DNA of 64,000 bases from Lactobacillus xylocopicola. GTDB taxonomy: Bacteria; Bacillota; Bacilli; Lactobacillales; Lactobacillaceae. The stretch spans positions 292,501 to 356,500 of the forward strand of contig NZ_AP026803.1 in assembly GCF_033096005.1 (NCBI RefSeq), read 5' to 3'. Below are positions 1 through 64,000 of this stretch, in pieces; the stretch's first letter is position 1; the number at the start of each line of letters is the position of its first letter. The position numbers and the translations under genes were made by a program. The notes under the pieces were generated by a model. The model made no database searches. It was not told the DNA's origin and saw only the letters and a list, made by a program, of their open reading frames with translations.

Positions 1-911
<911 letters not shown>

Positions 912-996
912 AAAGCGAGTGCAAGCTAAAGATTGCGGAAGGTAAATTTCGAAGGATTATATTTAGTTTTGAGTGTAAAAACTCAAAAAGAGAAAA

Positions 997-1114
997 GTAC
1001 GGTGGCAAGAGCAAGAAGGAAACACCTGTAACCATGCCGAACACAGCAGTTAAGCTTCTTAACGCCGAGCGTAGTTGGTGGGAGACTGCCTGCGAGGGTA
1101 GGACGCTGCCGTGC
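997..1114 (+). rRNA. 5S ribosomal RNA
   Basis: The conserved 5S core CCATGCCGAACACAGCAG is present at about 1033-1050, followed by the TTAAGC and GCCGAGCGTAGT segments. The terminal helix pairs GTACGGTGGC at the 5' end with GCTGCCGTGC at the 3' end. An 85-base spacer separates it from 23S and holds a small hairpin (TTTTGAG paired with CTCAAAA, 966-987). The ends are accurate to a few bases. Confidence 0.95.
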
Positions 1115-1125
1115 TTTTTTAATAT

Positions 1126-1198
1126 TCCGGCTTAGCTCAGTTGGTAGAGCGCTTGACTGTTAATCAAGATGTCGTCAGTTCGAGTCTGACAGCCGGAG
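1126..1198 (+). tRNA. tRNA-Asn (GTT)
   Basis: A 73-base cloverleaf lies 11 bases after 5S rRNA. The acceptor arms TCCGGCT and AGCCGGA pair fully. The anticodon loop CTGTTAA gives anticodon GTT, and the TTCGAGT T-loop is canonical. CCA is not encoded. It is probably co-transcribed with the rRNA operon and is followed directly by a terminator. Confidence 0.97.
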
Positions 1199-1210
1199 CA
1201 AGTGAGAGAA

Positions 1211-1234
1211 GAGGACCTGGGGGTCCTCTTTTTT
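1211..1234 (+). terminator. Intrinsic terminator of the rRNA/tRNA operon
   Basis: GAGGACC pairs with GGTCCTC around a short loop, followed by a T-tract. It closes the 23S-5S-tRNA-Asn unit. Confidence 0.9.
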
Positions 1235-1313
1235 GCGCGGAATTAATCCTTTCTTGTTATGCAAAAACCCGCTACTGTTATCTTAAAGATTGCTGAAAAT
1301 CGCCAATTACCGC

Positions 1314-1342
1314 GTGACTTAAGGTTTTTCAAAAGGTATAAT
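1314..1342 (+). promoter_or_regulatory. Probable sigma-A promoter of the man PTS operon
   Basis: GTGACT (1314-1319) is 17 bases from a perfect TATAAT (1337-1342). The likely transcript start is around 1350, about 30 bases before the manL start. No -24/-12 sigma-54 element was seen, although homologous operons in some Firmicutes use sigma-54. Confidence 0.55.
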
Positions 1343-1378
1343 AGTCGAGGATATATTTTATCTAAAGGAGGAAATCTC

Positions 1379-2380
1379 ATGGTAGGAATTGTATTAGCCA
1401 GCCATGGCGGTTTCGCCGATGGAATTGCGCAGTCTGCGCAAATGCTGTTCGGCGAACAAGACAATTTTGCCCATGTTATTTTGACGCCTGATGAGGGGCC
1501 AGATGACATTAAAGGTAAAATGGAAGACGCGATTGCTTCATTTGACAGTCAAGATGAAGTATTACTAATCGTTGATCTATGGGGAGGTACACCATTCAAC
1601 CAGGCGAATAGTTTACTTGAAGAAAAACCTGCTTGGGCTGTTGTATCAGGTATGAATTTACCAATGGTGGTAGAAGCGTTAACGCAACGGATGACGAATC
1701 CTGAGGCCACTGCGCACGAAGTTGCGACTGCAATTATTACCCCAGCTCAGGAAGGAATTAAGACTAAGCCAGCTGACTTAATGCCAACAGCAGCTAATCA
1801 AGCTGCTCCTATGACTAAAGCTGCTGACCAAAAGGAAATTCCCGAAGGAACTGTTGTGGGCGATGGTCACATTAAATTTGTGTTAGCCAGAATTGATTCA
1901 CGGTTGCTGCATGGTCAGGTCGCTACTGGCTGGATTCCAGCAATGCATCCAGACCGAGTTATTGTCGTTTCTGACAGTGTGGCTAAGGATGAAATGCGTA
2001 AGAGCATGATTCGTGAAGCAGCGCCAGCGGGCGTTAAAGCTCATACGGTGCCAATCGAAAAAATGATTGAAATTGCCCAAGATCCACGTTTTGGAAACAC
2101 TCATGCCCTGTTACTCTTTGAAAATCCCGAAGATGTTTTAAAGGTAGTCAAAGCGGGGGTTAATATCGAGACGGTTAATGTGGGCTCAATGTCTTACCGG
2201 GTTGGCGATGTTAATGCTAACAATGTATTGTCGATGAACCAAGAAGACGTCGACACTTTCCATGAACTTGAAAAGATGGGCGTTAAGTATGATGTTCGTA
2301 AGGTTCCGACCGATAAGTCAGGCAACATGGATGCAATTTTGGCTAAGGCTCAAAGTTTACTAGACGAACAAAAGAAATAA
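1379..2380 (+). CDS. manL: Mannose-class PTS EIIAB (ManL)
   Basis: This cytoplasmic fusion subunit of the glucose/mannose PTS passes phosphate from HPr to the incoming sugar. The N-terminal IIA domain (about 1-130) has the phospho-acceptor His9 in SHGG and the typical LWGGTPFN motif. An Ala/Lys/Pro-rich linker follows, then the IIB domain (about 170-333) with His178 in LLHGQV. The start is the ATG at 1379, 5 bases after AAAGGAGG. The open frame extends 40 codons upstream, but that stretch contains the promoter. It is first of four genes with manM, manN and manO. The 333-residue length is normal for the family. Confidence 0.96.
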   Translation: MVGIVLASHGGFADGIAQSAQMLFGEQDNFAHVILTPDEGPDDIKGKMEDAIASFDSQDEVLLIVDLWGGTPFNQANSLLEEKPAWAVVSGMNLPMVVEALTQRMTNPEATAHEVATAIITPAQEGIKTKPADLMPTAANQAAPMTKAADQKEIPEGTVVGDGHIKFVLARIDSRLLHGQVATGWIPAMHPDRVIVVSDSVAKDEMRKSMIREAAPAGVKAHTVPIEKMIEIAQDPRFGNTHALLLFENPEDVLKVVKAGVNIETVNVGSMSYRVGDVNANNVLSMNQEDVDTFHELEKMGVKYDVRKVPTDKSGNMDAILAKAQSLLDEQKK

Positions 2381-2398
2381 TAGGATAGGAGCAAAAAA

Positions 2399-3205
2399 AT
2401 GAATGCTATTCAAATGATTTTAGTTGTTCTTGTTGCCTTTTTAGCTGGTATGGAAGGCATCTTGGATCAATGGGAATTTCACCAACCTCTGGTTGCCTGT
2501 ACGCTAATTGGATTGGTTACGGGACACTTAGACTTGGGAATTATGTTAGGTGGTTATTTACAAATGATCGCCCTCGGTTGGGCTAATATTGGTGCAGCTG
2601 TGGCTCCCGATGCTGCTTTGGCTTCCGTTGCCTCAGCTATCATCTTAGTTCAAAGTGGCCAAGGTACCAAGGGAATCGGTATGGCTACGGGGATTGCGAT
2701 GCCATTAGCCGTTGCCGGTTTGTTCTTGACCATGATTGTGCGGACTATTTCTACTGGTATTGTGCACATTATGGATGCTGATGCTAAAAAGGGCAATTGG
2801 CGCAAAATCAATATGTGGCAATGGCTTGATGTCTGCTTGCAAGGGTTACGAATTGCTATCCCTGCTGCTTTGTTGCTTGCTATTCCCGCCTCAACTGTTC
2901 AGTACTGGTTGGGCTTAATGCCTGCTTGGCTAAGTGAAGGCATGCAAATCGGTGGTGCTATGGTGGTAGCAGTTGGTTATGCAATGGTAATTAACATGAT
3001 GGCCAGTCGTGAAGTTTGGCCATTCTTTGCCATCGGTTTTGCCCTGGCAGCAATTCAAAATTTAACCCTAATTGCTTTGGGTGCAATCGGATTAGCAATG
3101 GCTGTGATGTACTTGGCACTTGAGTCAAAGGGTGGCAGCAGCAATTCAAATTCAGATAATGACGGTACCGGCGACCCACTCGGCGATATCATTGATGATT
3201 ATTAA
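2399..3205 (+). CDS. manM: Mannose-class PTS EIIC membrane subunit (ManM)
   Basis: This is a 268-residue integral membrane protein that forms the sugar channel together with IID. It is strongly hydrophobic, with several transmembrane helices and the IIC signature region (MEGILDQWEF, then the GLVTGHLDLGIMLGG stretch) near the N-terminus. The C-terminus is a short acidic, Gly/Ser/Asn-rich tail, as in many lactobacillar ManM proteins. ATG follows ATAGGAGC by 7 bases. It lies 18 bases after manL, in the same operon. Mannose-class IIC proteins of this operon often also act as class IIa bacteriocin receptors. Confidence 0.95.
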   Translation: MNAIQMILVVLVAFLAGMEGILDQWEFHQPLVACTLIGLVTGHLDLGIMLGGYLQMIALGWANIGAAVAPDAALASVASAIILVQSGQGTKGIGMATGIAMPLAVAGLFLTMIVRTISTGIVHIMDADAKKGNWRKINMWQWLDVCLQGLRIAIPAALLLAIPASTVQYWLGLMPAWLSEGMQIGGAMVVAVGYAMVINMMASREVWPFFAIGFALAAIQNLTLIALGAIGLAMAVMYLALESKGGSSNSNSDNDGTGDPLGDIIDDY

Positions 3206-3232
3206 AGTGATATTTAAGAGGAGGATTTTATT

Positions 3233-4147
3233 ATGGCTGATCAAAAAATCAAATTAACTAAAACCGACCGCTTCAAAGTAATGTGGCACTCACAATTCTT
3301 GCAGGCTTCTTGGAATTATGAAAGAATGCAGAACGGTGGGTTCGCATATTCGATGATCCCAGCTTTGCGTAAGTTATATTCTGACAAGGATGATATGGCA
3401 GCAGCTCTTGAGCGACACTTGGTGTTCTTCAATGTGCACCCCTACCTAGTTTCACCAATTTTGGGTGTTACGCTGGCTTTAGAAGAGGATAAGGCTAATG
3501 GTGCTCCGGTTGAAGACGAGGCTATTCAGGGTGTTAAGGTTGGAATGATGGGACCGCTGGCCGGTGTCGGCGACCCAGTCTTCTGGTACACGGTAAGACC
3601 AATTGTTGGAGCCTTGGGTGCTTCAATGGCGATTCAGGGTAACCTGCTGGGACCAATTCTGTTCTTTGTTATCTGGAACGCAATTAGATTGGCATTTATG
3701 TGGTACACCCAGGAATTCGGTTATCGTGCGGGTTCTGCAATTACTAACGATGTGTCCGGTGGACTTTTGCAAAAGGTTACCCGAGGCGCTTCGATGATGG
3801 GAATGTTCGTTTTAGGTTCACTAATTGAGCGCTGGGTTAACATCAAGTTCACCCCAATCGTCTCGAAAACACCAATTCAAAAGGGTGGCTACATTGATTG
3901 GAACTCACTTCCAGCTGGTGCCAAAGGGATTCAACAAGCTTTGATTGATCAAAGTAATGGCTTGTCTTTAACCAAGTTCAAGGTAACAACGCTGCAGAAC
4001 AATTTGGATATGTTAATCCCAGGTCTTGCTGGTCTCTTATTAACCTTCTTCTGTATGTGGTTATTAAAGAAGAAAGTTTCACCAATTGTGATCATCATCG
4101 GTATTTTTATTGTCGGTGTGGTATTGCACGTTTTGCATGTACTGTAA
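3233..4147 (+). CDS. manN: Mannose-class PTS EIID membrane subunit (ManN)
   Basis: This is the 304-residue IID partner of ManM in the membrane permease. It shows the family motif SWNYERMQNGGFAY near residue 25, the GMMGPLAGVGDP motif in the middle and hydrophobic C-terminal helices. It contains the 30-50-residue insertion (near residues 205-240) found in glucose/mannose-type IID proteins and absent from the IID proteins at 29.0 and 49.4 kb. The start follows AGGAGG. It ends 3 bases before manO. Confidence 0.95.
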   Translation: MADQKIKLTKTDRFKVMWHSQFLQASWNYERMQNGGFAYSMIPALRKLYSDKDDMAAALERHLVFFNVHPYLVSPILGVTLALEEDKANGAPVEDEAIQGVKVGMMGPLAGVGDPVFWYTVRPIVGALGASMAIQGNLLGPILFFVIWNAIRLAFMWYTQEFGYRAGSAITNDVSGGLLQKVTRGASMMGMFVLGSLIERWVNIKFTPIVSKTPIQKGGYIDWNSLPAGAKGIQQALIDQSNGLSLTKFKVTTLQNNLDMLIPGLAGLLLTFFCMWLLKKKVSPIVIIIGIFIVGVVLHVLHVL

Positions 4148-4150
4148 AAA

Positions 4151-4513
4151 ATGGTTGAATCAAGTAATACCAACTTCGATTTAACATCCAGTGCAACTTG
4201 GTTTCGCGGTGTGGCGACCTACGGTAAAATCATGGTCGGCAATAAGGCATTTGAGTTTTACAATGACCGTAACCCCGCTGACTATGTCCAGATACCCTGG
4301 GCAGAAGTAACCTATGTTGTGGCTGATGTGCATTTTGGTGGCCGGTACATTCCGCGTTTTGAAGTTAGAACGCGTAAAAATGGGGAGTTTATCTTCTCGG
4401 CGCGCAATAACAAGGAAGCTTTGCGGGCTATCCGGAAGTATGTACCGGCTGATCGGATGCGGCGGGCCTTAGGTCTGTGGCAGAAGATTAAGAGTAGATT
4501 TATTCATAAATAG
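4151..4513 (+). CDS. manO: DUF956 family protein (ManO)
   Basis: This 120-residue soluble protein belongs to the DUF956/ManO family that regularly follows manLMN in lactobacilli, streptococci and listeriae. The fold appears to be a small PH-like beta barrel (alternating strands, IPWAEVTYVVADV, then RFEVRTRKNGEFIFSARN). The biochemical role is not settled; a regulatory or accessory function for the Man permease is usually assumed. It starts 3 bases after the manN stop, so translational coupling is likely. A strong terminator follows. Confidence 0.92.
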   Translation: MVESSNTNFDLTSSATWFRGVATYGKIMVGNKAFEFYNDRNPADYVQIPWAEVTYVVADVHFGGRYIPRFEVRTRKNGEFIFSARNNKEALRAIRKYVPADRMRRALGLWQKIKSRFIHK

Positions 4514-4514
4514 C

Positions 4515-4552
4515 AAAATTCCGCGGTAAGTAACCTTACCGCGGAATTTTTT
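4515..4552 (+). terminator. Terminator after manO
   Basis: A perfect 16-bp stem (AAAATTCCGCGGTAAG with CTTACCGCGGAATTTT, 4-base loop) is followed by Ts. It ends right at the 3' end of the convergent gene at 4555, and its symmetry lets it serve both strands. Confidence 0.95.
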
Positions 4553-4554
4553 GT

Positions 4555-5244
4555 CTAGTTTCTGCTAAAACGTTTAATTGTTCCTTTAACTTTTAACCTG
4601 TCAAAGATCTCACTTTGCAGCGCGTTAATAGCATTTTGCGCTCTGGCTTTTTGTTGATCAGTGATACCTTCAATAATTAAAATTGCATTCTTTGTTCTTT
4701 CTGTAAGCATGGTGCGCTCACCATCACGCCAGTTGAGAGAACGGCAGACGGCACCACTGGTGTCATAATAAATTACTTCTTGGGGACGGGGTGGGTCGTT
4801 TTTATCGGAGCCAATTGGATAGAAAGCCTCATTACCCTGTGCTAACCCTAAGTGCATGGTGCCAGTTAGCGTGTCGAGATCCTCACCCCCGCAGGGAACG
4901 CCATAGGTTAATGAAATGCTGTTGTAAATATCCACTAGAGGATTAATTGGGGTAAAGGTGTGGCCTTGGTCGACTCTTTTTAGTAAAGCCTCAATTGAAG
5001 CACGAGCCCCCTTTTTCTTTTTAAACTTGGTCATGACCGTGCGCCATTCGGCAATAACAGAATTATTCTTAAAGTCTGGCGCGGTTAAAAATGATTTAGC
5101 CTGTTCTTCAGCCTGACTAAGTAGCAATTGATACTCTGTTTGGTCGGTAGGGATATGGTTGTCAATGTTTCGTAATTCAATAGCAAAAATTTGTGCATCT
5201 GGAAACAATGACCAAAATTCTTGGTCAACAATTAGTGCAGTCAT
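4555..5244 (-). CDS. B3/4 domain protein (tRNA-synthetase editing-domain-like)
   Basis: The 229-residue soluble protein belongs to the B3/4 (phenylalanyl-tRNA synthetase beta editing-like) free-standing family. The central region (PINPLVDIYNSISLTYGVPCGGEDLD) is the hallmark of these proteins. They may edit mischarged tRNA or bind amino acids, but the substrate is not known. The start is the ATG at 5244 (MTALIVDQ), 8 bases after AGGAG, not the earlier in-frame ATG at 5271. It is separated from the upstream permease gene by a terminator-like hairpin and has no promoter after that hairpin, so expression probably needs read-through or antitermination. Confidence 0.85.
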   Translation of the reverse strand: MTALIVDQEFWSLFPDAQIFAIELRNIDNHIPTDQTEYQLLLSQAEEQAKSFLTAPDFKNNSVIAEWRTVMTKFKKKKGARASIEALLKRVDQGHTFTPINPLVDIYNSISLTYGVPCGGEDLDTLTGTMHLGLAQGNEAFYPIGSDKNDPPRPQEVIYYDTSGAVCRSLNWRDGERTMLTERTKNAILIIEGITDQQKARAQNAINALQSEIFDRLKVKGTIKRFSRN

Positions 5245-5268
5245 GGTAATTCTCCTAATAATAAAAAA

Positions 5269-5330
5269 CACTTAGTAAACTCTACTAAGACCTAAAGAGT
5301 TCACTAAGTGCGGTCACCCGGTGGCGACTA
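5269..5330 (-). promoter_or_regulatory. Candidate attenuator leader of the B3/4 gene
   Basis: Read on the minus strand, a 6-bp hairpin GTCGCC-ACCG-GGTGAC is followed directly by a 15-bp stem (CACTTAGTGAACTCT with AGAGTTTACTAAGTG) and a T-run. The AGGAG of the B3/4 gene comes only about 10 bases later. The element GGGTGACCGC partly resembles the T-box core (GGGTGGNACCGC) but lacks two bases, and there is no room for T-box stem I. It could instead be just the terminator of the permease gene. Confidence 0.6.
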
Positions 5331-5386
5331 TAATGTGTATTTAACTGTGATTTTAATATAAAATTTGAACAAAAACAAGTACCAAG

Positions 5387-6757
5387 CTAAGCTGCTTTTT
5401 CTTTAGTCCAAAGTTTAGCTGTGCTAGCTAGCAAAACGAAGATCAAAATTGCTACAATCATTGCTGTTCGGTTGGCTGGTAAAATTAATAGTAAAACAAT
5501 CATCAAGACAAAAAAGATTAGGGCAAGATAATCCAACCAAGGAAAACCCGGCATTTGAAAAGCGGTCAATTCTTGCTGGTTAGTCTTGAGACGGTATACG
5601 ATATGGGTAAGGAGCATTAAACACCAGATAATTAGGAACATACTGGTTGAGGTGGACGAGATAAAGTCAAAAGCACTGTTACCAATCATGATGATAACCA
5701 GTGGAGCAAGTGCCATGAGTCCAGCAGATAAGATGAGAGCATTCTGTGGTAGTTGCCGCCGCAGCTGACCGAAGGTTTTATTCCATTTGCCTTCACCGTT
5801 GAAAGTGGCTGAGAACAGTAAACGGCCAGCACTATACAGGAAGCTGTTGGTGGAGGAGACGGCTGCAGAAATCACCACAAAGTTGATGATTGAGCCGGCA
5901 TTTTTTATTCCAGTTGCGGCCAAGGTTTGCACAAAGGGACTGGATGAAGTGGAAATTTGGGGCCAAGGGATGACTATGAGAATAGCGATAATTGCTAATA
6001 CATAGAAAAGAATAATCCGCACGGGTACTTGGTTGATAGCCTTTTTGATAACAACCTGGGGATTCTGTGCTTCAGCAGCCGTTACCCCGACCAGTTCCAC
6101 ACCAACAAAGCTAAAGATAACCATTTGAAAGCCTGAGAAAAAGCCACTACTACCTTTAGCAAAAAATCCGCCATTAGTGGTTAGATTAGCAAGGGTCACG
6201 GGCCCAAAGCTAGTTTTACCACCGGTAGCTAATAAATAACCAACTAGAATAACAAAGGCAATTACGGTCACAATCTTGATAATGGCAAAGCTGAACTCCA
6301 GATTGCCAAAAAGCCGGGCCGACAGTAGGTTGATAAAGAGCAAAATAGCAATTGTGACCAGTCCCGGCACCCAGGTAGGCAAATGCGGAAACCAATACTG
6401 AAAGTAAATGCCCAAGGCCGTCATTTCGGCCATCCCCAGGGTTATCCAGCTAATCCAGTATAGGTAGCCGGTAATAAAACCTATATCTTTGCCAAGGTAT
6501 TTTTTAATAAAGTCAATGTAGGTGTGCTTGGATAAGTCGGAAACTATCAACTCTCCCAGTGCCCGCATCAATAGAAACAAAAAAATTCCGACAATCACGT
6601 AGATCAGAATAACGCTAGGACCGGTTCGCCGGATACTGTTGCCCACACCTAAAAATAAACCGGTACCAATTGTTCCGCCTAAGGCAATTAGCTGAATATG
6701 GGCGTTGGTCAGCGTCCGTTCATAAGTGGGTTCGCTTTTTTGGTCTTTTTTACTCAT
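5387..6757 (-). CDS. APC-superfamily amino-acid permease (AAT family)
   Basis: This 456-residue protein with about 12 transmembrane helices imports an amino acid by proton symport. The N-terminal motif IALGGTIGTGLFLGVG (about 28-43) and the later SFVGVELVGVTAAEAQNP motif are diagnostic of the AAT family (CycA/ProY/LysP-like). Exact substrate cannot be read from the sequence. The ATG at 6757 follows a weak GGAGTGATC. It lies upstream of the B3/4 gene in the same direction; a shared amino-acid response is possible. Confidence 0.92.
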   Translation of the reverse strand: MSKKDQKSEPTYERTLTNAHIQLIALGGTIGTGLFLGVGNSIRRTGPSVILIYVIVGIFLFLLMRALGELIVSDLSKHTYIDFIKKYLGKDIGFITGYLYWISWITLGMAEMTALGIYFQYWFPHLPTWVPGLVTIAILLFINLLSARLFGNLEFSFAIIKIVTVIAFVILVGYLLATGGKTSFGPVTLANLTTNGGFFAKGSSGFFSGFQMVIFSFVGVELVGVTAAEAQNPQVVIKKAINQVPVRIILFYVLAIIAILIVIPWPQISTSSSPFVQTLAATGIKNAGSIINFVVISAAVSSTNSFLYSAGRLLFSATFNGEGKWNKTFGQLRRQLPQNALILSAGLMALAPLVIIMIGNSAFDFISSTSTSMFLIIWCLMLLTHIVYRLKTNQQELTAFQMPGFPWLDYLALIFFVLMIVLLLILPANRTAMIVAILIFVLLASTAKLWTKEKAA

Positions 6758-6924
6758 CAGATCACTCCATTTTTTAAACTAGGATATTATTTAATTATAA
6801 CATTAACCCAATAGCTTGATTTAAAGGACCAGTAAAAATACTAGGTTGTCCTAATTTTAAAAAAATAGTCCAGCGGGCTTTTCTTGTAGTATGATAAATT
6901 TACTAAAAATGGGAGGGTATTTAA

Positions 6925-7467
6925 ATGTTTGTTAGCCGTAACTTCACGCTTAATAATCTGACTATTCAGTTGGCTTTACCGGAACTCAGCCATGCGCCGG
7001 CCTTGTTTGAGTTGGTTAAACAAGATCGCTCAGAGTTGTCCCGCTTTTTGCCATGGGCTGATAAAGTGGTAACTGTGCAAGATGAAGTTGACTTTATTAA
7101 GATGATGCGGGTAGATACGGCCAATTATCGGAAATTAGTGCTAGTCGTTTTAGTTGATCATCAACCAGCAGGCATGGTTGATGTGCACAAGATTAACTTG
7201 AAAAACGAAAGCGGTGAAATTGGATACTGGCTTGGGCAAGCCTTCCAAGGTCAAGGTATTATGACCAAGGCAGTAGAGCAGGTAATTGACCTTGCCTGGG
7301 TAGAACTCGGTTTGCATCGGTTGAATTTAGTGGCCGAGCATGATAACCATGCTAGTCGGGCAATTGCCACCCGGCTGCATTTTACCCATGTTGCTTTACT
7401 CAAGGATGAGTTGAAATATCATGGCAAATTTCATGACCTAGATCTGTATACAATAATTGGTAAATAA
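6925..7467 (+). CDS. GNAT N-acetyltransferase, RimJ/RimL type
   Basis: The 180-residue cytoplasmic enzyme transfers acetyl from acetyl-CoA to an amine, in this subfamily often an N-terminal amine of a ribosomal protein. The order of elements is typical: GEIGYWLGQAFQGQGIMTKAV holds the acetyl-CoA-binding loop Q/RxxGxG/A, followed by LHRLNLVAEHDNHASRAIATRLHF. The start is ATG 6925 after GGGAGGG. It is monocistronic and convergent with galE across a bidirectional terminator. The actual acceptor is unknown. Confidence 0.88.
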   Translation: MFVSRNFTLNNLTIQLALPELSHAPALFELVKQDRSELSRFLPWADKVVTVQDEVDFIKMMRVDTANYRKLVLVVLVDHQPAGMVDVHKINLKNESGEIGYWLGQAFQGQGIMTKAVEQVIDLAWVELGLHRLNLVAEHDNHASRAIATRLHFTHVALLKDELKYHGKFHDLDLYTIIGK

Positions 7468-7536
7468 ATAGTTAAGTAGAATTTTGGTCGCTGATAATAA
7501 AGCTCAATTTTCTGTCTTTTAGCTAATTTAGTTATA

Positions 7537-7577
7537 AAAATGAGTCCCAAAAGTTGTCTAACTTTCGGGACTCATTT
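7537..7577. terminator. Bidirectional terminator between the GNAT gene and galE
   Basis: AAAATGAGTCCC(A)AAAGTT pairs with AACTTT(C)GGGACTCATTT around a short loop, with A-tract and T-tract on the two sides. It sits between convergent genes. Confidence 0.92.
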
Positions 7578-7607
7578 CATGCTCTAAGGTGTTGCCAGCT
7601 TTTTTAT

Positions 7608-8597
7608 TTAGTCATCGTAGCCATTGGGGCAAGTCTGATGCCACTTCCAGGCACTAGCGATAACTTCTTGGACATTTTCGTGTTGAGGCTGCCACTTTAA
7701 GATAGTTCTTGCTTTAGTTGAATCAGCTACCAGACTGTCAGGGTCCCCGCCTCGTCTTGGGCCCATTGTATAGGGAATGTCAATACCGGTAACTTCACAT
7801 GCCGCCTGCAAAATTTCTAAATTAGAATAACCATGAGCTGTGCCCAGGTTAAAGATATCTGACTTGTTGGTTGTCATCAAATGCTTAAGTGCTAGGATAT
7901 GGGCATCAACTAAGTCAGAAATTTCCACGTAGTCGCGCACGTTAGTGCCGTCTTTAGTGTCATAGTCATTTCCGAAGATGGTCAACTTGCCATCACCGCT
8001 AACTGCGCTCTTGAGAATGTTGGGGATTAGGTGAGTTTCAGGTGCGTGGTCTTCTCCGGTTTTACCGTCACTAGAAGCTCCCGCAACGTTAAAGTAACGT
8101 AGGGCAATCGACTTAATTCCATCGGCCTGGTCAGCCCAGTGCATAATCTTTTCCATCATGAGCTTAGTTTCACCGTAGGGATTGATTGGCTCCGTCGGTG
8201 AATCTTCAGTGATTGGTAGTTGCTTGGGTATACCATAAGTTGCTGCACTTGATGAAAAGACTAGGTAGTTGACGCCAGCATCCTTCATTGCTTCAAGTAA
8301 GGCAATCATGCCAGAGACATTGTTGTCGTAATACTTTAAAGGCTTTTTTACGGATTCTGGCACGAGGGAGTATGCAGCAAAGTGCATTACGGCGTCAATG
8401 TGCTCATTGCGCAAAATCTGGCTAACTAAAAACTTATTTTCAATGTCGCCTTGATAAAACTTGGCTTGGGGGTCAACCGCTTTACGGTGACCGGTGTAGA
8501 GGGCGTCGAGTACGACCACCTCATTACCCTGGTTAATGAGTCCTCTAACTGCGTTAGAGCCAATATAGCCCGCTCCACCAACAACTAATATACGCAT
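7608..8597 (-). CDS. galE: UDP-glucose 4-epimerase
   Basis: GalE interconverts UDP-galactose and UDP-glucose in the Leloir pathway and for wall-polysaccharide precursors. The 329 residues show the NAD-binding GGAGYIG at 7-13, the catalytic SSSAATYG stretch with the YGETK (YxxxK) motif, and the C-terminal GPRRGGDPDSLVAD substrate region. The ATG at 8597 is chosen because an earlier ATG at 8609 overlaps the GGAGGT ribosome site. It stands alone, without galK or galT nearby, and is divergent from the nitroreductase gene. Confidence 0.97.
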   Translation of the reverse strand: MRILVVGGAGYIGSNAVRGLINQGNEVVVLDALYTGHRKAVDPQAKFYQGDIENKFLVSQILRNEHIDAVMHFAAYSLVPESVKKPLKYYDNNVSGMIALLEAMKDAGVNYLVFSSSAATYGIPKQLPITEDSPTEPINPYGETKLMMEKIMHWADQADGIKSIALRYFNVAGASSDGKTGEDHAPETHLIPNILKSAVSGDGKLTIFGNDYDTKDGTNVRDYVEISDLVDAHILALKHLMTTNKSDIFNLGTAHGYSNLEILQAACEVTGIDIPYTMGPRRGGDPDSLVADSTKARTILKWQPQHENVQEVIASAWKWHQTCPNGYDD

Positions 8598-8723
8598 AAT
8601 TACCTCCATTGAATATAAATAGCTAAGTAAATTTTAGCACAGCGTAGCAAAAGTGGGGGACATTTTTTATGCTATAATGAAGTTACTTACTTATTATTAG
8701 TAATATAGAAAGAAGCGCTAACC

Positions 8724-9482
8724 ATGATGCACAATTCAACAATTGATCAGCAGCTTGATCACCGATCGATTCGAAAATTTAAGGATAAGCAGCTCACTAA
8801 GGACCAGCTGACCACCCTTTATACGGTCTTCCAGCATACGGCCACTAGCATGTTCATGCAGAATGCAACGCTGCTGCACATCACTGCTGAAAGCAAAAGA
8901 GCAAAGATCAGGGAATTATGCGGGCAGCAATATGTTGGAGCAGAAGGTGACTTGTTAATTTTTGTGGTTGACTTGTACCGCAATCAGCAAATTCGCCAGC
9001 AACTAGGGCAGGACGATGGCCGGGTGCATACGACAGATATTTTCTTCCAGGGGATGGATGACACCTTGCTGGCCTGGCAAAATGTGGCCAATGCAGTGGA
9101 GAGTATGGGGCTAGGTTATGTGCCGCTGGGCACGATTAACGATCATCCCTTGGCAATGTTAGATGTGCTAGACCTGCCCGAATTGACTTTTCCGGCGCTA
9201 GGGATGCAAGTTGGGGTCCCAGACCAGCAGCCGCAACTTAAGCCGCGATTGCCACTTGAGTTTACCACCTTTGAAAATGACTATTCGCGCAACTTTAAAG
9301 TTGATGATCTCAAGGATTACGACCAGGAGGTAACCACGTATTATGACCTGCGTGATGCCAACCGGCGCATTGACTCTTTTACCAAACAGATTACTGGTAA
9401 TAAGTTAAACATTAAGACCATTGATCGCGATCAGTTGCCAGAATTATTGCATAAACAGAAACTGTGTCTAGATTGGAAATAA
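8724..9482 (+). CDS. NfsA-like nitroreductase / flavin reductase family oxidoreductase
   Basis: This 252-residue FMN-dependent oxidoreductase belongs to the group of nitroreductases that use NADPH to reduce nitro compounds or flavin. The N-terminal HRSIRKFKDKQLTKDQ motif, the central ANAVESMGLGYVPLG motif and the ALGMQVGVPDQQPQLKPRLP motif are typical. A TATAAT lies at 8673-8678. The start is ATG 8724; an adjacent second ATG makes the exact first residue uncertain by one. Physiological substrate unknown. Confidence 0.88.
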   Translation: MMHNSTIDQQLDHRSIRKFKDKQLTKDQLTTLYTVFQHTATSMFMQNATLLHITAESKRAKIRELCGQQYVGAEGDLLIFVVDLYRNQQIRQQLGQDDGRVHTTDIFFQGMDDTLLAWQNVANAVESMGLGYVPLGTINDHPLAMLDVLDLPELTFPALGMQVGVPDQQPQLKPRLPLEFTTFENDYSRNFKVDDLKDYDQEVTTYYDLRDANRRIDSFTKQITGNKLNIKTIDRDQLPELLHKQKLCLDWK

Positions 9483-9503
9483 GGTAAGATTTGGCAGATA
9501 ATG

Positions 9504-9541
9504 AAAAGCCCCGTAAATTGTTCAACTTACGGGGCTCATTT
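9504..9541. terminator. Terminator between nitroreductase and surface-protein gene
   Basis: AAAAGCCCCGTAA pairs with TTACGGGGCT around TTGTTCAAC. It lies between convergent genes and can work on both strands, though the T-run on the plus strand is interrupted. Confidence 0.85.
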
Positions 9542-9566
9542 CTTGGTCATGCACAATTAATTATTT

Positions 9567-10568
9567 TTAACCTAGTTTCACGTTAGCAGCACGAATATAA
9601 CGATTCTTTGCAATCCGATAATAAGTCTTACCTTTAATCCGATAAACCTTGCCATTACTCTTTACAACAGAGCCTCGCTTCAAGAGCTTTCTTGAAACAC
9701 GCTTGCCCTTCTTAGTATAACGATATGACGCTTTACGCAGTCTCAAGTTACGCTGAGTAGATGATGGTGCTACGCTTGGCGTATTTGGCGTTGTGTTACC
9801 AGATGATGGCGTTGTCGTATTACCATTTGATGGTGTGATAGGCTTAGCAGGTGCATTATCATTTACATCAAGACTACCGGTTTTGATGTAATGGTCTAAC
9901 GCAGCTGTATAATCAGCAGTTAACTGATCAACTGTAGATTGATCCACTCCCATACCCAGAGCTTTTGAATATCTGTCGCTTAGCGCGGAAGCTATTTTAC
10001 TATTTTCACGCCAATTTACATCCTTAGTAGTAATATATACGATACCAGCATATTTGTTTACAATTGCGCGTAACGCTGATATATCAGCATGACTCACGTC
10101 AGCATTATTACTGTCTACTGGATGAAAGTCGCTAGATGCTAAGTCGGTTGCATCAGATGTGCTTTGGACAATATCCATGCCGTTATCATGATCTGGATCA
10201 CCAATTGCTTGCCATTCACCAACATTAACGTAGGTTTCAGCAATTTTACCACCACCAAACTGAATATTACCATCACCAGGCGCGCCCATCAATGATAGTG
10301 TCAGTAAAAATGGTGACGCTGGTAGCGATTTATCTGGTGTTGTTAAATTACCTGCATATCTAGCCACCTTAGTACCAGCCGGATAAATCTTACCAGAAGG
10401 TCCCTTCAACGCATACTTCAAAGTACCGTATTGAATCCAGTTATTATAACCAGCGTGACTGGCACTAGCACTGGCTATCTGAGTGTGAGTCGTAATAAAC
10501 GTAGTTGACCCCAAACCGGTTAAAGCACTAGCACACAATACGATGGCGATTTTTTGATTAAGTTTCAT
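9567..10568 (-). CDS. Secreted SLAP-anchored surface protein, unknown function
   Basis: A 333-residue exported protein. The signal peptide spans about 1-36 (MKLNQK, hydrophobic core, cleavage near SASASHA). The body (about 37-230) matches no family I can name. A Thr/Pro/Ser/Asn-rich linker (about 235-275) leads to a basic, Tyr-rich C-terminal domain (RLRKASYRYTKKGKRVSRK onward) of the lactobacillar SLAP type that binds the cell wall or S-layer. The start is ATG 10568 after GGAGGACAAA; the upstream TTG at 10580 overlaps that ribosome site. It is first from the terminator in a run of three same-strand secreted-protein genes. Confidence 0.85.
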   Translation of the reverse strand: MKLNQKIAIVLCASALTGLGSTTFITTHTQIASASASHAGYNNWIQYGTLKYALKGPSGKIYPAGTKVARYAGNLTTPDKSLPASPFLLTLSLMGAPGDGNIQFGGGKIAETYVNVGEWQAIGDPDHDNGMDIVQSTSDATDLASSDFHPVDSNNADVSHADISALRAIVNKYAGIVYITTKDVNWRENSKIASALSDRYSKALGMGVDQSTVDQLTADYTAALDHYIKTGSLDVNDNAPAKPITPSNGNTTTPSSGNTTPNTPSVAPSSTQRNLRLRKASYRYTKKGKRVSRKLLKRGSVVKSNGKVYRIKGKTYYRIAKNRYIRAANVKLG

Positions 10569-10595
10569 TTTGTCCTCCAAGCTATTTGATAATAT

Positions 10596-11135
10596 TTACC
10601 AAATATTGTCATAAGCAAAGCCTTTATAATGGCGATTTTTAAACTTTTTTGCTAGTTTAGGGGAGCGGTACCAATGGCTTGAATACCAGAAACCTGCTCC
10701 ACCAGCATCGGTCAGAACCCAGTGTCCTTTAAGCTTAGAGACGTTATAGTGTGCTCCAGCTCCGGCAGTTTGATCCCAACCATATTGAGTAACCCATTTT
10801 CGACCGCGAACTCGCATCACAGGCTCAAGATAAGTCCAATTTTTGGTCTTTTTGGTGGTTTTAACTACTGCAGGTATATACTTTGGCTTAGCATGCAAAT
10901 AAAGATAAGATTTTTTGCCTTTGTTATAAAAAATCTCCTTATTTTTTGTGATAGTCCATTTTTTAATACGGTTGGCATCTTTATCAAATTGATACCAGGT
11001 GCCGCGCATTTTCTTGGGGAAGACGGCTCTGGCGGATTTTGCCTGCACGGGATTGACAGAAGTAACCGATAAACTGCCGATCGTGCTTAAGCTGATTAAC
11101 GCAACCAGTGCAAGCAGATTTCTTTTGACTTTCAT
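10596..11135 (-). CDS. Small secreted protein, unknown function
   Basis: This 179-residue protein has a clear signal peptide (MKVKRN, hydrophobic stretch, cleavage near VQAKS, about 1-34). The mature part begins near FPKKMRGTWYQFD and is rich in Trp, Tyr and Lys. The MxGTWYxxD start followed by alternating strands is common among small secreted lactobacillar proteins and suggests a small beta-barrel, but no function is known. The start ATG 11135 follows AGGAG; the longer frame to 11186 is unlikely. No cysteines are present. Confidence 0.8.
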   Translation of the reverse strand: MKVKRNLLALVALISLSTIGSLSVTSVNPVQAKSARAVFPKKMRGTWYQFDKDANRIKKWTITKNKEIFYNKGKKSYLYLHAKPKYIPAVVKTTKKTKNWTYLEPVMRVRGRKWVTQYGWDQTAGAGAHYNVSKLKGHWVLTDAGGAGFWYSSHWYRSPKLAKKFKNRHYKGFAYDNIW

Positions 11136-11211
11136 ATGGCTTTTTTCTCCTAATCTGCTGTTGTCAGCTATAACAACATTGACCAAGTATAATTAATTTT
11201 TTTAAAGCAAC

Positions 11212-11874
11212 TTAGTCCGCATTTTTTTCGATGCCGATGATTTTAACTTTGGTGGTGTCAAGACCATCAAAAATCGAATCTGAAGTGGAGTTAATGCCCC
11301 AGCCAGTCAGATTGATTTCAGTTAACGATTTGTCACCGGAAAACATTTCATAAGAAAATTGTAATGTACTTGTGTCCCAGCTACTTAAGTCCAAAGACTT
11401 CAATTTTTTATCTTTAGCAAACAGACTGCTTAAATTATAACTAATGCCCGTATCTACTTTATCAAGTCCGCTAATATCTTCGAGATTGTACAGCTTTGAA
11501 AACAGGTCTTTAGAATCATCTGATAAGGCTATTTCATTATCGATACTAATATGCTTGATGTCACTTGGTTTGAATGTGCGTCTTTTAGAGATATGTTTTT
11601 TCGCCTTATGAACTGCCTCATAGATTGGAGTCGTTCCTAAGATGTTATTGTTTGCGCCTTCCTTGATGTGCAGGGTCTTAGTCGTAACATCAAACTTTAA
11701 AATACAATTGTTATTTTCAGAATATTTGCTGATTTTGATGGTTTTCTTACTTTTCGCTTGAATAGTTTGAAGTGCGCCCGGTTGTTTTGGCAGAACTGTC
11801 GTTGAGACCCCAACCAGCGTGCCGGCGAGAGCTGCACTAATTATTAATTTACCTATTTTGTGATTGTTTTTCAT
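11212..11874 (-). CDS. Secreted BspA-like (DUF285) repeat protein
   Basis: The 220-residue exported protein has a signal peptide (about 1-41, ending near IQAKS). Its C-terminal half carries BspA/DUF285-type units (LKSLDLSSWDTSTL then LTEINLTGWGINSTS), a leucine-rich-like fold seen in adhesins and other surface proteins. Only about two units are present and there is no LPXTG or SLAP anchor, so it is short for the family and could be a truncated relative. The start ATG 11874 follows AAAGGAG. It lies 77 bases upstream of the next secreted-protein gene. Confidence 0.82.
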   Translation of the reverse strand: MKNNHKIGKLIISAALAGTLVGVSTTVLPKQPGALQTIQAKSKKTIKISKYSENNNCILKFDVTTKTLHIKEGANNNILGTTPIYEAVHKAKKHISKRRTFKPSDIKHISIDNEIALSDDSKDLFSKLYNLEDISGLDKVDTGISYNLSSLFAKDKKLKSLDLSSWDTSTLQFSYEMFSGDKSLTEINLTGWGINSTSDSIFDGLDTTKVKIIGIEKNAD

Positions 11875-12017
11875 TTTTACTCCTTTACCTAATGATTCTT
11901 TCTTGTTGTTATCCTTCTGAATAGTTGTTAGCAATAATCGTCCTCCTTTATTTTGAGCTAGAAATTTTGACAGTATTATTATACGCTTTGCATTTCTTTT
12001 TATGCCGTAATTTAAAA

Positions 12018-12033
12018 TGCATTATGCAATGCA
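12018..12033. promoter_or_regulatory. Palindrome upstream of the RHH gene
   Basis: TGCATT-ATGC-AATGCA is an inverted repeat 22 bases upstream of the TATAAT-like element at 12055-12060. It is a plausible self-binding site for the ribbon-helix-helix protein encoded just downstream. Confidence 0.4.
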
Positions 12034-12082
12034 TATTTATCACTGCTTGCCCCATATAATTAACTTGCAGGAGGTGATTAAT

Positions 12083-12265
12083 TTGGCATTCAGAATCAAA
12101 CCAAATCACAGGGAAACTGAAAATAAAACAGTTAGGTTTCCCCTTAAGCTCATTCAAAGAATTGAGCAGGCAATTAAGGGTAAGAATGTAACCTTTTCAG
12201 GCTTTGTGATCCAAGCATGTGAGTATGCACTAGACAATATGGAAGAAACACCAAAAGAAAAATAA
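12083..12265 (+). CDS. Small ribbon-helix-helix (YlcI/YnfO-like) DNA-binding protein
   Basis: A 60-residue basic protein. NKTVRFPLKLIQRIEQAIKG followed by TFSGFVIQACEYALDNME fits the beta strand, helix, turn, helix plan of Arc/MetJ-type (YlcI/YnfO-like) regulators. The start is the TTG at 12083, 6 bases after AGGAGGTG; the ATG at 12017 lies upstream of the probable TATAAT (12055-12060), so the longer frame is rejected. No toxin partner gene is adjacent. Target unknown; self-regulation through the 12018-12033 palindrome is an inference. Confidence 0.75.
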   Translation: MAFRIKPNHRETENKTVRFPLKLIQRIEQAIKGKNVTFSGFVIQACEYALDNMEETPKEK

Positions 12266-12426
12266 TAATATCATTTACTCTACAGCTATATTTTACAATT
12301 TGTCTTGCAAAAAGCAATACAAATTATCAATATAGTATAAATGATTCTATTTATATCTTTAAAAATAGCGTTTCTGAAATGTAAGAAACACTGGTTTGTT
12401 CATTAAAAGTATTAATATCAGGCAAG

Positions 12427-12457
12427 AAAAGTCATGCATTCAATTGCATGACTTTTT
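12427..12457 (+). terminator. Intrinsic terminator
   Basis: AAAAGTCATGCA pairs with TGCATGACTTTTT. It lies 160 bases after the RHH stop and may end that transcript or a separate small RNA starting near 12340. Confidence 0.88.
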
Positions 12458-12491
12458 AAGTTCTGCTATAATTTAAACGTTGTCAAAAAGC

Positions 12492-12564
12492 GCTGATTTA
12501 GCTCAGTTGGTAGAGCGTTTCCCTCGTAAAGAAAAGGTCGCCAGTTCGATTCTGGCAATCAGCA
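12492..12564 (+). tRNA. tRNA-Thr (CGT)
   Basis: A 73-base cloverleaf with acceptor arms GCTGATT and AATCAGC, and anticodon loop CTCGTAA giving CGT for codon ACG. The anticodon stem TTTCC/AGAAA has a C-A mismatch at 31-39. D- and T-arms are normal. CCA is not encoded. It is followed by its own terminator. Confidence 0.93.
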
Positions 12565-12587
12565 TCAGTTAAGAACATGTAGCATAA

Positions 12588-12637
12588 TTAGCCCGAATTT
12601 ATCTGACCTAGGTGAGATAAACTCGGGCTAATTTTTG
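12588..12637 (+). terminator. Terminator after tRNA-Thr
   Basis: ATTAGCCCGA(A)TTTATCT pairs with AGATAAA(C)TCGGGCTAAT, followed by TTTT. It is long, nearly perfect and bidirectional in form, serving also the minus-strand gene at 12679. Confidence 0.9.
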
Positions 12638-12678
12638 TTTATTACGGAGATTTGGCCCAAAATTAGACAAGCTAATAG

Positions 12679-13047
12679 TTAAATATCCAGTTTTTCTATA
12701 AGTGTTCCTTGGTCAACTTTTTGTTGTAGCTTTTGAATTAATGCAGTACTTAAATAGGTTTGCAACTGTGCCAATTGAGGTACGACTTTAAAAATAATCT
12801 GATTATCGATATCTTCTGGAGCAAAAGCAGAGTCATACTTGTGAGGATCGCTCCAATAATTCCAATTAACATCAGTGCGCTGATAGTAGACATAATTATG
12901 TTTAGGAGTTTGATAAATTCTTTGAGATATTTTGGTTTGATTGTTAGCTGACTTTTGACAATGACTGTAAATTTTTATCCCTTGAAATATTTTTGTTTCA
13001 TGTATTCCTTGGTTGTTAATTGTTAAAGTGATTTCTTGGTAAGCCAT
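12679..13047 (-). CDS. EXLDI family protein
   Basis: The 122-residue protein ends in EKLDI, the terminal E-x-L-D-I motif that names the EXLDI family. The body has an N-terminal beta hairpin (MAYQEITLTINNQGIHETKIFQGIKIY), a Tyr/Trp-rich middle and an amphipathic helix before the motif. The role of the family is unknown. The start ATG 13047 lies 9 bases after GGAG; two earlier in-frame Mets are less well placed. It is divergent from the marR gene. No membrane or signal segment is present. Confidence 0.8.
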   Translation of the reverse strand: MAYQEITLTINNQGIHETKIFQGIKIYSHCQKSANNQTKISQRIYQTPKHNYVYYQRTDVNWNYWSDPHKYDSAFAPEDIDNQIIFKVVPQLAQLQTYLSTALIQKLQQKVDQGTLIEKLDI

Positions 13048-13226
13048 TGATATCATCTCCGCATTAGATATTATATTTATAGATTTTATCATATTTTCAC
13101 AACAAGTAATGCTTCAAAATAGTTGTAATGCGGCTAATTCCTAACGCGATTACTTTAAGTAGGAGTGGTGGGAAATAATTAGTTACAAGTAAACTTATTC
13201 ATCAAATGCTTGTTTTTTTAATAAAG

Positions 13227-13240
13227 TGTAGTAAACTACA
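13227..13240. promoter_or_regulatory. MarR-type operator O1
   Basis: The perfect inverted repeat TGTAG-TAAA-CTACA lies 10 bases before the marR ribosome site. The same 14-base architecture recurs at 13733-13746, which supports it as the binding site of the MarR protein. Confidence 0.75.
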
Positions 13241-13257
13241 TATTCAAGGAGGAAAAC

Positions 13258-13710
13258 ATGAATAATTCATCCTTAAATGAACTTGGTCCGCTAATTAAGA
13301 TTGCTAATACGCTGATTGAGAAGGAACTCAATAATCGGATAGCCCGGGCAATTACCGATTATAACCTGACCGGTCCGCAAATTACGATGATGGTTTACTT
13401 GTATGAAGCGCATGGTAAGACAATTACACAAAAAGAATTGGCCGATAAATTTGTTTTGAGTCATCCAACTATTCGCAGTGTTGTTCGGCGCTTAGAAAAG
13501 GCAAGTTTACTGAGTGCGGAACGAATGCCGGCAGATCGCCGGCAGATTAAGTTGTCTTTGACTACTGCAGGCAACAGTTTTATTGCTACTCATCTTGCTG
13601 TTATCTATGGGATTATGAATGAGGTCAACCGGCAAATCGTGCAGGGGCTCAGCCCGGCTGATCTTGAGCGAATTACCAAAATTTTGCAGCAGATTATTAA
13701 GAACTTCTAA
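13258..13710 (+). CDS. MarR family transcriptional regulator
   Basis: This is a 150-residue winged-helix regulator. The DNA-binding core runs from about 55 to 110 (ITQKELADKFVLSHPTIRSVVRRLEKASLL, then the wing AERMPADRRQIKLSLT). The ends supply dimerisation helices. ATG 13258 follows AAGGAGG. One palindromic operator lies before it and a second between it and the downstream MFS remnant, so it probably represses itself and the pump, released by a small toxic ligand. Confidence 0.93.
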   Translation: MNNSSLNELGPLIKIANTLIEKELNNRIARAITDYNLTGPQITMMVYLYEAHGKTITQKELADKFVLSHPTIRSVVRRLEKASLLSAERMPADRRQIKLSLTTAGNSFIATHLAVIYGIMNEVNRQIVQGLSPADLERITKILQQIIKNF

Positions 13711-13732
13711 TGTTCTTTTTTATCGACATAAG

Positions 13733-13746
13733 TGTAGCTTACTACA
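13733..13746. promoter_or_regulatory. MarR-type operator O2
   Basis: TGTAG-CTTA-CTACA is the second copy of the inverted repeat found at 13227-13240. It sits in the 52-base gap between marR and the MFS remnant, 5 bases before the AGGAG of that gene. Confidence 0.72.
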
Positions 13747-13762
13747 TAAAAGGAGAGAGAAA

Positions 13763-14164
13763 ATGATTAGTGCCAGCATCCCTAAAATGACAAACCGGCA
13801 ACGCAACTTGATGATGGTCGTTCTGCTATTTGGAGCCTTTGTTGCTCTTTTGGCAGAGACTTTTTTGAATAATGCGCTACCCACAATAATGCATGCTTTT
13901 AGCGTCAGTCAAGCGACTGCCCAATGGCTGACGACGGCCTACTTATTGGTCGTTGGTTTAATGATTCCAATGTCCGCGTGGATTTTTAATTCATTTAGCC
14001 TGAAGGTCAATTATTTGACGATGATGGCCATCTTTTTTAGCGGATCTGTAGTCTGCGCGCTTGCCGTCGGTTACCACTGGGGCTTTATCCTAATGATCAG
14101 CTTTGTGCTAGTGGGACTAGTCTTGTCGTTTTTCTTGCCAACAGCTAAGGAAGAGCACAAGTAA
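13763..14164 (+). pseudogene. MFS drug exporter (DHA2/LmrB-like) with large internal deletion
   Basis: The 133-residue frame begins as a DHA2-type drug pump: FVALLAETFLNNALPTIMHAF (TM1) and QWLTTAYLLVVGLMIPMSAW (TM2), then a third helix. It then passes directly into a typical C-terminal end of these pumps (YHWGFILMISFVLVGLVLSFFLP, then a short charged tail). Intact relatives are about 450-480 residues with 14 helices, so roughly ten helices are missing with the frame preserved. The start, ribosome site and MarR operator remain intact. It cannot be a normal pump; a residual small membrane protein may still be made. Confidence 0.85.
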
Positions 14165-14245
14165 TACTATTAAGTAGTTATGCTTTACACCCAAATCATT
14201 TTGCTTGAGCAAAAAGCAGTATTAGGCAATTTTTTAACCTAAAAT

Positions 14246-14286
14246 AAAAGCCCAGCCATACCTAAGTTGGTATAGCGGGCTTTTTT
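14246..14286. terminator. Bidirectional terminator
   Basis: AAAAGCCC and CCATACC pair with GGTAT and GGGCTTTTTT in an imperfect stem. It separates the MFS remnant from the convergent dehydrogenase gene. Confidence 0.85.
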
Positions 14287-14296
14287 GTGTGTTAAC

Positions 14297-15259
14297 TTAG
14301 TTAACCACGTTCATTTCTTGGCCATTGAGGAAGGCTCGCAAATTATCAAGCACAATCCCGAGCAGCCGGTTACGAGTTTCACGGGGGGCCCAGGCAATGT
14401 GCGGCGTAATATAGCAGTTCTGTGCGGCTAATAATGGACTAGTTGCTGGAATCGGTTCGCGCCCAGCCACATCAACACCGGCGGCGCCAACTTTACCACT
14501 AGCAAGGGCAGCAGCTAAGTCGGCCTCCTTAATCAGGCCACCGCGGGCAGTATTAATGATGATAACGCCGTCTTTCATCTGACTAAGAGACTCTTGATTA
14601 ATCATTTCGGTAGTTTCGGGTGCCTGCGGAACGTGCAGACTGATGATGTCTGCGCGTTTATACAACTCATCAAGGTCAACCTGCCTAACGTATTCCGGAA
14701 GGTCAGCTTTAGGCCGGTGATTATAGAAAATCACGTTCATTGAAAAAGCGTGGCCAATTTCGGCCACCTTTTGGGCAATACTACCAAAACCAATGAGGCC
14801 AAGTGTCTTGCCTGATAGTTCCATTAATGGCGTAGCCCAAAAAGTAAAGTCAGGATTGCTCGACCACTTTCCTTGGTGGACTAACTCGTTGTGCAAACCG
14901 ACTTGACTGGTGATTTCAAGCAGCAGGGCAAAAGTAAACTGAGCAACGGCCTCGGTGCCGTAGGTCGGGATATTAGTCACGGGGATGCCAGCAGCTCGGG
15001 CGGCCACCGTATCGATCACGTTATAGCCCGTTGCAGTCACCCCGATGTACTTAAGCTTGGGTGCGGAAGTGATGACTGTTTGGTCCAGCGGGGTCTTGTT
15101 GGTTAAGACTATTTCTGCGTCACCAATCCGGTTGAGAATTTCGGTGTCGTTGTCCACAGGTGTCCGATCGTAAAAAGTACATTCGCCTAATTCTTTAAGC
15201 GGTGCCCAGTCTAGATCTCCAGGATTTAAGGCGTAACTATCCAAATTTACAATTTTCAT
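14297..15259 (-). CDS. D-2-hydroxyacid dehydrogenase (glycerate/hydroxypyruvate reductase-like)
   Basis: This 320-residue NAD(P)-dependent enzyme reduces 2-keto acids to D-2-hydroxy acids. It has the Rossmann motif GFGSIAQKVA (about 160), the NTARGGLI motif with catalytic Arg, a conserved Glu in GREPIP and the TPHIAW motif with catalytic His near the C-terminus. It resembles glycerate dehydrogenase (HprA-type) more than D-lactate dehydrogenase. ATG 15259 lies after GAGGTAAG. It stands alone. Substrate is not determined by sequence. Confidence 0.92.
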   Translation of the reverse strand: MKIVNLDSYALNPGDLDWAPLKELGECTFYDRTPVDNDTEILNRIGDAEIVLTNKTPLDQTVITSAPKLKYIGVTATGYNVIDTVAARAAGIPVTNIPTYGTEAVAQFTFALLLEITSQVGLHNELVHQGKWSSNPDFTFWATPLMELSGKTLGLIGFGSIAQKVAEIGHAFSMNVIFYNHRPKADLPEYVRQVDLDELYKRADIISLHVPQAPETTEMINQESLSQMKDGVIIINTARGGLIKEADLAAALASGKVGAAGVDVAGREPIPATSPLLAAQNCYITPHIAWAPRETRNRLLGIVLDNLRAFLNGQEMNVVN

Positions 15260-15372
15260 TTTTCTTACCTCATTAGAAAATTAGTTCCTCTTCTGTCTTC
15301 TAGTTTACTATAATTTTCCAGGTTAACTATAATAAAAAATCACTTTATGAATAAACTGAATCTTGCGGATAT

Positions 15373-15401
15373 TTGACAGTATTTTTGAATAATTCTACAA
15401 T
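15373..15401 (+). promoter_or_regulatory. Promoter of the zinc-ribbon operon
   Basis: TTGACA (15373-15378), a 17-base spacer and TACAAT (15396-15401). This would leave a 5' leader of about 110 bases before the gene at 15521. Confidence 0.65.
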
Positions 15402-15520
15402 TATTGGATATACTGCTTTTTCACAATAAGTTGATAAAGTAGAGAAATAAAAGTGGTTTATTTGTTGTTTTATAATTATCTGTATTGTCAATATAAGATA
15501 AGTTAGAGAAGGAGTTATGA

Positions 15521-16366
15521 ATGAAAAAATGTCCTAAATGCGGTGCCACAATGGAAGCCGATGTCAATTTTTGCACAGCCTGTGGAACTGATTTACGCGG
15601 AGTAAAAGCAATCCCAAAGACGCAGCAGGCACCACTTAAGCAGCAGGAAGAGCCCTCGGTTCAGCCGCAACAAGTGGAGGCTAGTCAGTCAGCAAACAAT
15701 CAGGCTAGTGGCCAAACCACCGGTAAGGCAAGAAGCTGGGGCGACTATTGGCAATGGTGCCTTGATTCTTGGAAAAATCCAGCGAACAACACGGTGCAAG
15801 CTGAAAGCTGGTACGGCTGGGTGACTATTCTACTGGTCGACTTACTAATTGTTTTGGGCCTATACTTCTGTGCCAACACGCTACTTCATGCTGCGATTAG
15901 TTTTTCAAATCACTTTAATGAAGCGGCACAAGGCCTCAGCATGGTCGATTTTTCCTTTGGGATCGTTTTAAAAGTGCTTCTGTTTATTCTGTTATATGAA
16001 GTAATTATGATTGGCAGTACTTATTTGGCTCACAAGTTTATTTATGATCGAAAAGTGGCACTACTAGACTTTGTCAATCGCAGCGCCCATGCGAGCAACT
16101 TGAACCTGATTTTTGCCGCCATCTTCTTTTTATTAATGTTGATGGGGCCTGGCAGTATTGTGCCCGCTGTAATTTTATTAGTGGTAATTTTAATGCTGTT
16201 CTCAGTGGGTCAACAAGTAGTCTTGCTTAGTGATGAAGGTGCAAAGCGGGACAAAGTCTATGGCTGTCTGATTGCTCTGGGAATCAATTTTGTCGGGATG
16301 TTAATCTTGAATGCGCTACTTTTTCAGACTATTATCGGACAAATGATGTCTTTTGGTAGAATGTAG
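15521..16366 (+). CDS. Zinc-ribbon membrane protein
   Basis: The 281-residue protein starts with a CPKCG...CTACG zinc ribbon (about 4-25) on the cytoplasmic side. A Gln/Pro-rich linker (30-70) and about five transmembrane helices (100-280) follow. Such zinc_ribbon_2 plus Yip1-like or DUF6574-like membrane proteins are common in lactobacilli and lack a known role. ATG 15521 follows GAAGGAG. It is paired with the zinc-ribbon gene 11 bases downstream, so the two products probably act together at the membrane. Confidence 0.8.
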   Translation: MKKCPKCGATMEADVNFCTACGTDLRGVKAIPKTQQAPLKQQEEPSVQPQQVEASQSANNQASGQTTGKARSWGDYWQWCLDSWKNPANNTVQAESWYGWVTILLVDLLIVLGLYFCANTLLHAAISFSNHFNEAAQGLSMVDFSFGIVLKVLLFILLYEVIMIGSTYLAHKFIYDRKVALLDFVNRSAHASNLNLIFAAIFFLLMLMGPGSIVPAVILLVVILMLFSVGQQVVLLSDEGAKRDKVYGCLIALGINFVGMLILNALLFQTIIGQMMSFGRM

Positions 16367-16377
16367 GGGTGAAGAGA

Positions 16378-17778
16378 ATGAATGAAAGTCAATTTTGCCC
16401 TAATTGTGGTCAAAAGGTCGACGCTAAGGCGGAGTTCTGTCCCAATTGTGGGAAGCAACTCAAGGTGAAGGCAGCAAATCAAGCGCATCGTACCAAGAAC
16501 GTGCGAGCAACCAATTCGCAACCAGTTGTAACCCAGCAACAAGCAACGGTTGCGAAGAAGCGGCCGCCAATGAAGCAGAAAAGCAAAATTATTTTGAGTA
16601 GTCTAGCTGCTCTGGTAGTCGTTTTTGTTATCTTTTATGCCTGGGGATCCAACCATTATCAGCGCAATAACCAGCTTGCACAGATAAACGCAGCGTTGAA
16701 GAATCCACGTCAGTCTTTGAGCCAGTACGTTACTTCTGATAACCCGAATGTGCATGTGACGGATGCGGCATTGAAGCCGACGCAGAAGTATTATGCAGAA
16801 AATTATGAAAAAGCAAATAAAATGGCGGATGACCTTAAATACAGTGATCAGTCTGACGACGTTAGTCTGGTCAGGAGTGGTCATTACTTCTTATTTTTCC
16901 CCAAATACAAGCTGCAATTCAAGACTTACACCCCGCAGATTAAGACTAATCACGCCAATTCCAGTATTTATGTTAACGGTCAAAAATTTGGTGGTATTGA
17001 TGGCAGCGGCGGGGAATATTATAAGAAGATTACGCCGCTTTTTCCAGGCAAGTATCATATCGTAGTCAAGTCTATTGCCTCTGGCCATGAATTATCTGCT
17101 GACAAGAGCATGCTGATTGATTCCAACCAAGCCATTAATATGGACATTAAGACGGTCAACTTTATGGTTAAAAGCATGCCGGGCGCCGCTGTTTATATAA
17201 ATGACAAGAAAGTCGGGATACTAAACAGAAGAGGTGCTAAAAATTTCAAAGAATATCCTGCAACCGCTGATATGAAGATTTACGTTGAAGCTACAATCGC
17301 AGGAAAAACCATTAAGTCGAAAATGGTTAATTATGATGATTTAGGCTTCGATGATGACGATGATAGTAGCAGTAATGTCATTAAGCCAGAATGGCCCGGA
17401 CTAATCAGCCAGGATGATGCAGAGAGTATCTTACAGGACAACTTTAATTCTCCAGACGAAGATGCCTTTATCGGCGGTGCGGAGAACAAAGGCTACCAGG
17501 ATCTGCACACACAAGAGGCCAAGTTTAGAAATAGTGATGAAATTATTGATTTTTCAATGGAGTGTAGCATCGTCTCAATTGCACCAGCTCCTAATAACTG
17601 TAGTAGCGTTACGTATAAGATAACTTATACCTTTGAACATGATGATTATGAGCATAAGCAGGTCTTGCTCTACTCGGGCGGTCTGTTCCACCAAGTCGGT
17701 GATGAGGATGATGGTAAGCAAAAGATTAAGTCAATTGGTAATGGTAAGGTGATTAGCGACAAGAAGTACGATAATTAG
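16378..17778 (+). CDS. TcaA/YvbJ-like zinc-ribbon membrane-anchored protein
   Basis: The 466-residue protein has a CPNCG-x12-CPNCG zinc ribbon (about 7-26), a basic linker and a single transmembrane helix (IILSSLAALVVVFVIFYAW, about 68-86). A large extracellular part follows, with repeated beta domains containing SSIYVNGQKFGG and AAVYINDKKVG. This matches the TcaA family plan (cytoplasmic zinc ribbon, one helix, exposed repeats), linked in staphylococci to glycopeptide response and wall stress. ATG 16378 after AGGGGTG is preferred to GTG 16369. An Asp-rich stretch lies near residue 325. Confidence 0.8.
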   Translation: MNESQFCPNCGQKVDAKAEFCPNCGKQLKVKAANQAHRTKNVRATNSQPVVTQQQATVAKKRPPMKQKSKIILSSLAALVVVFVIFYAWGSNHYQRNNQLAQINAALKNPRQSLSQYVTSDNPNVHVTDAALKPTQKYYAENYEKANKMADDLKYSDQSDDVSLVRSGHYFLFFPKYKLQFKTYTPQIKTNHANSSIYVNGQKFGGIDGSGGEYYKKITPLFPGKYHIVVKSIASGHELSADKSMLIDSNQAINMDIKTVNFMVKSMPGAAVYINDKKVGILNRRGAKNFKEYPATADMKIYVEATIAGKTIKSKMVNYDDLGFDDDDDSSSNVIKPEWPGLISQDDAESILQDNFNSPDEDAFIGGAENKGYQDLHTQEAKFRNSDEIIDFSMECSIVSIAPAPNNCSSVTYKITYTFEHDDYEHKQVLLYSGGLFHQVGDEDDGKQKIKSIGNGKVISDKKYDN

Positions 17779-17824
17779 GAGTAAATATTTTTAGCAAAAA
17801 GCAAGTTGCTTACTTAATAAAATC

Positions 17825-17862
17825 AAAGCCTGTCATTTCAAGTTTGAGTTGACAGGCTTTTT
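17825..17862 (+). terminator. Terminator of the zinc-ribbon operon
   Basis: AAAGCCTGTCA pairs with TGACAGGCTTT around TTTCAAGTTTGAGT, then Ts. Confidence 0.92.
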
Positions 17863-17984
17863 CTTGTGGGCAGTTATTGGTAACTTTAGATGAGCTAGGC
17901 AGCCAAGTTAAAACTACTTTAGTGGTTGATTATTTTAAGTAAAAATATTAATATTTTAGCCAAATGAAAAAATGGGGTTTTTTG

Positions 17985-18857
17985 ATGCACCAAGAAAGCT
18001 ACGGACCAAAATTTCGTCAAATCAGAAGGCAAAAGGGCTTAAGCATAGTTGAAGCAGCTGCAGGGATAGTCTCTAAATCAGGACTTGCACGTTGGGAAAC
18101 TGGTAAAGGAAGTTTATCCTTTGAGCAGGTCTTAAGTTTGCTGGTGGAAAATAATATTCAACCGATCGAATTTATCCAGAAAAATATTTTTCCAGATTTA
18201 GATACAATCGTTCAAACCGTTAACCAAGCTCACGATAGCAATGAAGTAGCCATCCTAAAGGAACATGCTGTTAAAGCAGTCGCAAATTATCAGCTGGATC
18301 CCCAAGATAAGGCTAATTTATTTAAAGCTGCAATAGCCTGCAATTATTATCAAGACTTGACTGCAGAAAATTTGTTTCCCAAGATAGCGCAACTTAAGTT
18401 AAAATTGTATTTTTCAAAAATAGTTGCAGAGAATAACTATTGGGGTTTTGAAAGTATTTTTTTCTTCGTAAATACGGCCTTATTGTTTGAACCTGCTGAT
18501 GTAAGTTCTTACGCTGAAGACTTGATCTTGTTTATTAAAGACGAAAATCTCTCTGCTAACGACTGGTATCCCTATATTATAAATGGTTTGCTCAATCTGG
18601 TATTTGCTTTAATAAAGAAGGATCCGAAACCAGCGCATAAATTGCTGTCAACAATAAGTAAGTTGAAGAATATAGACTATTATTCGCTGGCAAAGATTAG
18701 GATTAAGTTCATGCACTGCTTGCTGAATTATATTGACGATAAAAACGAGACACAAGTCCAAAAAATATTCGCTGATTTGGATTTTTTTGGTATGCAGCCA
18801 TTGAACAAGCAGTTCCAACGGGCTTTTTCACAGATAAAAAGTATTTATGAAGATTAA
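17985..18857 (+). CDS. Rgg/GadR/MutR family regulator
   Basis: The 290-residue protein has an N-terminal Xre-type helix-turn-helix (YGPKFRQIRRQKGLSIVEAA, then GIVSKSGLARWETGKGSLSFEQV, about 5-60). A C-terminal all-helical repeat domain of the Rgg type follows, which in characterised members binds short secreted peptides. ATG 17985 is preferred because family members start just before the QESYG region, but an ATG at 17964 is also possible; neither has a strong ribosome site. It lies 117 bases upstream of the secreted-protein/ABC cassette in the same direction and probably controls it. No clear short pheromone gene was found. Confidence 0.85.
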   Translation: MHQESYGPKFRQIRRQKGLSIVEAAAGIVSKSGLARWETGKGSLSFEQVLSLLVENNIQPIEFIQKNIFPDLDTIVQTVNQAHDSNEVAILKEHAVKAVANYQLDPQDKANLFKAAIACNYYQDLTAENLFPKIAQLKLKLYFSKIVAENNYWGFESIFFFVNTALLFEPADVSSYAEDLILFIKDENLSANDWYPYIINGLLNLVFALIKKDPKPAHKLLSTISKLKNIDYYSLAKIRIKFMHCLLNYIDDKNETQVQKIFADLDFFGMQPLNKQFQRAFSQIKSIYED

Positions 18858-18974
18858 TTGCTATATTAATCAAAAATAGCTTCCCAAAACTGGGAAAAAC
18901 CAAAATTGGCTTTATTTTTTGTGCTATATTTATAAAGTTGTTTATTTAAGATATTTATTTTTGGAGGAATTAAA

Positions 18975-19403
18975 TTGTCATTTTTTAAAAAACATGTTTG
19001 GGGTAAAAGTATGATTGCTGCAACAACTGTATTGGCATTGGGCAGTGCGTCAGTTGTGGGTGCAGCTAAGAAAAGCAAGGGTACGTGGACGGTTACACCT
19101 GAGTCTGTCGCTGCTCATGGGACATGGAGTTCATATGGCTCCGGCAACGTTAAAAAAACCAATTCTAATGACGCATCATTTAATGGTGATGTCGTTCCAA
19201 ATTGGACAGGTTACAATGTAAGACTAATTAATAGTAAGGCTTCACCTCGATCTTCTTTTACCAAATTAAAAAAGAATAAAACCACCTATGCTGGAGAAAA
19301 CACAGGTAAAAAGCGCTACATTTATTATGCGGATGTCCGTTCCAAACGTATAGAACCTAATAAAAGTAGAGTGAAATTGCATTTTAGTTCAGACCACAAG
19401 TAG
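18975..19403 (+). CDS. Secreted cysteine-free small protein, bacteriocin-like candidate
   Basis: The 142-residue product starts at TTG 18975, 7 bases after GGAGG. A Sec signal peptide (about 1-31: MSFFKKHVWGKS, hydrophobic core, cleavage near VVGAA) precedes a mature region of about 110 residues that is basic, lacks Cys and is rich in Ser, Lys, Asn and Tyr (GTWTVTPESVAAHGTWSSYG at the start, KKRYIYYADVRSKR later). The layout with membrane proteins and an ABC ATPase recalls lactococcin-972-type operons, but I see no convincing sequence match. It could be a bacteriocin, a signal or a surface factor. Confidence 0.7.
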   Translation: MSFFKKHVWGKSMIAATTVLALGSASVVGAAKKSKGTWTVTPESVAAHGTWSSYGSGNVKKTNSNDASFNGDVVPNWTGYNVRLINSKASPRSSFTKLKKNKTTYAGENTGKKRYIYYADVRSKRIEPNKSRVKLHFSSDHK

Positions 19404-19448
19404 TTTTTAATTTATCATCTGTGTTAAGAGAGCCGAGGTTAAAAATTA

Positions 19449-20264
19449 ATGCCAAAAAGAACTAAAAAAATCACGATCATTGCACTGGTATTGTACGCAT
19501 TATTAATAACGTGGCACGTGTTTGCGGCTATAAAAAATGATGTAAAGCCACAAGGCACCGGTTTGGAATCAGCTTTGTATCTTTTTTTGAGTGTGCAACC
19601 TGGTGGCTTCCATGAAAGTGTTATTGTGGATCTTACTGAGATGGCGTTAATGTCGTCCGCAGGTGCGGGTTTTTATCTTTATCTAAAAAATAATAATACG
19701 TTTAGTAATGTCCAGCAAAGAATAAATTACTTTGGTTTTTTTAAGCAGGGAATCAAGCACACTTTTTTAGGAGCTGTGAGTCTATCCCTATTAACTAATC
19801 TGTACGAACTGATTTTGATTAATTGGTTTTACTACCCCTTTGTATATAAGGTAAAGAGTGCTTTCTTGAGCAATTCTGGTAACACATATTTTTCATCTAA
19901 TAGCTTAGTATATATAATTTCTTATATTGCTCTAGCTGCGATCGGCTGGGGAATCTTTGCCCTTCTGGTTTTTGGGATAGGTCTCTTTGTAAAAAAGAAC
20001 GCGCTGATTTTAACAATTGGTCCGATTACTGGTCTACTTTTGATTATTCTGCCAATACTTGGTAGTAAAGGTAGCAAAGCCTTGCAAGTTCTTTCAATTT
20101 CCAGCTTTTTCTATACATTGATTTCACCAGGACAAGAGAACTCTTCGGTCCAATATCAACCTATAAATAGTATTTTAGCTTATATGCTTGCTGTTGTTAT
20201 CTACTTATTGATTGCACTAGTACTGATTAAGCTGTGGCAAAAACAACAGGTGAATAAGGGGTAA
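19449..20264 (+). CDS. Polytopic membrane protein, probable ABC-2-like permease subunit
   Basis: A 271-residue protein with about six hydrophobic helices (near 8-28, 62-80, 100-125, 148-180, 190-210, 245-262). No catalytic motif is visible. It follows the secreted-protein gene and precedes a second membrane protein and an ABC ATPase, with only 3 bases to the next gene. The likely role is one half of an export or self-protection transporter. No specific family is recognised. Confidence 0.72.
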   Translation: MPKRTKKITIIALVLYALLITWHVFAAIKNDVKPQGTGLESALYLFLSVQPGGFHESVIVDLTEMALMSSAGAGFYLYLKNNNTFSNVQQRINYFGFFKQGIKHTFLGAVSLSLLTNLYELILINWFYYPFVYKVKSAFLSNSGNTYFSSNSLVYIISYIALAAIGWGIFALLVFGIGLFVKKNALILTIGPITGLLLIILPILGSKGSKALQVLSISSFFYTLISPGQENSSVQYQPINSILAYMLAVVIYLLIALVLIKLWQKQQVNKG

Positions 20265-20267
20265 GTA

Positions 20268-20852
20268 ATGCGAGTTAAACGAACAAGCTTCCGTCTGATA
20301 TTAATCGGACTTTTAATCATTGCACTCGGTTTATGGGGTGGTTTTTATACTATAACGAATAATGATGTTAAAGATATGGAAGTAGTTAATGCCTATATTA
20401 ACCGCAGTCTTGTTCCATTGTACCTTCAGCCTATAGTTTTAGTATTGTTGTACAGCCAAATACTACCTTTTCGGCGTATTCGATTGTTTGTCGGGGTTCG
20501 CCGGCAAACGGAACAAATGGTCATGAAGCTAATGGGATTGGCAATAGTATATTGTTGCATATTTGTAGTTGGCTTGTGTGTACCGTATTTATTAACTGGT
20601 TGGCCCTTGTTCAGAAATGGTAGCCCAATAGTTGGATCAGGCATAATTCTACTACACATCGGAGTATTTTTATTTTTGGCTTGGCTATTAGTAGGAGCTT
20701 ATAATATTCCACATCCATATCTTTTGTTATTTGCGGTGATTATTTTGAGCTTACTGTATAATTTCTATGTCGAAGAAAAGTTGTTAATATTTTATAGTCC
20801 ATTATATGATCCTTTATATCGGGCAATACATAAAATTTATGGCGGATACTAA
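20268..20852 (+). CDS. Small polytopic membrane protein of the ABC cassette
   Basis: The 194-residue protein has about five transmembrane helices (near 9-28, 45-62, 82-105, 118-145, 148-165) and a basic cytoplasmic loop (FRRIRLFVGVRRQTEQ) after the second helix. It starts 3 bases after the upstream stop, so translation is probably coupled, and lies 11 bases before the ATPase gene. It is best read as the second membrane half of the transporter. I recognise no named family. Confidence 0.7.
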   Translation: MRVKRTSFRLILIGLLIIALGLWGGFYTITNNDVKDMEVVNAYINRSLVPLYLQPIVLVLLYSQILPFRRIRLFVGVRRQTEQMVMKLMGLAIVYCCIFVVGLCVPYLLTGWPLFRNGSPIVGSGIILLHIGVFLFLAWLLVGAYNIPHPYLLLFAVIILSLLYNFYVEEKLLIFYSPLYDPLYRAIHKIYGGY

Positions 20853-20863
20853 GGAGGTATGTT

Positions 20864-21463
20864 ATGTTAAAAATCACAGACTTAAAAAAATCATTTGGGC
20901 GTAAAGAGGTATTACAAGGGGTTTCTTTGACCGCAGAACCCGGTGAATTAATTCACATTTCTGGTATTAATGGCTCGGGAAAATCGACTATTTTTAAAAT
21001 TATTACAGGTCTATTGAAGGCAGATAGCGGTGAAGTGATTAGCGGTAACGAAGATATCGTTGGCGCTTTAATTGAAAATCCCGGTTTTTTGGAATATGAA
21101 TCGGCGATGACTAATTTGCGTTTCTTGGGTGATCTCAAACACCGTTTTGATGAGGAGAAGACTAAAGATTTGCTCCAGCATTTTGACCTTGATCCTGATG
21201 ATACTCAGGCAATCGCAAAGTATTCTGTGGGAATGCGGCAAAAAGTTGGTATTATTCAAGCCGTAATGGAAGATCAAAATATTATTTTGTTGGATGAACC
21301 AACACGGGGAATCGATCAAGAGAGTATCAAACAGTTTGCTGTTTTGTTAAATAACTTGAAGCGAGAAAATAAAACGGTAATAGTAGCTAGTCATGATCAA
21401 ATCGACGAGATCAATTATGATCAACGTTTGCAATTGATAAACGGCACTCTTAGTGATGAATAG
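20864..21463 (+). CDS. ABC transporter ATP-binding protein
   Basis: The 199-residue ATPase has Walker A GINGSGKST (34-42), Q-loop region near 71-75, signature YSVGMRQ (120-126), Walker B ILLDEP (141-146) and the H-loop His177. The degenerate signature (SVGM instead of SGGQ) is typical of the BcrA/LanF/CcmA-like group that drives peptide or antibiotic efflux and self-immunity. It lacks the long C-terminal extension of drug-resistance ATPases. The start follows AAGGAGG. It is last in the Rgg-linked cassette. Confidence 0.92.
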   Translation: MLKITDLKKSFGRKEVLQGVSLTAEPGELIHISGINGSGKSTIFKIITGLLKADSGEVISGNEDIVGALIENPGFLEYESAMTNLRFLGDLKHRFDEEKTKDLLQHFDLDPDDTQAIAKYSVGMRQKVGIIQAVMEDQNIILLDEPTRGIDQESIKQFAVLLNNLKRENKTVIVASHDQIDEINYDQRLQLINGTLSDE

Positions 21464-21603
21464 ACTGTAAAAGCCGGAGTGTAATTCATTTTTTGTTGGC
21501 GCAAATTACCGGTAAAGCGGGTATTATTGAAATATTTTTTTGATAAAGTATTTTAAAAATATTAGAAAATACTTGCATTAAGCTGACGATGATATTATAG
21601 TTG

Positions 21604-21615
21604 CCCTAATTAGGG
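21604..21615 (+). promoter_or_regulatory. Palindrome overlapping a ribosome site
   Basis: The perfect 12-base palindrome CCCTAATTAGGG shares its last bases with the GGGAGG ribosome site of the gene at 21626. It could hide the site by pairing, or bind a dimeric repressor. Confidence 0.35.
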
Positions 21616-21625
21616 AGGTCTTAAT

Positions 21626-21979
21626 ATGAATTCGTCTAACCAGCAAATAACCAAGGGCTTATTTGAAAAATACCAAGAAAAACAGAATAAAGTTTTTGGA
21701 CAAAAGATTTTTCCGTTGAGTGCAACCTACATCTTTTCGCTAAAAAATGGGCTGACGCTTAATGTAACAGAATACCCGGAATTAAAGCAACTAGGTTACT
21801 GGATACAGCCAGCTGATCAAATCAATCTACGAGTTTGGTCACATCTGAGCCAACCAGCTTTGGCTCAAAAATTTAGTGAAATCACGGGGATTAAAAGTGA
21901 GCAATATTATCTTGGTGCAGTTTCAGGGGTGCAGGATTTGTGGTCAGCTAACAGTGCCGCTGGTAATGATTTAAGCTAA
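21626..21979 (+). CDS. Hypothetical protein
   Basis: This 117-residue soluble protein has no signal peptide, membrane helix or motif that I recognise. An N-terminal helix (KGLFEKYQEKQNKVFGQ) is followed by beta-rich sequence (ATYIFSLKNGLTLNVTEYPE, then INLRVWSHLSQPALAQKF). The ATG follows GGGAGG, and codon use looks like that of its neighbours, so it is probably real. It lies alone between the ABC cassette and the phnD-like gene, with a promoter-like TTGCAT near 21572. Confidence 0.6.
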   Translation: MNSSNQQITKGLFEKYQEKQNKVFGQKIFPLSATYIFSLKNGLTLNVTEYPELKQLGYWIQPADQINLRVWSHLSQPALAQKFSEITGIKSEQYYLGAVSGVQDLWSANSAAGNDLS

Positions 21980-22114
21980 GAAATTAAAATAACAAATACT
22001 TCAGTACGACTGAAAAAGAAGTCTATTAGTATAAAGCAAAAAGTAGCTTCCATAATTAGCAACTATGTGTTATTATTTATTAGATTATTTGGGCGAAGAA
22101 AGGAAGGCGCTACA

Positions 22115-22255
22115 ATGAGCAATGAAATTATTGGTTCAAGTGCTATGTTGAGCATGGTAGCGGCTGCTTTTTATCACTTCAAAAAATCGCTTAATGTTTT
22201 AATGATTGCAGTTAATAGAAGACTTAATGTTTATCACTTTTGTGATAAATGTTAA
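22115..22255 (+). CDS. Possible 46-residue peptide overlapping a terminator
   Basis: The ATG at 22115 follows AGGAAGG by 7 bases and encodes a peptide with two short hydrophobic stretches (SSAMLSMVAAAFYHF and LNVLMIAVN). Its 3' third forms the 5' arm of the 22219-22265 hairpin, and its stop lies in the 3' arm. It may be a leader peptide for the downstream lipoprotein gene, a small membrane peptide or a chance frame. Low confidence. Confidence 0.3.
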   Translation: MSNEIIGSSAMLSMVAAAFYHFKKSLNVLMIAVNRRLNVYHFCDKC

Positions 22256-22265
22256 GTCTTTTTTA
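22219..22265 (+). terminator. Strong terminator/attenuator upstream of the phnD-like gene
   Basis: A 19-bp stem (AAGACTTAATGTTTATCAC with GTGATAAATGTTAAGTCTT, two G-T pairs) around TTTT is followed by a T-run. It stands 35 bases before the ATG at 22301, with no promoter visible in between, so it may attenuate that gene. Confidence 0.88.
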
Positions 22266-22300
22266 TTGCTCACATAATTTGTCGGGCTAGGAGGATTAAG

Positions 22301-23227
22301 ATGCCGAAGTTCAAGAAAATTTTAGTTGGAACCATTGCGGTGCTGGGCACAGTGTTACTTGCCGGCTGCTCAAATTCCGGTAAAAAACAGGGTGAAAGCG
22401 ATACCCCTACGTCGCTGAATGTGCAATTTGTCCCTAGTGTAGCTGCCGATAAAATGGAAGCGCGCGCTAAACCGCTAGAGAAAATGCTATCAAAACGTCT
22501 GGGAATTCCCGTTCACGTTACAGTTTCGACTGATAACAATGCAGTAATCGAAGCGATGAAATCAAAAAAGGTTGACGTTGGCTTCTTGCCAGCAGATGCT
22601 TATGTCCAAGCCCACAAGCAAAATGCCGCTGACGTTTTGCTCCAATCTGAGCGTTACGGCTTGAAAGCACCAAGTGGCACCTGGACCAAGGAACTCGTTC
22701 ATACTTTGCGGTCGGAAATTTTAGTCAGCAAGGGATCACCAATTAAGAGTTGGAAGGACTTGAAAGGAAAGTCAATTTCCATTCAAAGTCCGACGTCAAC
22801 TAGTGGTTATATTTTTCCAATTGCTGAGTTAAAACAAAAGGGACTGGATGTTAAACGTAGCTGCAAACTTGTTACCGTTACTGGACATGATCAAGGTGTA
22901 CTCAATGTTTTGAATAAGGACACTGATGCAGCCTTCGTTTTTGAAGATGCGCGTAACAATGTCTTGCGTGACAACCCCAAGATTAAGTCCCAAGTTGTGC
23001 CAATTTATTATACACGTCCTATTCCTAATGACACTATTTCGGTTCTACCTAGTATGTCCAAAGCCTTCAAAGAAAAACTTGCCCGGGCTTTCATTGCCAT
23101 CGGCAAGTCAAAAGAGGGTAAGAAAGTAATCGAGAGCGTTTATGACCAGGAAGGCTATATTAGAGCTAAAGATAGCGACTATGATATTGTTCGCAAATAT
23201 CAAAAGATCGCCGAAACGGTTAAATAA
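22301..23227 (+). CDS. PhnD-type phosphonate/phosphite/phosphate ABC substrate-binding lipoprotein (orphan)
   Basis: The 308-residue lipoprotein has a type II signal peptide with lipobox LLAGCS (Cys23). The mature periplasmic-binding-like fold shows the PhnD family features: SLNVQFVPSVAADKMEARAKPLEKMLSKRLG, GFLPADAYV, the SPTSTSGY motif and DAAFVFEDAR. It would capture an oxyanion or phosphonate outside the membrane. No phnC ATPase or phnE permease lies next to it, which is unusual, so it must use components encoded elsewhere or have another job. ATG follows AGGAGG. Confidence 0.88.
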   Translation: MPKFKKILVGTIAVLGTVLLAGCSNSGKKQGESDTPTSLNVQFVPSVAADKMEARAKPLEKMLSKRLGIPVHVTVSTDNNAVIEAMKSKKVDVGFLPADAYVQAHKQNAADVLLQSERYGLKAPSGTWTKELVHTLRSEILVSKGSPIKSWKDLKGKSISIQSPTSTSGYIFPIAELKQKGLDVKRSCKLVTVTGHDQGVLNVLNKDTDAAFVFEDARNNVLRDNPKIKSQVVPIYYTRPIPNDTISVLPSMSKAFKEKLARAFIAIGKSKEGKKVIESVYDQEGYIRAKDSDYDIVRKYQKIAETVK

Positions 23228-23254
23228 TATTGGTTAAGATAAATTGTTAATGGG

Positions 23255-23294
23255 AAGCACACTATTTGTAGAAGCAAAATAATGTGCTTTTTGT
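23255..23294 (+). terminator. Terminator after the phnD-like gene
   Basis: AAGCACACTATTT pairs with AAATAATGTGCTT with one mismatch, followed by TTT. Confidence 0.8.
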
Positions 23295-23436
23295 TGTTTA
23301 CATTACACGAAAAAGACTAAATGTGTTTCTCTGTATTTGGTAAAAGCATAAAAAATGGTTTAATAAGCTTAAGCATATAGGTAGAAAGTGTAGCAAGTAA
23401 ACTAAACCTTTTGGCATTATTGAACATATTCAAACA

Positions 23437-23464
23437 TTGACAAACACAAAAGAACATTTATACT
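23437..23464 (+). promoter_or_regulatory. Promoter and possible LacR repeats upstream of lacR-lacAB
   Basis: TTGACA (23437-23442), a 16-base spacer and TATACT (23459-23464). The repeated elements CAAACA (23431 and 23441) and GAACAT (23422 and 23452) overlap it and could be direct-repeat sites for the DeoR-family protein encoded next. Confidence 0.55.
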
Positions 23465-23508
23465 AAATAATGAAGTTAGTTGCTAATCTAGTTTAAAAGT
23501 AGGTAACC

Positions 23509-24264
23509 ATGCTAAAAAGTGAAAGACTTAAGACGATTTTACAGATTGTAAATACGCAAAAATTTGTAACTGTAGATGAACTGGCGCAAACGCTAAAGGT
23601 TTCTGATATGACCATAAGACGGGACCTTAATGAACTGCATCGGGCAAGCAAAATTTTGCGCGTTCATGGTGGGGCCCAACTCTTATCCGATCAAACTCGC
23701 ATCGAAAAGAGCTACAAGCAAAAGCGTGAAATCCATAGTAAAGAAAAATTGGAAGTGGCTAAGCGCGCCTGCAACCTGATTCATGAAAATGATTCAATCT
23801 ACGTGGGGCCTGGAACGACTTTAGAGTTAATGGTTGCCAACCTTAAAGTTAAGCATCTGCGAATTGTGACCAACTCGCTACCGGTTTTTGAAGTTGCCAA
23901 AAATAGTGCTCAAGACTATGACCTAATTATGATTGGTGGCTCTTACAGGAGAATCAGCGGTGCCTTTTTGGGGGCGCTGGCAAATAGTGAATTGGCAACA
24001 ATGTCATTTTCAGCCGGCTTTGTGGGGGTCAATGGTATTAAAGATGCTTCTATGACGACAGCTAACTTGGAGGAGGGCCAGACCGAAGGAATTGGATTAG
24101 ATCATTCACAAATTAAGTTTGTGGTTGCGGATTATTCCAAGCTGGATCACAGCGACTTTCATCATTTTTATGATTTGCATAAGGTTGATGGACTAGTTAC
24201 TAACCGCGGAATTGAGCCTGAACTAGAAAAACATTACAGTCAGTATACGACTGTCTATAAATAG
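23509..24264 (+). CDS. lacR: DeoR/GlpR family sugar regulator (LacR-like)
   Basis: The 251-residue repressor has an N-terminal DeoR helix-turn-helix ([26 protein letters not shown], about 18-45) and a C-terminal sugar-phosphate-sensing domain ([15 protein letters not shown], then the [13 protein letters not shown] stretch). Direct linkage to lacA and lacB identifies it as the likely repressor of the tagatose-6-P pathway, with tagatose-6-P as known inducer in lactococcal LacR. ATG 23509 follows the weak site AAAGTAGG. The symbol is assigned by context. Confidence 0.88.
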
Positions 24265-24287
24265 TTTTACGGAGAGGAGTTTCAACT

Positions 24288-24716
24288 ATGAAGGTTGTCA
24301 TTGGCAGCGATAAGGCGGGTTTTGCCTTGAAAGAAAAAGTTAAAAAATACTTGAAAGATCATCAATATGAGGTTCTAGATGTGACCGAGGAAGCAGCGGC
24401 AGACTTTGTCGACTCAAGCTTAAAGGTAACTCGTGAAGTATTAGACAACGGTATTAAAAAGGCCGTGATGTTCGATGAATATGGCGTGGGTTCTGCGATG
24501 GCTTCAAACAAGGTCAAAGGAATGGTTACGGCTAATGTTAATGAAGAACGAACCGCTCACATGACCGCGATGCACAATGGTGCTAAGGCGATTGCACTTG
24601 GTAGTGGAATTGTTGGCGAAAAGTTAGCGTATTCAATTGTTCAGCATTATTTAGATACAAATTATGCTGGTGGTCGCCACCAAATTCGCCTAAACATGTT
24701 AGAAGAAATGATTTAA
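24288..24716 (+). CDS. lacA: Galactose-6-phosphate isomerase subunit LacA
   Basis: This 142-residue RpiB/LacAB-fold protein forms a hetero-oligomer with LacB that converts D-galactose-6-P to D-tagatose-6-P. The start [22 protein letters not shown] is typical of LacA, as are the [16 protein letters not shown] and [14 protein letters not shown] segments. Like other LacA subunits it lacks the RpiB catalytic Cys, which LacB supplies. It lies 12 bases before lacB and 23 bases after the DeoR gene. No lactose PTS (lacFE) or phospho-beta-galactosidase is nearby. Confidence 0.95.
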
Positions 24717-24728
24717 GGAGGTTTGAAA

Positions 24729-25304
24729 ATGTTAGATCATGATAGACCACAGCCAGAATTTGTTGATGCCAAGATTGACCAGCACATGATTATTGCCTTG
24801 GGTAATGATCACATTGTAACTGCAGTAAAAATGGCTCTTTCTGACCATTTAAAAGATGAAGGTTACCGTGTGATTGATGAAGGTACGCATGATAACTCAA
24901 GAACACATTATCCAATTTATGGTAAACGTGTGGCTGAAGACGTTGCTGATGGTCGGGCGGATTTAGGTATCGTTCTTTGCGGCACTGGGATTGGCATTTC
25001 AACGGCGGCTGATAAAAACGAAGGTATTCGTGCTGCCATGGTAGGAGATGCTACTCAAGCAGCATATGCGCGGCGAGAATTAAATGCCAATGTTTTGGGT
25101 TTTGGCGGTATTGTTTTAGGACGTGACTTCATTTTTGATATTGTGGATTCATTTTTGAATGCAGAGTATCACCCGACTAGCCGTAATCGGTCCTTAATTA
25201 CTAAGATTGATGGTATTGCTAAGCCCAACCCAAATCAAAAAGATAACGCTCACTTCTTTGATGAGGAAAATAAGAAGTGGGCCGCAGGCGTATATCACGA
25301 CTAA
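24729..25304 (+). CDS. lacB: Galactose-6-phosphate isomerase subunit LacB
   Basis: The 191-residue partner of LacA carries catalytic-type sequence [24 protein letters not shown], with the active-site Cys, and [19 protein letters not shown] at the N-terminus. The C-terminal extension ([23 protein letters not shown]) is characteristic of LacB. ATG 24729 lies 6 bases after AAGGAGGT; an in-frame TTG at 24723 is inside the ribosome site. A terminator follows at 25338. Confidence 0.95.
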
Positions 25305-25337
25305 AAAATAAAGCAAAAATAAAATTTAATCGCACAA

Positions 25338-25368
25338 GGAGCCATGAAGTTGATCACGGCTCTTTTAT
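25338..25368 (+). terminator. Terminator after lacB
   Basis: GGAGCCATGA pairs with TCACGGCTC (one G-T/C mismatch region), followed by TTTT. Confidence 0.75.
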
Positions 25369-25469
25369 TTATATTAATCGAATGAATATCGTCTATCAGA
25401 CCAAACGACTAAGGGAGATAATTATGTGCCATAAATAGTGAAAGAAGTACAAAAAAAGTTTGAATCAAA

Positions 25470-25516
25470 TTGCAATTAACCGCTTTCTTTGCTACACTCA
25501 TAAGTGGTATCAACCA
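25470..25516 (+). promoter_or_regulatory. Promoter, cre-like site and GntR operator of the aga regulator gene
   Basis: TTGCAA (25470-25475), a 17-base spacer and TACACT (25493-25498) form a promoter. A cre-like sequence on the minus strand (GAAAGCGGTTAA, 25476-25487) falls in the spacer. The inverted repeat TGGT-ATCA-ACCA (25505-25516) at the transcript start has the form of NagR/YvoA-type GntR sites, fitting autoregulation. Confidence 0.6.
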
Positions 25517-25538
25517 GTTATAAAAAGGAGGTGGGTCA

Positions 25539-26255
25539 ATGCCGAAACCGCTTTATCAGCAGGTTATTTTTGACCTAGAAAAACAGATCAGAAAAATGAA
25601 ACCAAATGCGCGCTTACCTAGTGAACGGCAATTACTGGTTAAATATGGCGTTAGCCGCAATACAATCAGGTTGGCCTTGCAGGAGCTAGAAGAGCGTGGA
25701 TTAATTTATCGGCTTCATGGTAAGGGGACTTTTGTTTCAAGTGTTTTTCTAAACCAACCCAATATTGGTGGTATGTATTCTTTTTCAGAGGAAGTTACGC
25801 GCGCTGGTCAGAAGGCGACTACGCAGAATCGGAGTTTGGAATTAGTTGTTCCCAGTCAGCATATCATGGAACAGTTAAACATGGCAGCTAATGAGCGTGC
25901 CTACAAGCTTGTGCGTTTGCGGTTAGCTAATAATGAGCCGCGGATTTACAGCACGACCTACCTGCCAGAAAAACTTTTTCCGGACTTAAAGATGGCTGAT
26001 TTGCAGGAAGAAACACTTTATGGCGTGTTAAAGCGTAAATACAATCAAATTAGTGTGATGGCCTTTGAGGATGTGCAAGCGGTTAGTCTAAATAAAGAGG
26101 AGAGCTCCTATCTAGATGAGAAGATGGGTTCATCAAGTTTGAAGATTTTCCGTAAAACCATTAATGATAAAAATGTTCCGGTTGAATTTACGATTTCATT
26201 GGCACGGGGCGATAAGTTTATTTACCGCTCAAGACAATATAATAAGTTACTTTAG
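25539..26255 (+). CDS. GntR/HutC-family regulator with UTRA domain (AgaR/NagR-like)
   Basis: The 238-residue regulator has an N-terminal winged helix (LPSERQLLVKYGVSRNTIRLALQELEERGLIYRLHGKGTF region, about 24-65) and a C-terminal UTRA ligand domain (GGMYSFSEEVTRAGQKATT onward). UTRA regulators of this kind sense sugar phosphates such as GlcN-6-P or GalN-6-P. It sits 20 bases before agaS and upstream of the GalNAc-class PTS, so it probably controls both. ATG 25539 follows AGGAGG; a self-operator lies at 25505. Confidence 0.9.
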   Translation: MPKPLYQQVIFDLEKQIRKMKPNARLPSERQLLVKYGVSRNTIRLALQELEERGLIYRLHGKGTFVSSVFLNQPNIGGMYSFSEEVTRAGQKATTQNRSLELVVPSQHIMEQLNMAANERAYKLVRLRLANNEPRIYSTTYLPEKLFPDLKMADLQEETLYGVLKRKYNQISVMAFEDVQAVSLNKEESSYLDEKMGSSSLKIFRKTINDKNVPVEFTISLARGDKFIYRSRQYNKLL

Positions 26256-26275
26256 TTTATTAACAGGAGAAAAAA

Positions 26276-27439
26276 ATGTTTTCTAAAACAGATGCGGAAT
26301 TAACCAAGATGGGTGCTAAAATCACTACCCGTGAAATTGCCCAACAACCGCAACTATGGCGTGAAACTTGGTCAATTTATCAAGAAAAAAAGACGAAAAT
26401 TGATGAATTTTTGACAGGAATTAATCAAAAGTGGGGCAAGGTGCGAGTGATTTTTACCGGTGCAGGAACCAGTGCCTACGTGGGCAATATGGTTATGCCA
26501 TACTTGCAAAAGCATGGTGATCGCAGCAAGTATAACTTTGAAGCGATTGACACTACCAAAATCGTCTCTACACCTGAAGACTACCTAGAACCAGATACAC
26601 CAACTATCCTGGTTTCCTTTGCACGTAGTGGTAATTCGCCTGAATCGGTAGCTAGCGTGGAATTAGCCAAAAAACTGGTCAAAAACTTGTATCAGATTGC
26701 CATTACCTGTGCTCCTGCAGGACAGTTAGCACAGGACCTCAAAGACGATTCGACCGGTCTAGTCCTGTTAATGCCTGAAAAATCGTTGGATCAAGGCTTT
26801 GCGATGACTGGCTCTTTTTCATGTATGAGTCTAGCTACTTTACTTGTCTTCGACCGACTGGCAGATGACCAAAAGCAGGGCATTATTGAGCAGATTGCCA
26901 AGATGGGCGAGAGCGTCATTGCGCGTGAGGATGAAATTCAAGCCATTGTTGATACAGACTTTGACCGCATTAGTTACATTGGTAGTGGCTGTTTTGGCGG
27001 TTTAGCTGAAGAAACGCGGTTAAAAATTTTGGAATTAACTGCCGGCGAAGTTGCTGCTTTGTTCGACACTTCAATGGGCTTGCGTCATGGCCCGAAATCA
27101 TTCTTAAATCAAAAGACCATTGTCTTTGACTTCGTTTCCAATAATTCCTACACCAGACAGTATGATTTGGACATTTTAAATGAAATTAAGGATGACCAGA
27201 TTGTACCGTTAGTAATGGCAGTAGGCCAAGAAAAAAGCGGCCAAAACTTTACTGGTAAGTCATTTATGTTTGCTGATCAAAAGCTCCTGCCAGATGCCTA
27301 TTTGGCTCTACCGGACGTGATGTTTGGGCAGACCATTGCACTTTTGACGTCAATAAAAGTCGGCAATAAGCCAGACACGCCGTCCCCAACGGGTACTGTT
27401 AACCGCGTCGTTAAGGGCGTAACTATACACGAGTTTTAG
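26276..27439 (+). CDS. agaS: AgaS-type SIS-domain galactosamine-6-phosphate deaminase/isomerase
   Basis: The 387-residue enzyme has two SIS domains. The first holds FTGAGTSAYVGN (about 61) and VSFARSGNSPESVA (about 117), the second GSGCFGGLAEETRLKILELTAGEV and MGLRHGPKSF. These are marks of AgaS, which converts galactosamine-6-P to tagatose-6-P with release of ammonia. It lies between the GntR gene and the PTS genes, matching aga operons of Enterobacteria and Firmicutes. ATG 26276 follows AGGAG. Confidence 0.93.
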   Translation: MFSKTDAELTKMGAKITTREIAQQPQLWRETWSIYQEKKTKIDEFLTGINQKWGKVRVIFTGAGTSAYVGNMVMPYLQKHGDRSKYNFEAIDTTKIVSTPEDYLEPDTPTILVSFARSGNSPESVASVELAKKLVKNLYQIAITCAPAGQLAQDLKDDSTGLVLLMPEKSLDQGFAMTGSFSCMSLATLLVFDRLADDQKQGIIEQIAKMGESVIAREDEIQAIVDTDFDRISYIGSGCFGGLAEETRLKILELTAGEVAALFDTSMGLRHGPKSFLNQKTIVFDFVSNNSYTRQYDLDILNEIKDDQIVPLVMAVGQEKSGQNFTGKSFMFADQKLLPDAYLALPDVMFGQTIALLTSIKVGNKPDTPSPTGTVNRVVKGVTIHEF

Positions 27440-27473
27440 AATAATAAGATAAATAAGCGCTAATAAAGAAGAG

Positions 27474-27536
27474 CCAACCAAACTATTGTTTTCCCGATTA
27501 ATTGGGCCTGATTACAGGTTGACAAAGATTGGTTGG
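27474..27536 (+). promoter_or_regulatory. Long-spaced inverted repeat upstream of the aga PTS
   Basis: CCAACCAA (27474-27481) is mirrored by TTGGTTGG (27529-27536), enclosing a small hairpin CCCGA-TTAA-TTGGG (27493-27506). The right arm lies inside the spacer of the PTS promoter. It could be a transcribed structure closing the agaS transcript or a two-site operator. Confidence 0.4.
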
Positions 27537-27547
27537 TACCTTATTAT
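27519..27547 (+). promoter_or_regulatory. Promoter of the aga PTS genes
   Basis: TTGACA (27519-27524), exactly 17 bases, TATTAT (27542-27547). The transcript would start around 27555, at the edge of the cre site. Confidence 0.75.
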
Positions 27548-27554
27548 GAAGTTG

Positions 27555-27567
27555 TGAAAGCGTTTTA
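27555..27567 (+). promoter_or_regulatory. cre site at the aga PTS promoter
   Basis: TGAAAGCGTTTTA matches the CcpA site core (TGNAANCGNTNNCA) closely and lies directly after the -10 element, a position that gives repression by CcpA when preferred sugars are present. Confidence 0.65.
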
Positions 27568-27608
27568 TATAATATCTAGATTTCCTTAGAAGATATGGAG
27601 GAAGATAT

Positions 27609-28097
27609 ATGAATATTGTGGGTGCAAGAGTTGATGAGCGCTTGGTTCATGGCCAGGTAGCCAATCTTTGGACACCGAAGTTGCAGGTAGAACGAATTAT
27701 CGTTCTTGATGAAGCTGCAGCTCAGGATGATATCCAAAAGAGTGGTCTGAGAATGGCTACACCAATGACAACTAGATTAAGTGTCTTACCAACAGAAGTT
27801 GCTGCTGATCATTTGAAGAATAATCGCTATGGTAAGCAGCGGGTGTTCATTGTTAGCAAGCGGCCAGAAAAATTTCTGGATTTGGTCAATGATGGTGTTG
27901 AGCTTGATACGATCAATGTTGGTAATATGTCAAAGGGAGACGACACTACCGAGTTGACCAAACAAGTTAATATCACGGCGGCTGACGCGAAAGTTTTTAA
28001 GCAGATTGCTGACCAAGGCGTGAAGCTAATTGCTCAGGTTAATCCGAGCGTTGATGCACACGACTTGATGAAGCTGATTGATGAAAAGATGAAGTAG
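27609..28097 (+). CDS. Mannose-class PTS EIIB (AgaV/AgaB-type)
   Basis: The 162-residue cytoplasmic subunit carries the phosphorylated His14 in DERLVHGQV. The rest follows the IIB fold (ERIIVLDEAAAQDDIQKS, TINVGNMSKGD). It takes phosphate from the IIA at 29855 and gives it to the sugar carried by IIC-IID. Context with AgaS and the alpha-GalNAc hydrolase suggests N-acetylgalactosamine or galactosamine. ATG follows ATGGAGGAAG. First gene of the PTS block. Confidence 0.93.
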   Translation: MNIVGARVDERLVHGQVANLWTPKLQVERIIVLDEAAAQDDIQKSGLRMATPMTTRLSVLPTEVAADHLKNNRYGKQRVFIVSKRPEKFLDLVNDGVELDTINVGNMSKGDDTTELTKQVNITAADAKVFKQIADQGVKLIAQVNPSVDAHDLMKLIDEKMK

Positions 28098-28107
28098 GAG
28101 GAAGAAA

Positions 28108-29019
28108 ATGGCTTGGTGGCAAATATTACTGCTTACTTTGTATGCGGGTTTAGAAATTCTCGATGAGTTACAAATATACTCATCATTAAACACTCCAGTG
28201 GGAGCCGGGCTAATCGCTGGCCTGATTATGGGTGATATGGGTACCGGTTTAGTGATTGGTGCCTCAATGCAGTTGATGGTTTTAGGTGTTGGTACCTTCG
28301 GTGGGGCTTCAAAAATTGATGCAACGACCGGGACGGTCTTGGCAACAGCCTTTTCAGTCAGTGTTAAGGGCATGAGTCCACAAACGGCAATCTCGTCAAT
28401 TGCGGTCCCAGTTGCCGCAATTATGGTTGAATTAGATGTTTTGGCCAGGTTTGCCAATACTTACTTTTCACACCGGATTGATCACTTAATTGATCAAGAC
28501 CACATTAATTACAAGGCGGTTGAACGCAATGTTCTCTATGGTGCCCTTCCTTGGTCACTATCACGTGCTATTCCAGTCTTTATCGCTTTAGCTTTTGGCC
28601 AAAAGTTAGTCCAAACGATTGCCAATGCGTTAAACGGTGACTTAATGTGGCTTGGCACTGGTCTAACAGTGGCTGGGGCAACCTTACCAGCTGTTGGTTT
28701 TGCAATTTTGCTGCGTTACTTACCTATCAAGAAACATGCAGCATACTTAATTCTTGGTTTTACGGTAACGACTCTGTTCTCAGTTCTATTTTCTGGCCTG
28801 CAAGCTTTGGGCGCTGGCGTCTCAGCTGTTAACAAGGGCTTTACAACTGCCTTTGTTGGTTTGCCAATGCTAGCAATCGCAATGATTGGACTTGCTTTAG
28901 CAATTCTACACTATAAGAGTATTATCGGTGGCAATGGTGGTACTGGCCAAAAGGTAGTAAGTCAAAATGTAAGTTCAGATGTTAATAATGAGGGAGAGAT
29001 TACTGATGACGAACTCTAA
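28108..29019 (+). CDS. Mannose-class PTS EIIC (AgaW/AgaC-type)
   Basis: This 303-residue membrane subunit forms the translocation path. The N-terminus (GLEILDELQIYSSLNTPVGAGLIAGLIMGDMGTGLVIGASMQLM region) is typical of IIC from the GalNAc/galactosamine and sorbose branch, distinct from ManM at 2399. A hydrophilic Gly/Asn/Asp-rich tail ends the protein. Start is 10 bases after the IIB stop with AGGAGG. The end overlaps the IID gene by 14 bases. Confidence 0.93.
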   Translation: MAWWQILLLTLYAGLEILDELQIYSSLNTPVGAGLIAGLIMGDMGTGLVIGASMQLMVLGVGTFGGASKIDATTGTVLATAFSVSVKGMSPQTAISSIAVPVAAIMVELDVLARFANTYFSHRIDHLIDQDHINYKAVERNVLYGALPWSLSRAIPVFIALAFGQKLVQTIANALNGDLMWLGTGLTVAGATLPAVGFAILLRYLPIKKHAAYLILGFTVTTLFSVLFSGLQALGAGVSAVNKGFTTAFVGLPMLAIAMIGLALAILHYKSIIGGNGGTGQKVVSQNVSSDVNNEGEITDDEL

Positions 29020-29824
29020 ACCAAAATATCAGTTGACAGATGATGACTTTAAACAAATTAACCGGAGGTCTCTGTTTGGTTACCAGTTAGGCTGGAACTA
29101 TGAAAGAATGCAGAACAGTGGCTACCTGTACACAATTTTGCCACAATTGCGGAAAATCTATGGTGATGATACCCCTGAATTAAGAGAAATGATGAAGACG
29201 CATATGCAGTTCTTCAACACTTCCAACTTCTTCAACACGATTATCACGGGTATTGACCTTGCGGTTGAAGAGAATGAAGGAATTAAGGGTAAGGACACTG
29301 TTACCAGTGTTAAAGTTGGTTTGATGGGCTCCTTTGCCGCTATTGGCGACTCGATCTTTGCTTCCTTGATTCCAACTATCTTTGGTGCCTTAGCTGCTTC
29401 AATGGCCGCTCAAGGCAATCCGATTGGCGTTGTCATTTGGGTAGTTGCCTGCCTCTTGATCTGTGTGTTCCGGTGGCAACAATTGCACTTTGCCTATAAG
29501 CAAGGTGTGTCACTGGTTACGGATATGCGGGACCAATTAAATGCTTTAACAGACTCAGCTACAGTTATGGGTGTATTCATGGTCGGTGCTTTAGTAGCGA
29601 CGATGGTTAATATTAAATTTGCCTGGGTACCACAAATCGGCAAGGTTTCGATGAATATCCAAAACAACTTAGATATGATTATTCCAAAACTGCTGCCAGC
29701 TTTAGTCGTGGCATTTGTTTATTGGCTACTAGGTAAGAAGGGAATGACCTCAACCAAGGCGATCTTAATTGTGTTAGTCCTCTGTGTCATTCTTGGCGGA
29801 ACTGGCGTGATTGCCAAAATGTAG
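29006..29824 (+). CDS. Mannose-class PTS EIID (AgaD-type)
   Basis: The 272-residue IID subunit shows GWNYERMQNSGYLYTILP near the N-terminus, GLMGSFAAIGDS in the middle and C-terminal helices. It is shorter than ManN because it lacks the ManN-type insertion. ATG 29006 follows GGGAGAG and overlaps the IIC gene by 14 bases, a sign of translational coupling. An in-frame ATG at 28979 is less well placed. Confidence 0.93.
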   Translation: MTNSKPKYQLTDDDFKQINRRSLFGYQLGWNYERMQNSGYLYTILPQLRKIYGDDTPELREMMKTHMQFFNTSNFFNTIITGIDLAVEENEGIKGKDTVTSVKVGLMGSFAAIGDSIFASLIPTIFGALAASMAAQGNPIGVVIWVVACLLICVFRWQQLHFAYKQGVSLVTDMRDQLNALTDSATVMGVFMVGALVATMVNIKFAWVPQIGKVSMNIQNNLDMIIPKLLPALVVAFVYWLLGKKGMTSTKAILIVLVLCVILGGTGVIAKM

Positions 29825-29854
29825 GCAGACAGTTTAATTATAGAAAGTATTCAC

Positions 29855-30250
29855 ATGGCAGAAAAAGAATTAATTTTAATTAGTCACGGAACAATGGCAG
29901 AAGGCTTAAAAGCCAGTGCTGAACTGATTATGGGTGAACAGGAGCATATTCGCACGGTTTGCTTATTACCTTCTGAAGGACCAGAAGATTTCAAAAAGAA
30001 ATTTGAAGAGCAGACTGCAGGGATGAATCCTGAAGATCTAACGGTTTTTGCCGACCTGATGGGCGGAACGCCTGCCAATGTTGTAAGTCGAATGATTATG
30101 GACGGTCAAAAGATTCACCTGATTTCGGGCATGAATTTACCGCTGGTAATTGAATGGCTCAACAGTCAAATGAATGGCATGGAATCGGATTACCTTACCG
30201 CCGGTAAGGCCGGTATGGTTGATGTGACTGAAATGTTGGCTAAAATGTAA
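29855..30250 (+). CDS. Mannose-class PTS EIIA (AgaF-type)
   Basis: A 131-residue soluble subunit with phospho-acceptor His11 in ISHGTMAEG and FADLMGGTPANV, then the ISGMNLPLVIEWL motif near 95. It takes phosphate from HPr and passes it to the IIB at 27609. It is last of the four PTS genes and is followed by a strong terminator. ATG 29855 follows the weak AGAAAG, spaced from IID by 30 bases. Confidence 0.93.
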   Translation: MAEKELILISHGTMAEGLKASAELIMGEQEHIRTVCLLPSEGPEDFKKKFEEQTAGMNPEDLTVFADLMGGTPANVVSRMIMDGQKIHLISGMNLPLVIEWLNSQMNGMESDYLTAGKAGMVDVTEMLAKM

Positions 30251-30264
30251 AAATATTTTTAACC

Positions 30265-30303
30265 AAAAAACCTAATTCTAGAAAATCCTAGAATTAGGTT
30301 TTT
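30265..30303. terminator. Bidirectional terminator after the aga PTS
   Basis: AAAACCTAATTCTAG pairs with CTAGAATTAGGTTTT around AAAATC, between convergent genes. Confidence 0.93.
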
Positions 30304-30317
30304 ATTTTGACTTTTTC

Positions 30318-32336
30318 TTAGCAAAGCAGCTGGATTGTTTCAAGTGGTGCAAGGGGTTGATCTATTATGGCAATTCCATCTTTGACAATGATCGGAGCCT
30401 CTTCTCTGGTCACTTGACCACCCTTTTTCCTGATAATGGTTACCTTACTGCTAGGCAAAGCTTCCGCTAAGTGCCACCGAACTTGCTCATAATTATCTAA
30501 GCTAAAGTTGGCCAACCAGGCAACCTTACCATTGTCTTGAACGCGCAGCTTGACATTGGGCATTTCAACTAAGTAGTCAACGGGCTGAATAGTATCTAGC
30601 ATTTGCTGCAAGAGTCCTTGCTTATAAGTAGTGAATTGCGATTCCCAGCCATGTTTGGGATCCTGATCCATTGGTAGGACAATGATATGCTGGTCGATGA
30701 TGGCCATGACGTTACCCAAGTTTTCGTCAAGTGAACTATAGGCCCTGGACCAAACGGACACATCGCTATTTTCTTGGTAGTCCAACTGCAGATAGTTACC
30801 TGTGTGCTGGAGCATCGTAATTCGCGGATTTTCGACGTTGTCGACAGTGTGGCCATCCGCTTGTTCGAAGGCTTGGTAGGCAGTACGGTACTTGTGCCAC
30901 TTTGCCTGTTTAATATGTAGCAAATCACCAAGCTTCCGATCTAAAAGAACATTGATGCTTTCACCGTCAAGTAAGACCATGTTGTTTTGAATTAGGTCAC
31001 TTATTTGGTCATTGGTAAAATTACGCAGCAATTGTCCAGAAATAGCAATTACTTGATCGTGCAGTCTGGTTTTGGGCGTAACAGGCAGCACTTCTATGGC
31101 AAAACTGAAGGCCCCAAGCAGACTCGCCCAATTTTTTTCATGGGGAAGGAGTTCTTCGACGTCTTTACCCTGCTTAATGTGAATTTGGTAACTTGAATCC
31201 TGATCAACTAGAACTTTGATGCCGCGCAGGTGTTCAATTGACAACCGGCTTTGTAATAACTGATTGACAAATGGTTTGATCTCGGCGAGCATCTCGGCAT
31301 AATGCCAGGAGTTGTTGATGCCGTTACCCATCATATCGAAAAGATTGAGTAAAATACCTTGTCCACCGACTAGAGCAGTTGTGATTACTTGAAACTTCGT
31401 AAAGGTCAGTGATTTGGCCAGGGGTGAGTACATATAGCTCTCTAATTCGGGATACAGTTCAGCTTGTTCACCCAAAAAGCTGGCGGTAATGTTGGTGTAT
31501 TCCTCAAAATCACGGCCGTATTTTAGTGGAGCGACTTCATTGTATGCGGGTAAGTGGGGCCGGGCAACCTTGGGATGACCGGGTCCGGCCTGGGCTTTAA
31601 ATAAGTTATTCCAATCGCGTCCTTCTAGTGCATGCCAATCAGGATAAGAAGTCATCTGGGCTAGGTCCGTTTCAGGACTGATTTGATGGACAGCTTGTTC
31701 AATCAAGTGTTCAGTTTCAATCATTTCCCTGCGTGCTTGATCGAGATAGACTTGGCGCTCAAGTGTCGGCTCGCCGGCTTGCAAGAGTTTTTGTACGAAC
31801 TCAGTGCGCGTCTCTTTTTTAGCCAGTTTTTGGTTATAAAGGCTCATATGATAATCACAAAAGCACATTAATTTTAATGGTGTATGGTTGTAGTGGCGAA
31901 AGTCATCTTCAAGCCACAAGCGGCGAGGATGAAGGCTAGCATATTGAGCATACCTAGCAGTAATATACTTGCGCCACTGCGGATCTGCAGGACAAGCCAT
32001 GTCCTGGGATTCACGGCCTTCAAGATCGACAAAGGTCTTAAAACCGATTGCTGGGTTGACGTGATAGCCCCGGTCGGAGTGCATGATCGTGGTCCAGGGA
32101 TTAAGACTGGTACTTACTCCGATTTGCTTTAATCTGTGCTTGAGCGGCTTGATGGCATCGAGCCATACTTGTGTTTCTGCCGCAGTCAAATGGCTGTGAT
32201 TTAATTCTTCACCATTAATAAAGAAGGCTACATCGTCGATCTGGCCCTTTTTGACAAAGTTCAGTAATTTTTGATCTTTTGCTGGTGTGTTAGTTCTTGG
32301 ATCCAGCATGTACCTGAGTGTATAAGTAAATGTCAT
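30318..32336 (-). CDS. Putative intracellular glycoside hydrolase, family uncertain
   Basis: The 672-residue protein has no signal peptide or membrane segment. The N-terminal two thirds look like a TIM barrel: FFINGEELNHSHL, then LWLEDDFRHYNH (about 150) and CFCDYHM, whose acidic residues are candidate catalytic groups, and GQGILLNLFDMMG (about 330). A Rossmann-like middle domain (DQVIAISGQLLRNFTNDQI) and a C-terminal beta domain follow. This order recalls GH42-like enzymes, but I cannot name the family. It is convergent with the aga PTS and divergent from the GH31 gene, so it probably acts on a phosphorylated or short sugar of that pathway. Confidence 0.65.
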   Translation of the reverse strand: MTFTYTLRYMLDPRTNTPAKDQKLLNFVKKGQIDDVAFFINGEELNHSHLTAAETQVWLDAIKPLKHRLKQIGVSTSLNPWTTIMHSDRGYHVNPAIGFKTFVDLEGRESQDMACPADPQWRKYITARYAQYASLHPRRLWLEDDFRHYNHTPLKLMCFCDYHMSLYNQKLAKKETRTEFVQKLLQAGEPTLERQVYLDQARREMIETEHLIEQAVHQISPETDLAQMTSYPDWHALEGRDWNNLFKAQAGPGHPKVARPHLPAYNEVAPLKYGRDFEEYTNITASFLGEQAELYPELESYMYSPLAKSLTFTKFQVITTALVGGQGILLNLFDMMGNGINNSWHYAEMLAEIKPFVNQLLQSRLSIEHLRGIKVLVDQDSSYQIHIKQGKDVEELLPHEKNWASLLGAFSFAIEVLPVTPKTRLHDQVIAISGQLLRNFTNDQISDLIQNNMVLLDGESINVLLDRKLGDLLHIKQAKWHKYRTAYQAFEQADGHTVDNVENPRITMLQHTGNYLQLDYQENSDVSVWSRAYSSLDENLGNVMAIIDQHIIVLPMDQDPKHGWESQFTTYKQGLLQQMLDTIQPVDYLVEMPNVKLRVQDNGKVAWLANFSLDNYEQVRWHLAEALPSSKVTIIRKKGGQVTREEAPIIVKDGIAIIDQPLAPLETIQLLC

Positions 32337-32546
32337 AAATTTGTCCTGCTATCTAGCTTTGATCTTTTTCAGTTCAATTTTAGCACAAAAATAGTTTATT
32401 TAACTTATAATTTATAGGTGCTAAATAAATAAAAATATAAAAAAGATAACATGATTAAAATCATTAAATAAACTTTGTCTTACTGAAAAAATCATCCAAC
32501 TGGGTGGACAACATATTTGCATAAATTATTTACCCCGTGGTCAAAG

Positions 32547-32579
32547 TATAATATAATTTACTTGTAAAGCGCTTCCACA
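32547..32579 (+). promoter_or_regulatory. -10 elements and cre-like site upstream of the GH31 gene
   Basis: Two overlapping-phase TATAAT boxes (32547-32552 and 32552-32557) are followed by TGTAAAGCGCTTCCACA (32563-32579), a palindromic cre-like element with two mismatches to the consensus. The order -10 then cre repeats that at the aga PTS promoter. No convincing -35 was found. Confidence 0.5.
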
Positions 32580-32627
32580 AATTTACAAAAAATCAGTAAT
32601 TGGTATTTAGTTGAGGGGGACGTACCG

Positions 32628-35600
32628 ATGGCTTACAATAATAATCAAAGTATTAAGAATAAAGGTGATGATAATAATCATCATACCTTTAATTATTTAA
32701 GTGCAGGGGTTGCTTCTGTTGCCATTGCTACTGGATTTGTGGGCATTTTGTCATGCCCGCCGCGGGTAGTCAGTGCAGCAGTGGTCTCAAGCCGCACTAG
32801 TATGCAAAAGAACAAAGCAGCTAAAGCTAAGGTTAATGTGGCAAAGCTGAAAGCAAAGAAAAAGATAAGTAGTTACGCGATGAAAAACAACCAAGAAGAA
32901 CCCGTTAAGGTAGAGGATCAAGCTGATACCAAGCAGCCAATCGGCCTAAAGGATAGTGATGAAGCAGTACAGCAGTCCATTACTGATATTACTAAACAAG
33001 AGAAATACTTTGAAGTGAATTATGCTAACGGACAGGTGGCCCGTTTGTATGTCTTAAGTCCAAAAATGTTCCGTTATTATATTGATCCGGACAAAAAATA
33101 TGAAGAGCATGAGCAATCAGAAGCAGGACTTAATGCTAAAATTCTGCAAGAAGATGGCTATGGCACCGCTGGTATGGCTAATACGACACTTGCTCAGACT
33201 GAAAAGGGCTGGAAACTGGCTACCGGTGTAATTGACATTAACTTTGATCAAACAGCCGGTACGATGAGTGTCAATAAAGGTGATCGGGTTATTTTACAAG
33301 AAACTGAACCGGTTAAGATTACTGCTAAGGCAACTACCCAGACCTTGAAGGACGATCAAGGTAGTAATTACTTTGGTGGTGGTACCCAGAACGGTAAATT
33401 TAGATTGACCGGAGAAGCGGTCAAAATTGTTAACACTAATAACTGGGTTGACCAGGGGGTTGCTTCGCCTAATCCGTTTTATTGGTCCTCTAAAGGGTAT
33501 GGTGTATTGCGTTACACTTTCAAGGCAGGTAACTACGACTTTGATACTAGCGCAACTGGTACTATTGCTACTACGCATAATGAAAGTCGCTTTGATGCTA
33601 TTTACTTCTTTGATGATTCTTCTTATGATTTGATTCATGATTACCAAGAGTTAACGGGTTTACCAGCGTTGACGCCGATATATGGTTTTTATGAAGCCCA
33701 CTTAAATGCCTATAACCGTGATTATTGGGTTGAAGTTCCAGCTAATACAGCTGGTGCGATCAAATATCCTGATGGCAAGTATTATAAGGAATATCAGCCA
33801 GCTTCTTTGCCTGCGGATCTGAAGGATCGGGCAATTAGAGAGACCCTGAACGGTGAAAAAGGCGGTGTAGATTATCAATTCAGTGCCCGGGCAATGATTG
33901 ACCAGTACCTAGACCATGACATGCCAATTGGCTGGTTCTTACCAAACGATGGCTATGGTGCGGGCTATGGTCAGACGGATTCTTTAGCAGGCAATTTGCA
34001 GAACCTAGCTGATTTTATCGACTATGCCAACTCAAAAGGAGTACAAGTTGGGCTGTGGACTCAGCAAAATCTTAAGCCAGTTGATCCGGCTAACCCAAAG
34101 CCAAGTGATCGTGACTTTGAAAAGGAAATTCAAGCCGGTGTTACTGCGCTAAAAACAGACGTTGCATGGGTAGGTAATGGCTATTCCTTTGGATTGAATG
34201 GTACCCAAACTGCAGCTAACATGATTAATAAAATCAAGGGTGATCTCTTGCGACCATTCATTATTACGTTAGATGGTTGGTCAGGAACGCAAAATACCGG
34301 TGCGGTTTGGACCGGAGATGAAACTGGTGGTCAATGGGAATATATTCGTTTCCAAATTCCTACCTATATTGGTTCGGGTCTGTCAGGACAGCCGAATTCG
34401 GCTTCTGATATGGACGGTATTTTTGGTGGCAAGAACCCGGTTATTAATGCGCGGGATTACCAATGGAAAGCCTTTACCCCGATCCAATTAAACATGGATG
34501 GCTGGGGCTATAACCCGAAGAACCCGTTTGCTTTTGATGAGCATACGACGAATATTAACCGGGCCTACTTAAAGCAAAAATCAATGCTGCTACCGTATAT
34601 TTACAGTATGGCCGCTGATGCGACTTTTGCTGGTAAGCCGATGGTGCGAGCAATGTTCTTGGACTATCCAGATTATCCTGAAGCATATACAGACTTAGTT
34701 AAGTACCAATACATGTGGGGTGATAACTTCTTGATTGCTCCAATTTATCAAAATACTGCAAGTGATAGTGCCGGAAATGATATTCGGAATGGAATTTATT
34801 TACCAGATAAAAACCAAATTTGGGTTGATTACTACACTGGTAAAGAATATCAGGGTGGTCAAGTACTTGATAATTTTGCGGCGCCATTATGGAAACTACC
34901 TGTCTTTGTTAAAGCAGGAGCGATTATTCCAGTAGCAGATGCAACTAATACGCCTAAAGAATATCTGGCACTGCAAAATCAGCGCCGCTTTGAACTATAT
35001 CCTAATGGTACCAGTAGCTTTAAAGTCTACGAAGATGATGGTATTTCAGCTCAGTACAAGGCCGGAAAATATGCTCAAACGCTAGTTAAGAGTGAACTTC
35101 AGGGTTCAAACTTGACGATCAGTGTTGCTCCGACCCAGGGGACATATACGGGCATTGATACTAATAGAACGACTGAATTTGATGTTAGGACTAAGGCAGC
35201 CCCATCCTCAATTAAGGTTAAAGTTGGCTCACAGGACGTTGAATTACGGCAAGCAACCGATCTGACGGATTTCCAGAATTCTACTAATGTGTATTTGCTA
35301 GATCAAAATTACCTGACCAACTCCTACTTAAAAGACCTGGGTAGTGGTCTTGAGCAGACTTTTTTGCGGATCAAGCTGGACAATACCGATGTTAGTCAAA
35401 ATGGTATTACCGTCACTATTACAGGCGTTGACGAAACGGCTAATCCAGTGAATCAGATTCCGCCTGAAAGCACGGCAGTTGCTGTACCAACTGACTTGAT
35501 CCAGGATACTGCTAAGACTACGTCATCTGCGATTGCGGTATCGTGGCAGCCAGTTGATGGTAGTCAAAGTTACAATCTTAAGGTAGATGGCGTTCTGCAT

Positions 35601-37388
35601 GCCAATATTAAAGATCCGCAATTTGTTTTGACTGATCTTAAACCGGCAACTACGCATACGTTCCAAGTTCAGGCGGTAACAGCAACTGCTACATCTCCAT
35701 GGAGTGAAGAAAAAACCTTTAAATCAAATGATGATGTGTTTAAGAATGCGGTTAAAATTAACTACGATGACACCGTTTCTAATATTACCGGCACTAGTAT
35801 CTGGCAAGCTGCGCAACCGGTTAAATATCTTTTTGATCACGACCTAAGTACGGTTGCCCACTCGAACTGGTTTTCTTCGGAGCCTAAGCAGTCTGCCACA
35901 CCAATGACAATTACTACACACTTAGATGGAATTACAGATTTAGATCGTTTTGTCTATGTTCCTCGTTCCGATGGTGGAAATGGCACAATTACAGCCATGA
36001 ATATTCAGACGAGTGTGGATGGTATTCACTGGCTGGATGCAGGTAGTGCAGCTAATTGGCCTAGAAACGGCGAAAGTAAGGAAATCAAGTTTGCACCAGG
36101 GACCAAGGCATACTGGGTGAGATTTACAATTCCGGAAAACGGATCGTTCAACCAGTTTGTTTCGGGACAAGAGTTTTTGCTTTATCAAAAAGATGGAACT
36201 AAGCCGGTTCTTCCCGGTGATATCAATGACGATGGTGTCATTGATGAAAATGATGTAACGTCGTTACGTAACTACGCGGGTGAGACTCGTGGCAAGGACA
36301 ATGATTTTACTGGTTATGTGGAAAAAGGTGATATTAACCAGAACGGTATGATTGATGCCTTTGATATTAACTATGTGATGACTCGCCTGGGCAATCCACC
36401 AGCAAGTTTTGGCGAAAGTGGTCAAGTTATTCCTTCAGGTAAATTAACAATTGCTACCGATAAGACGTCCTACAATGAGGGCGATATAATCACGGTAACA
36501 GTTAGTGGTAGTAACCTGAAAAATGTTAATGCATTGTCAGCCAGAATACCGTATAACGCTGAAGAACTCTCATTTGAAGGTGTTCAAAATGGTAGCTTAA
36601 CAGGCAATATGGTTAGCTTTGCAAAGGATAAGACCCATTCGGATGGCAGCCACGATGTCTTTGTTATTTATAGCAATGAGGGTGAGGCCCCACGTCTAAC
36701 TGGGTATGGCACTGTTGCTGTAATCAAGTTCAAGGCCTTGAAGCCACTCAATGGGAAGACAGTTGCCCTATCGTTGGTGGACCAAATGCTAGTCAACCAA
36801 CAAGCAAAGGAACTTGAACCAGAAGATACGAATCCAATCACGGTTAAAGTGAAGGTTAATAATTCTACTGATAGTGGTTCTAACACGCCGGGCGGAGGAA
36901 CTAATACGCCGGGCGGAGGCTCTAATCCGGGTAGCAATACTACTCCAGGGAACACTACCAATAATACATCAGGTGATACTGGCCAGGTTAACCCTGGTGA
37001 CAAGAATCAGCAGCAACCAAAACAAAAGTCTACCCAAGTTTTGAAGCACAATGCATACTTGTATGACAAAGATGGTAAAAAAACGGACGAAACAATGCTG
37101 AAAGCTGGGTCAACAATTGTCACTTTTGGGACTAAGATTATTAATAGCAGGAAGTATTATGATTTGGGCAATGAACTTTATCTGGCTGCTGGTAATGTTG
37201 ATGGTACAGAACGGCAACTGCGTCGCAATTCATTTATCTATAACAAACGGGGGCAGCGCGTTGGCAGAAAGGTTTTACGCCGCAAAAAGAAGTTGGTGAC
37301 ATACGGTAGTGCGATTTCGATCAAAAATAAGCAGTACTACATGATTGGTAAAAATAAATTAGTCAAAAAAGTAAACTTTTACAAATAG
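32628..37388 (+). CDS. Secreted multidomain GH31-type alpha-N-acetylgalactosaminidase candidate with dockerin, cohesin-like and SLAP domains
   Basis: A 1586-residue exported protein. Signal region about 1-52 (YLSAGVASVAIATG, cleavage near VVSAA). A GH31 catalytic region spans about 130-830: nucleophile candidate Asp511 in LKTDVAWVG.GYSFGLNG and acid/base candidate Asp564 in WTGDETGG, the pattern of the subgroup known from Enterococcus and Clostridium to release alpha-GalNAc from O-glycans. Then FN3 (950-1034), CBM32/F5-8C-like (1035-1187), dockerin with two calcium repeats (GDINDDGVIDENDV, GDINQNGMIDAFDI; 1194-1258), cohesin-like (1270-1409), Gly/Thr/Pro linker and two SLAP modules (1467-1586). 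It is flanked by the GalNAc-class PTS and LacD. Substrate is inferred, not proved. Confidence 0.88.
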   Translation: MAYNNNQSIKNKGDDNNHHTFNYLSAGVASVAIATGFVGILSCPPRVVSAAVVSSRTSMQKNKAAKAKVNVAKLKAKKKISSYAMKNNQEEPVKVEDQADTKQPIGLKDSDEAVQQSITDITKQEKYFEVNYANGQVARLYVLSPKMFRYYIDPDKKYEEHEQSEAGLNAKILQEDGYGTAGMANTTLAQTEKGWKLATGVIDINFDQTAGTMSVNKGDRVILQETEPVKITAKATTQTLKDDQGSNYFGGGTQNGKFRLTGEAVKIVNTNNWVDQGVASPNPFYWSSKGYGVLRYTFKAGNYDFDTSATGTIATTHNESRFDAIYFFDDSSYDLIHDYQELTGLPALTPIYGFYEAHLNAYNRDYWVEVPANTAGAIKYPDGKYYKEYQPASLPADLKDRAIRETLNGEKGGVDYQFSARAMIDQYLDHDMPIGWFLPNDGYGAGYGQTDSLAGNLQNLADFIDYANSKGVQVGLWTQQNLKPVDPANPKPSDRDFEKEIQAGVTALKTDVAWVGNGYSFGLNGTQTAANMINKIKGDLLRPFIITLDGWSGTQNTGAVWTGDETGGQWEYIRFQIPTYIGSGLSGQPNSASDMDGIFGGKNPVINARDYQWKAFTPIQLNMDGWGYNPKNPFAFDEHTTNINRAYLKQKSMLLPYIYSMAADATFAGKPMVRAMFLDYPDYPEAYTDLVKYQYMWGDNFLIAPIYQNTASDSAGNDIRNGIYLPDKNQIWVDYYTGKEYQGGQVLDNFAAPLWKLPVFVKAGAIIPVADATNTPKEYLALQNQRRFELYPNGTSSFKVYEDDGISAQYKAGKYAQTLVKSELQGSNLTISVAPTQGTYTGIDTNRTTEFDVRTKAAPSSIKVKVGSQDVELRQATDLTDFQNSTNVYLLDQNYLTNSYLKDLGSGLEQTFLRIKLDNTDVSQNGITVTITGVDETANPVNQIPPESTAVAVPTDLIQDTAKTTSSAIAVSWQPVDGSQSYNLKVDGVLHANIKDPQFVLTDLKPATTHTFQVQAVTATATSPWSEEKTFKSNDDVFKNAVKINYDDTVSNITGTSIWQAAQPVKYLFDHDLSTVAHSNWFSSEPKQSATPMTITTHLDGITDLDRFVYVPRSDGGNGTITAMNIQTSVDGIHWLDAGSAANWPRNGESKEIKFAPGTKAYWVRFTIPENGSFNQFVSGQEFLLYQKDGTKPVLPGDINDDGVIDENDVTSLRNYAGETRGKDNDFTGYVEKGDINQNGMIDAFDINYVMTRLGNPPASFGESGQVIPSGKLTIATDKTSYNEGDIITVTVSGSNLKNVNALSARIPYNAEELSFEGVQNGSLTGNMVSFAKDKTHSDGSHDVFVIYSNEGEAPRLTGYGTVAVIKFKALKPLNGKTVALSLVDQMLVNQQAKELEPEDTNPITVKVKVNNSTDSGSNTPGGGTNTPGGGSNPGSNTTPGNTTNNTSGDTGQVNPGDKNQQQPKQKSTQVLKHNAYLYDKDGKKTDETMLKAGSTIVTFGTKIINSRKYYDLGNELYLAAGNVDGTERQLRRNSFIYNKRGQRVGRKVLRRKKKLVTYGSAISIKNKQYYMIGKNKLVKKVNFYK

Positions 37389-37409
37389 ACAATAAGTTCA
37401 GAGAATTAA

Positions 37410-37437
37410 GAGCGGTGGAAGAAATTCCGCCGCTTTT
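37410..37437 (+). terminator. Terminator after the GH31 gene
   Basis: AGCGGTGGAA pairs with TTCCGCCGCT (one G-T pair) around GAAA, then TTTT. Confidence 0.88.
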
Positions 37438-37508
37438 GGTCGAACAATTACAAACATTTTTGAAAATCGCGCTAACTATGAAAATGTTTACTAAAAGCCC
37501 TTATGACC

Positions 37509-37537
37509 TTTGAAATGCGGTTTCATGAGTATATAAT
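37509..37537 (+). promoter_or_regulatory. lacD promoter with operator-like palindrome
   Basis: TTTGAA (37509-37514), a 17-base spacer and TATAAT (37532-37537). The inverted repeat TGAAA-TGCGG-TTTCA (37511-37525) overlaps the -35 and spacer and is a candidate site for the RpiR regulator at 38614 or for CcpA (it fits cre poorly). Confidence 0.6.
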
Positions 37538-37578
37538 GGGGTTGTGCGATTAATGTAAAGATCAAAGGAGATTTTATA

Positions 37579-38571
37579 ATGAGAACAATTTCTGCCAAAG
37601 TTGCAAAACACATGGAAAATTTGTCGACTAAAGACGGAATCATCAGTGCCCTAGCGATTGATCAGCGTGGATCACTGAAGACTATGCTTGCAGATGCAGC
37701 TAATAAACCAGCAGATGAAACTACTATTGTTGATTTCAAGAAGGCCGTTTCAAGCGAATTAACCCCCTACGCCTCATCGATACTGACTGATCCAGAATAT
37801 GGTCTGCCAGCCACTAAGGTTAGAGACAAGAACTGTGGTTTGTTACTTTCTTATGAAAAGACGGGCTATGATGTAACTGAACCTGGTCGGATGCCTGACC
37901 TTATTGCCGACCAGTCAGGTCTGCGGATTAAAAATGAGGATGGCGATGCGATTAAGTTTTTGGTCTACTATGACCCAGATGAAGATCAGGCGATTAATGA
38001 CAAAAAGCAAGCATTCGTTGAAAGAGTTGGTGCTGAAGCCAAAGCAAATGACCTGCCATTGTTTTTGGAAGTTTTGACTTATGATGCACAAATTGCTGAT
38101 GCCAAGAGCGAAGAATTTGCTAAAGTTAAGGCCAACAAGGTTTTACAAACGATGAAGGAATTTTCTCAACCGCAATATGGAGTTACCGTCTTAAAGGTGG
38201 AAGTGCCCTTTAACCTGAGCTATGTGGAAGGTTTCAATGGTACCAATAACGTTGTTTATACTCAAGCTGAAGCTAAAGAGCTTTTAAAAAAGCAATCAGC
38301 AGCAACTGATTTGCCTTATATCTTTTTATCAGCAGGGGTAACGAGCGCAGAATTTATCGCTGAGATCAAGCTGGCTGAGGAAGTTGGAGCTGACTTCAAT
38401 GGGGTCCTTTGTGGTCGTGCTACTTGGAAGCCAGCAATTAAACCGTTTGCTGCTGAGAGTGAAGCAGCTGGTCGCAAGTGGCTAGCAACCCAGGGTAAGG
38501 AAAACATTGAGAATCTCAATGCAGCACTTAAAGGCGCAAAATCATGGCGTGAAAAGTTGAAGGTTCAATAA
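37579..38571 (+). CDS. lacD: Tagatose 1,6-diphosphate aldolase
   Basis: The 330-residue class I aldolase cleaves tagatose-1,6-bisphosphate to dihydroxyacetone phosphate and glyceraldehyde-3-phosphate. Family hallmarks are SALAIDQRGSLKTML (about 21-36), the VLKVEVPFNLSYVEG region with the Schiff-base Lys, and LSAGVTSAEFIAEI. The length matches LacD. It has its own promoter with a palindromic operator and ends in a symmetrical terminator. It would serve the LacAB, AgaS and LacC branches in this window. Confidence 0.96.
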   Translation: MRTISAKVAKHMENLSTKDGIISALAIDQRGSLKTMLADAANKPADETTIVDFKKAVSSELTPYASSILTDPEYGLPATKVRDKNCGLLLSYEKTGYDVTEPGRMPDLIADQSGLRIKNEDGDAIKFLVYYDPDEDQAINDKKQAFVERVGAEAKANDLPLFLEVLTYDAQIADAKSEEFAKVKANKVLQTMKEFSQPQYGVTVLKVEVPFNLSYVEGFNGTNNVVYTQAEAKELLKKQSAATDLPYIFLSAGVTSAEFIAEIKLAEEVGADFNGVLCGRATWKPAIKPFAAESEAAGRKWLATQGKENIENLNAALKGAKSWREKLKVQ

Positions 38572-38579
38572 ATTTTTTT

Positions 38580-38615
38580 AAAAAGGCTTTCTATCAGCTG
38601 ATAGAAAGCCTTTTT
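38580..38615. terminator. Bidirectional terminator between lacD and the RpiR gene
   Basis: A perfect palindrome built on GGCTTTCTATC and GATAGAAAGCC with flanking A5 and T5 tracts. It lies between convergent genes and touches the 3' end of the RpiR gene. Confidence 0.95.
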
Positions 38616-39375
38616 ACTTGTGTTTGTAAAAGTCAGACCGCACAGAATAGGCGTCACAAAAGATGCGGGTCATAATCTGCAAGGGTAAACGTGATCGAAC
38701 TTCATACTCAGGAAAATAATTGGTCTTGGATTGGTAGCCAATAAAGGTAAGGGTGGAAAAGGGGATAATGCCGGCAGAAGAATTAGTGGTAAAGGTTAAA
38801 ATCGGAATATCGTTTTTTTCCAGTATTTTAGCTGCAGCAACTAATTCCTCAGTTTCACCGTTGAGTGTAATGAAAATTGCCAAGGCGTCTGGCTTAATCT
38901 TTCTGGCAATAGTTTTGATGATGTTAGGGTCAGAGTGAAACTCACAATACTTGCCGGTTAACTGTAATTTGACCATTATTTCACTGGCAATTGATTCTGA
39001 CAGACCGCGCGCAAAGACGTAAACAATTTTGGCTTGTTTCGTTAGCGAAATGCTATCTTCAATAGTGCTGTAGCTCAAATTGTGTAATGTGTTATTCATC
39101 TCAATTTCGTTTTTGGTAATAACACTGCGAATTTTGTCATCGGCATCATTTAAAACGCTAAAGGTTGAATTAGCTTTACTCTTAAGCTTCAGGGCTTCGC
39201 GGTACGAAGTATAGCCGCTGTAGCCCATTTTTTGCATTGTGCGGACAATTGTGGCGGTCGAAACACTGGCAAATTGGCTTAGTTTGACAATTGACATATT
39301 GGCAATCTTGTTAGGATTGTTCTCAACGATATTCCACAGATGCAATTCGGTTGAGCTAAGTTCTTTAGTTGGCAT
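38614..39375 (-). CDS. RpiR/MurR family regulator (HTH plus SIS)
   Basis: The 253-residue regulator has an N-terminal RpiR helix-turn-helix (MSIVKLSQFASVSTATIVRTMQKMGYSGYTSYREAL region, about 23-60) and a C-terminal SIS domain that binds sugar phosphates (VYVFARGLSESIASEIMVKLQL; AIFITLNGETEELVAAA). It is divergent from lacC-PTS and convergent with lacD, so it probably controls both tagatose-branch units. ATG 39375 follows AAGGAAG. Inducer probably a tagatose or fructose phosphate. Confidence 0.9.
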   Translation of the reverse strand: MPTKELSSTELHLWNIVENNPNKIANMSIVKLSQFASVSTATIVRTMQKMGYSGYTSYREALKLKSKANSTFSVLNDADDKIRSVITKNEIEMNNTLHNLSYSTIEDSISLTKQAKIVYVFARGLSESIASEIMVKLQLTGKYCEFHSDPNIIKTIARKIKPDALAIFITLNGETEELVAAAKILEKNDIPILTFTTNSSAGIIPFSTLTFIGYQSKTNYFPEYEVRSRLPLQIMTRIFCDAYSVRSDFYKHK

Positions 39376-39412
39376 TCAAATACTTCCTTTTAGAAAAAGT
39401 TTTCCATTATTA

Positions 39413-39427
39413 ACGTAAACGCTCTCA
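39413..39427 (-). promoter_or_regulatory. cre site in the RpiR/lacC divergent region
   Basis: ACGTAAACGCTCTCA fits the cre consensus WTGNAANCGNWNNCW with one mismatch. It lies between the two divergent genes and can link both to CcpA control. Confidence 0.65.
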
Positions 39428-39495
39428 TTTAAGAAAATCGTTACACCTTATTATCTTTATAATAGGTTAAAAGGCAAGAAAAGGAGAAAAAAGCT

Positions 39496-40425
39496 TTGAT
39501 TTATACAGTAACCTTAAATCCTGCAATTGATTTAGTAATTGTAACAAAAAAGCTGGAACCAAGGGTTGTTAATCGAACGGAAAGTTCAGAATTACAACCC
39601 AACGGTAAAGGCGTCAATGTTTCATTTATCTTAAAGAAACTGGGGATTGAAAGTGTCGCCACCGGAATAGGCGGGGGTTTTACCCTAGACTACATTACGG
39701 CTGGTCTTGAACAAAAGAAAATTCAAACAAACTTTTTTAAAGTTGATGAACCAAGTAGGGTAAATGTCTTTACCAATGTGCTTGACCAAGATACGGAGTA
39801 CAAGGAAGTCAATCCGGGTCCAAAGATTGGCCAAAAACCGCAGGAGCAATTTTTGGCCTACTTGACGGCAACCTTGAAAGAAGACGATGTTGTGGTGGTT
39901 TCAGGTAGCTTTTCAAGTGGAATTAAGCCCGCTATTTTGACTAAAATAGCGCAAATCAGCCATGACCAAAGGGCTAAGTTGGTGATTGATAGTAGTTATC
40001 TGGAAGTAATGGATACATTACCTTATCACCCGTTTTTAATTAAGCCAAATGATGCTGAATTGGCTTCTTTCTTTAAGTTCAAAGGAAAGCTGACAAAAGC
40101 CAAGACGGTTGAACTAGCTGAGCGGTTAGTTGAAGCTGGTTGTAGTAATGTTTTAGTTTCTTTAGGAGCGCAGGGGGCCGCCTTAGTCAATCGCAACCAA
40201 GTCCTCTTTGCCAATGCACCAAAGATTAAGGTGGTCAATTCGGCGTGCGCGGGTGACACAATGTTGGGTACTTTTATTGCCTTTTTAGAAAAGAAAAAAC
40301 CAGTTGAAGAAGCGCTCAAGGTTGCAGTTGCCGCAGGAAGCGACACCGCTAGCCGAGTGGGTTTGACTGATTTTGAATTAGACGTCTTACTAACACAAGT
40401 GATGATTAAAGAAGGGAAAAGATAA
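39496..40425 (+). CDS. lacC: Tagatose-phosphate kinase / 1-phosphofructokinase family (LacC-like)
   Basis: The 309-residue PfkB-family kinase starts MIYTVTLNPAIDLVI and carries the PNGKGVNVSFILKKLG sugar site and the VNSACAGDTMLGTF motif, where the catalytic Asp lies (usual form GAGD; here CAGD). The start is TTG 39496, 9 bases after AAGGAG. Pairing with a fructose-class PTS and LacD suggests that it makes tagatose-1,6-bisphosphate from tagatose-1-P or tagatose-6-P; FruK (fructose-1-P kinase) is the alternative. Spaced 1 base from the PTS gene. Confidence 0.88.
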   Translation: MIYTVTLNPAIDLVIVTKKLEPRVVNRTESSELQPNGKGVNVSFILKKLGIESVATGIGGGFTLDYITAGLEQKKIQTNFFKVDEPSRVNVFTNVLDQDTEYKEVNPGPKIGQKPQEQFLAYLTATLKEDDVVVVSGSFSSGIKPAILTKIAQISHDQRAKLVIDSSYLEVMDTLPYHPFLIKPNDAELASFFKFKGKLTKAKTVELAERLVEAGCSNVLVSLGAQGAALVNRNQVLFANAPKIKVVNSACAGDTMLGTFIAFLEKKKPVEEALKVAVAAGSDTASRVGLTDFELDVLLTQVMIKEGKR

Positions 40426-40426
40426 A

Positions 40427-42337
40427 ATGGCAAAATTTGATTTGGTGGGTGCAACTGGTTGTGCAACCGGTGTGGCCCACACCTTTATGGCCGAAGAGGC
40501 CTTAGAGAAAGCAGCAGAAAAACTGGGCTATACGATTAAGATTGAGACGCATGGTCAAACCGGGGTTGAGCATAACTTGTCGGATGAAGAGATTAGAGCT
40601 GCCAAGGCAGTAATCGTTGCTTCAGATATTGATGTTGATGCAGACCGCTTTGCGGGTAAACGTCTGGTGGTTGTTCCGGTTGCCCGCGGCTTAAAGGAGC
40701 CGGAAAAGTTGATTAAGCAGGCATTGGAAGCACCTGTTTATAAGGAGGGCCAGACGGCTGCGCATTCAGCGTCAGGAGCTGTAGGTGATGCCAGCATTGC
40801 TAACAAGATCTACACGTCGTTGATGAATGGGATCTCTCATATGTTACCGTTTGTGGTTGCTGGTGGTGTGCTTGTTGCCATTTCCTTCTTCTGGGGAATT
40901 AACTCTGCCAAGCCTACGAGTCCAGAGTATAATGAATTTGCGGCGATGTTAAACCAGATTGGTAGTGGAACCATGAATCTAATGGCCCCAGTCTTGGGTG
41001 CTTATATTGCAGAAGCTCTAGCCCAAAGGACGGGCTTTGTCGTTGGATTGGCTGCCGGGTTTATTACCTTCAATGGCGGTGGTGGCTTCTTAGGTGCGAT
41101 TATTGCTGGTTACTTGGCTGTGATTGTGGTCTGGGGTTTGCAAAGACTGTTTAAGGGACTCCCTGATGACAAGTTTAGAGGGTTAAAGTCGATCTTCCTG
41201 TTTCCTGTCTTAGGTGTCTTCATTGCCGGTACCATCATGTTCCTGTTGAACACACCGATCAAGGCCATTAATGTTGGCCTAATGTCTTGGTTGAAGAGCT
41301 TTGAGACTACCAACCCAATTTTGCTGGGCATTATTGTTGGTGTAATGTGTGCTTCAGACTTTGGTGGTCCAATTAACAAGGCTGCCTATGCCACCGGTAC
41401 GTTCTTGCTAGCACAGGGCAATTTCTACTTCATGGCTGGTGTTTCGGCTGCCTGTATTGCCCCACCTCTAGCTACGGGATTTGCCGTCTTGTTTAATCCT
41501 AAGGCATACTCTAAGAGTGAAAAGGCAGCAGGTTACGTTAACTTTTTGCTCGGTTCTACTCACATTACTGAAGGTGCAATTCCATTTGCAGCCAAGCACC
41601 CGTTATGGAACATCCCAGCCTTCATGATTGGTTCAGCAGTTGCCTCGGTCTTAACTTATCTCAGCCGAATTACAGTTCCAGCTCCTCACGGCGGGTTTAT
41701 CGTTTTACCACTAGTTAATAAGCCGGTCTTATGGTTCTTGTGGATTGTTGTAGGTGCACTTGTTTCTGGTGTTTTACTTGCCCTAATTGCTGGTCGCTTT
41801 GCTAAAAAAGATCAAGTGGCAGCAGCTGCAACAGTCAGTGTTAATCCCGCTAATGGGCCAGTGTCAGTTAACGAAGAAGGTAGTTCTTATCGGCCTGGCA
41901 GTATCCTTGCCTTGAACAATATTAAACTGGACGTTGACGTTGCTAATCGTGACGAAGCTCTCAAGTATTTAGCGGATCTGGCAGTTAAAAATAACTTAGC
42001 TGGCGCTAGTGATCTGGTTTTGTCGGCTTACCTAAAGCGCGAAAAAGAAAATTCAACTGGAATGACTGATGGCTTTGCCATTCCGCACGCTCAATCGTCA
42101 ACGATTACTAACTCGGCCATGCTGGTTTTGAAACTTAAACAGCCGATTGACTGGCAGTCTCTTGACGGACAAAAGATTGACACCGTAATCTCGTTCCTCA
42201 TTCCGCAAGTTGACAGTAGCGAGCACTTGAAGTACCTTTCTAATACTGCCAAGTTGTTAACCCATGCGGACTTCATTGCCAAGTTGAAGGCTGCTGATAC
42301 GCCGCAGAAAATTATGACGCTTTTTACTGAACAATAA
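40427..42337 (+). CDS. Fructose-class PTS EIIBCA
   Basis: A 636-residue one-polypeptide permease. IIB at about 1-105 has phospho-Cys12 in ATGCATGVAHTFM. IIC at about 125-470 is hydrophobic, with GGVLVAISFFWG and the SDFGGPINKAAY motif. IIA at about 490-636 has phospho-His554 in GFAIPHAQS. The sugar is delivered phosphorylated at C1 in this class. Location between a LacC-like kinase and, nearby, LacD and RpiR points to tagatose (or fructose). The IIB-IIC-IIA order differs from the common IIA-IIB-IIC order of FruA. Confidence 0.93.
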   Translation: MAKFDLVGATGCATGVAHTFMAEEALEKAAEKLGYTIKIETHGQTGVEHNLSDEEIRAAKAVIVASDIDVDADRFAGKRLVVVPVARGLKEPEKLIKQALEAPVYKEGQTAAHSASGAVGDASIANKIYTSLMNGISHMLPFVVAGGVLVAISFFWGINSAKPTSPEYNEFAAMLNQIGSGTMNLMAPVLGAYIAEALAQRTGFVVGLAAGFITFNGGGGFLGAIIAGYLAVIVVWGLQRLFKGLPDDKFRGLKSIFLFPVLGVFIAGTIMFLLNTPIKAINVGLMSWLKSFETTNPILLGIIVGVMCASDFGGPINKAAYATGTFLLAQGNFYFMAGVSAACIAPPLATGFAVLFNPKAYSKSEKAAGYVNFLLGSTHITEGAIPFAAKHPLWNIPAFMIGSAVASVLTYLSRITVPAPHGGFIVLPLVNKPVLWFLWIVVGALVSGVLLALIAGRFAKKDQVAAAATVSVNPANGPVSVNEEGSSYRPGSILALNNIKLDVDVANRDEALKYLADLAVKNNLAGASDLVLSAYLKREKENSTGMTDGFAIPHAQSSTITNSAMLVLKLKQPIDWQSLDGQKIDTVISFLIPQVDSSEHLKYLSNTAKLLTHADFIAKLKAADTPQKIMTLFTEQ

Positions 42338-42368
42338 TATCTGCAAAAAAATATTCTCCAACATGATC

Positions 42369-42403
42369 AAAAGGCCTCAAAGCAAGTATGCTTTGAGGCC
42401 TTT
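42369..42403. terminator. Bidirectional terminator after the fructose-class PTS
   Basis: AAAGGCCTCAAAGC pairs with GCTTTGAGGCCTTT around AAGTAT, between convergent genes. Confidence 0.95.
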
Positions 42404-42424
42404 GGTTGTATTTAGGGTGAAATT

Positions 42425-43045
42425 TCATTTATGGTATGGTAGTAAGAGTTGCTCATTTTCAATTATCAAGCTTGACCGGTATTTTTTAGCTTGGTCAGAA
42501 TCGCGGACTTGCTGCCAAAGAAGGGATGCTACTTTAAGGGGAGCTGTATACTGTTTGCTGATTGGATCTTGGCGAAAATCGCGGACAAAGTTGTTCCATT
42601 GGTAAGTGGTTTCTTCTCTATTTGGCGGTGAATCCTGGCCGTAAGCTGCAATAATATCACGGACTGTTGCTTTAGTGTCGTGCTCTTCTTCAATTTCACG
42701 TAATTTACTAGCCATGGTCTTGCGAAACGAAAATTTAGTTACACCATAGTAGTCGGCAAAGAACTGGCGCGCTTCTTGGTTAAAGCAAAAGTCGGATGCT
42801 AAAACTGGAGTATCTGGTGTAATATCAGCAGTCTTTAAGCCGCTTTTTCGCCGGTTTGTGCGTTTGCCCTTGATTTGACCAGCAGGTGTGCCGGCTAAGA
42901 AGAGGCTAATATATCCTAACTCATACTTGGTTCCGTAGGTTGGCAGCTGCTATTTGCGACAAATTGCCACTAATTCGGTCTTGTACCAGTAATATTGTTG
43001 AAACTCATGCACGCTTAATTGACGTGAGAATTGTGGTCTGGCCAT
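42425..43045 (-). pseudogene. SAP-domain/DUF6434 protein interrupted by an amber codon
   Basis: The frame from ATG 43045 (after AGGAG) gives MARPQFSRQLSVHEFQQYYW, then a SAP-type segment (ELVAICRK, stop, QLPTYGTKYELG), a basic linker, and a DUF6434-like region (FFADYYGVTKFSFRKTMASKL) up to 42425, 206 codons in all. Codon 32 is TAG at 42952-42950, and the frame is intact on both sides, so one base change has broken the gene. An internal ATG at 42715 could start only the last 96 residues. SAP domains bind nucleic acid; function here is unknown. Confidence 0.85.
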
Positions 43046-43099
43046 TTAATTAATGATTCTCCTATTAAGTATTAAGAGCTGAGTAACTTGATTATTACA

Positions 43100-43684
43100 T
43101 TATGAGCACTTAAAGTGATAACTTGTAAGATGGTGCAAATATTTTTCGCGTCGGGGCGGTTTTGACATGGTGATGCCTCCAAAGTGGAGCCAATGACGAT
43201 CTTTCATTCCTAACTGTTTTAGTGTTTGATTGATAAAGATACGCTTGATTGCACTACCATTAAAAAGTCTAAGATAAAATTTGGGAGCGGTGGAGGTGGT
43301 TAGCACATAAGTGTGTTTGATGTTGGTCAGTTCACCATGAAGACCAAACGCAGAAGTAGTGTAGCCTTCGCCTGGCTTCATTACCTTGTCAATAAAGCCC
43401 TTCAGCATGCCTGGAATGCTGTTCCACCACAAGGGAGTAATAAAAATCACGGTAGTAGCACTTTGCAAAAGCTGGAGGTACTTTTTGACCAGTGGATCAT
43501 GGGTGCCGCCGCTGTGAAACAGGCGCAATTCTTCCTTGTCATAGACTGGATTGAAGTGGTCTGCGTATAAGTCGATCACCTGATATTGCTGGTTTTGTTT
43601 TTGTAAATTTGTTTTGACCGCAGTCAAAACAGCGTGATTAAAACTTTTTTCGTAAGGATGGCAGTAGATTATTAAAGTGTTCAT
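43100..43684 (-). CDS. NAD(P)H dehydrogenase (quinone) family flavodoxin-like protein
   Basis: This 194-residue FMN/FAD protein of the MdaB/KefF/NQO family reduces quinones with NAD(P)H by two electrons. Visible motifs are MNTLIIYCHPYEKSFNHAVL at the start, TTVIFITPLWWNSIPGMLKGFIDKV (about 88-112) and GGITMSKPPRREKYL near the end. Its ATG overlaps the TetR stop codon (ATGA), so the two are co-translated and probably form a self-regulated detoxification operon. Confidence 0.92.
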   Translation of the reverse strand: MNTLIIYCHPYEKSFNHAVLTAVKTNLQKQNQQYQVIDLYADHFNPVYDKEELRLFHSGGTHDPLVKKYLQLLQSATTVIFITPLWWNSIPGMLKGFIDKVMKPGEGYTTSAFGLHGELTNIKHTYVLTTSTAPKFYLRLFNGSAIKRIFINQTLKQLGMKDRHWLHFGGITMSKPPRREKYLHHLTSYHFKCS

Positions 43685-44220
43685 TTTATTTCCTTCATTA
43701 TTTGAGTTAGGGTCATTTGCACCAATTGGTGATCATAGGTGGTTACCTGGTTTTTAATTAAGAAGCAGTAGCCCTGGATAAATGACCAGATTTGAATTAA
43801 GAAGCTATGGTTACTGATGCCTGACTTGTAATCTACCTGCTTGATCAATTGGTTGACTTTGGCTAAAAAAGGGTAAGTAGGATTAGGCTTCTTCAGTGAA
43901 GCGACTGCCTCATCATTAAAAAATAGGAATTCCATAATATTAGGATGTTCTTGCACTTGTTCAACAAAATAATCGGCAATAACTAAAAGTTGTTCTTCGG
44001 CCGAATTATTGCTAGAAGGTAAGTGACCAATAAACTCCTGTGATAATTTTGCGGTCGCCTTTTGAAAAAACTCCTCTTTACTGGCAAAGTGCTGGTAAAA
44101 TGCCCCCGTAGTTAGACCAATGTCTTTGGTTAATTTACGCAGGGATAGGTTGTGATAGCCCTGTTGATCAATTACGGTAATTGCCTTTTGAATAAGTTGT
44201 TGTTCAGTTGTATCCGTGAT
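43681..44220 (-). CDS. TetR family regulator with ATC in place of the start codon
   Basis: The 180-codon frame encodes a TetR helix-turn-helix (LIQKAITVIDQQGYHNLSLR, KLTKDIGLTTGAFYQHFASKEEFF) and a helical C-terminal domain. Residue 1 would be coded by ATC at 44220-44218, which lies 4 bases after AAGGAGG; no ATG, GTG or TTG exists in frame before the helix-turn-helix. Either a start codon was lost by a single change (ATG to ATC), or a weak non-standard start is used. It overlaps the oxidoreductase gene by 4 bases. Tandem palindromic operators precede it. Confidence 0.85.
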   Translation of the reverse strand: MTDTTEQQLIQKAITVIDQQGYHNLSLRKLTKDIGLTTGAFYQHFASKEEFFQKATAKLSQEFIGHLPSSNNSAEEQLLVIADYFVEQVQEHPNIMEFLFFNDEAVASLKKPNPTYPFLAKVNQLIKQVDYKSGISNHSFLIQIWSFIQGYCFLIKNQVTTYDHQLVQMTLTQIMKEIK

Positions 44221-44230
44221 AGTTCCTCCT

Positions 44231-44284
44231 TCAGATAACGGTGTTATCTGAAAACTATGATAACACTGTTATCTGAAAAGTCAA
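44231..44284 (-). promoter_or_regulatory. TetR promoter with two palindromic operators
   Basis: On the minus strand TTGACT (44284-44279), 16 bases, TATCAT (44262-44257). Operator 1 (44256-44276, core GATAAC-ACT-GTTATC) covers spacer and -10; operator 2 (44231-44251, TCAGATAAC-GGT-GTTATCTGA, perfect) covers the start region. Centres are 25 bases apart. The pair is an almost textbook TetR self-repression site. Confidence 0.82.
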
Positions 44285-44296
44285 AATTTACGTAAA

Positions 44297-44322
44297 TAAA
44301 AAGCTCCCTCATGGAGGAAGCG
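44297..44322 (-). terminator. Terminator of the 38-codon gene
   Basis: On the minus strand GCTTCC pairs with GGGAGC (one T-G pair) around TCCATGA, followed by TTTTT. Confidence 0.75.
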
Positions 44323-44334
44323 GAAGGCAACTAG

Positions 44335-44451
44335 TTAATCGGCGATTTTTTGGGCCTGGTCCATGGCTGCCAGGATAGAAGGATTTTTAGAATGGCAATC
44401 CTTAATCATTTGCCAATCCTGTTCGTTCAATTCAACTTGATATTTAGTCAT
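44335..44451 (-). CDS. Small 38-residue hypothetical protein
   Basis: ATG 44451 follows AAAGGATG. The product starts MTKYQVELNEQDWQMIKD and ends DQAQKIAD; it is charged, helical in appearance, with one Cys and one Trp, and has no membrane segment. Its own ribosome site, a following terminator and an AT-rich promoter-like region (TATAGT near 44480 on the minus strand) support it as a real small gene. It is too short to place in a family. Confidence 0.6.
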   Translation of the reverse strand: MTKYQVELNEQDWQMIKDCHSKNPSILAAMDQAQKIAD

Positions 44452-44800
44452 TTTGCTCATCCTTTCTAAAAAACTTAGTTTTACTATAGCACTTTTTGCT
44501 CCCGATTTGCGAAAAAAGCCGAGTCATACTTTATTGTTGCTAGATTATCATGCACCAACAAACTATGAACTAATACTAATATTACAAAAAGACTTGCCAA
44601 AAAGCCAATAAGCAATTAAAATGAATGAAAACGATATATTACAATTATGTCAATTATTTTAGATTAAGTAATTTATTCTTAAAGCTTGAGTGATCTTACT
44701 GTAATTTTAAGAATGTAGTATATAGATAATCAAGTTAAAGGATAGTTTTTCTATCTTTAGTTTGATCAAATTCAGGTTTTTTATTTAAGGAGATAATCTT
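44452..44800. other. AT-rich intergenic region with the apf leader
   Basis: This 349-base stretch has no credible gene. The left end (44460-44520) holds the minus-strand promoter region of the 38-codon gene. The right part is the likely long leader of apf: a TATATA at about 44721-44726 and a hairpin AAAGGATAG-TTTTT-CTATCTTT (44737-44757) that could stabilise the mRNA, as known for S-layer and Apf transcripts. Confidence 0.55.
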
Positions 44801-45523
44801 TTGAAGGTAAAATCCATTTTAGGGAAAGCGGCAATAGCAGCAGTCTCTGCATCAGGGATTGCGGTTGTTAACAACGCCCAAACGAGCAAAGTTCAAGCGG
44901 CCACAGTTAAAAGCGACCATAAGGCAAGCAAGAAGCATGCCAAAATAGTTAAAAATGATACAGCTGTGGTAACTGTTAACTACGTTGACGGTAACGGTAT
45001 TCGGGTTTGGGATAGTTACAAGCAAACTAAAGCTACCGGGCAAGTTTTACCAAGTAATTCTTCTTGGAAAGTTATCAAAACCGCTTACGATAAAAAAGGT
45101 CAAAAGTGGTATGATTTAGGTAAAAATCAATGGGTAAGAGCTGAGTATGTTAACAAAGGTTATTACCCAGCTAATGAAGCCCCTGCTCCAGCAGTGACAA
45201 CTAGTGAATATGCCACAGAAGATAATGGTGCTAATGGTAACTATACTATTAGTAACCAAACTTATAGTTCAACCTCTGTTTCTGTTCCGGCTACTTCAGG
45301 TTCAGAGTCAAGTGCAAAGGATTGGATTGCTAATCGTGAATCGGGTGGCTCATACAGTGCGCAAAATGGCCAGTACATCGGAAAATATCAGCTTACAGCC
45401 TCTTACCTAAACGGCGATTATTCTGCTGCGAACCAAGAACGGGTAGCTGATAGCTATGTAAAGGGTCGTTACGGTTCGTGGACAGCCGCTAAACAATTTT
45501 GGGAAGCAAATGGTTGGTACTAA
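44801..45523 (+). CDS. apf: Aggregation-promoting factor-like surface protein (Apf)
   Basis: The 240-residue exported protein begins at TTG 44801, after AAGGAGAT. Signal peptide about 1-34 (cleavage near VQAAT). Residues about 50-115 form a SLAP-like module (TAVVTVNYVDGNGIRVWDSY, WYDLGKNQWVRAEYV). A Ser/Thr-rich spacer precedes a C-terminal transglycosylase-like domain (DWIANRESGGSYSAQNGQYI, with Glu in NRESGG) that ends in FWEANGWY, the hallmark of lactobacillar Apf proteins. It is linked with cell shape, aggregation and adhesion. Single gene with its own terminator. Confidence 0.92.
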   Translation: MKVKSILGKAAIAAVSASGIAVVNNAQTSKVQAATVKSDHKASKKHAKIVKNDTAVVTVNYVDGNGIRVWDSYKQTKATGQVLPSNSSWKVIKTAYDKKGQKWYDLGKNQWVRAEYVNKGYYPANEAPAPAVTTSEYATEDNGANGNYTISNQTYSSTSVSVPATSGSESSAKDWIANRESGGSYSAQNGQYIGKYQLTASYLNGDYSAANQERVADSYVKGRYGSWTAAKQFWEANGWY

Positions 45524-45572
45524 TTACGAGTTGCTAACTAAAGAGTAAATTACATTTTAAGCTTAATAAATA

Positions 45573-45608
45573 AAGAAGACATTAGAACTTAGCTAATGTC
45601 TTCTTTTT
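45573..45608. terminator. Terminator after apf
   Basis: AAGAAGACATTAG pairs with CTAATGTCTTCTT around AACTTAG, between convergent genes. Confidence 0.93.
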
Positions 45609-45618
45609 GTTTTTTTAA

Positions 45619-46341
45619 CTAGTGGTCGATTGCGTAGGTGAATTTATCACTGCGCAAAATTTGTTGAGCAAGATATAAAGGAGAATTGTTTTCATCATAA
45701 ACAAAATCCTTAATCTGCATTAGCGGATCCTCCTCATCTACGTTTAGTAAAACAGATTCCTCTCTAGTGGCAAAAGCTATTTTGAAAGTTTTTTTACCAG
45801 AGCCGGGAATGATGCCGTAGTTAGTTTTTAGTAGCTTATGAAAAGAAAGATTCAGGTCTGCAGTTTTAAGACCGGAGAACTTAAGCGGCAGCCACAGCCA
45901 TTCAACACAGAAGGGGACATCATCTAAATAGCGGAGCCGGCTTATTTCCAACAGTTGTTGCCCGTCTTTGAGCTGGAAAAATTTGTTTTGCTCAGCATTA
46001 CCCAAAATTTCTTGTGTGTCGATTAGTCTGGTGGATATTTTTTTACCAGTTCGGTTAATGCTTTCGGTCAAACTGAAAAATTTACGGCTAGGGGTCTTCA
46101 ATTCATTTCGCTGGTCTGAGACGTAAGTCCCTTTTCCAGGTAATTTAATTAAAATATTTTGCTCAGTTAACACTTTCAAGGCTTTACGGACAGTCGTTCG
46201 ACTGACCGCAAATTCTTTTTGTAGTTCCAATTCGGATGGAATACTTTGGCCTTCAAGGTATTTGTGATTATTAATGCGTTCTTTAATAATATCAGACAAA
46301 CGAACATAAAGCGGTGTATGATTTTCTGACTTTTTCAGCAT
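45619..46341 (-). CDS. GntR/UTRA regulator of the deglycase-PTS operon
   Basis: The 240-residue regulator has the winged helix (IPSELELQKEFAVSRTTVRKALKVLTEQNILIKLPGKGTYV, about 38-75) and a C-terminal UTRA domain. It is divergent from the operon starting at 46513. Two similar palindromes (AATACATGTATT and GATACCTGTATT) in the shared intergenic region are good candidate sites. Related to FrlR/GfrR-type regulators by context. ATG 46341 has a GGGGAAGCC ribosome site. Confidence 0.9.
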   Translation of the reverse strand: MLKKSENHTPLYVRLSDIIKERINNHKYLEGQSIPSELELQKEFAVSRTTVRKALKVLTEQNILIKLPGKGTYVSDQRNELKTPSRKFFSLTESINRTGKKISTRLIDTQEILGNAEQNKFFQLKDGQQLLEISRLRYLDDVPFCVEWLWLPLKFSGLKTADLNLSFHKLLKTNYGIIPGSGKKTFKIAFATREESVLLNVDEEDPLMQIKDFVYDENNSPLYLAQQILRSDKFTYAIDH

Positions 46342-46421
46342 GGCTTCCCCTGTAAGATGACTAATTTATCATAATTATAGCAAAAATTTAAACCAAGAGC
46401 ACAGCAGTTATTTTATAAAAT

Positions 46422-46433
46422 AATACATGTATT
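46422..46433. promoter_or_regulatory. GntR operator 1
   Basis: The perfect palindrome AATACATGTATT lies 24 bases upstream of the TTTACT -35 box of the operon. Confidence 0.6.
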
Positions 46434-46445
46434 CAAAAATAAAGC

Positions 46446-46474
46446 TTTACTTTCTGTGGTAAACGCTTTATCAT
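46446..46474 (+). promoter_or_regulatory. Promoter and cre-like site of the deglycase-PTS operon
   Basis: TTTACT (46446-46451), 17 bases, TATCAT (46469-46474). TGGTAAACGCTTTAT (46457-46471) fits the cre consensus with two mismatches and overlaps the -10 box. Confidence 0.6.
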
Positions 46475-46485
46475 TGCCATAAAAA

Positions 46486-46497
46486 GATACCTGTATT
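46486..46497. promoter_or_regulatory. GntR operator 2
   Basis: GATACCTGTATT resembles the palindrome at 46422 and sits just downstream of the expected transcript start, next to the GGAGG of the first gene. Binding here would block the promoter. Confidence 0.6.
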
Positions 46498-46512
46498 ATT
46501 TTTGGAGGGTGT

Positions 46513-47508
46513 ATGGAGATACAAGAAGAAGTCAAAAAAGTTGTCAAAAAGGCTATCACTAAGATGAAACGTCAAGGAGGAATTAGACAAGTTATTTGGG
46601 TAGGTGCAGGTGGCTCTTTTGGCGGTTTTTATGGTGCTAATTATTTCCTTGAGCAAGAATCTACTAAGTTATTCACTAGTATGTGTACTAGCGGTGAGTT
46701 TGTTTATGCGGCGCCGCGAAATTTAGATGAAAACACGCTCGTTGTTCTATGTTCAATGAGAGGTACCCGAGAAACGGTTATTTCTGCAAAAATAGCTAAA
46801 GAACGGGGAGCAAGCACAATTGCCTTATATGTTGATGAATCAGCTTTAATTAAAATTAGCGATTACCACATTAAATATGAAAGTTTGGCTCTTGATGAAA
46901 GTCGGATAGAAAGAGTAAATGGGAGTATTGGCTTATGCATTGCGATGAATTTGCTTAATGAAGTTGAAGGCTATGCAAATTATGATTTGGCGATGAAAAC
47001 TTTTGCTCTGCTTGATGCCACTTATCGCAGGGCGGTTAAGTATACCACTCCACTGGCAAAAGAATGGGCTGAACTTAATCAAACTGAAAAGACCATTTAC
47101 GTGCTTGCTAGTGGTCCAGCTTGGGGTGCGGCGTATGTTTTTTCAATTTGCAACTTAGAGGAGATGTTGCAACTTAATTCACCAACAATTCACAGTTATG
47201 AATATTTTAATGGACCATTTGAAGTAACTGATAAAGGTAAATCCATTTTTCAATTACTAGCAACAGGAAAAACTCGGCCCGAAGATGAGCGCGCACTCAG
47301 GTTTGAGCAGAGATTCGGAGGAAAAAAACTGTATGCCTTGGATGGCAAAGAAATTGGGCTAGACGACCTCAGACCGGAAGTTTCGCCATATTTTAATCAC
47401 TCGCTTTTTTCTTCGATTCTAAATAATGTCTACATGAGACAACTGTCATCTGCAACAAGTCAAAGCTACGAAACTAGGAGATACATGTGGAAAGAGGAGT
47501 ACTTATAA
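46513..47508 (+). CDS. SIS-domain deglycase, FrlB/GfrE-F-like (first copy)
   Basis: The 331-residue protein has two SIS domains: WVGAGGSFGGFYGANYFLEQES (about 29-50) with CSMRGTRETVISA, and a second from about 190 (YVLASGPAWGAAY). The ESTK, HSYEYFNGPFEVT and the terminal SYETRRYMWKEEYL features belong to the fructosamine-6-phosphate deglycase group, which splits fructoselysine-6-P or glucoselysine-6-P into glucose-6-P and lysine. ATG follows GGAGGGTGT. It shares the ending RRYMWK with the second copy at 50213. Confidence 0.88.
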   Translation: MEIQEEVKKVVKKAITKMKRQGGIRQVIWVGAGGSFGGFYGANYFLEQESTKLFTSMCTSGEFVYAAPRNLDENTLVVLCSMRGTRETVISAKIAKERGASTIALYVDESALIKISDYHIKYESLALDESRIERVNGSIGLCIAMNLLNEVEGYANYDLAMKTFALLDATYRRAVKYTTPLAKEWAELNQTEKTIYVLASGPAWGAAYVFSICNLEEMLQLNSPTIHSYEYFNGPFEVTDKGKSIFQLLATGKTRPEDERALRFEQRFGGKKLYALDGKEIGLDDLRPEVSPYFNHSLFSSILNNVYMRQLSSATSQSYETRRYMWKEEYL

Positions 47509-47532
47509 AGTGAATATGCACGATTATTCGCT

Positions 47533-47551
47533 TGTAAAGAAAACCTTTACA
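47533..47551. promoter_or_regulatory. Inverted repeat between deglycase and PTS genes
   Basis: TGTAAAG-AAAAC-CTTTACA lies in the 142-base gap before the IIA gene. It lacks a T-run, so it looks more like an operator or an mRNA-processing hairpin than a terminator. Confidence 0.45.
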
Positions 47552-47650
47552 TTTTCTGCTTAAAACTTTATGATAAATATAGACGTCTTAATACATTTTA
47601 ATTATTCCATTGCAGTGGATTAGCGTTACTTCCGATTAGGGGTGGTATTA

Positions 47651-48070
47651 GTGAAAATAATTCTGGTTAGTCACGGCAAACTTGCTAAGGGTATGAAAGA
47701 TACTGTTGAAATGATTGCTGGTAAACAAGACAATCTGGAAGCATATGAGGCATATGAGCATGGTACAAGTGATGAACGTTTTATTGCCCAAGTTAAAAAG
47801 TCTATTTATGCGAATAGAGGCAACGATGTCATTATTGTGACCGACTTGCTGGGTGGGTCGGTTAACAACGAAATGGTGCGACTATTGGAAGGTCGCGAAA
47901 ACCTTTTTCTCATGACCGGAATGAATTTGCCGCTTATTATGACCTTAATCACTACAGTGAATGAAACCTTTAACGAGGAAACAATTTTATCTGCTATTGG
48001 AGAAGGAAAGCAGGGTGTTTTATTTGTCAACAAGTTAATGAATGAGAAAGATGAAGGAGATTTATTATGA
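47651..48070 (+). CDS. Mannose-class PTS EIIA (Gfr-type)
   Basis: The 139-residue subunit has phospho-His8 in LVSHGKLAKGM, VTDLLGGSVNNE and LMTGMNLPLIM. The start is GTG 47651, 6 bases after AGGGGTGG; a GTG at 47642 is inside that site. Its stop overlaps the IIB start (ATGA). It feeds phosphate to a PTS that, with the two deglycases, probably imports fructoselysine or glucoselysine. Confidence 0.92.
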   Translation: MKIILVSHGKLAKGMKDTVEMIAGKQDNLEAYEAYEHGTSDERFIAQVKKSIYANRGNDVIIVTDLLGGSVNNEMVRLLEGRENLFLMTGMNLPLIMTLITTVNETFNEETILSAIGEGKQGVLFVNKLMNEKDEGDLL

Positions 48071-48537
48071 TAAAAGTAATTAGGGTGGATCATCGATTAT
48101 TGCATGGACAAGTGATCTTTTCCTGGACTAAGTTTGCAAGCATTGAGCGCGTAATTGTGATTGATACAGCCACTGCTAAAGATGATTTCAAAAAAATGTC
48201 TTTGAAACTGGCTAAGCCCGAGGACGTGCGGCTGAATGTCTTTAGTGTTGATGCGGCAATTGAAAAAATTGAGCAAATTAAAGCGCTGAAAGATAATATT
48301 ATGTTGATTTTTGAAAATATCAATGAACTATTTAAATTTATCGAGGCTTATGGTCCGGTTGAAGAAATTAATTATGGCTTAGTTCCAGCTAAGCCTGATG
48401 CCAAACGCTTTAGCAATGCAATCTACCTAACAGCCGAGGAAGTTGCACTGACTAAAAAAATGTGCGCTGAAGGTATTAAAATTTCCATGCAGCAAGTTCC
48501 GTCAGCTAATAAAGAACTTCTAAACAATGTGATTTAG
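48067..48537 (+). CDS. Mannose-class PTS EIIB (Gfr-type)
   Basis: A 156-residue subunit with phospho-His13 in DHRLLHGQVIFSW, followed by the IIB fold (ERVIVIDTATAKDDFKKMSL, EEINYGLVPAKPDAKR). ATG 48067 overlaps the IIA stop by 4 bases. The segment GLVPAKPDA replaces the usual NVGxM motif of glucose-type IIB, as in the Amadori-product branch. Confidence 0.92.
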   Translation: MIKVIRVDHRLLHGQVIFSWTKFASIERVIVIDTATAKDDFKKMSLKLAKPEDVRLNVFSVDAAIEKIEQIKALKDNIMLIFENINELFKFIEAYGPVEEINYGLVPAKPDAKRFSNAIYLTAEEVALTKKMCAEGIKISMQQVPSANKELLNNVI

Positions 48538-48554
48538 AAAGAGAGGAATTTGAA

Positions 48555-49343
48555 ATGTTTTGGAAAGCTTTAATTGTTGGGTTGATTGGTGTTTTTGCCA
48601 TGTTCGACTCGAGGCTGTTAGGACGTGAAAATTTTGAACAGCCGTTAATTGTTAGTACCCTAGTGGGCTTAGCTTTAGGTGATCTTTCGAAGGGCTTGCT
48701 GGTTGGAGCTACGCTTGAACTGGTGTCGTTGGGAATAGTTCAGGTTGGAGCGGCGGTTCCACCAGATATGGTTTTAGGCTCAGTCGTAGCTTCAGCCTTT
48801 GCTATTTTGTCACATACGACTGCGCAGGCGGCTTTAACAGTTGCATTACCGGTAGCTGTCTTGGGACAGTTAGTGGCAATCGTTGTGCGGATGCTATTTT
48901 CATCATTTAACCAGTTGGCAGATCGAGCGATCGATGCGGGAAAATTCAGGAAGGCACGCAGTTACCACATAGTTTATGGGCCGGTGCTTTACGGCTTACT
49001 CTACTTTGTACCGGTATTTTTGGCAATCTATTTGGGGACAGATATTGTCAGCGGTTTTGTGCGAATGATTCCAGCATGGCTAACGAATGGTTTGACACTT
49101 GCCAGTAAAATCTTGCCAGCTTATGGTTTTGCACTTTTGATGTCGACAATGATTGACAAGAAAAATGCAGTATATCTCTTCTTGGGATTCTTCATTGCAG
49201 CTTACGGCAAGATGTCAGTTATCAGTGTTGCAATTTTTGCGGTAATCTTAGCAATTATTTTGAATAAGTTTATGGGCAACGAAAATAGTGCGGCTGCACC
49301 TGCGTCAAATAGTAATGATCTAGATGATTTAGAAGAATTATAG
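48555..49343 (+). CDS. Mannose-class PTS EIIC (Gfr-type)
   Basis: The 262-residue membrane subunit begins MFWKALIVGLIGVFAMFDSR, followed by RENFEQPLIVSTLVGLALGDLSKGLLVGATLEL, the IIC signature. Several helices and an acidic Asn/Ser/Asp tail complete it. It forms the channel with the IID 11 bases downstream. ATG follows AGAGAGGA. Confidence 0.92.
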   Translation: MFWKALIVGLIGVFAMFDSRLLGRENFEQPLIVSTLVGLALGDLSKGLLVGATLELVSLGIVQVGAAVPPDMVLGSVVASAFAILSHTTAQAALTVALPVAVLGQLVAIVVRMLFSSFNQLADRAIDAGKFRKARSYHIVYGPVLYGLLYFVPVFLAIYLGTDIVSGFVRMIPAWLTNGLTLASKILPAYGFALLMSTMIDKKNAVYLFLGFFIAAYGKMSVISVAIFAVILAIILNKFMGNENSAAAPASNSNDLDDLEEL

Positions 49344-49353
49344 GAGAGGAATT

Positions 49354-50190
49354 ATGGCTGAGCAAAAACATACTAGTAAAAAATTACGTCATAAATTTTG
49401 GCAATTCTTCTGGAGGTCATGGGCGATTCAAAGTTCATGGAATTATGAACGCCAGATGGACATGGGCTTTATGTATGGGATGGCGCCAACTATTGATGAA
49501 ATTTATGGTGAAAAACCTGATACAGCAGAAAAATTACAGCAGAAAAAAGAAGCTTACCATCGGCATATGGCCTTCTTTAACTGTACGCCCCAATTAACGT
49601 CCTTTGTTCTAGGCCTGTCTTCGGCAATGGAAGAAGAGTATGCGGATAATCCCAGCACCTTTGATCCAGACTCGATTAATGGTGTGAAAACGTCTTTAAT
49701 GGGACCACTCTCAGGAATTGGTGATTCCTTTTTCCAAGGAACGATTAAAATTATTGCCTTTGGCTTGGGAATTAATATGGCTCAACAAGGTAACATTTTT
49801 GGTCCGATTTTGGCAATGATTATTTCAATCATTCCATCAGTAATTGTTACCTACTGGGGTGGTAAATGGGGTTACCTGCAAGGTAAGAAGAATATTCAAA
49901 GACTAATCAGTAATGGCACCATTAATCGAATTATGTCCTTGATGAATGTGATTGGTTTGATGGTAATTGGTTCCATGATAGCGACTATGATCGGAATTAC
50001 CACACCGATTAAGTTTGGTAAAACTTTTGTGCTACAAACCACCTTGGATACAATTGTTCCTCAGATGTTATCTTTAGGCTTTACCCTAGGCATGTTTTAT
50101 CTGATTAAAAAGAAAGTAAATACGGCCTGGATCATGGCAATTTGCATTTTTGGCGGTATTTTACTCAGTGTTTTAGGTATTTTTAATTAA
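49354..50190 (+). CDS. Mannose-class PTS EIID (Gfr-type)
   Basis: The 278-residue subunit shows the IID signature SSWNYERQMDMGFMYGMAP (about 28-46), GPLSGIGDSFFQGT and C-terminal helices. It lacks the ManN insertion. ATG 49354 follows TAGGAGAGG. It precedes the second deglycase gene by 23 bases in the same operon. Confidence 0.93.
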   Translation: MAEQKHTSKKLRHKFWQFFWRSWAIQSSWNYERQMDMGFMYGMAPTIDEIYGEKPDTAEKLQQKKEAYHRHMAFFNCTPQLTSFVLGLSSAMEEEYADNPSTFDPDSINGVKTSLMGPLSGIGDSFFQGTIKIIAFGLGINMAQQGNIFGPILAMIISIIPSVIVTYWGGKWGYLQGKKNIQRLISNGTINRIMSLMNVIGLMVIGSMIATMIGITTPIKFGKTFVLQTTLDTIVPQMLSLGFTLGMFYLIKKKVNTAWIMAICIFGGILLSVLGIFN

Positions 50191-50212
50191 ATTATAGGAG
50201 AGATTAATTATT

Positions 50213-51190
50213 ATGGATTTCGAAAAAGTAAAAACGATTGTCAGCGATATTAAGCAAAAACAACCCAAAATTGACCGGGTAATGTTTGTGGGGTGTGGGG
50301 CTTCAATGGCTGATTTATACCCAGGGTATTATTTTATTTCCCACGAAAGTACCAAACTCTTGTCATCCATTCAAACTGCTAATGAGTTTAACTATAATAC
50401 GCCAAAGGGTGTTGGCGATCGGACAATTGTTATTACAGCTTCATTGGGAGGGTCTACTCCGGAATCGGTTGAAGCAACCAAGAAGGCTAAGAAACTTGGA
50501 GCACATGTAATTACCCTATCAATGACCGCAGCATCGCCGATTATTAAGGCGACAGAATATAAGTTGGTTCATGGTTTCCAAGAAAACTATGCTGCTAAGA
50601 CAGAAAAGATGTCTTATTGTTTAGCACTTGCGATGCAAATCATGGCAGACTTTGAGGGCTACAAATTCTACGATGAAGCAATGACTGCATTTGCAGGTAT
50701 GCCGGCTTTAATTGAAAAAGCAGTTAAAGCAGTGGGACCGTCTGCTCAAGAATTTGGCGAAAAATATAAAGATGAACAGAAAATTTTTGTATTAAGCAGT
50801 GGAGCCTCGCTCGGCGTCGCATATTCAACTGCATCCTTCTTATTGATGGAAATGCAGTGGGTTACTGCTCCAACAGTTCACTCCGGTGAGTATTTCCACG
50901 GTCCATTTGAACTAACAGTTGAAGATGCACCATATTTACTATTTATGAATGATGGCAGTACGCGGCAGTTAGACGCGAGAGCCTTAACTTTCATGCAGAG
51001 ATTTGATGCTAAGATCACCAATATTGATGCCAAAGATTATGGCTTAGGTGAAGTTGCAAGTGCTAATGTGATTGATTACTTCAACCCAATGATCCATACG
51101 GGGGTAATGCGGGTTTATGCTGAAGAATTAGCGAAGGCTAGGAAACACCCGTTGACTAAGCGGCGTTATATGTGGAAGTTATCATACTAA
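50213..51190 (+). CDS. SIS-domain deglycase, FrlB/GfrE-F-like (second copy)
   Basis: The 325-residue protein is a paralogue of the 46513 product: FVGCGASMADLYPGYYFISHES (about 24-45), TASLGGSTPESVEATKKAKK, SSGASLGVAY, HSGEYFHGPFELT and the terminal RRYMWKLSY. In the glucoselysine/fructoselysine pathway two deglycases act on the two epimeric substrates, and this pair probably divides the work in the same way. ATG follows TAGGAGAG with 10 bases spacing. Last gene before a terminator. Confidence 0.9.
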   Translation: MDFEKVKTIVSDIKQKQPKIDRVMFVGCGASMADLYPGYYFISHESTKLLSSIQTANEFNYNTPKGVGDRTIVITASLGGSTPESVEATKKAKKLGAHVITLSMTAASPIIKATEYKLVHGFQENYAAKTEKMSYCLALAMQIMADFEGYKFYDEAMTAFAGMPALIEKAVKAVGPSAQEFGEKYKDEQKIFVLSSGASLGVAYSTASFLLMEMQWVTAPTVHSGEYFHGPFELTVEDAPYLLFMNDGSTRQLDARALTFMQRFDAKITNIDAKDYGLGEVASANVIDYFNPMIHTGVMRVYAEELAKARKHPLTKRRYMWKLSY

Positions 51191-51211
51191 GCTTAACCAA
51201 GGATAAGGTCC

Positions 51212-51242
51212 AAAAAGATGCTCATTGTTTGAGCATCTTTTT
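51212..51242 (+). terminator. Terminator of the deglycase-PTS operon
   Basis: AAAAAGATGCTCA pairs with TGAGCATCTTTTT around TTGTT. Confidence 0.93.
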
Positions 51243-51422
51243 GATTGCGTTGATTAGTCTTTTGAATTAGCTTACAATTATATTGTTAAAAAATAGATGT
51301 CTGGGAATGCTTAAGATGATTAGGTAAAGACACCGGATTAAGTATGGCAATGCTGCTCATAGAAGCTTTTCTAATTAGGAGTTTGTTTTACTCAAAACCG
51401 GTGCAGATGCTTAGAGTCTGTT

Positions 51423-51451
51423 TTGGACATCGGACTAGACTTTTATATATA
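51423..51451 (+). promoter_or_regulatory. Promoter of the second GntR gene with a repeated element
   Basis: TTGGAC (51423-51428), 17 bases, TATATA (51446-51451). GACATCGGACTA (51426-51437) overlaps the -35 and has a near copy GACACCGGATTA at 51329-51340, each preceded by ATGCTTA (51407 and 51307). Confidence 0.5.
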
Positions 51452-51464
51452 GTAGAGGTATCTC

Positions 51465-52169
51465 TTGGCAAGAACAGGTTCTTTGTATTTTCAAGTAATG
51501 GAACAAATTAGACAAAATATTATTACCGGTAAATATCCAGTTAATAGTAAATTACCGAATGAATTTGAATTGAGTGAACAGTTTAACGTTAGCCGAGTGA
51601 CATTGAGAAAAGCTATCAAAGGACTGACCGATGACGGCTTGGTTGAAAAAATCCAGGGAGTAGGAACTTTTGTCCGCAAGCCGCGGAAGGTAAAAAGAAT
51701 CATTAGCTCATCTCATGCTGAAAGCTTTTCTCAAACTGCACTCAACGAAGGCTTTAAAGCAAGTGCAAAAGTAATCGAAAGTAAAGAAATCAAAACACCC
51801 AACAAGTTAAAGGAGTTGTTTAAAACTAGTAAAACCTTATTTATTGAAAGGGTCCATTTAGTTGATGAAGAACCGATTATGCTTGAGCGTAATTACTTTC
51901 CCTTGCCCCGTTTTGCCGAGCTAGAAAAAGCCGACCTGAGTAAATCACTTTATGAAGCTTTGAAGAAAAGATACCAAATAAAGAAATTAACTGCTGATGA
52001 CATGATTATCAGCGTTTCTTTAGCGAACCAGGATGAAGCTAAGCAATTGAAAAAATCAATTGGCTTCCCCCTACTCTTAGTACAAGTAAGCGTGAAAGAT
52101 GAGAATGAGCAGATTGTTCATGCGGGTAAACAATATATCGTTTCAGACAGATATGAATTTCACCTTTAA
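51465..52169 (+). CDS. GntR/UTRA regulator
   Basis: This 234-residue regulator has a winged helix (LPNEFELSEQFNVSRVTLRKAIKGLTDDGLVEKIQGVGTFV, about 25-65) and a UTRA domain (ESFSQTALNEGFKASAKVIES onward, ending VSDRYEFHL). The start is TTG 51465 after AGAGGTA. It follows the deglycase-PTS operon but has its own promoter; it may be a second regulator for that operon or control something outside the window. Confidence 0.88.
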   Translation: MARTGSLYFQVMEQIRQNIITGKYPVNSKLPNEFELSEQFNVSRVTLRKAIKGLTDDGLVEKIQGVGTFVRKPRKVKRIISSSHAESFSQTALNEGFKASAKVIESKEIKTPNKLKELFKTSKTLFIERVHLVDEEPIMLERNYFPLPRFAELEKADLSKSLYEALKKRYQIKKLTADDMIISVSLANQDEAKQLKKSIGFPLLLVQVSVKDENEQIVHAGKQYIVSDRYEFHL

Positions 52170-52338
52170 GTGGCTTGTCCTTAATTTTTAAATTGGCGTC
52201 GCAGTTGTCACCAGATAATAACTTAATTGTTAAAATACTTTTATTTTTTAGAGAGATAAGATAGCATTAACTAGTAATTAGTTTTAAAATTATAACCAAA
52301 AAGAGCCAGTTGGAAAGCATTACTCTTGAGGAAGTTCA

Positions 52339-53394
52339 ATGAAAAAAAGTAAATTTATGGTTGTCTTAGTTAATATTATTTTGTTGGTAACTATTCCCGC
52401 GCTTACTGTCGGGGAAGCTGAACCAGTATCCGCTGCCAGCATTAAAGGCTACGTTAAAGTAAAAACAAAGGGTAAAGCACAACTGTACCAAGGGTCGGGC
52501 AAACGGTCTCGATTTTACGCGGTGGCAAAACGTCAATATTCATACAGTCGTAAGAAAAAGATTGGGCAGAAAAAGCGCACTGCCTACAAGATTGGTAACA
52601 ATTCTCAGTGGATTTTGGCCAAAGATGTTAAGGTGGTAAAAAAGCAGCCAGTGAAATATGCTCAGGCCACAATGAAATTACCGCGGGGATACAACAAAAC
52701 CGACTTGTTGCAGGCATACCAGGGTAAACCGAGCAAGGCCTTTGTGAATGCTTCAATGCAGGGGATGAAGGTCAACAACTTTAGTCGCGGCAAGCTAGCA
52801 GAAAGTAAGCAAGATAACCAAACCGTGGTTAATTTGGCCAACCTTACGACAGAACAGTTGAGTGCCTTGACTACTTTCGCTTTGCGTTTAATTAATGAAG
52901 CTCGGAGTGATTTGGGCTTACGGGCTTGGGTTGAAAGTTCGGGCACACAGAAACTGGCGGCTGATATTGCCACTGAATATGCTCAGAATAAGATGACGAT
53001 TAAGGATGGTCATTATGTTGCGGGGATCGTTCGTGCTTGCCAAGCTAATGGCTTGAAACTTGATGACAACTATGTCGAGGACATGGCAGGTTTTTATAAT
53101 CAACAGCAAACAATGACCATGACCGAGTTGAAAAAGTCAGTATATTTCGGCTTGAAGCAGATGATTTTTGGTTACTCAGGTAGTAGTGAGTCAGAGCAAA
53201 GCGACCGCAGTTATTACCAGGAGTGGGGCCATGCTGGTGACTTGTTCAATACCCAGGGAACGTTGCACGATGGCGATTATAACTACTTTGGTTTTAATAT
53301 TTCGACTACCAATAATATCTGTTCGTTGCACTTTATTAGTGTACCTACGTACATCGGTAAAAATAAGCAGAATAACGTTGATTTTAAGCCATAA
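52339..53394 (+). CDS. Secreted SLAP plus SEC10/PgrA-type (CAP-like) surface protein
   Basis: A 351-residue exported protein. Signal peptide about 1-34 (cleavage near VSAAS). Residues about 35-100 form a basic SLAP-like module (KGKAQLYQGSGKRSRFYAVAK, then WILAKDVKV). The rest (about 170-345) resembles the SEC10/PgrA surface-exclusion domain: TTFALRLINEARSDLGLRAW, a His in KDGHYVAGI and YQEWGHAGDLFNT, a CAP-like fold. Here the anchor module is N-terminal, unlike the C-terminal ones at 9567 and 32628. ATG follows GAGGAAG. Confidence 0.82.
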   Translation: MKKSKFMVVLVNIILLVTIPALTVGEAEPVSAASIKGYVKVKTKGKAQLYQGSGKRSRFYAVAKRQYSYSRKKKIGQKKRTAYKIGNNSQWILAKDVKVVKKQPVKYAQATMKLPRGYNKTDLLQAYQGKPSKAFVNASMQGMKVNNFSRGKLAESKQDNQTVVNLANLTTEQLSALTTFALRLINEARSDLGLRAWVESSGTQKLAADIATEYAQNKMTIKDGHYVAGIVRACQANGLKLDDNYVEDMAGFYNQQQTMTMTELKKSVYFGLKQMIFGYSGSSESEQSDRSYYQEWGHAGDLFNTQGTLHDGDYNYFGFNISTTNNICSLHFISVPTYIGKNKQNNVDFKP

Positions 53395-53418
53395 TAATAA
53401 CTTTTGAAGGTGAAAGAG

Positions 53419-53933
53419 ATGGCAATTTATATTCTTTAACTCAAGGCCGTGATTTGACTAGGATAATGGCGATTATTGATGAAGCCAAGGAGTTGTTAAA
53501 AAAAGACGGCAGTCCGCAATGGCAAAATGGCAACCCTAATCACGCAATATTGGCAGCTGATATTGTCCAGGAGCAAGCGTATTGCTTGATGGTTGATCAA
53601 GCTGTAGCGGGGGTTGCAGCCTTAGTTGCGGGACCTGAGCCAAATTACGACCGGATTGATGGCGCCTGGCAGAATACAACAGACCAGTATGCGACAATCC
53701 ATCGCATAGCAATTTCTGGTAAATATCGTGGGCAACACCTTAGTCAGTTTTTCCTGTCGAATTTACTTTCACGTGGTCTGCTACTGGGAATTCATAATTT
53801 CAGAATTGATACTCATGCAGATAACCAACGCATGCAAGCCCTAATTAGCAAGGTGGGTTTCCAATATCGCGGGACGGTTTGGGTTGACCAGACTGCAGAT
53901 GGTGCTAGATACGCCTATGAACTCAACTTATGA
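53419..53933 (+). CDS. GNAT N-acetyltransferase with probable N-terminal frameshift
   Basis: From 53454 the frame encodes a GNAT: RIMAIIDEAKELLKKDGSPQW, the acetyl-CoA loop GKYRGQHLSQFF, and NFRIDTHADNQRMQALISKVGF. The best start, ATG 53419 after AAGGTGA, runs MAIYIL then TAA in another frame. Adding one base after ATTC (near 53433) joins the two into MAIYIRLTQGRDLTRIMA, which is the expected N-terminus, so a one-base deletion or read error is likely. As it stands, translation could begin only at TTG 53454 or ATG 53466, without the first strand. Confidence 0.78.
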
Positions 53934-54021
53934 CCAGAAAATTTGGTTTTTGCTTGACTTAAAGTAGGAAATTTTTTATACTATTTGAAGTTGAGAAAGC
54001 AAGTAAAAGCTCAGCTGGAAT

Positions 54022-54093
54022 TGGGTTATAGCCAAGCGGTAAGGCACTAGTTTTTGGTACTAGTATGCGCTGGTTCGAATCCAGCTAACCCAA
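54022..54093 (+). tRNA. tRNA-Gln (TTG), copy 1
   Basis: A 72-base cloverleaf with acceptor arms TGGGTTA and TAACCCA, anticodon stem CTAGT/ACTAG and loop TTTTGGT giving TTG. It is identical to the copy at 56438. CCA is not encoded. Confidence 0.96.
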
Positions 54094-54117
54094 TTGTTCT
54101 TACGAACACCCAACCCG

Positions 54118-54152
54118 AAAAAAGCAGTTCTGTTTCAAGAACTGCTTTTTTT
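54118..54152 (+). terminator. Terminator after tRNA-Gln copy 1
   Basis: AAAAAAGCAGTTC pairs with GAACTGCTTTTTT around TGTTTCAA. Confidence 0.93.
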
Positions 54153-54296
54153 ATTTTTTAAAAGTGGTGTGATACAAGCAGAAAGTTGTCTTTAGGAGTT
54201 TGGGGGTATTTTCAAATTGTCTAAATAGGGTTAAGATAGCCTCTATAATTTACTATTAGACAAGTAGAATTTGATAGAGGTTTCACAATTAAAACA

Positions 54297-55013
54297 ATGA
54301 ATGGCGTTCAAGCAAAGACCGTCGTGTTCGGCCATCGCGGGTACCCAGCTAAGTTCGCTGAAAATTCCTTTGAAGGCTTCCGTTATGCCATTGAAAACGG
54401 CGCAGAGGGCGTTGAATTTGATGTTCATCTGACCAAGGATGGAGTACCAGTGGTAATGCATGATGAACGGGTTGACCGCACGACCGACGGCACAGGCTAT
54501 ATTAAAGACTTCACCCTAAAGGCGTTACAGCGCTTGCACCTGACTAATGGTGAGCCTATTCCTGAACTTGAAGAAGTATTTAAGCTTCTTAATGAACGGG
54601 ATATTATGATTAATTTGGAATTTAAAACCAGTATTGTGCACTATCAGGGCATCGAAAAAATTGTCCTGAAACTGGCGGAGCGGTACAACTTTGTCTACCC
54701 CATTATTTATTCTTCCTTTGACTATGTCACTTTAAAAAATTGTCAGGAAGTTGATGCCAGCCAAATTTATTGTTATCTGACTGATGCGGACATTACCAAT
54801 TCAGCCAAATTAATTAAGGACAATGACTTTGCCGGTATTCATCCGGGGAAATTACTGAATGCCCAAGAAGAGATTATTCAACGCGTGTGGACAGTGGATG
54901 ATCCGCAAACCGCCAAAAAGTATTTTCAGCAGCGGATTGCTGGTATTTTTACTAATGATTTTCCGCTTATGACCCAGTTACGCAATGAAGTACAAGAGCA
55001 GGGCAAGTTTTAA
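54297..55013 (+). CDS. Glycerophosphodiester phosphodiesterase
   Basis: The 238-residue cytoplasmic GDPD hydrolyses glycerophosphodiesters to glycerol-3-P and an alcohol. Catalytic features are the early FGHRGYPAKFAENSFEGF (His and Arg-Gly), GVEFDVHLTKDGVPVVMHD with the metal-binding Glu-Asp-His, and FTNDFP at the C-terminus. ATG 54297 is the only standard start, but the AGAGG ribosome site (54276-54280) lies 16 bases away and better fits an in-frame ATT at 54288. No neighbour shows a special link. Confidence 0.92.
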   Translation: MNGVQAKTVVFGHRGYPAKFAENSFEGFRYAIENGAEGVEFDVHLTKDGVPVVMHDERVDRTTDGTGYIKDFTLKALQRLHLTNGEPIPELEEVFKLLNERDIMINLEFKTSIVHYQGIEKIVLKLAERYNFVYPIIYSSFDYVTLKNCQEVDASQIYCYLTDADITNSAKLIKDNDFAGIHPGKLLNAQEEIIQRVWTVDDPQTAKKYFQQRIAGIFTNDFPLMTQLRNEVQEQGKF

Positions 55014-55106
55014 AAATAAATAAATAAAAAATAAATAAGTATGTTAAAATCGGTCTAATGATAATATAATTTACCTAAGTAGATATACAGAAAGTTTGGT
55101 GAAAAG

Positions 55107-56288
55107 ATGGTTAATCTTAAAAAATATATGCGTAAGGGCTTAGCCGAGGTCGAACCGAATCCGATTCTAAAATTTGCGGATTATGCTGGTAAAATCCCCG
55201 ATGTGGTTAAATTCACTTTGGGGGAACCCGATTTTAATACGCCCGACCACATTAAGGAAGCTGCTAAGCAGTCAATCGCAGACAACCGTTCCCACTATGC
55301 TCCGTCTAATGGAACAATGGGCTTAAGGACTGCAGTTAGCAACTTTTTACGCCATAAATATGGTCAAGAGTATGATCCGGCTACTGAGGTTTTAGTCACT
55401 ACCGGGGTTACGGAGTCAATCTTTGACACGGTCATGGCTACGCTGAATCCTGGCGATGTGATGGTTGTTCCAACCCCAATGTTTTCGCTCTATATGTCAG
55501 ATGAAAGTGTCATTAATGAAGGTGTGGAAGTTGTTGAAGTGGATACTTCGAACACCCAGTTCAAGCTGACACCTGAACAGTTGCAGGAAGTGCTTGATCA
55601 ATATGGTGACCGGGTGCGGATGCTAGTGATGAACTATCCCACTAATCCAACTGGAGTAATGTACAGTCAAAAGGAACTTGATGACTTAGCCGCTGTTATC
55701 AGAAACAAGCCAATTTTTGCCTTGTGTGATGAAATATACAGTGAGCTCAACTATGACCAGCCCCATGCTTCGATGGAGAAGTCACTGCATGACCAGGTAA
55801 TCCTGATGAATGGCGTGTCTAAGGCTTGGGCAATGACTGGTTATCGGATAGGAATTGTTTGTGCGCCCAAAGATATTTTGCTCGAGATTGCGAAAGTGCA
55901 CCAGGCGGTCGTGACGACCGAACCAACCCCAATGCAAGATGCGGCTGAAGAAGCGTTTGCTAATGGGATGGATGATGCTGTACCAATGAAGGCTGAATTT
56001 AAGAAACGGCGCGATGTATTGTATGAAGGTTTAATGAAGCTGGGCTTTAAATGCGTCAAGCCGCAAGGGGCATTCTACTTATTTGCTAAAATTCCAGCTC
56101 ACTTGGAACAGGATGATACTAAATTTATTTATGACTTAGTCGACCAAGCGCGCGTGGCAGTTACAGCCGGGTCTTGCTTTGACAAGGGGGGAGCTGGTTA
56201 TGTCCGTTTCTCCTATGCGGTTTCAATGCCACAGATCAAAGAGGGCTTGCGGCGACTTGAGCAATATATGCGGGAAATTAAGCAATAA
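55107..56288 (+). CDS. Class I/II PLP aminotransferase (PatA/AraT-like)
   Basis: The 393-residue fold-type I aminotransferase has the Schiff-base Lys in NGVSKAWAMTGYRIG (about 235-249), the NYPTNPTG motif (about 175), DEIYSELNY and the C-terminal FSYAVSMP with the substrate-binding Arg in YVRFSYA. It resembles aromatic or N-acetyl-diaminopimelate aminotransferases, and either amino-acid catabolism or lysine synthesis is possible. ATG 55107 follows AGAAAGTTTGGTG. Single gene. Confidence 0.9.
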   Translation: MVNLKKYMRKGLAEVEPNPILKFADYAGKIPDVVKFTLGEPDFNTPDHIKEAAKQSIADNRSHYAPSNGTMGLRTAVSNFLRHKYGQEYDPATEVLVTTGVTESIFDTVMATLNPGDVMVVPTPMFSLYMSDESVINEGVEVVEVDTSNTQFKLTPEQLQEVLDQYGDRVRMLVMNYPTNPTGVMYSQKELDDLAAVIRNKPIFALCDEIYSELNYDQPHASMEKSLHDQVILMNGVSKAWAMTGYRIGIVCAPKDILLEIAKVHQAVVTTEPTPMQDAAEEAFANGMDDAVPMKAEFKKRRDVLYEGLMKLGFKCVKPQGAFYLFAKIPAHLEQDDTKFIYDLVDQARVAVTAGSCFDKGGAGYVRFSYAVSMPQIKEGLRRLEQYMREIKQ

Positions 56289-56348
56289 TCAGCAAATTAA
56301 GGCTTGCAATCATGCACGTTTTTCGGTAAGATAATTATCGTGCATGAC

Positions 56349-56430
56349 GGAGGAGTAGCGAAGTGGCTAAACGCGGCGGTCTGTAAAACCGCTCTCTCTG
56401 AGTTCGGCGGTTCGAATCCACCCTCCTCCA
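56349..56430 (+). tRNA. tRNA-Tyr (GTA)
   Basis: An 82-base class II tRNA with acceptor arms GGAGGAG and CTCCTCC, anticodon loop CTGTAAA giving GTA, and a variable arm CTCTCTCTGAG. The TTCGAAT T-loop is normal. It is 7 bases before tRNA-Gln copy 2. Confidence 0.97.
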
Positions 56431-56437
56431 TTATCAC

Positions 56438-56509
56438 TGGGTTATAGCCAAGCGGTAAGGCACTAGTTTTTGGTACTAGTATGCGCTGGTTCGAATCCAG
56501 CTAACCCAA
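56438..56509 (+). tRNA. tRNA-Gln (TTG), copy 2
   Basis: Base for base identical to the tRNA at 54022-54093, including the AATT after the acceptor arm. Probably co-transcribed with tRNA-Tyr. Confidence 0.96.
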
Positions 56510-56524
56510 TTAAATTATAAAATC

Positions 56525-56550
56525 AAGGCAGCTAGAGTAGTTGCCTTTTT
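56525..56550 (+). terminator. Terminator after the tRNA-Tyr/Gln pair
   Basis: GGCAGCTA pairs with TAGTTGCC (one G-T pair) around GAG, then TTTTT. Confidence 0.85.
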
Positions 56551-56668
56551 ACTTGCTTGTCTTGGGGCGGGACTTGAACTTAAATAATCTAAAATCCGTA
56601 ATTTCCGCTAAAGCCAAAAAGATAGTACAATAGTAGCTAGTTTACTCCTCGAGTAAGAAAGGAATTTT

Positions 56669-57784
56669 ATGGCGAGACTAATTAAAGTTGGTGCTGGTGG
56701 CGGAGAAATAAACTGGCATGATGCTCTCAAGGACATGCAGGCTGACGATGTCTTGTTCTTAGAACCCGGTTTTTATGAACTACCGCAGGGACGCTACTTA
56801 GCTGACATTACGATTAAGGGTACTGGAAATTTACCTGAAGATACGACGATTTTGGGCAGTGTTAACGTTGACGCTGGTAGTCAATTTGTCAATCTAGAAA
56901 ACCTCTGCATTAATACTAATGAAGATGCTAATAGTCTCTTTGTGCCGACTGAGGCTAATACTTATCTTACTTTGCGTAATTGTGTGGTTAAGGGCTTTGG
57001 CGGTGATACTGCAGCGATTGCTGCTAATGGCAAAATCACGCTGGAGCTTTTTTCAACCATGATTTTAAATGGTTCGGTTTCGCTGTTTGCCAATGCCAAT
57101 TTTCGTTTGGAAATGAATGATTCAGCCATTGATAATATTTCTGAGCAGTTCGGAGCTTTGGCAATAGAAGGGCATGGTACTGCGATTATCAATAACTCGC
57201 GTATTAACGGTAGTATTGATACCTTTAAAAAGTGCAATGCTGAGGTCAATCTTAATAATGCGGTAGTAAATTCCCTCTTAGTTCAAGGGCAGGTTTGGTT
57301 AAACATGCTTAACAGCAAGGTTTTACTAGCTGATGACGCTAGTACATACATTACGGATGAGGCTTGGGTCAATATTGTTGGCTCTGACTTTAAGGGCGGG
57401 GTTTATTTAGATAAGCAACCTCATGTGATTATCCAGAATAGTCAAATTAACCGGCTGATTGCCGTTGAGCGCACTAAACTGACCATGGCTAATGCGGTTA
57501 TCGAAAATCATGCCGACTTTCAAAACGAGGCAGAATGCGACGCTCGTCGAGTTACCTTTAATGGTGGAAACGAATATCAATACTTTTTGGCGTTAAGTGA
57601 CCGGGCTCATCTGCTTGGACATGATTTAATCCTCAATTCTAATGGGGCTGATCTAGCCATGAAAAACGCTGCTTGGATGCAGGCCAGTGTCCTTGCTACT
57701 AGTGATGACTCGATTACGGTTGAATGCAGCCACAAAGCTAAACTCAGTCTTCTGGGGATGAAATGGACCACTAGAAAAAAATAG
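56669..57784 (+). CDS. Cytosolic right-handed beta-helix protein, unknown function
   Basis: The 371-residue protein has no signal peptide or membrane helix. From about residue 40 it consists of short repeating strands with Asn ladders (FVNLENLCINTN, TLRNCVVKGFG, AEVNLNNAVVNSLLVQGQVWLNMLNSKVLL pattern), the form of a pectate-lyase-like parallel beta helix. No catalytic residues of polysaccharide lyases are evident. ATG 56669 follows GAAAGGAA. It stands alone between tRNAs and a GntR gene; a scaffold or binding role is a guess. Confidence 0.75.
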   Translation: MARLIKVGAGGGEINWHDALKDMQADDVLFLEPGFYELPQGRYLADITIKGTGNLPEDTTILGSVNVDAGSQFVNLENLCINTNEDANSLFVPTEANTYLTLRNCVVKGFGGDTAAIAANGKITLELFSTMILNGSVSLFANANFRLEMNDSAIDNISEQFGALAIEGHGTAIINNSRINGSIDTFKKCNAEVNLNNAVVNSLLVQGQVWLNMLNSKVLLADDASTYITDEAWVNIVGSDFKGGVYLDKQPHVIIQNSQINRLIAVERTKLTMANAVIENHADFQNEAECDARRVTFNGGNEYQYFLALSDRAHLLGHDLILNSNGADLAMKNAAWMQASVLATSDDSITVECSHKAKLSLLGMKWTTRKK

Positions 57785-57865
57785 CCCTTAAAGCAGTTCG
57801 CTTTAAAGCTGTACAAAATAGACCAATTTGGATTATAATTGAAGACATAAGCGGAGGTGCCTTTA

Positions 57866-58564
57866 ATGAAAGAACCCATGTACATCAAAATTCATAACCA
57901 GATTAAACGTGAAATTGAAGACCATGTATACCGCGTCGGCAGCAGAATACCGGCTGAGCGGCAGCTTGCGCAGAAGTTTGGGGTTTCACGCATGACTCTG
58001 CGGCAGGCAATTAAAACGCTAGAAGATGAAGGGATTTTAGAGCAACGGTTGGGAAGTGGCACTTATGTAGCCAACCAAAAGGTGCAGGAAAAGATGTCGG
58101 GAATTATGTCTTTTACTGAAATCACCCACGCCAATGGTCAAGCACCCTCCAGCAAGCTGATTTCTTACCGGGTGGGTAAGCCTTCCCTGTCGGAGACCGA
58201 GCGGCTCAACCTCGATGACGACCAGGAAGTCCTGCGCATGGAACGAATTCGTTATGCGGATGATGTACCAATTTGTTATGAGGTAGTCAGCATTCCACAC
58301 CGCTTAATTGAAAAGTTGTCAAAGGCCGAGATATCGGCCCACTTGTACCAGACCCTTGAGCAGAACGGTTACCAGATTGGGCGGGTAACCGAGCATATTT
58401 CAGCTGCTGTTGCAACGGAAAATGCCGCTCGTCTACTTGATGCGAAAAAGGGTGAGGCCTTAATTACGCGCCTGCAAGTTACGGAGCTGTCTACGGGGGA
58501 GCCGTTTGAATATACGCGGGCTAGCTATGTGGCTGATCGCTTTGAATTTACTTTTTCGAAATAA
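57866..58564 (+). CDS. GntR/UTRA regulator
   Basis: The 232-residue regulator has a winged helix (IPAERQLAQKFGVSRMTLRQAIKTLEDEGILEQRLGSGTYVA, about 27-68) and a UTRA domain (GIMSFTEITHANGQAPSSKL onward). ATG 57866 follows GGAGGTG by 6 bases; the upstream GTG at 57857 is inside that site. The upstream neighbour has a separate promoter. Effector and targets are unknown; this one differs from the other three GntR proteins in the window in its strongly acidic C-terminal half. Confidence 0.9.
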   Translation: MKEPMYIKIHNQIKREIEDHVYRVGSRIPAERQLAQKFGVSRMTLRQAIKTLEDEGILEQRLGSGTYVANQKVQEKMSGIMSFTEITHANGQAPSSKLISYRVGKPSLSETERLNLDDDQEVLRMERIRYADDVPICYEVVSIPHRLIEKLSKAEISAHLYQTLEQNGYQIGRVTEHISAAVATENAARLLDAKKGEALITRLQVTELSTGEPFEYTRASYVADRFEFTFSK

Positions 58565-58567
58565 AAC

Positions 58568-58606
58568 AAAAACTCTGAACTAGTGTTGTGTTAGTTCAGA
58601 GTTTTT
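58568..58606. terminator. Terminator shared by the GntR gene and tagD
   Basis: AAAAACTCTGAACTA pairs with TAGTTCAGAGTTTTT around GTGTTGTGT. Its last bases overlap the tagD stop codon. Confidence 0.93.
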
Positions 58607-58991
58607 ATTTAAGGTCATCTTTAATTTTACTAGTGGAAATGCCGGGGGTGCGTGCCAGGTAGACCACCTCACAAGCAGGCTTTAAAAAGTCGAACTGGCC
58701 TCGCCAGTCGTCCCCCATCACAAAGGCATCGATGCCATATTTCTGGATATCGGTGGCTTTTTGGTCCCAATTCTGTTCGGGAATAACTTCATCAACGTAG
58801 CGGATGGCTTCAAGGATATACTTGCGTTCAGCATAAGTATTATATGCTTCTTTGTGTTTTTGGAGTTCATTGAACTGATCAGTTGAAAGACCAACGATAA
58901 GATAGTCACCTAGCTCCTTGGCCCGTTTTAGCAGGCGTACATGGCCATAATGCAATAAGTCAAATGTTCCATAAGTGATAACTTTTTTCAT
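58605..58991 (-). CDS. tagD: Glycerol-3-phosphate cytidylyltransferase (TagD)
   Basis: The 128-residue enzyme makes CDP-glycerol for wall teichoic acid from CTP and glycerol-3-P. It has the nucleotidyl-transferase HxGH motif in YGTFDLLHYGHVRLLKRAK (about 6-24), the YAERKYILEAIRYVD region and the RTPGISTSKIK (ISTS) motif. ATG 58991 follows GAGGGAGATC; the longer frame to 59027 lacks support. It is divergent from the tagA-like gene at 59109, matching the divergent tag arrangement in other Firmicutes. Confidence 0.95.
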   Translation of the reverse strand: MKKVITYGTFDLLHYGHVRLLKRAKELGDYLIVGLSTDQFNELQKHKEAYNTYAERKYILEAIRYVDEVIPEQNWDQKATDIQKYGIDAFVMGDDWRGQFDFLKPACEVVYLARTPGISTSKIKDDLK

Positions 58992-59108
58992 TTTATGATC
59001 TCCCTCGTGTTTAGCTAATATTATCATATTATAGAAAAAGGTTAAACATGTGCCCTAGAGCCTAATTGTTTGCTAAAATAAAGTAAATTAAACGCAAAGG
59101 TGATTGTC

Positions 59109-59840
59109 ATGGATAAAGTAAATGTTTTGGGTGTTGATTTTGATAATAAAAGTTTTAAGCAATTTCAATCTGAATTTAGCAACCGCATTGACTCACATCA
59201 ATCAACTTTGGTTGTAACTGCAAATCCCGAAATCGTAATGACAGCGAATGAAAACCCTGAATTTATGAAAATTTTGCGGCGTACGGCGGACTATATTACC
59301 CCTGATGGTATTGGTATTATCAAGGCAGGCAAGATTCTTGGCACACCGCTAAAAGAACGCGTTACAGGTTATGACTTGTTTGTCTGGTTACTTAAAGTGG
59401 CAAATGAACAGAAGTTGCGAATTTATTTAGTTGGCGCCAAACCAGAAGTGCTGGCGGCCGTGCAGGAGCGAATCGGTCGTGAGTATGGCGGTATTGACTT
59501 GGTGGGAGCAGAAGATGGGTATTTTGATGACGATTTAGAAATTATCGCCTATCAGATTAAGCAAAAACAGCCAGACCTGGTTTTTGCAGCCCTAGGTTCA
59601 CCGCGTCAGGAGCAACTATTGACTCTCCTGCGTAGGGACCGACTAGCCGCTTTAATGATGGGGGTTGGCGGTAGCTTTGATGTTTTTTCAGGAAAGGTCA
59701 AGCGGGCCCCGCAATTTTGGCAGAAGCTGCATTTGGAGTGGCTTTACCGCTTGCTAAAAAATCCGCGTCGTTTCAAGCGAATACTGGTTTTACCGCAATT
59801 TGTGCTTGAAGTGTACCATTCAAGAACAGGGAAGAGATAA
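59109..59840 (+). CDS. tagA: WecG/TagA/CpsF family glycosyltransferase
   Basis: This 243-residue enzyme adds N-acetylmannosamine to lipid-linked GlcNAc in the teichoic acid linkage unit. Characteristic segments are VVTANPEIVMTANENPEF with the catalytic Asp region TADYITPDGIGIIKAGKILG, the RVTGYDLF motif and LVFAALGSPRQEQ. ATG 59109 lies after AAAGGTG; the GTG at 59100 is part of that site. It is 3 bases from the GT4 gene and divergent from tagD, so a teichoic or surface-polymer role is likely. Confidence 0.92.
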   Translation: MDKVNVLGVDFDNKSFKQFQSEFSNRIDSHQSTLVVTANPEIVMTANENPEFMKILRRTADYITPDGIGIIKAGKILGTPLKERVTGYDLFVWLLKVANEQKLRIYLVGAKPEVLAAVQERIGREYGGIDLVGAEDGYFDDDLEIIAYQIKQKQPDLVFAALGSPRQEQLLTLLRRDRLAALMMGVGGSFDVFSGKVKRAPQFWQKLHLEWLYRLLKNPRRFKRILVLPQFVLEVYHSRTGKR

Positions 59841-59843
59841 AGT

Positions 59844-60941
59844 ATGAAGGTTTTACATGTCAATGCAGGCTTAGAAACGGGCGGCGGGTTGACCCACATT
59901 ATTAACTTACTTAAAGAAGCTAAAAAAGAGCAGGAAGACTTCACGCTCCTGTGCTTAGCTGCTGGTCCTGTTGCTGATGCTGCACGCGCAGCTGGTCTGC
60001 GAGTGCAGGTGCTGGGGATAACAAGTCGCTATGCTTTAAGTAGCCTGAGGCAGCTCAGTGACTTCATTAATCAAAATGGTTACGAAATCGTGCATAGCCA
60101 CGGTGCGCGCGCCAACTTGTTTTTGGCGTTAATCAAGCGCAAGCTTAGGGCCCAGTGGTGTGTTACCGTCCATTCTGATCCCTACTTGGATTTTGAGGGG
60201 CGGGGACTGGCTGGCCGCGCTTTTACTTTTGCCAACCTGCGTGCTCTCCGGCGCGCTGACTGTGTATTTGCAGTCACCAAGAGATTTGCCAACTTGGTTA
60301 CAGACAAGGTTGGCGTTATGCCCAAGAAGGTTCATGTAATCTATAACGGCACTTTTTTTCATGAAAATAGCGAAATTCGGGCTAAGATTGCTCATCCTGG
60401 TTTTAACTTGGTGAATGTTGCCCGGGCAGAAAAGATCAAGGGACAGGAATTGCTGCTGCAAGCGCTCAAAAAGTTAGATTACGCCAGTGTTCACCTGTAT
60501 ATTGCAGGAGATGGCCCGCAATTGCCCCACTTAAAGGACCTAGTTCAGCAACTGGGTTTAGGGCCCCAGGTAAGCTTTCAAGGGTTCCTGACGCAGCCGC
60601 AGCTTACCGACTTGTATCGGCAGATGGACCTGGCCGTTTTGACCTCTTATTCAGAAAGTTTTCCGCTGGTACTACTTGAGGCTAGCGACCACCTGCTGCC
60701 ACTTTTAGCGACCACCGTCGGTGATATCGAAATGATGATTCCCGATTCAGAGCATGGTTTTGTTACCCCGGTGGGCGATGTTGGGGAGCTTACTGCTACG
60801 CTAAAAAGTGCGCTAAATAGACCAACCGCAGACTTGAAAAAAATGGCCGCGCGGGAAAAAGACTATGTTGCTCATCATTTTTCATTGCAGCAGCAGCTGA
60901 CCAGCATCGTGCGAGTTTATCAGGAACTCTTGGCGGGCTAA
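59844..60941 (+). CDS. GT4-type glycosyltransferase
   Basis: The 365-residue GT-B enzyme has the N-terminal LETGGGLTHIINLL (about 10-23), VHSHGARANLF, the linker NVARAEKIKGQELLLQALKKL (about 193) and the C-terminal donor motif SYSESFPLVLLEASDH (about 268, E-x7-E). It transfers a nucleotide-linked sugar, probably in the wall-teichoic or surface polysaccharide pathway with TagA. ATG 59844 is 3 bases after the tagA stop, so the two are coupled. Confidence 0.92.
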   Translation: MKVLHVNAGLETGGGLTHIINLLKEAKKEQEDFTLLCLAAGPVADAARAAGLRVQVLGITSRYALSSLRQLSDFINQNGYEIVHSHGARANLFLALIKRKLRAQWCVTVHSDPYLDFEGRGLAGRAFTFANLRALRRADCVFAVTKRFANLVTDKVGVMPKKVHVIYNGTFFHENSEIRAKIAHPGFNLVNVARAEKIKGQELLLQALKKLDYASVHLYIAGDGPQLPHLKDLVQQLGLGPQVSFQGFLTQPQLTDLYRQMDLAVLTSYSESFPLVLLEASDHLLPLLATTVGDIEMMIPDSEHGFVTPVGDVGELTATLKSALNRPTADLKKMAAREKDYVAHHFSLQQQLTSIVRVYQELLAG

Positions 60942-61011
60942 CAAAATTGTTTAACTGGTTGCCAGTGGTTATAATAAAACAAAAAATATTTAAGTGGATA
61001 AAGAGGATCAG

Positions 61012-62487
61012 ATGTTTTATCAAGAATTAGGGCAAGACGACTCGTTGACCCTGCACACGGACTTATACCAAATCAATATGATGTATACCTACTTCAAAAA
61101 AGGCATTGCCGAGCGCAATGCTGTTTTTGAAGCTTATTACCGGCAGGAACCCTTTGGCAATGGGTACTCAGTTTTTGCCGGCTTGGAGCATGCGATTTTG
61201 TATCTGCAAAATCTTCATTTTAAGGAGAGCGACCTTGAATACCTGCGTCAGGCAGTCGGTTATGATGATGACTTCATTGACTACTTGCGCCACTTTGAAA
61301 TGAAGTTAACCGTGCGATCAATGCGCGAGGGTGAGATCGTCTTTGCTAATGAGCCCCTTCTTCAGGTTGAAGGACCATTAGCCCAGTGTCAGCTGGTTGA
61401 AACTGCACTGCTAAACATTGTTAACTTTCAAACGCTCTTAGCCACTAAGGCTGCTCGGGTCAAATTGGCCGTTCAGGGTGACGGTGTCATGGAATTCGGG
61501 ACGAGACGGGCTCAAGAGGCCGATGCGGCCCTTTGGGGAACTAGAGCAGCTTATATTGGCGGCTTTGATTCGACCAGTAATGTGCGTGCGGGTAAGCTGT
61601 TCGGCATTCCGGTTTCTGGTACACATGCTCACTCTTTGGTTGAAGCCTTTGGGAGTGAGTACGAGGCCTTTAAAGCATATGCTGAAACTCATCGGGACTG
61701 CGTTTTTTTAGTCGATACTTATGATACGGTTCGAAGTGGCGTGCCGAATGCAATTCGAGTTGCCCAGGAGATGGGTAACAAGATCAACTTTCAGGGTGTC
61801 CGCATCGATTCCGGTGACATGGCCTACATTTCTAAGCAAGTGCGCCGCGAACTAGACAATGCGGGTTTCCCAGCAGCTAAGATTTACGCTTCCAATGATT
61901 TAGATGAAACTACCATCACCAGCTTGAAGATGCAAGGAGCCAAAATTGACGTTTGGGGGATTGGTACAAAGTATATTACAGCTTACGATCAACCTGCGCT
62001 GGGGGCGGTTTACAAGTTGGTTTCAATTGAGGATGACCAAGGCCGGATGCGGGATACCTTGAAGATTTCTTCGAATGCTGTGAAGGTTTCTACGCCCGGG
62101 AAAAAGCAAGTCTGGCGGATTTCTGCTAATACGCAAAAGAAGAATGAAGGTGACTGGATTGCGCGTGCTGGAGTTGACCCCCGTAAGTTCAAGTCACTGT
62201 ACATGTTTCACCCACAATATAACTACATCAACAAGGTGGTTACCGACTATACGGCGGAACCCCTGCTTAAGCCAATCTTTGAAAATGGTCAGTTAATTTA
62301 CGAAAAACCACAGTTAGGCGATATCAAAAAGTTCTGTGCGGCCAATCTGGATGGTCTTTGGGATGAGTACAAACGTAGCCTGAATCCGCAAGAATATCCC
62401 GTTGACCTTGCTCAAGACCTCTACGACAGTAAGATGAACCAGATTCAAGACATTCGGAGTAAAATTATCAAAGGAGATGCAATGTAA
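61012..62487 (+). CDS. pncB: Nicotinate phosphoribosyltransferase
   Basis: The 491-residue enzyme makes nicotinate mononucleotide from nicotinate and PRPP with ATP, the first step of the Preiss-Handler route to NAD. Motifs are [18 protein letters not shown] (about 13-30), [24 protein letters not shown] with the active-site loop, and [15 protein letters not shown] 61012 after GAGGATCAG is preferred to GTG 60994. The end overlaps nadE by one base, so the two are coupled. Confidence 0.96.
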
Positions 62488-63317
62488 TGAGACCACTACA
62501 AGCAAAAATCATTGCCTATGAGCATGTTTTGCCGCAAATTGATGCTCAAAAAGAAATTAGGCGGTCAATTGATTTTTTAAAGGATTATTTGCGCGCGAAT
62601 CGGTTTTTGAAATCCTATGTGCTGGGCATTTCAGGTGGTCAAGATTCAACGCTGACGGGTAAGTTATGCCAGCTGGCGATTACGGAAATGCGTCAAGCAA
62701 CTGGTGATCAGTCCTACCAATTTATTGCGGTTCGCCTGCCTTACGGAGTTCAAGGCGATGCCCAAGATGCGGCCGCTGCGATTGCCTTTCAGCAACCTGA
62801 TCAAGATCTGATTGTTAACATTAAACCAGCAGTCGATACGATGGTTACTAGTCTGACTGCGGCAGGGCAAGTAATCACTGACTTTAACAAGGGCAACCTT
62901 AAGGCCCGGCAACGGATGGTGGTTCAGTATGCCATCGCTGGTGCTAACCAAGGGGCTGTTGTCGGCACAGACCATGCTGCCGAAAACTTTTCAGGTTTTT
63001 ATACCAAGTATGGCGATGGAGCGGCTGACCTAACGCCGCTCTTTCGGTTGGATAAGCGGCAGGGTAAGCAAATGCTCAAGGCATTAGGCTGTCCTGAACA
63101 ACTCTACTTGAAGTCCCCGACGGCGGACCTTGAAGAAGACCAACCGGCCCTGCCAGACGAAGAAGCTTTAGGGGTGAGTTATGAAGACGTGGACAATTAT
63201 TTGGAGGGGCGGGAAGTACCGGTAGCCGCTGCCGAAAAGATTGAAGCGCTGTGGCGAAAGAGTGAACATAAGCGGCACCTACCGGTAACGGTTTTTGACG
63301 ATTTTTACCGTAGTTAA
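62487..63317 (+). CDS. nadE: NH3-dependent NAD+ synthetase
   Basis: The 276-residue enzyme makes NAD+ from deamido-NAD+ with ammonia and ATP. The N-type ATP pyrophosphatase loop SGGQDS is at 49-54 (within [15 protein letters not shown]), and [26 protein letters not shown] and [17 protein letters not shown] are typical. No glutaminase domain, so ammonia is the donor. ATG 62487 follows AAAGGAGATGC, with the A shared with the pncB stop. The pair forms a NAD salvage operon. Confidence 0.97.
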
Positions 63318-63420
63318 GGAACCTCCAGAAATTTGAAGACGGATTTCTTGATATGTTATAAGTAGAGTAGGTTTTTGGTGAAGATAAGGCTGATGTGAAT
63401 GAAAGAGCGGGCAAGCAACG

Positions 63421-63858
63421 ATGATTAGAAAAGCAAGAGTGAGCGATGCTGCTGCTATCTGCCAACTTAATCAAACACAACTGGGTTACGACTACCCTCT
63501 GGCGCAAACAACTAGCAACTTGGAGCGGTTACTAGCAGACGACCAACATCAGCTGTTGCTGGTTTACGAGGATGATGCAACCGCTCAAGTTGCCGGATAC
63601 GTGCATGCCGAATTATATGAGGAGACTTACTTTGAGCCGATGCTTAATGTTCTGGCTTTAGCAGTTGCTAGTCAGCGTCAGCAGCAAGGCATTGGCAGTC
63701 AACTGATGCAGGCAGTGGAAGAGCGTGCCAGACGAGCTGGACTTAATGAAGTTAGGTTGAATTCAGGTGCAGAACGGACCGTTGCACATCACTTTTATGA
63801 ACAACGCGGCTATCACTGCAGCAAGCAGCAAAAGCGCTTTGGTAAAAAATTGCGTTAA
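63421..63858 (+). CDS. GNAT N-acetyltransferase
   Basis: The 145-residue enzyme has MIRKARVSDAAAICQLNQTQ at the start and the acetyl-CoA loop QRQQQGIGSQLMQAVEERARRAG (R/QxxGxG/A form) at about 84-106, ending HHFYEQRGYHCSKQQKRFGK. ATG 63421 has a weak GAAAGAGCGGGC ribosome region upstream. It lies 103 bases after nadE. Acceptor unknown. Confidence 0.88.
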   Translation: MIRKARVSDAAAICQLNQTQLGYDYPLAQTTSNLERLLADDQHQLLLVYEDDATAQVAGYVHAELYEETYFEPMLNVLALAVASQRQQQGIGSQLMQAVEERARRAGLNEVRLNSGAERTVAHHFYEQRGYHCSKQQKRFGKKLR

Positions 63859-63918
63859 GGACTTTCAAGGGGATTTTGCGCTAGTAAAAAAGCGGACGCA
63901 GCTGACCGCAACAAAAGA

Positions 63919-63946
63919 TTGACAAAGATTGTGCATGTAGTAAAAT
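63919..63946 (+). promoter_or_regulatory. Promoter of a transcription unit that runs out of the window
   Basis: TTGACA (63919-63924), 16 bases, TAAAAT (63941-63946). The remaining 54 bases contain no start codon with a ribosome site, so an untranslated leader, possibly a structured one, continues past the end. Confidence 0.6.
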
Positions 63947-64000
63947 AGCTGTTAACTTAAGACATGTTTTTTAAATTGTTAGTTCACAGAGAAGATCGTG

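What the first reader, a model, noticed from the sequence alone, without database searches (positions are those of the whole stretch)
17985..21463. Rgg-linked cassette: secreted Cys-free protein, two unusual membrane proteins and a BcrA-like ATPase
Seen: an Rgg-type regulator, then a TTG-started Sec-exported 142-residue protein without cysteines, two polytopic membrane proteins of 271 and 194 residues with 3 bases between them, and a 199-residue ABC ATPase with a SVGM signature, all on one strand. Known: Rgg proteins often control peptide or bacteriocin genes, and BcrA/LanF-type ATPases with ABC-2 membrane partners give export or self-immunity. Inference: a quorum-regulated antagonistic or signalling system in which the transporter exports or protects against the secreted protein. 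Neither membrane protein nor the secreted protein matches a family I can name.
Basis: partly seen in the sequence, partly recalled or inferred. Interest (0 to 1): 0.78.

Follow-up and report, generated by a model that had tools for sequence, protein, structure and literature searches.

The report
Candidate secreted bacteriocin with immunity transporter
A Lactobacillus carries a small exported protein of unknown family next to an unusual multi-part membrane pump that elsewhere sits beside known bacteriocin genes, so the pair looks like a new kind of bacterial weapon and its self-protection, though nothing has been tested at the bench.

Summary
In detail: an Rgg regulator, a TTG-started Sec-exported Cys-free protein (SEC, 142 aa), two membrane proteins (M1, M2) and an ABC ATPase lie on one strand. 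SEC, M1 and M2 match no Pfam, NCBIfam or PADLOC family. M1's model looks like an ABC-2 permease; SEC's mature part is a confident beta-sandwich without a clear relative; the ATPase has LanF-like motifs. M1-M2-ATPase, at 19 of 33 loci with a further gene (M3) that the window lacks, forms a module: 33 loci in 32 of 199 genomes searched. All 10 intact SEC genes there sit directly upstream of the module. The module lacks an intact SEC at 23 of 33 loci and is under purifying selection in one SEC-less clade. In two genomes it adjoins a lactococcin-972-type gene set; in one of these that set fills the slot where SEC sits in two close relatives, behind a related Rgg. Best reading: SEC is a new Sec-dependent bacteriocin-like protein and the module its self-immunity transporter, kept as cross-immunity where SEC was lost. 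Export of SEC by the pump is unlikely. The Rgg link is partial (11 of 33 loci). No activity is shown. New variant of a known kind.

The parts
17985..18857 (+). Rgg-type regulator (ORF opens at 17964; ATG at 17985 likelier by its G-rich upstream stretch, judged by eye)
   Evidence: Pfam PF21259 Rgg_C 31 bits (cut-off 27) and PF01381 HTH_3 30.4 (cut-off 23); one of 5 Rgg_C matches in the genome
18880..18897 (.). inverted repeat TTCCCAAAACTGGGAA between Rgg and SEC; operator or weak terminator, unresolved
   Evidence: sequence; listed as terminator-like on the minus strand
18963..18967 (+). GGAGG ribosome-binding site of SEC
   Evidence: sequence
18975..19403 (+). SEC: candidate bacteriocin-like secreted protein, 142 aa, signal peptide about residues 1-30 (cleavage judged by eye at VGA|A), mature part about 112 aa, Cys-free, pI about 10
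   Evidence: homologues 29-68% identical; beta-sandwich model, block pLDDT 85-95 from residue 41 on; composition and hydropathy
19449..20264 (+). M1: ABC-2-like permease subunit, 271 aa
20268..20852 (+). M2: second, smaller membrane subunit, 194 aa
   Evidence: follows M1 at the 33 module loci, at 4 of them (L026, L027, L111, L112) assigned by position only; hydropathy
20864..21463 (+). ABC ATPase, 199 aa, LanF/BcrA-like, IENP in the Q-loop region, YSVGM signature
   Evidence: PF00005; best NCBIfam TIGR03740 galliderm_ABC E 7.6e-36, below its cut-off; motif at 37 of 37 loci examined
21464..21625 (+). place where 19 of 33 loci carry M3 (about 163 aa membrane protein); no M3 or remnant here
   Evidence: tblastn of 20 M3 proteins against the window: nothing at this place (list by position shown up to base 55,320)

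Best explanation
SEC is a Sec-exported, Cys-free, mostly basic beta-sandwich protein that acts outside the cell as a bacteriocin-like antagonist of related Gram-positive bacteria, probably at the cell envelope. M1, M2 and the ATPase (with M3 where present) form an ABC-2-like transporter that protects the producer by removing SEC from the membrane or its target, as LanFEG and other bacteriocin immunity pumps do. SEC is sometimes lost and the transporter kept as immunity against SEC or related weapons. The nearby Rgg probably controls SEC. Shown: gene order, conservation, predicted folds, linkage, broken SEC genes beside an intact transporter, adjacency to lactococcin-972-type genes. Inferred: toxicity, target, immunity, Rgg control, direction of loss.
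For: (1) All 10 intact SEC genes in the 199 genomes are directly upstream of M1-M2-ATPase; the one SEC trace without the module is a broken remnant (G036). (2) The module lacks an intact SEC at 23 of 33 loci: 4 broken SEC genes (G010 and G051 by stops, G015 with its C-terminal part lost, G070 split, a draft of about 720 contigs), 1 locus with a 13-residue remnant (tblastn E 0.005) beyond a DDE transposase (G065, second locus), 18 with none. (3) One SEC-less clade keeps the transporter under purifying selection: median dN/dS 0.188, 0.144 and 0.096 for M1, M2, ATPase over 9 genomes. (4) In G008 the order is Rgg-like gene, lactococcin-972-like 100-aa gene, TIGR01654-like membrane protein, TIGR03608-like ATPase (E 7.6e-5, 1.5e-19, 5.4e-69; all three below the curated cut-offs), then M1-M2-ATP-M3; its Rgg is 48% and 42% identical to those before SEC in G038 and G025, and the three M1 proteins plus G014's form a supported clade (97/87). 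(5) In G069 the module is followed by a lactococcin-972 gene over the curated cut-off (43.1 against 32.1 bits) and a TIGR01654-like protein (E 5e-34, below cut-off). (6) ATPase motifs LanF-like. (7) M1 resembles ABC-2 type permeases. (8) SEC distances follow M1 (Pearson 0.80; 2 of 5000 permutations as high) more than M2 or ATPase (0.68 each), 11 loci. (9) A 10.4-kb stretch of a Melissococcus plutonius plasmid carries SEC-M1-M2-ATP, which fits horizontal spread. Precedent for one ABC immunity transporter shared by unrelated bacteriocins: PMC10598978 (abstract).
Against: No toxicity or immunity data. SEC is not related to lactococcin 972 by profile (15 aligned columns only), and its fold has no significant match. 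SEC is more conserved than M1 (mean distance 0.49 against 0.71), unlike a weapon in an arms race unless its target is invariant. The SEC-M1 correlation is lower than those inside the module (0.85-0.88) and shared descent could make it. Retention of the transporter alone also fits a general resistance role. 9 of the 18 SEC-free loci are one syntenic clade, so not 9 independent cases. The tree cannot tell loss from gain, and the scatter of SEC on it is no more than shuffled labels give. 4 of 15 SEC proteins are neutral to acidic (pI 7.1, 5.8, 5.1, 7.0). Five of the seven genomes with both a lactococcin-972 match and the module or part of it have them apart.
Confidence: 0.58

Rival explanations
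1. The transporter is a resistance pump against foreign bacteriocins or lantibiotics, and SEC is an extracellular helper (decoy or receptor, as the LanI lipoproteins help LanFEG), not a weapon.
For: The transporter persists without SEC; SEC and M1 distances correlate; SEC is more conserved than M1; LanF-like ATPase.
Against: SEC has no lipobox, C-terminal membrane helix or visible anchor (sequence), so it should leave the cell; in G008 the SEC slot holds a lactococcin-972-type gene set.
Confidence: 0.2
2. The cassette serves the producer's own envelope: the transporter moves a lipid or wall precursor and SEC is a secreted wall- or sugar-binding protein.
Confidence: 0.12
3. The transporter exports a peptide signal or another product under Rgg control, and SEC is an unrelated neighbour.
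For: An Rgg-like gene is nearest upstream at 11 of 33 loci; G063 has AgrC/AgrA-like genes upstream of the module.
Against: All 10 intact SEC genes adjoin the module and SEC distances follow M1; no conserved small peptide gene was noticed beside it, though ORFs under 40 aa were not listed.
Confidence: 0.07

Closest known systems
Lactococcin 972 family systems (TIGR01653 bacteriocin, TIGR01654/DUF1430 membrane protein, TIGR03608 ATPase)
   Same: Sec-type signal peptide, small secreted protein mostly without cysteine, transporter genes directly downstream; such gene sets adjoin the same module in G008 and G069
   Different: SEC has no sequence relation and is longer (142 aa against 96-131 aa for most family ORFs read); partners are M1/M2/M3 and a LanF-like ATPase, not a ~700-aa membrane protein
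LanFEG lantibiotic immunity transporters
   Same: ATPase motifs and best NCBIfam model; one ATPase with small membrane subunits
   Different: No lantibiotic genes noticed nearby; M1, M2 and M3 match no family; ATPase below the TIGR03740 cut-off
Four-component bacteriocin immunity transporters (AS-48 EFGH, Mr10EFGH; PMC10598978 abstract, PMC8538875 passages)
   Same: Several small subunits; one transporter associated with different bacteriocins
   Different: Sequence relation not tested here; the known cargoes are circular or leaderless peptides with a saposin-like fold, SEC is a signal-peptide beta-sandwich
NosFY and PmtCD ABC transporters
   Different: 8 and 13% identity; a shared fold shows no function

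Membership tests
Lactococcin 972 family bacteriocin | match to TIGR01653 or a profile built from family members | tested here: not met
   no NCBIfam match for SEC; hhalign of 15 SEC rows against 10 family rows aligns 15 columns only, probability 63
Lactococcin 972 family bacteriocin | fold of lactococcin 972 (PDB 2LGN) | tested here: inconclusive
   not among the 50 rows shown for the SEC model, which does not exclude it
Lactococcin 972 family bacteriocin | adjacent TIGR01654 membrane protein and TIGR03608 ATPase | tested here: not met
   M1 and M2 do not match TIGR01654; the window's ATPase matches TIGR03608 at 99 bits, cut-off 254.85
Sec-dependent bacteriocin (functional class) | N-terminal Sec signal peptide, small mature protein | tested here: met
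   sequence, conservation and hydropathy; cleavage site judged by eye, no signal-peptide predictor run
Sec-dependent bacteriocin (functional class) | growth inhibition of other bacteria | not testable with these tools
   needs purified protein
LanFEG immunity transporter | ATPase over the TIGR03740 cut-off | tested here: not met
   123.9 bits, cut-off 309.75
LanFEG immunity transporter | glutamate in place of the Q-loop glutamine (motif recalled; two searches found no paper) | tested here: met
   GA(L/V)IENP at 37 of 37 loci examined
LanFEG immunity transporter | ABC-2 type membrane subunits | tested here: inconclusive
LanFEG immunity transporter | lantibiotic precursor and modification genes nearby | tested here: inconclusive
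   ORFs of window 14000-26000 read by eye, seven of them scanned; none seen; rest of the genome not searched
Rgg regulator | Rgg C-terminal domain and HTH | tested here: met
   window protein: PF21259 31 bits over cut-off 27, PF01381 30.4 over 23

The most novel reading that the evidence does not exclude
SEC founds an unnamed family of Sec-exported beta-sandwich bacteriocins unrelated in sequence to lactococcin 972, and M1-M2-ATPase-M3 is an undescribed plug-in immunity transporter that serves two unrelated bacteriocin families and is kept as cross-immunity after weapon loss.
Probability: 0.42. Interest if true: 0.72.

Novelty: new variant of a known kind. Interest (0 to 1): 0.56.

Why it matters
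Few folded, Sec-dependent bacteriocins are known (recalled); [quoted passage not shown] A second family with a compact transporter, present with and without its weapon and sometimes beside lactococcin-972-type genes, offers natural plus/minus comparisons for asking what ABC immunity pumps recognise. Carriers include L. jensenii and L. hominis (human-associated, recalled) and a plasmid of a honey-bee pathogen.

Tried and rejected
SEC as a lactococcin 972 member: not supported by profile comparison or family scans. SEC as a phage or viral protein: no match in 50,697 phage records, none confirmed among 41 pattern stretches in IMG/VR, no Foldseek hit with E <= 0.001 in BFVD. Solved relatives of SEC by sequence: none useful (best E 0.7, adenosyltransferases). 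2LGN is not among the rows shown. Remnant of M3 in the window: none at its place. SEC remnants in 24 loci without an intact SEC: only G036 and the second G065 locus at E <= 0.05. A shared operator upstream of SEC: ten upstream stretches were printed and showed no evident common box (by eye only). Rfam in the window: rRNA and tRNA only. Literature: searches returned no paper holding all terms; some searches gave listings in which no title or abstract start describes this cassette. Seen: passages of PMC8538875, PMC4055356 and PMC12345188; abstract and outline of PMC10598978; nothing in full.

Limits of counts: the 199 genomes include the own one. M2 at L026, L027, L111 and L112, M1 at L027, and M3 at L027 and L112 were assigned by position; some label queries were the ORFs themselves. 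The M1 tree used 30 of the 32 rows of A3: P0010 and P0012 dropped as duplicates, P0011 and P0013 unlabelled; G010, G051, G015 and G070 with broken SEC were labelled SEC, the second G065 locus 'no'; five near-copies of the syntenic clade, L027 and the named loci were not in A3. Its 9 changes are about what shuffled labels give (224 of 500 as low). The dN/dS figures leave out pairs with dS of 0.05 or less (32, 36 and 35 of 36 pairs kept for M1, M2, ATPase). One search used 9 of the 10 intact-SEC loci (L027 left out) plus L113 and L118. The gene total for the Rgg base rate was assumed.
Full report
Observation. The cassette is as described. On the + strand lie an Rgg-type regulator (17964/17985-18857), SEC (18975-19403, TTG start after GGAGG), M1 (19449-20264), M2 (20268-20852) and an ABC ATPase (20864-21463). 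The Rgg matches PF21259 and PF01381 over their cut-offs. SEC, M1 and M2 match no Pfam, NCBIfam or PADLOC family; the ATPase matches PF00005 and, best among NCBIfam, the lantibiotic-protection model TIGR03740, below its cut-off. The window is part of a 1.64-Mb genome.

Relatives. Among 199 genomes (own included) SEC has matches in 15, M1 in 33 and M2 in 31. Reading the neighbourhoods gives 33 loci in 32 genomes with M1, M2 and ATPase adjacent; at L026, L027, L111 and L112 the M2 was assigned by position, at L027 the M1 too. Ten have an intact SEC directly upstream of M1 (G000, G055, G025, G013, G038, G072, G065, G119, G166, G095). Four have a broken SEC: G010 and G051 with in-frame stops, G015 with its C-terminal part lost and the rest in frame with a first M1 copy, and G070 split (a draft of about 720 contigs, so an error is possible). 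One (second locus of G065) has a 13-residue SEC remnant (E 0.005) beyond a DDE transposase. Eighteen have none; in G069 a transposase-like fragment (PF05598, just below cut-off) abuts M1. The reverse case, SEC without the module, is seen once, as a broken remnant in G036. M3, a further membrane protein of about 163 aa after the ATPase, is present at 19 of the 33 loci and absent at 14, the window among them. Outside this set SEC was found in 1 of 398 genomes of the class sample (the own genome) and M1 in 6 of 295 of the order sample (own genome, four already known, one new and weak; one of the known is fragmentary): in these samples the system is mostly confined to Lactobacillus and a few neighbours. 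Named carriers are L. hominis, L. jensenii, Lactobacillus sp. ESL0701 and LL6, Periweissella fabalis, Convivina intestini, an uncultured Lactobacillus, a record labelled Faecalicatena absiana, and a partial match in Leuconostoc inhae. Three Melissococcus plutonius plasmid records also carry SEC, a stretch of one read here.

Linkage to bacteriocins. In G008 a lactococcin-972-like 100-aa gene (TIGR01653 E 7.6e-5), a TIGR01654-like protein (E 1.5e-19) and a TIGR03608-like ATPase (E 5.4e-69), all three below the curated cut-offs, run straight into M1-M2-ATP-M3, with 85 bases between. The divergent Rgg before it is 48% and 42% identical to the Rgg genes before SEC in G038 and G025, and the M1 proteins of these three genomes plus G014 form a supported clade (97/87). 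So the slot between related Rgg genes and related modules holds SEC in two genomes and a lactococcin-972-type set in one; G014 has the module with neither SEC nor an Rgg in view. In G069 the module is followed by a lactococcin-972 gene over its cut-off, a TIGR01654-like protein below its cut-off, and an ABC ATPase ORF that was not scanned. Eight lactococcin-972 matches, two of them with stops, lie in the seven genomes that hold the module or part of it (G000, G008, G040, G044, G065, G069, G114); two within 5 kb of it has a rough chance of 0.0014. The own genome has two further lactococcin-972-like genes (39.4 bits, over the cut-off, and 18.7 bits, below), each followed by ORFs of about 700 aa and an ATPase-like 219 aa, judged by eye; two of its four other Rgg_C genes lie beside them.

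Evolution. On the M1 tree the SEC label needs at least 9 changes over 28 labelled rows, 6 forced by well supported branches, about as scattered as shuffled labels. With stops, a transposase and remnants at several loci, repeated loss is the simplest reading, though the tree cannot give direction. In the nine-genome SEC-less clade (beside galactose genes in the one locus scanned, L092; the others alike by ORF lengths) median dN/dS is 0.188, 0.144 and 0.096 for M1, M2 and ATPase. SEC distances correlate with M1 (0.80) more than with M2 or ATPase (0.68 each) over 11 loci, but less than the module's parts with each other (0.85-0.88), and SEC is more conserved than M1.

Interpretation. SEC has its own signal peptide, so the transporter is not needed to export it. 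The order weapon-then-ABC-transporter, the transporter's persistence where SEC is broken or absent, the LanF-like ATPase and the slot shared with a lactococcin-972-type set point to self-immunity. Published parallels: orf2-orf3 of lactococcin 972 as putative immunity transporter (PMC4055356, passages), DUF1430 protein as likely immunity in mediterrocin with a Sec-type signal peptide (PMC12345188, passages), dedicated ABC immunity in general (PMC8538875, passages), and one ABC transporter shared by unrelated enterocins (PMC10598978, abstract). Toxicity, target and immunity are inferred. The main rival is a resistance pump with SEC as helper. Rgg control is plausible: an Rgg-like gene is the nearest labelled gene upstream at 11 of 33 loci, in at least three lineages. 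But the Rgg_C domain passed its cut-off only for the window's regulator, scored just below for L101 and was not matched by L016's. Quorum control is not shown.

Noticed in passing
L148 5018-8143 and L149 8523-11680 (own genome, outside the window): Two lactococcin-972-like genes (117 aa, over the family cut-off; 99 aa, below it), each followed by an ORF of about 700 aa and an ATPase-like ORF, each near an Rgg_C gene.
   Followed up: partly
L022 7871-9990: In G015 the start of SEC is in frame with a first M1 copy and a second intact M1 follows; L023 and the Melissococcus plasmid (L113) also have extra or decayed M1 copies upstream of SEC.
   Followed up: partly
window 21626-21979: 117-aa ORF after the cassette with no significant match in Pfam or NCBIfam.
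   Followed up: no
window 22301-23227: Lipoprotein-like protein matching PF12974 phosphonate-binding.
   Followed up: no
window 15521-17778: Two adjacent proteins beginning with paired CxxC zinc-ribbon-like motifs and a membrane segment, upstream of the Rgg (by eye).
   Followed up: no
L105 4216-6241: In G063 AgrC/AgrA-like genes precede the module, with no Rgg or SEC.
   Followed up: no
L121: SEC relative in a record labelled Faecalicatena absiana; the label may be wrong or the gene transferred.
   Followed up: no
window 13619-14164: 181-aa ORF resembling a shortened multidrug (MFS-type) transporter, judged by eye.
   Followed up: no
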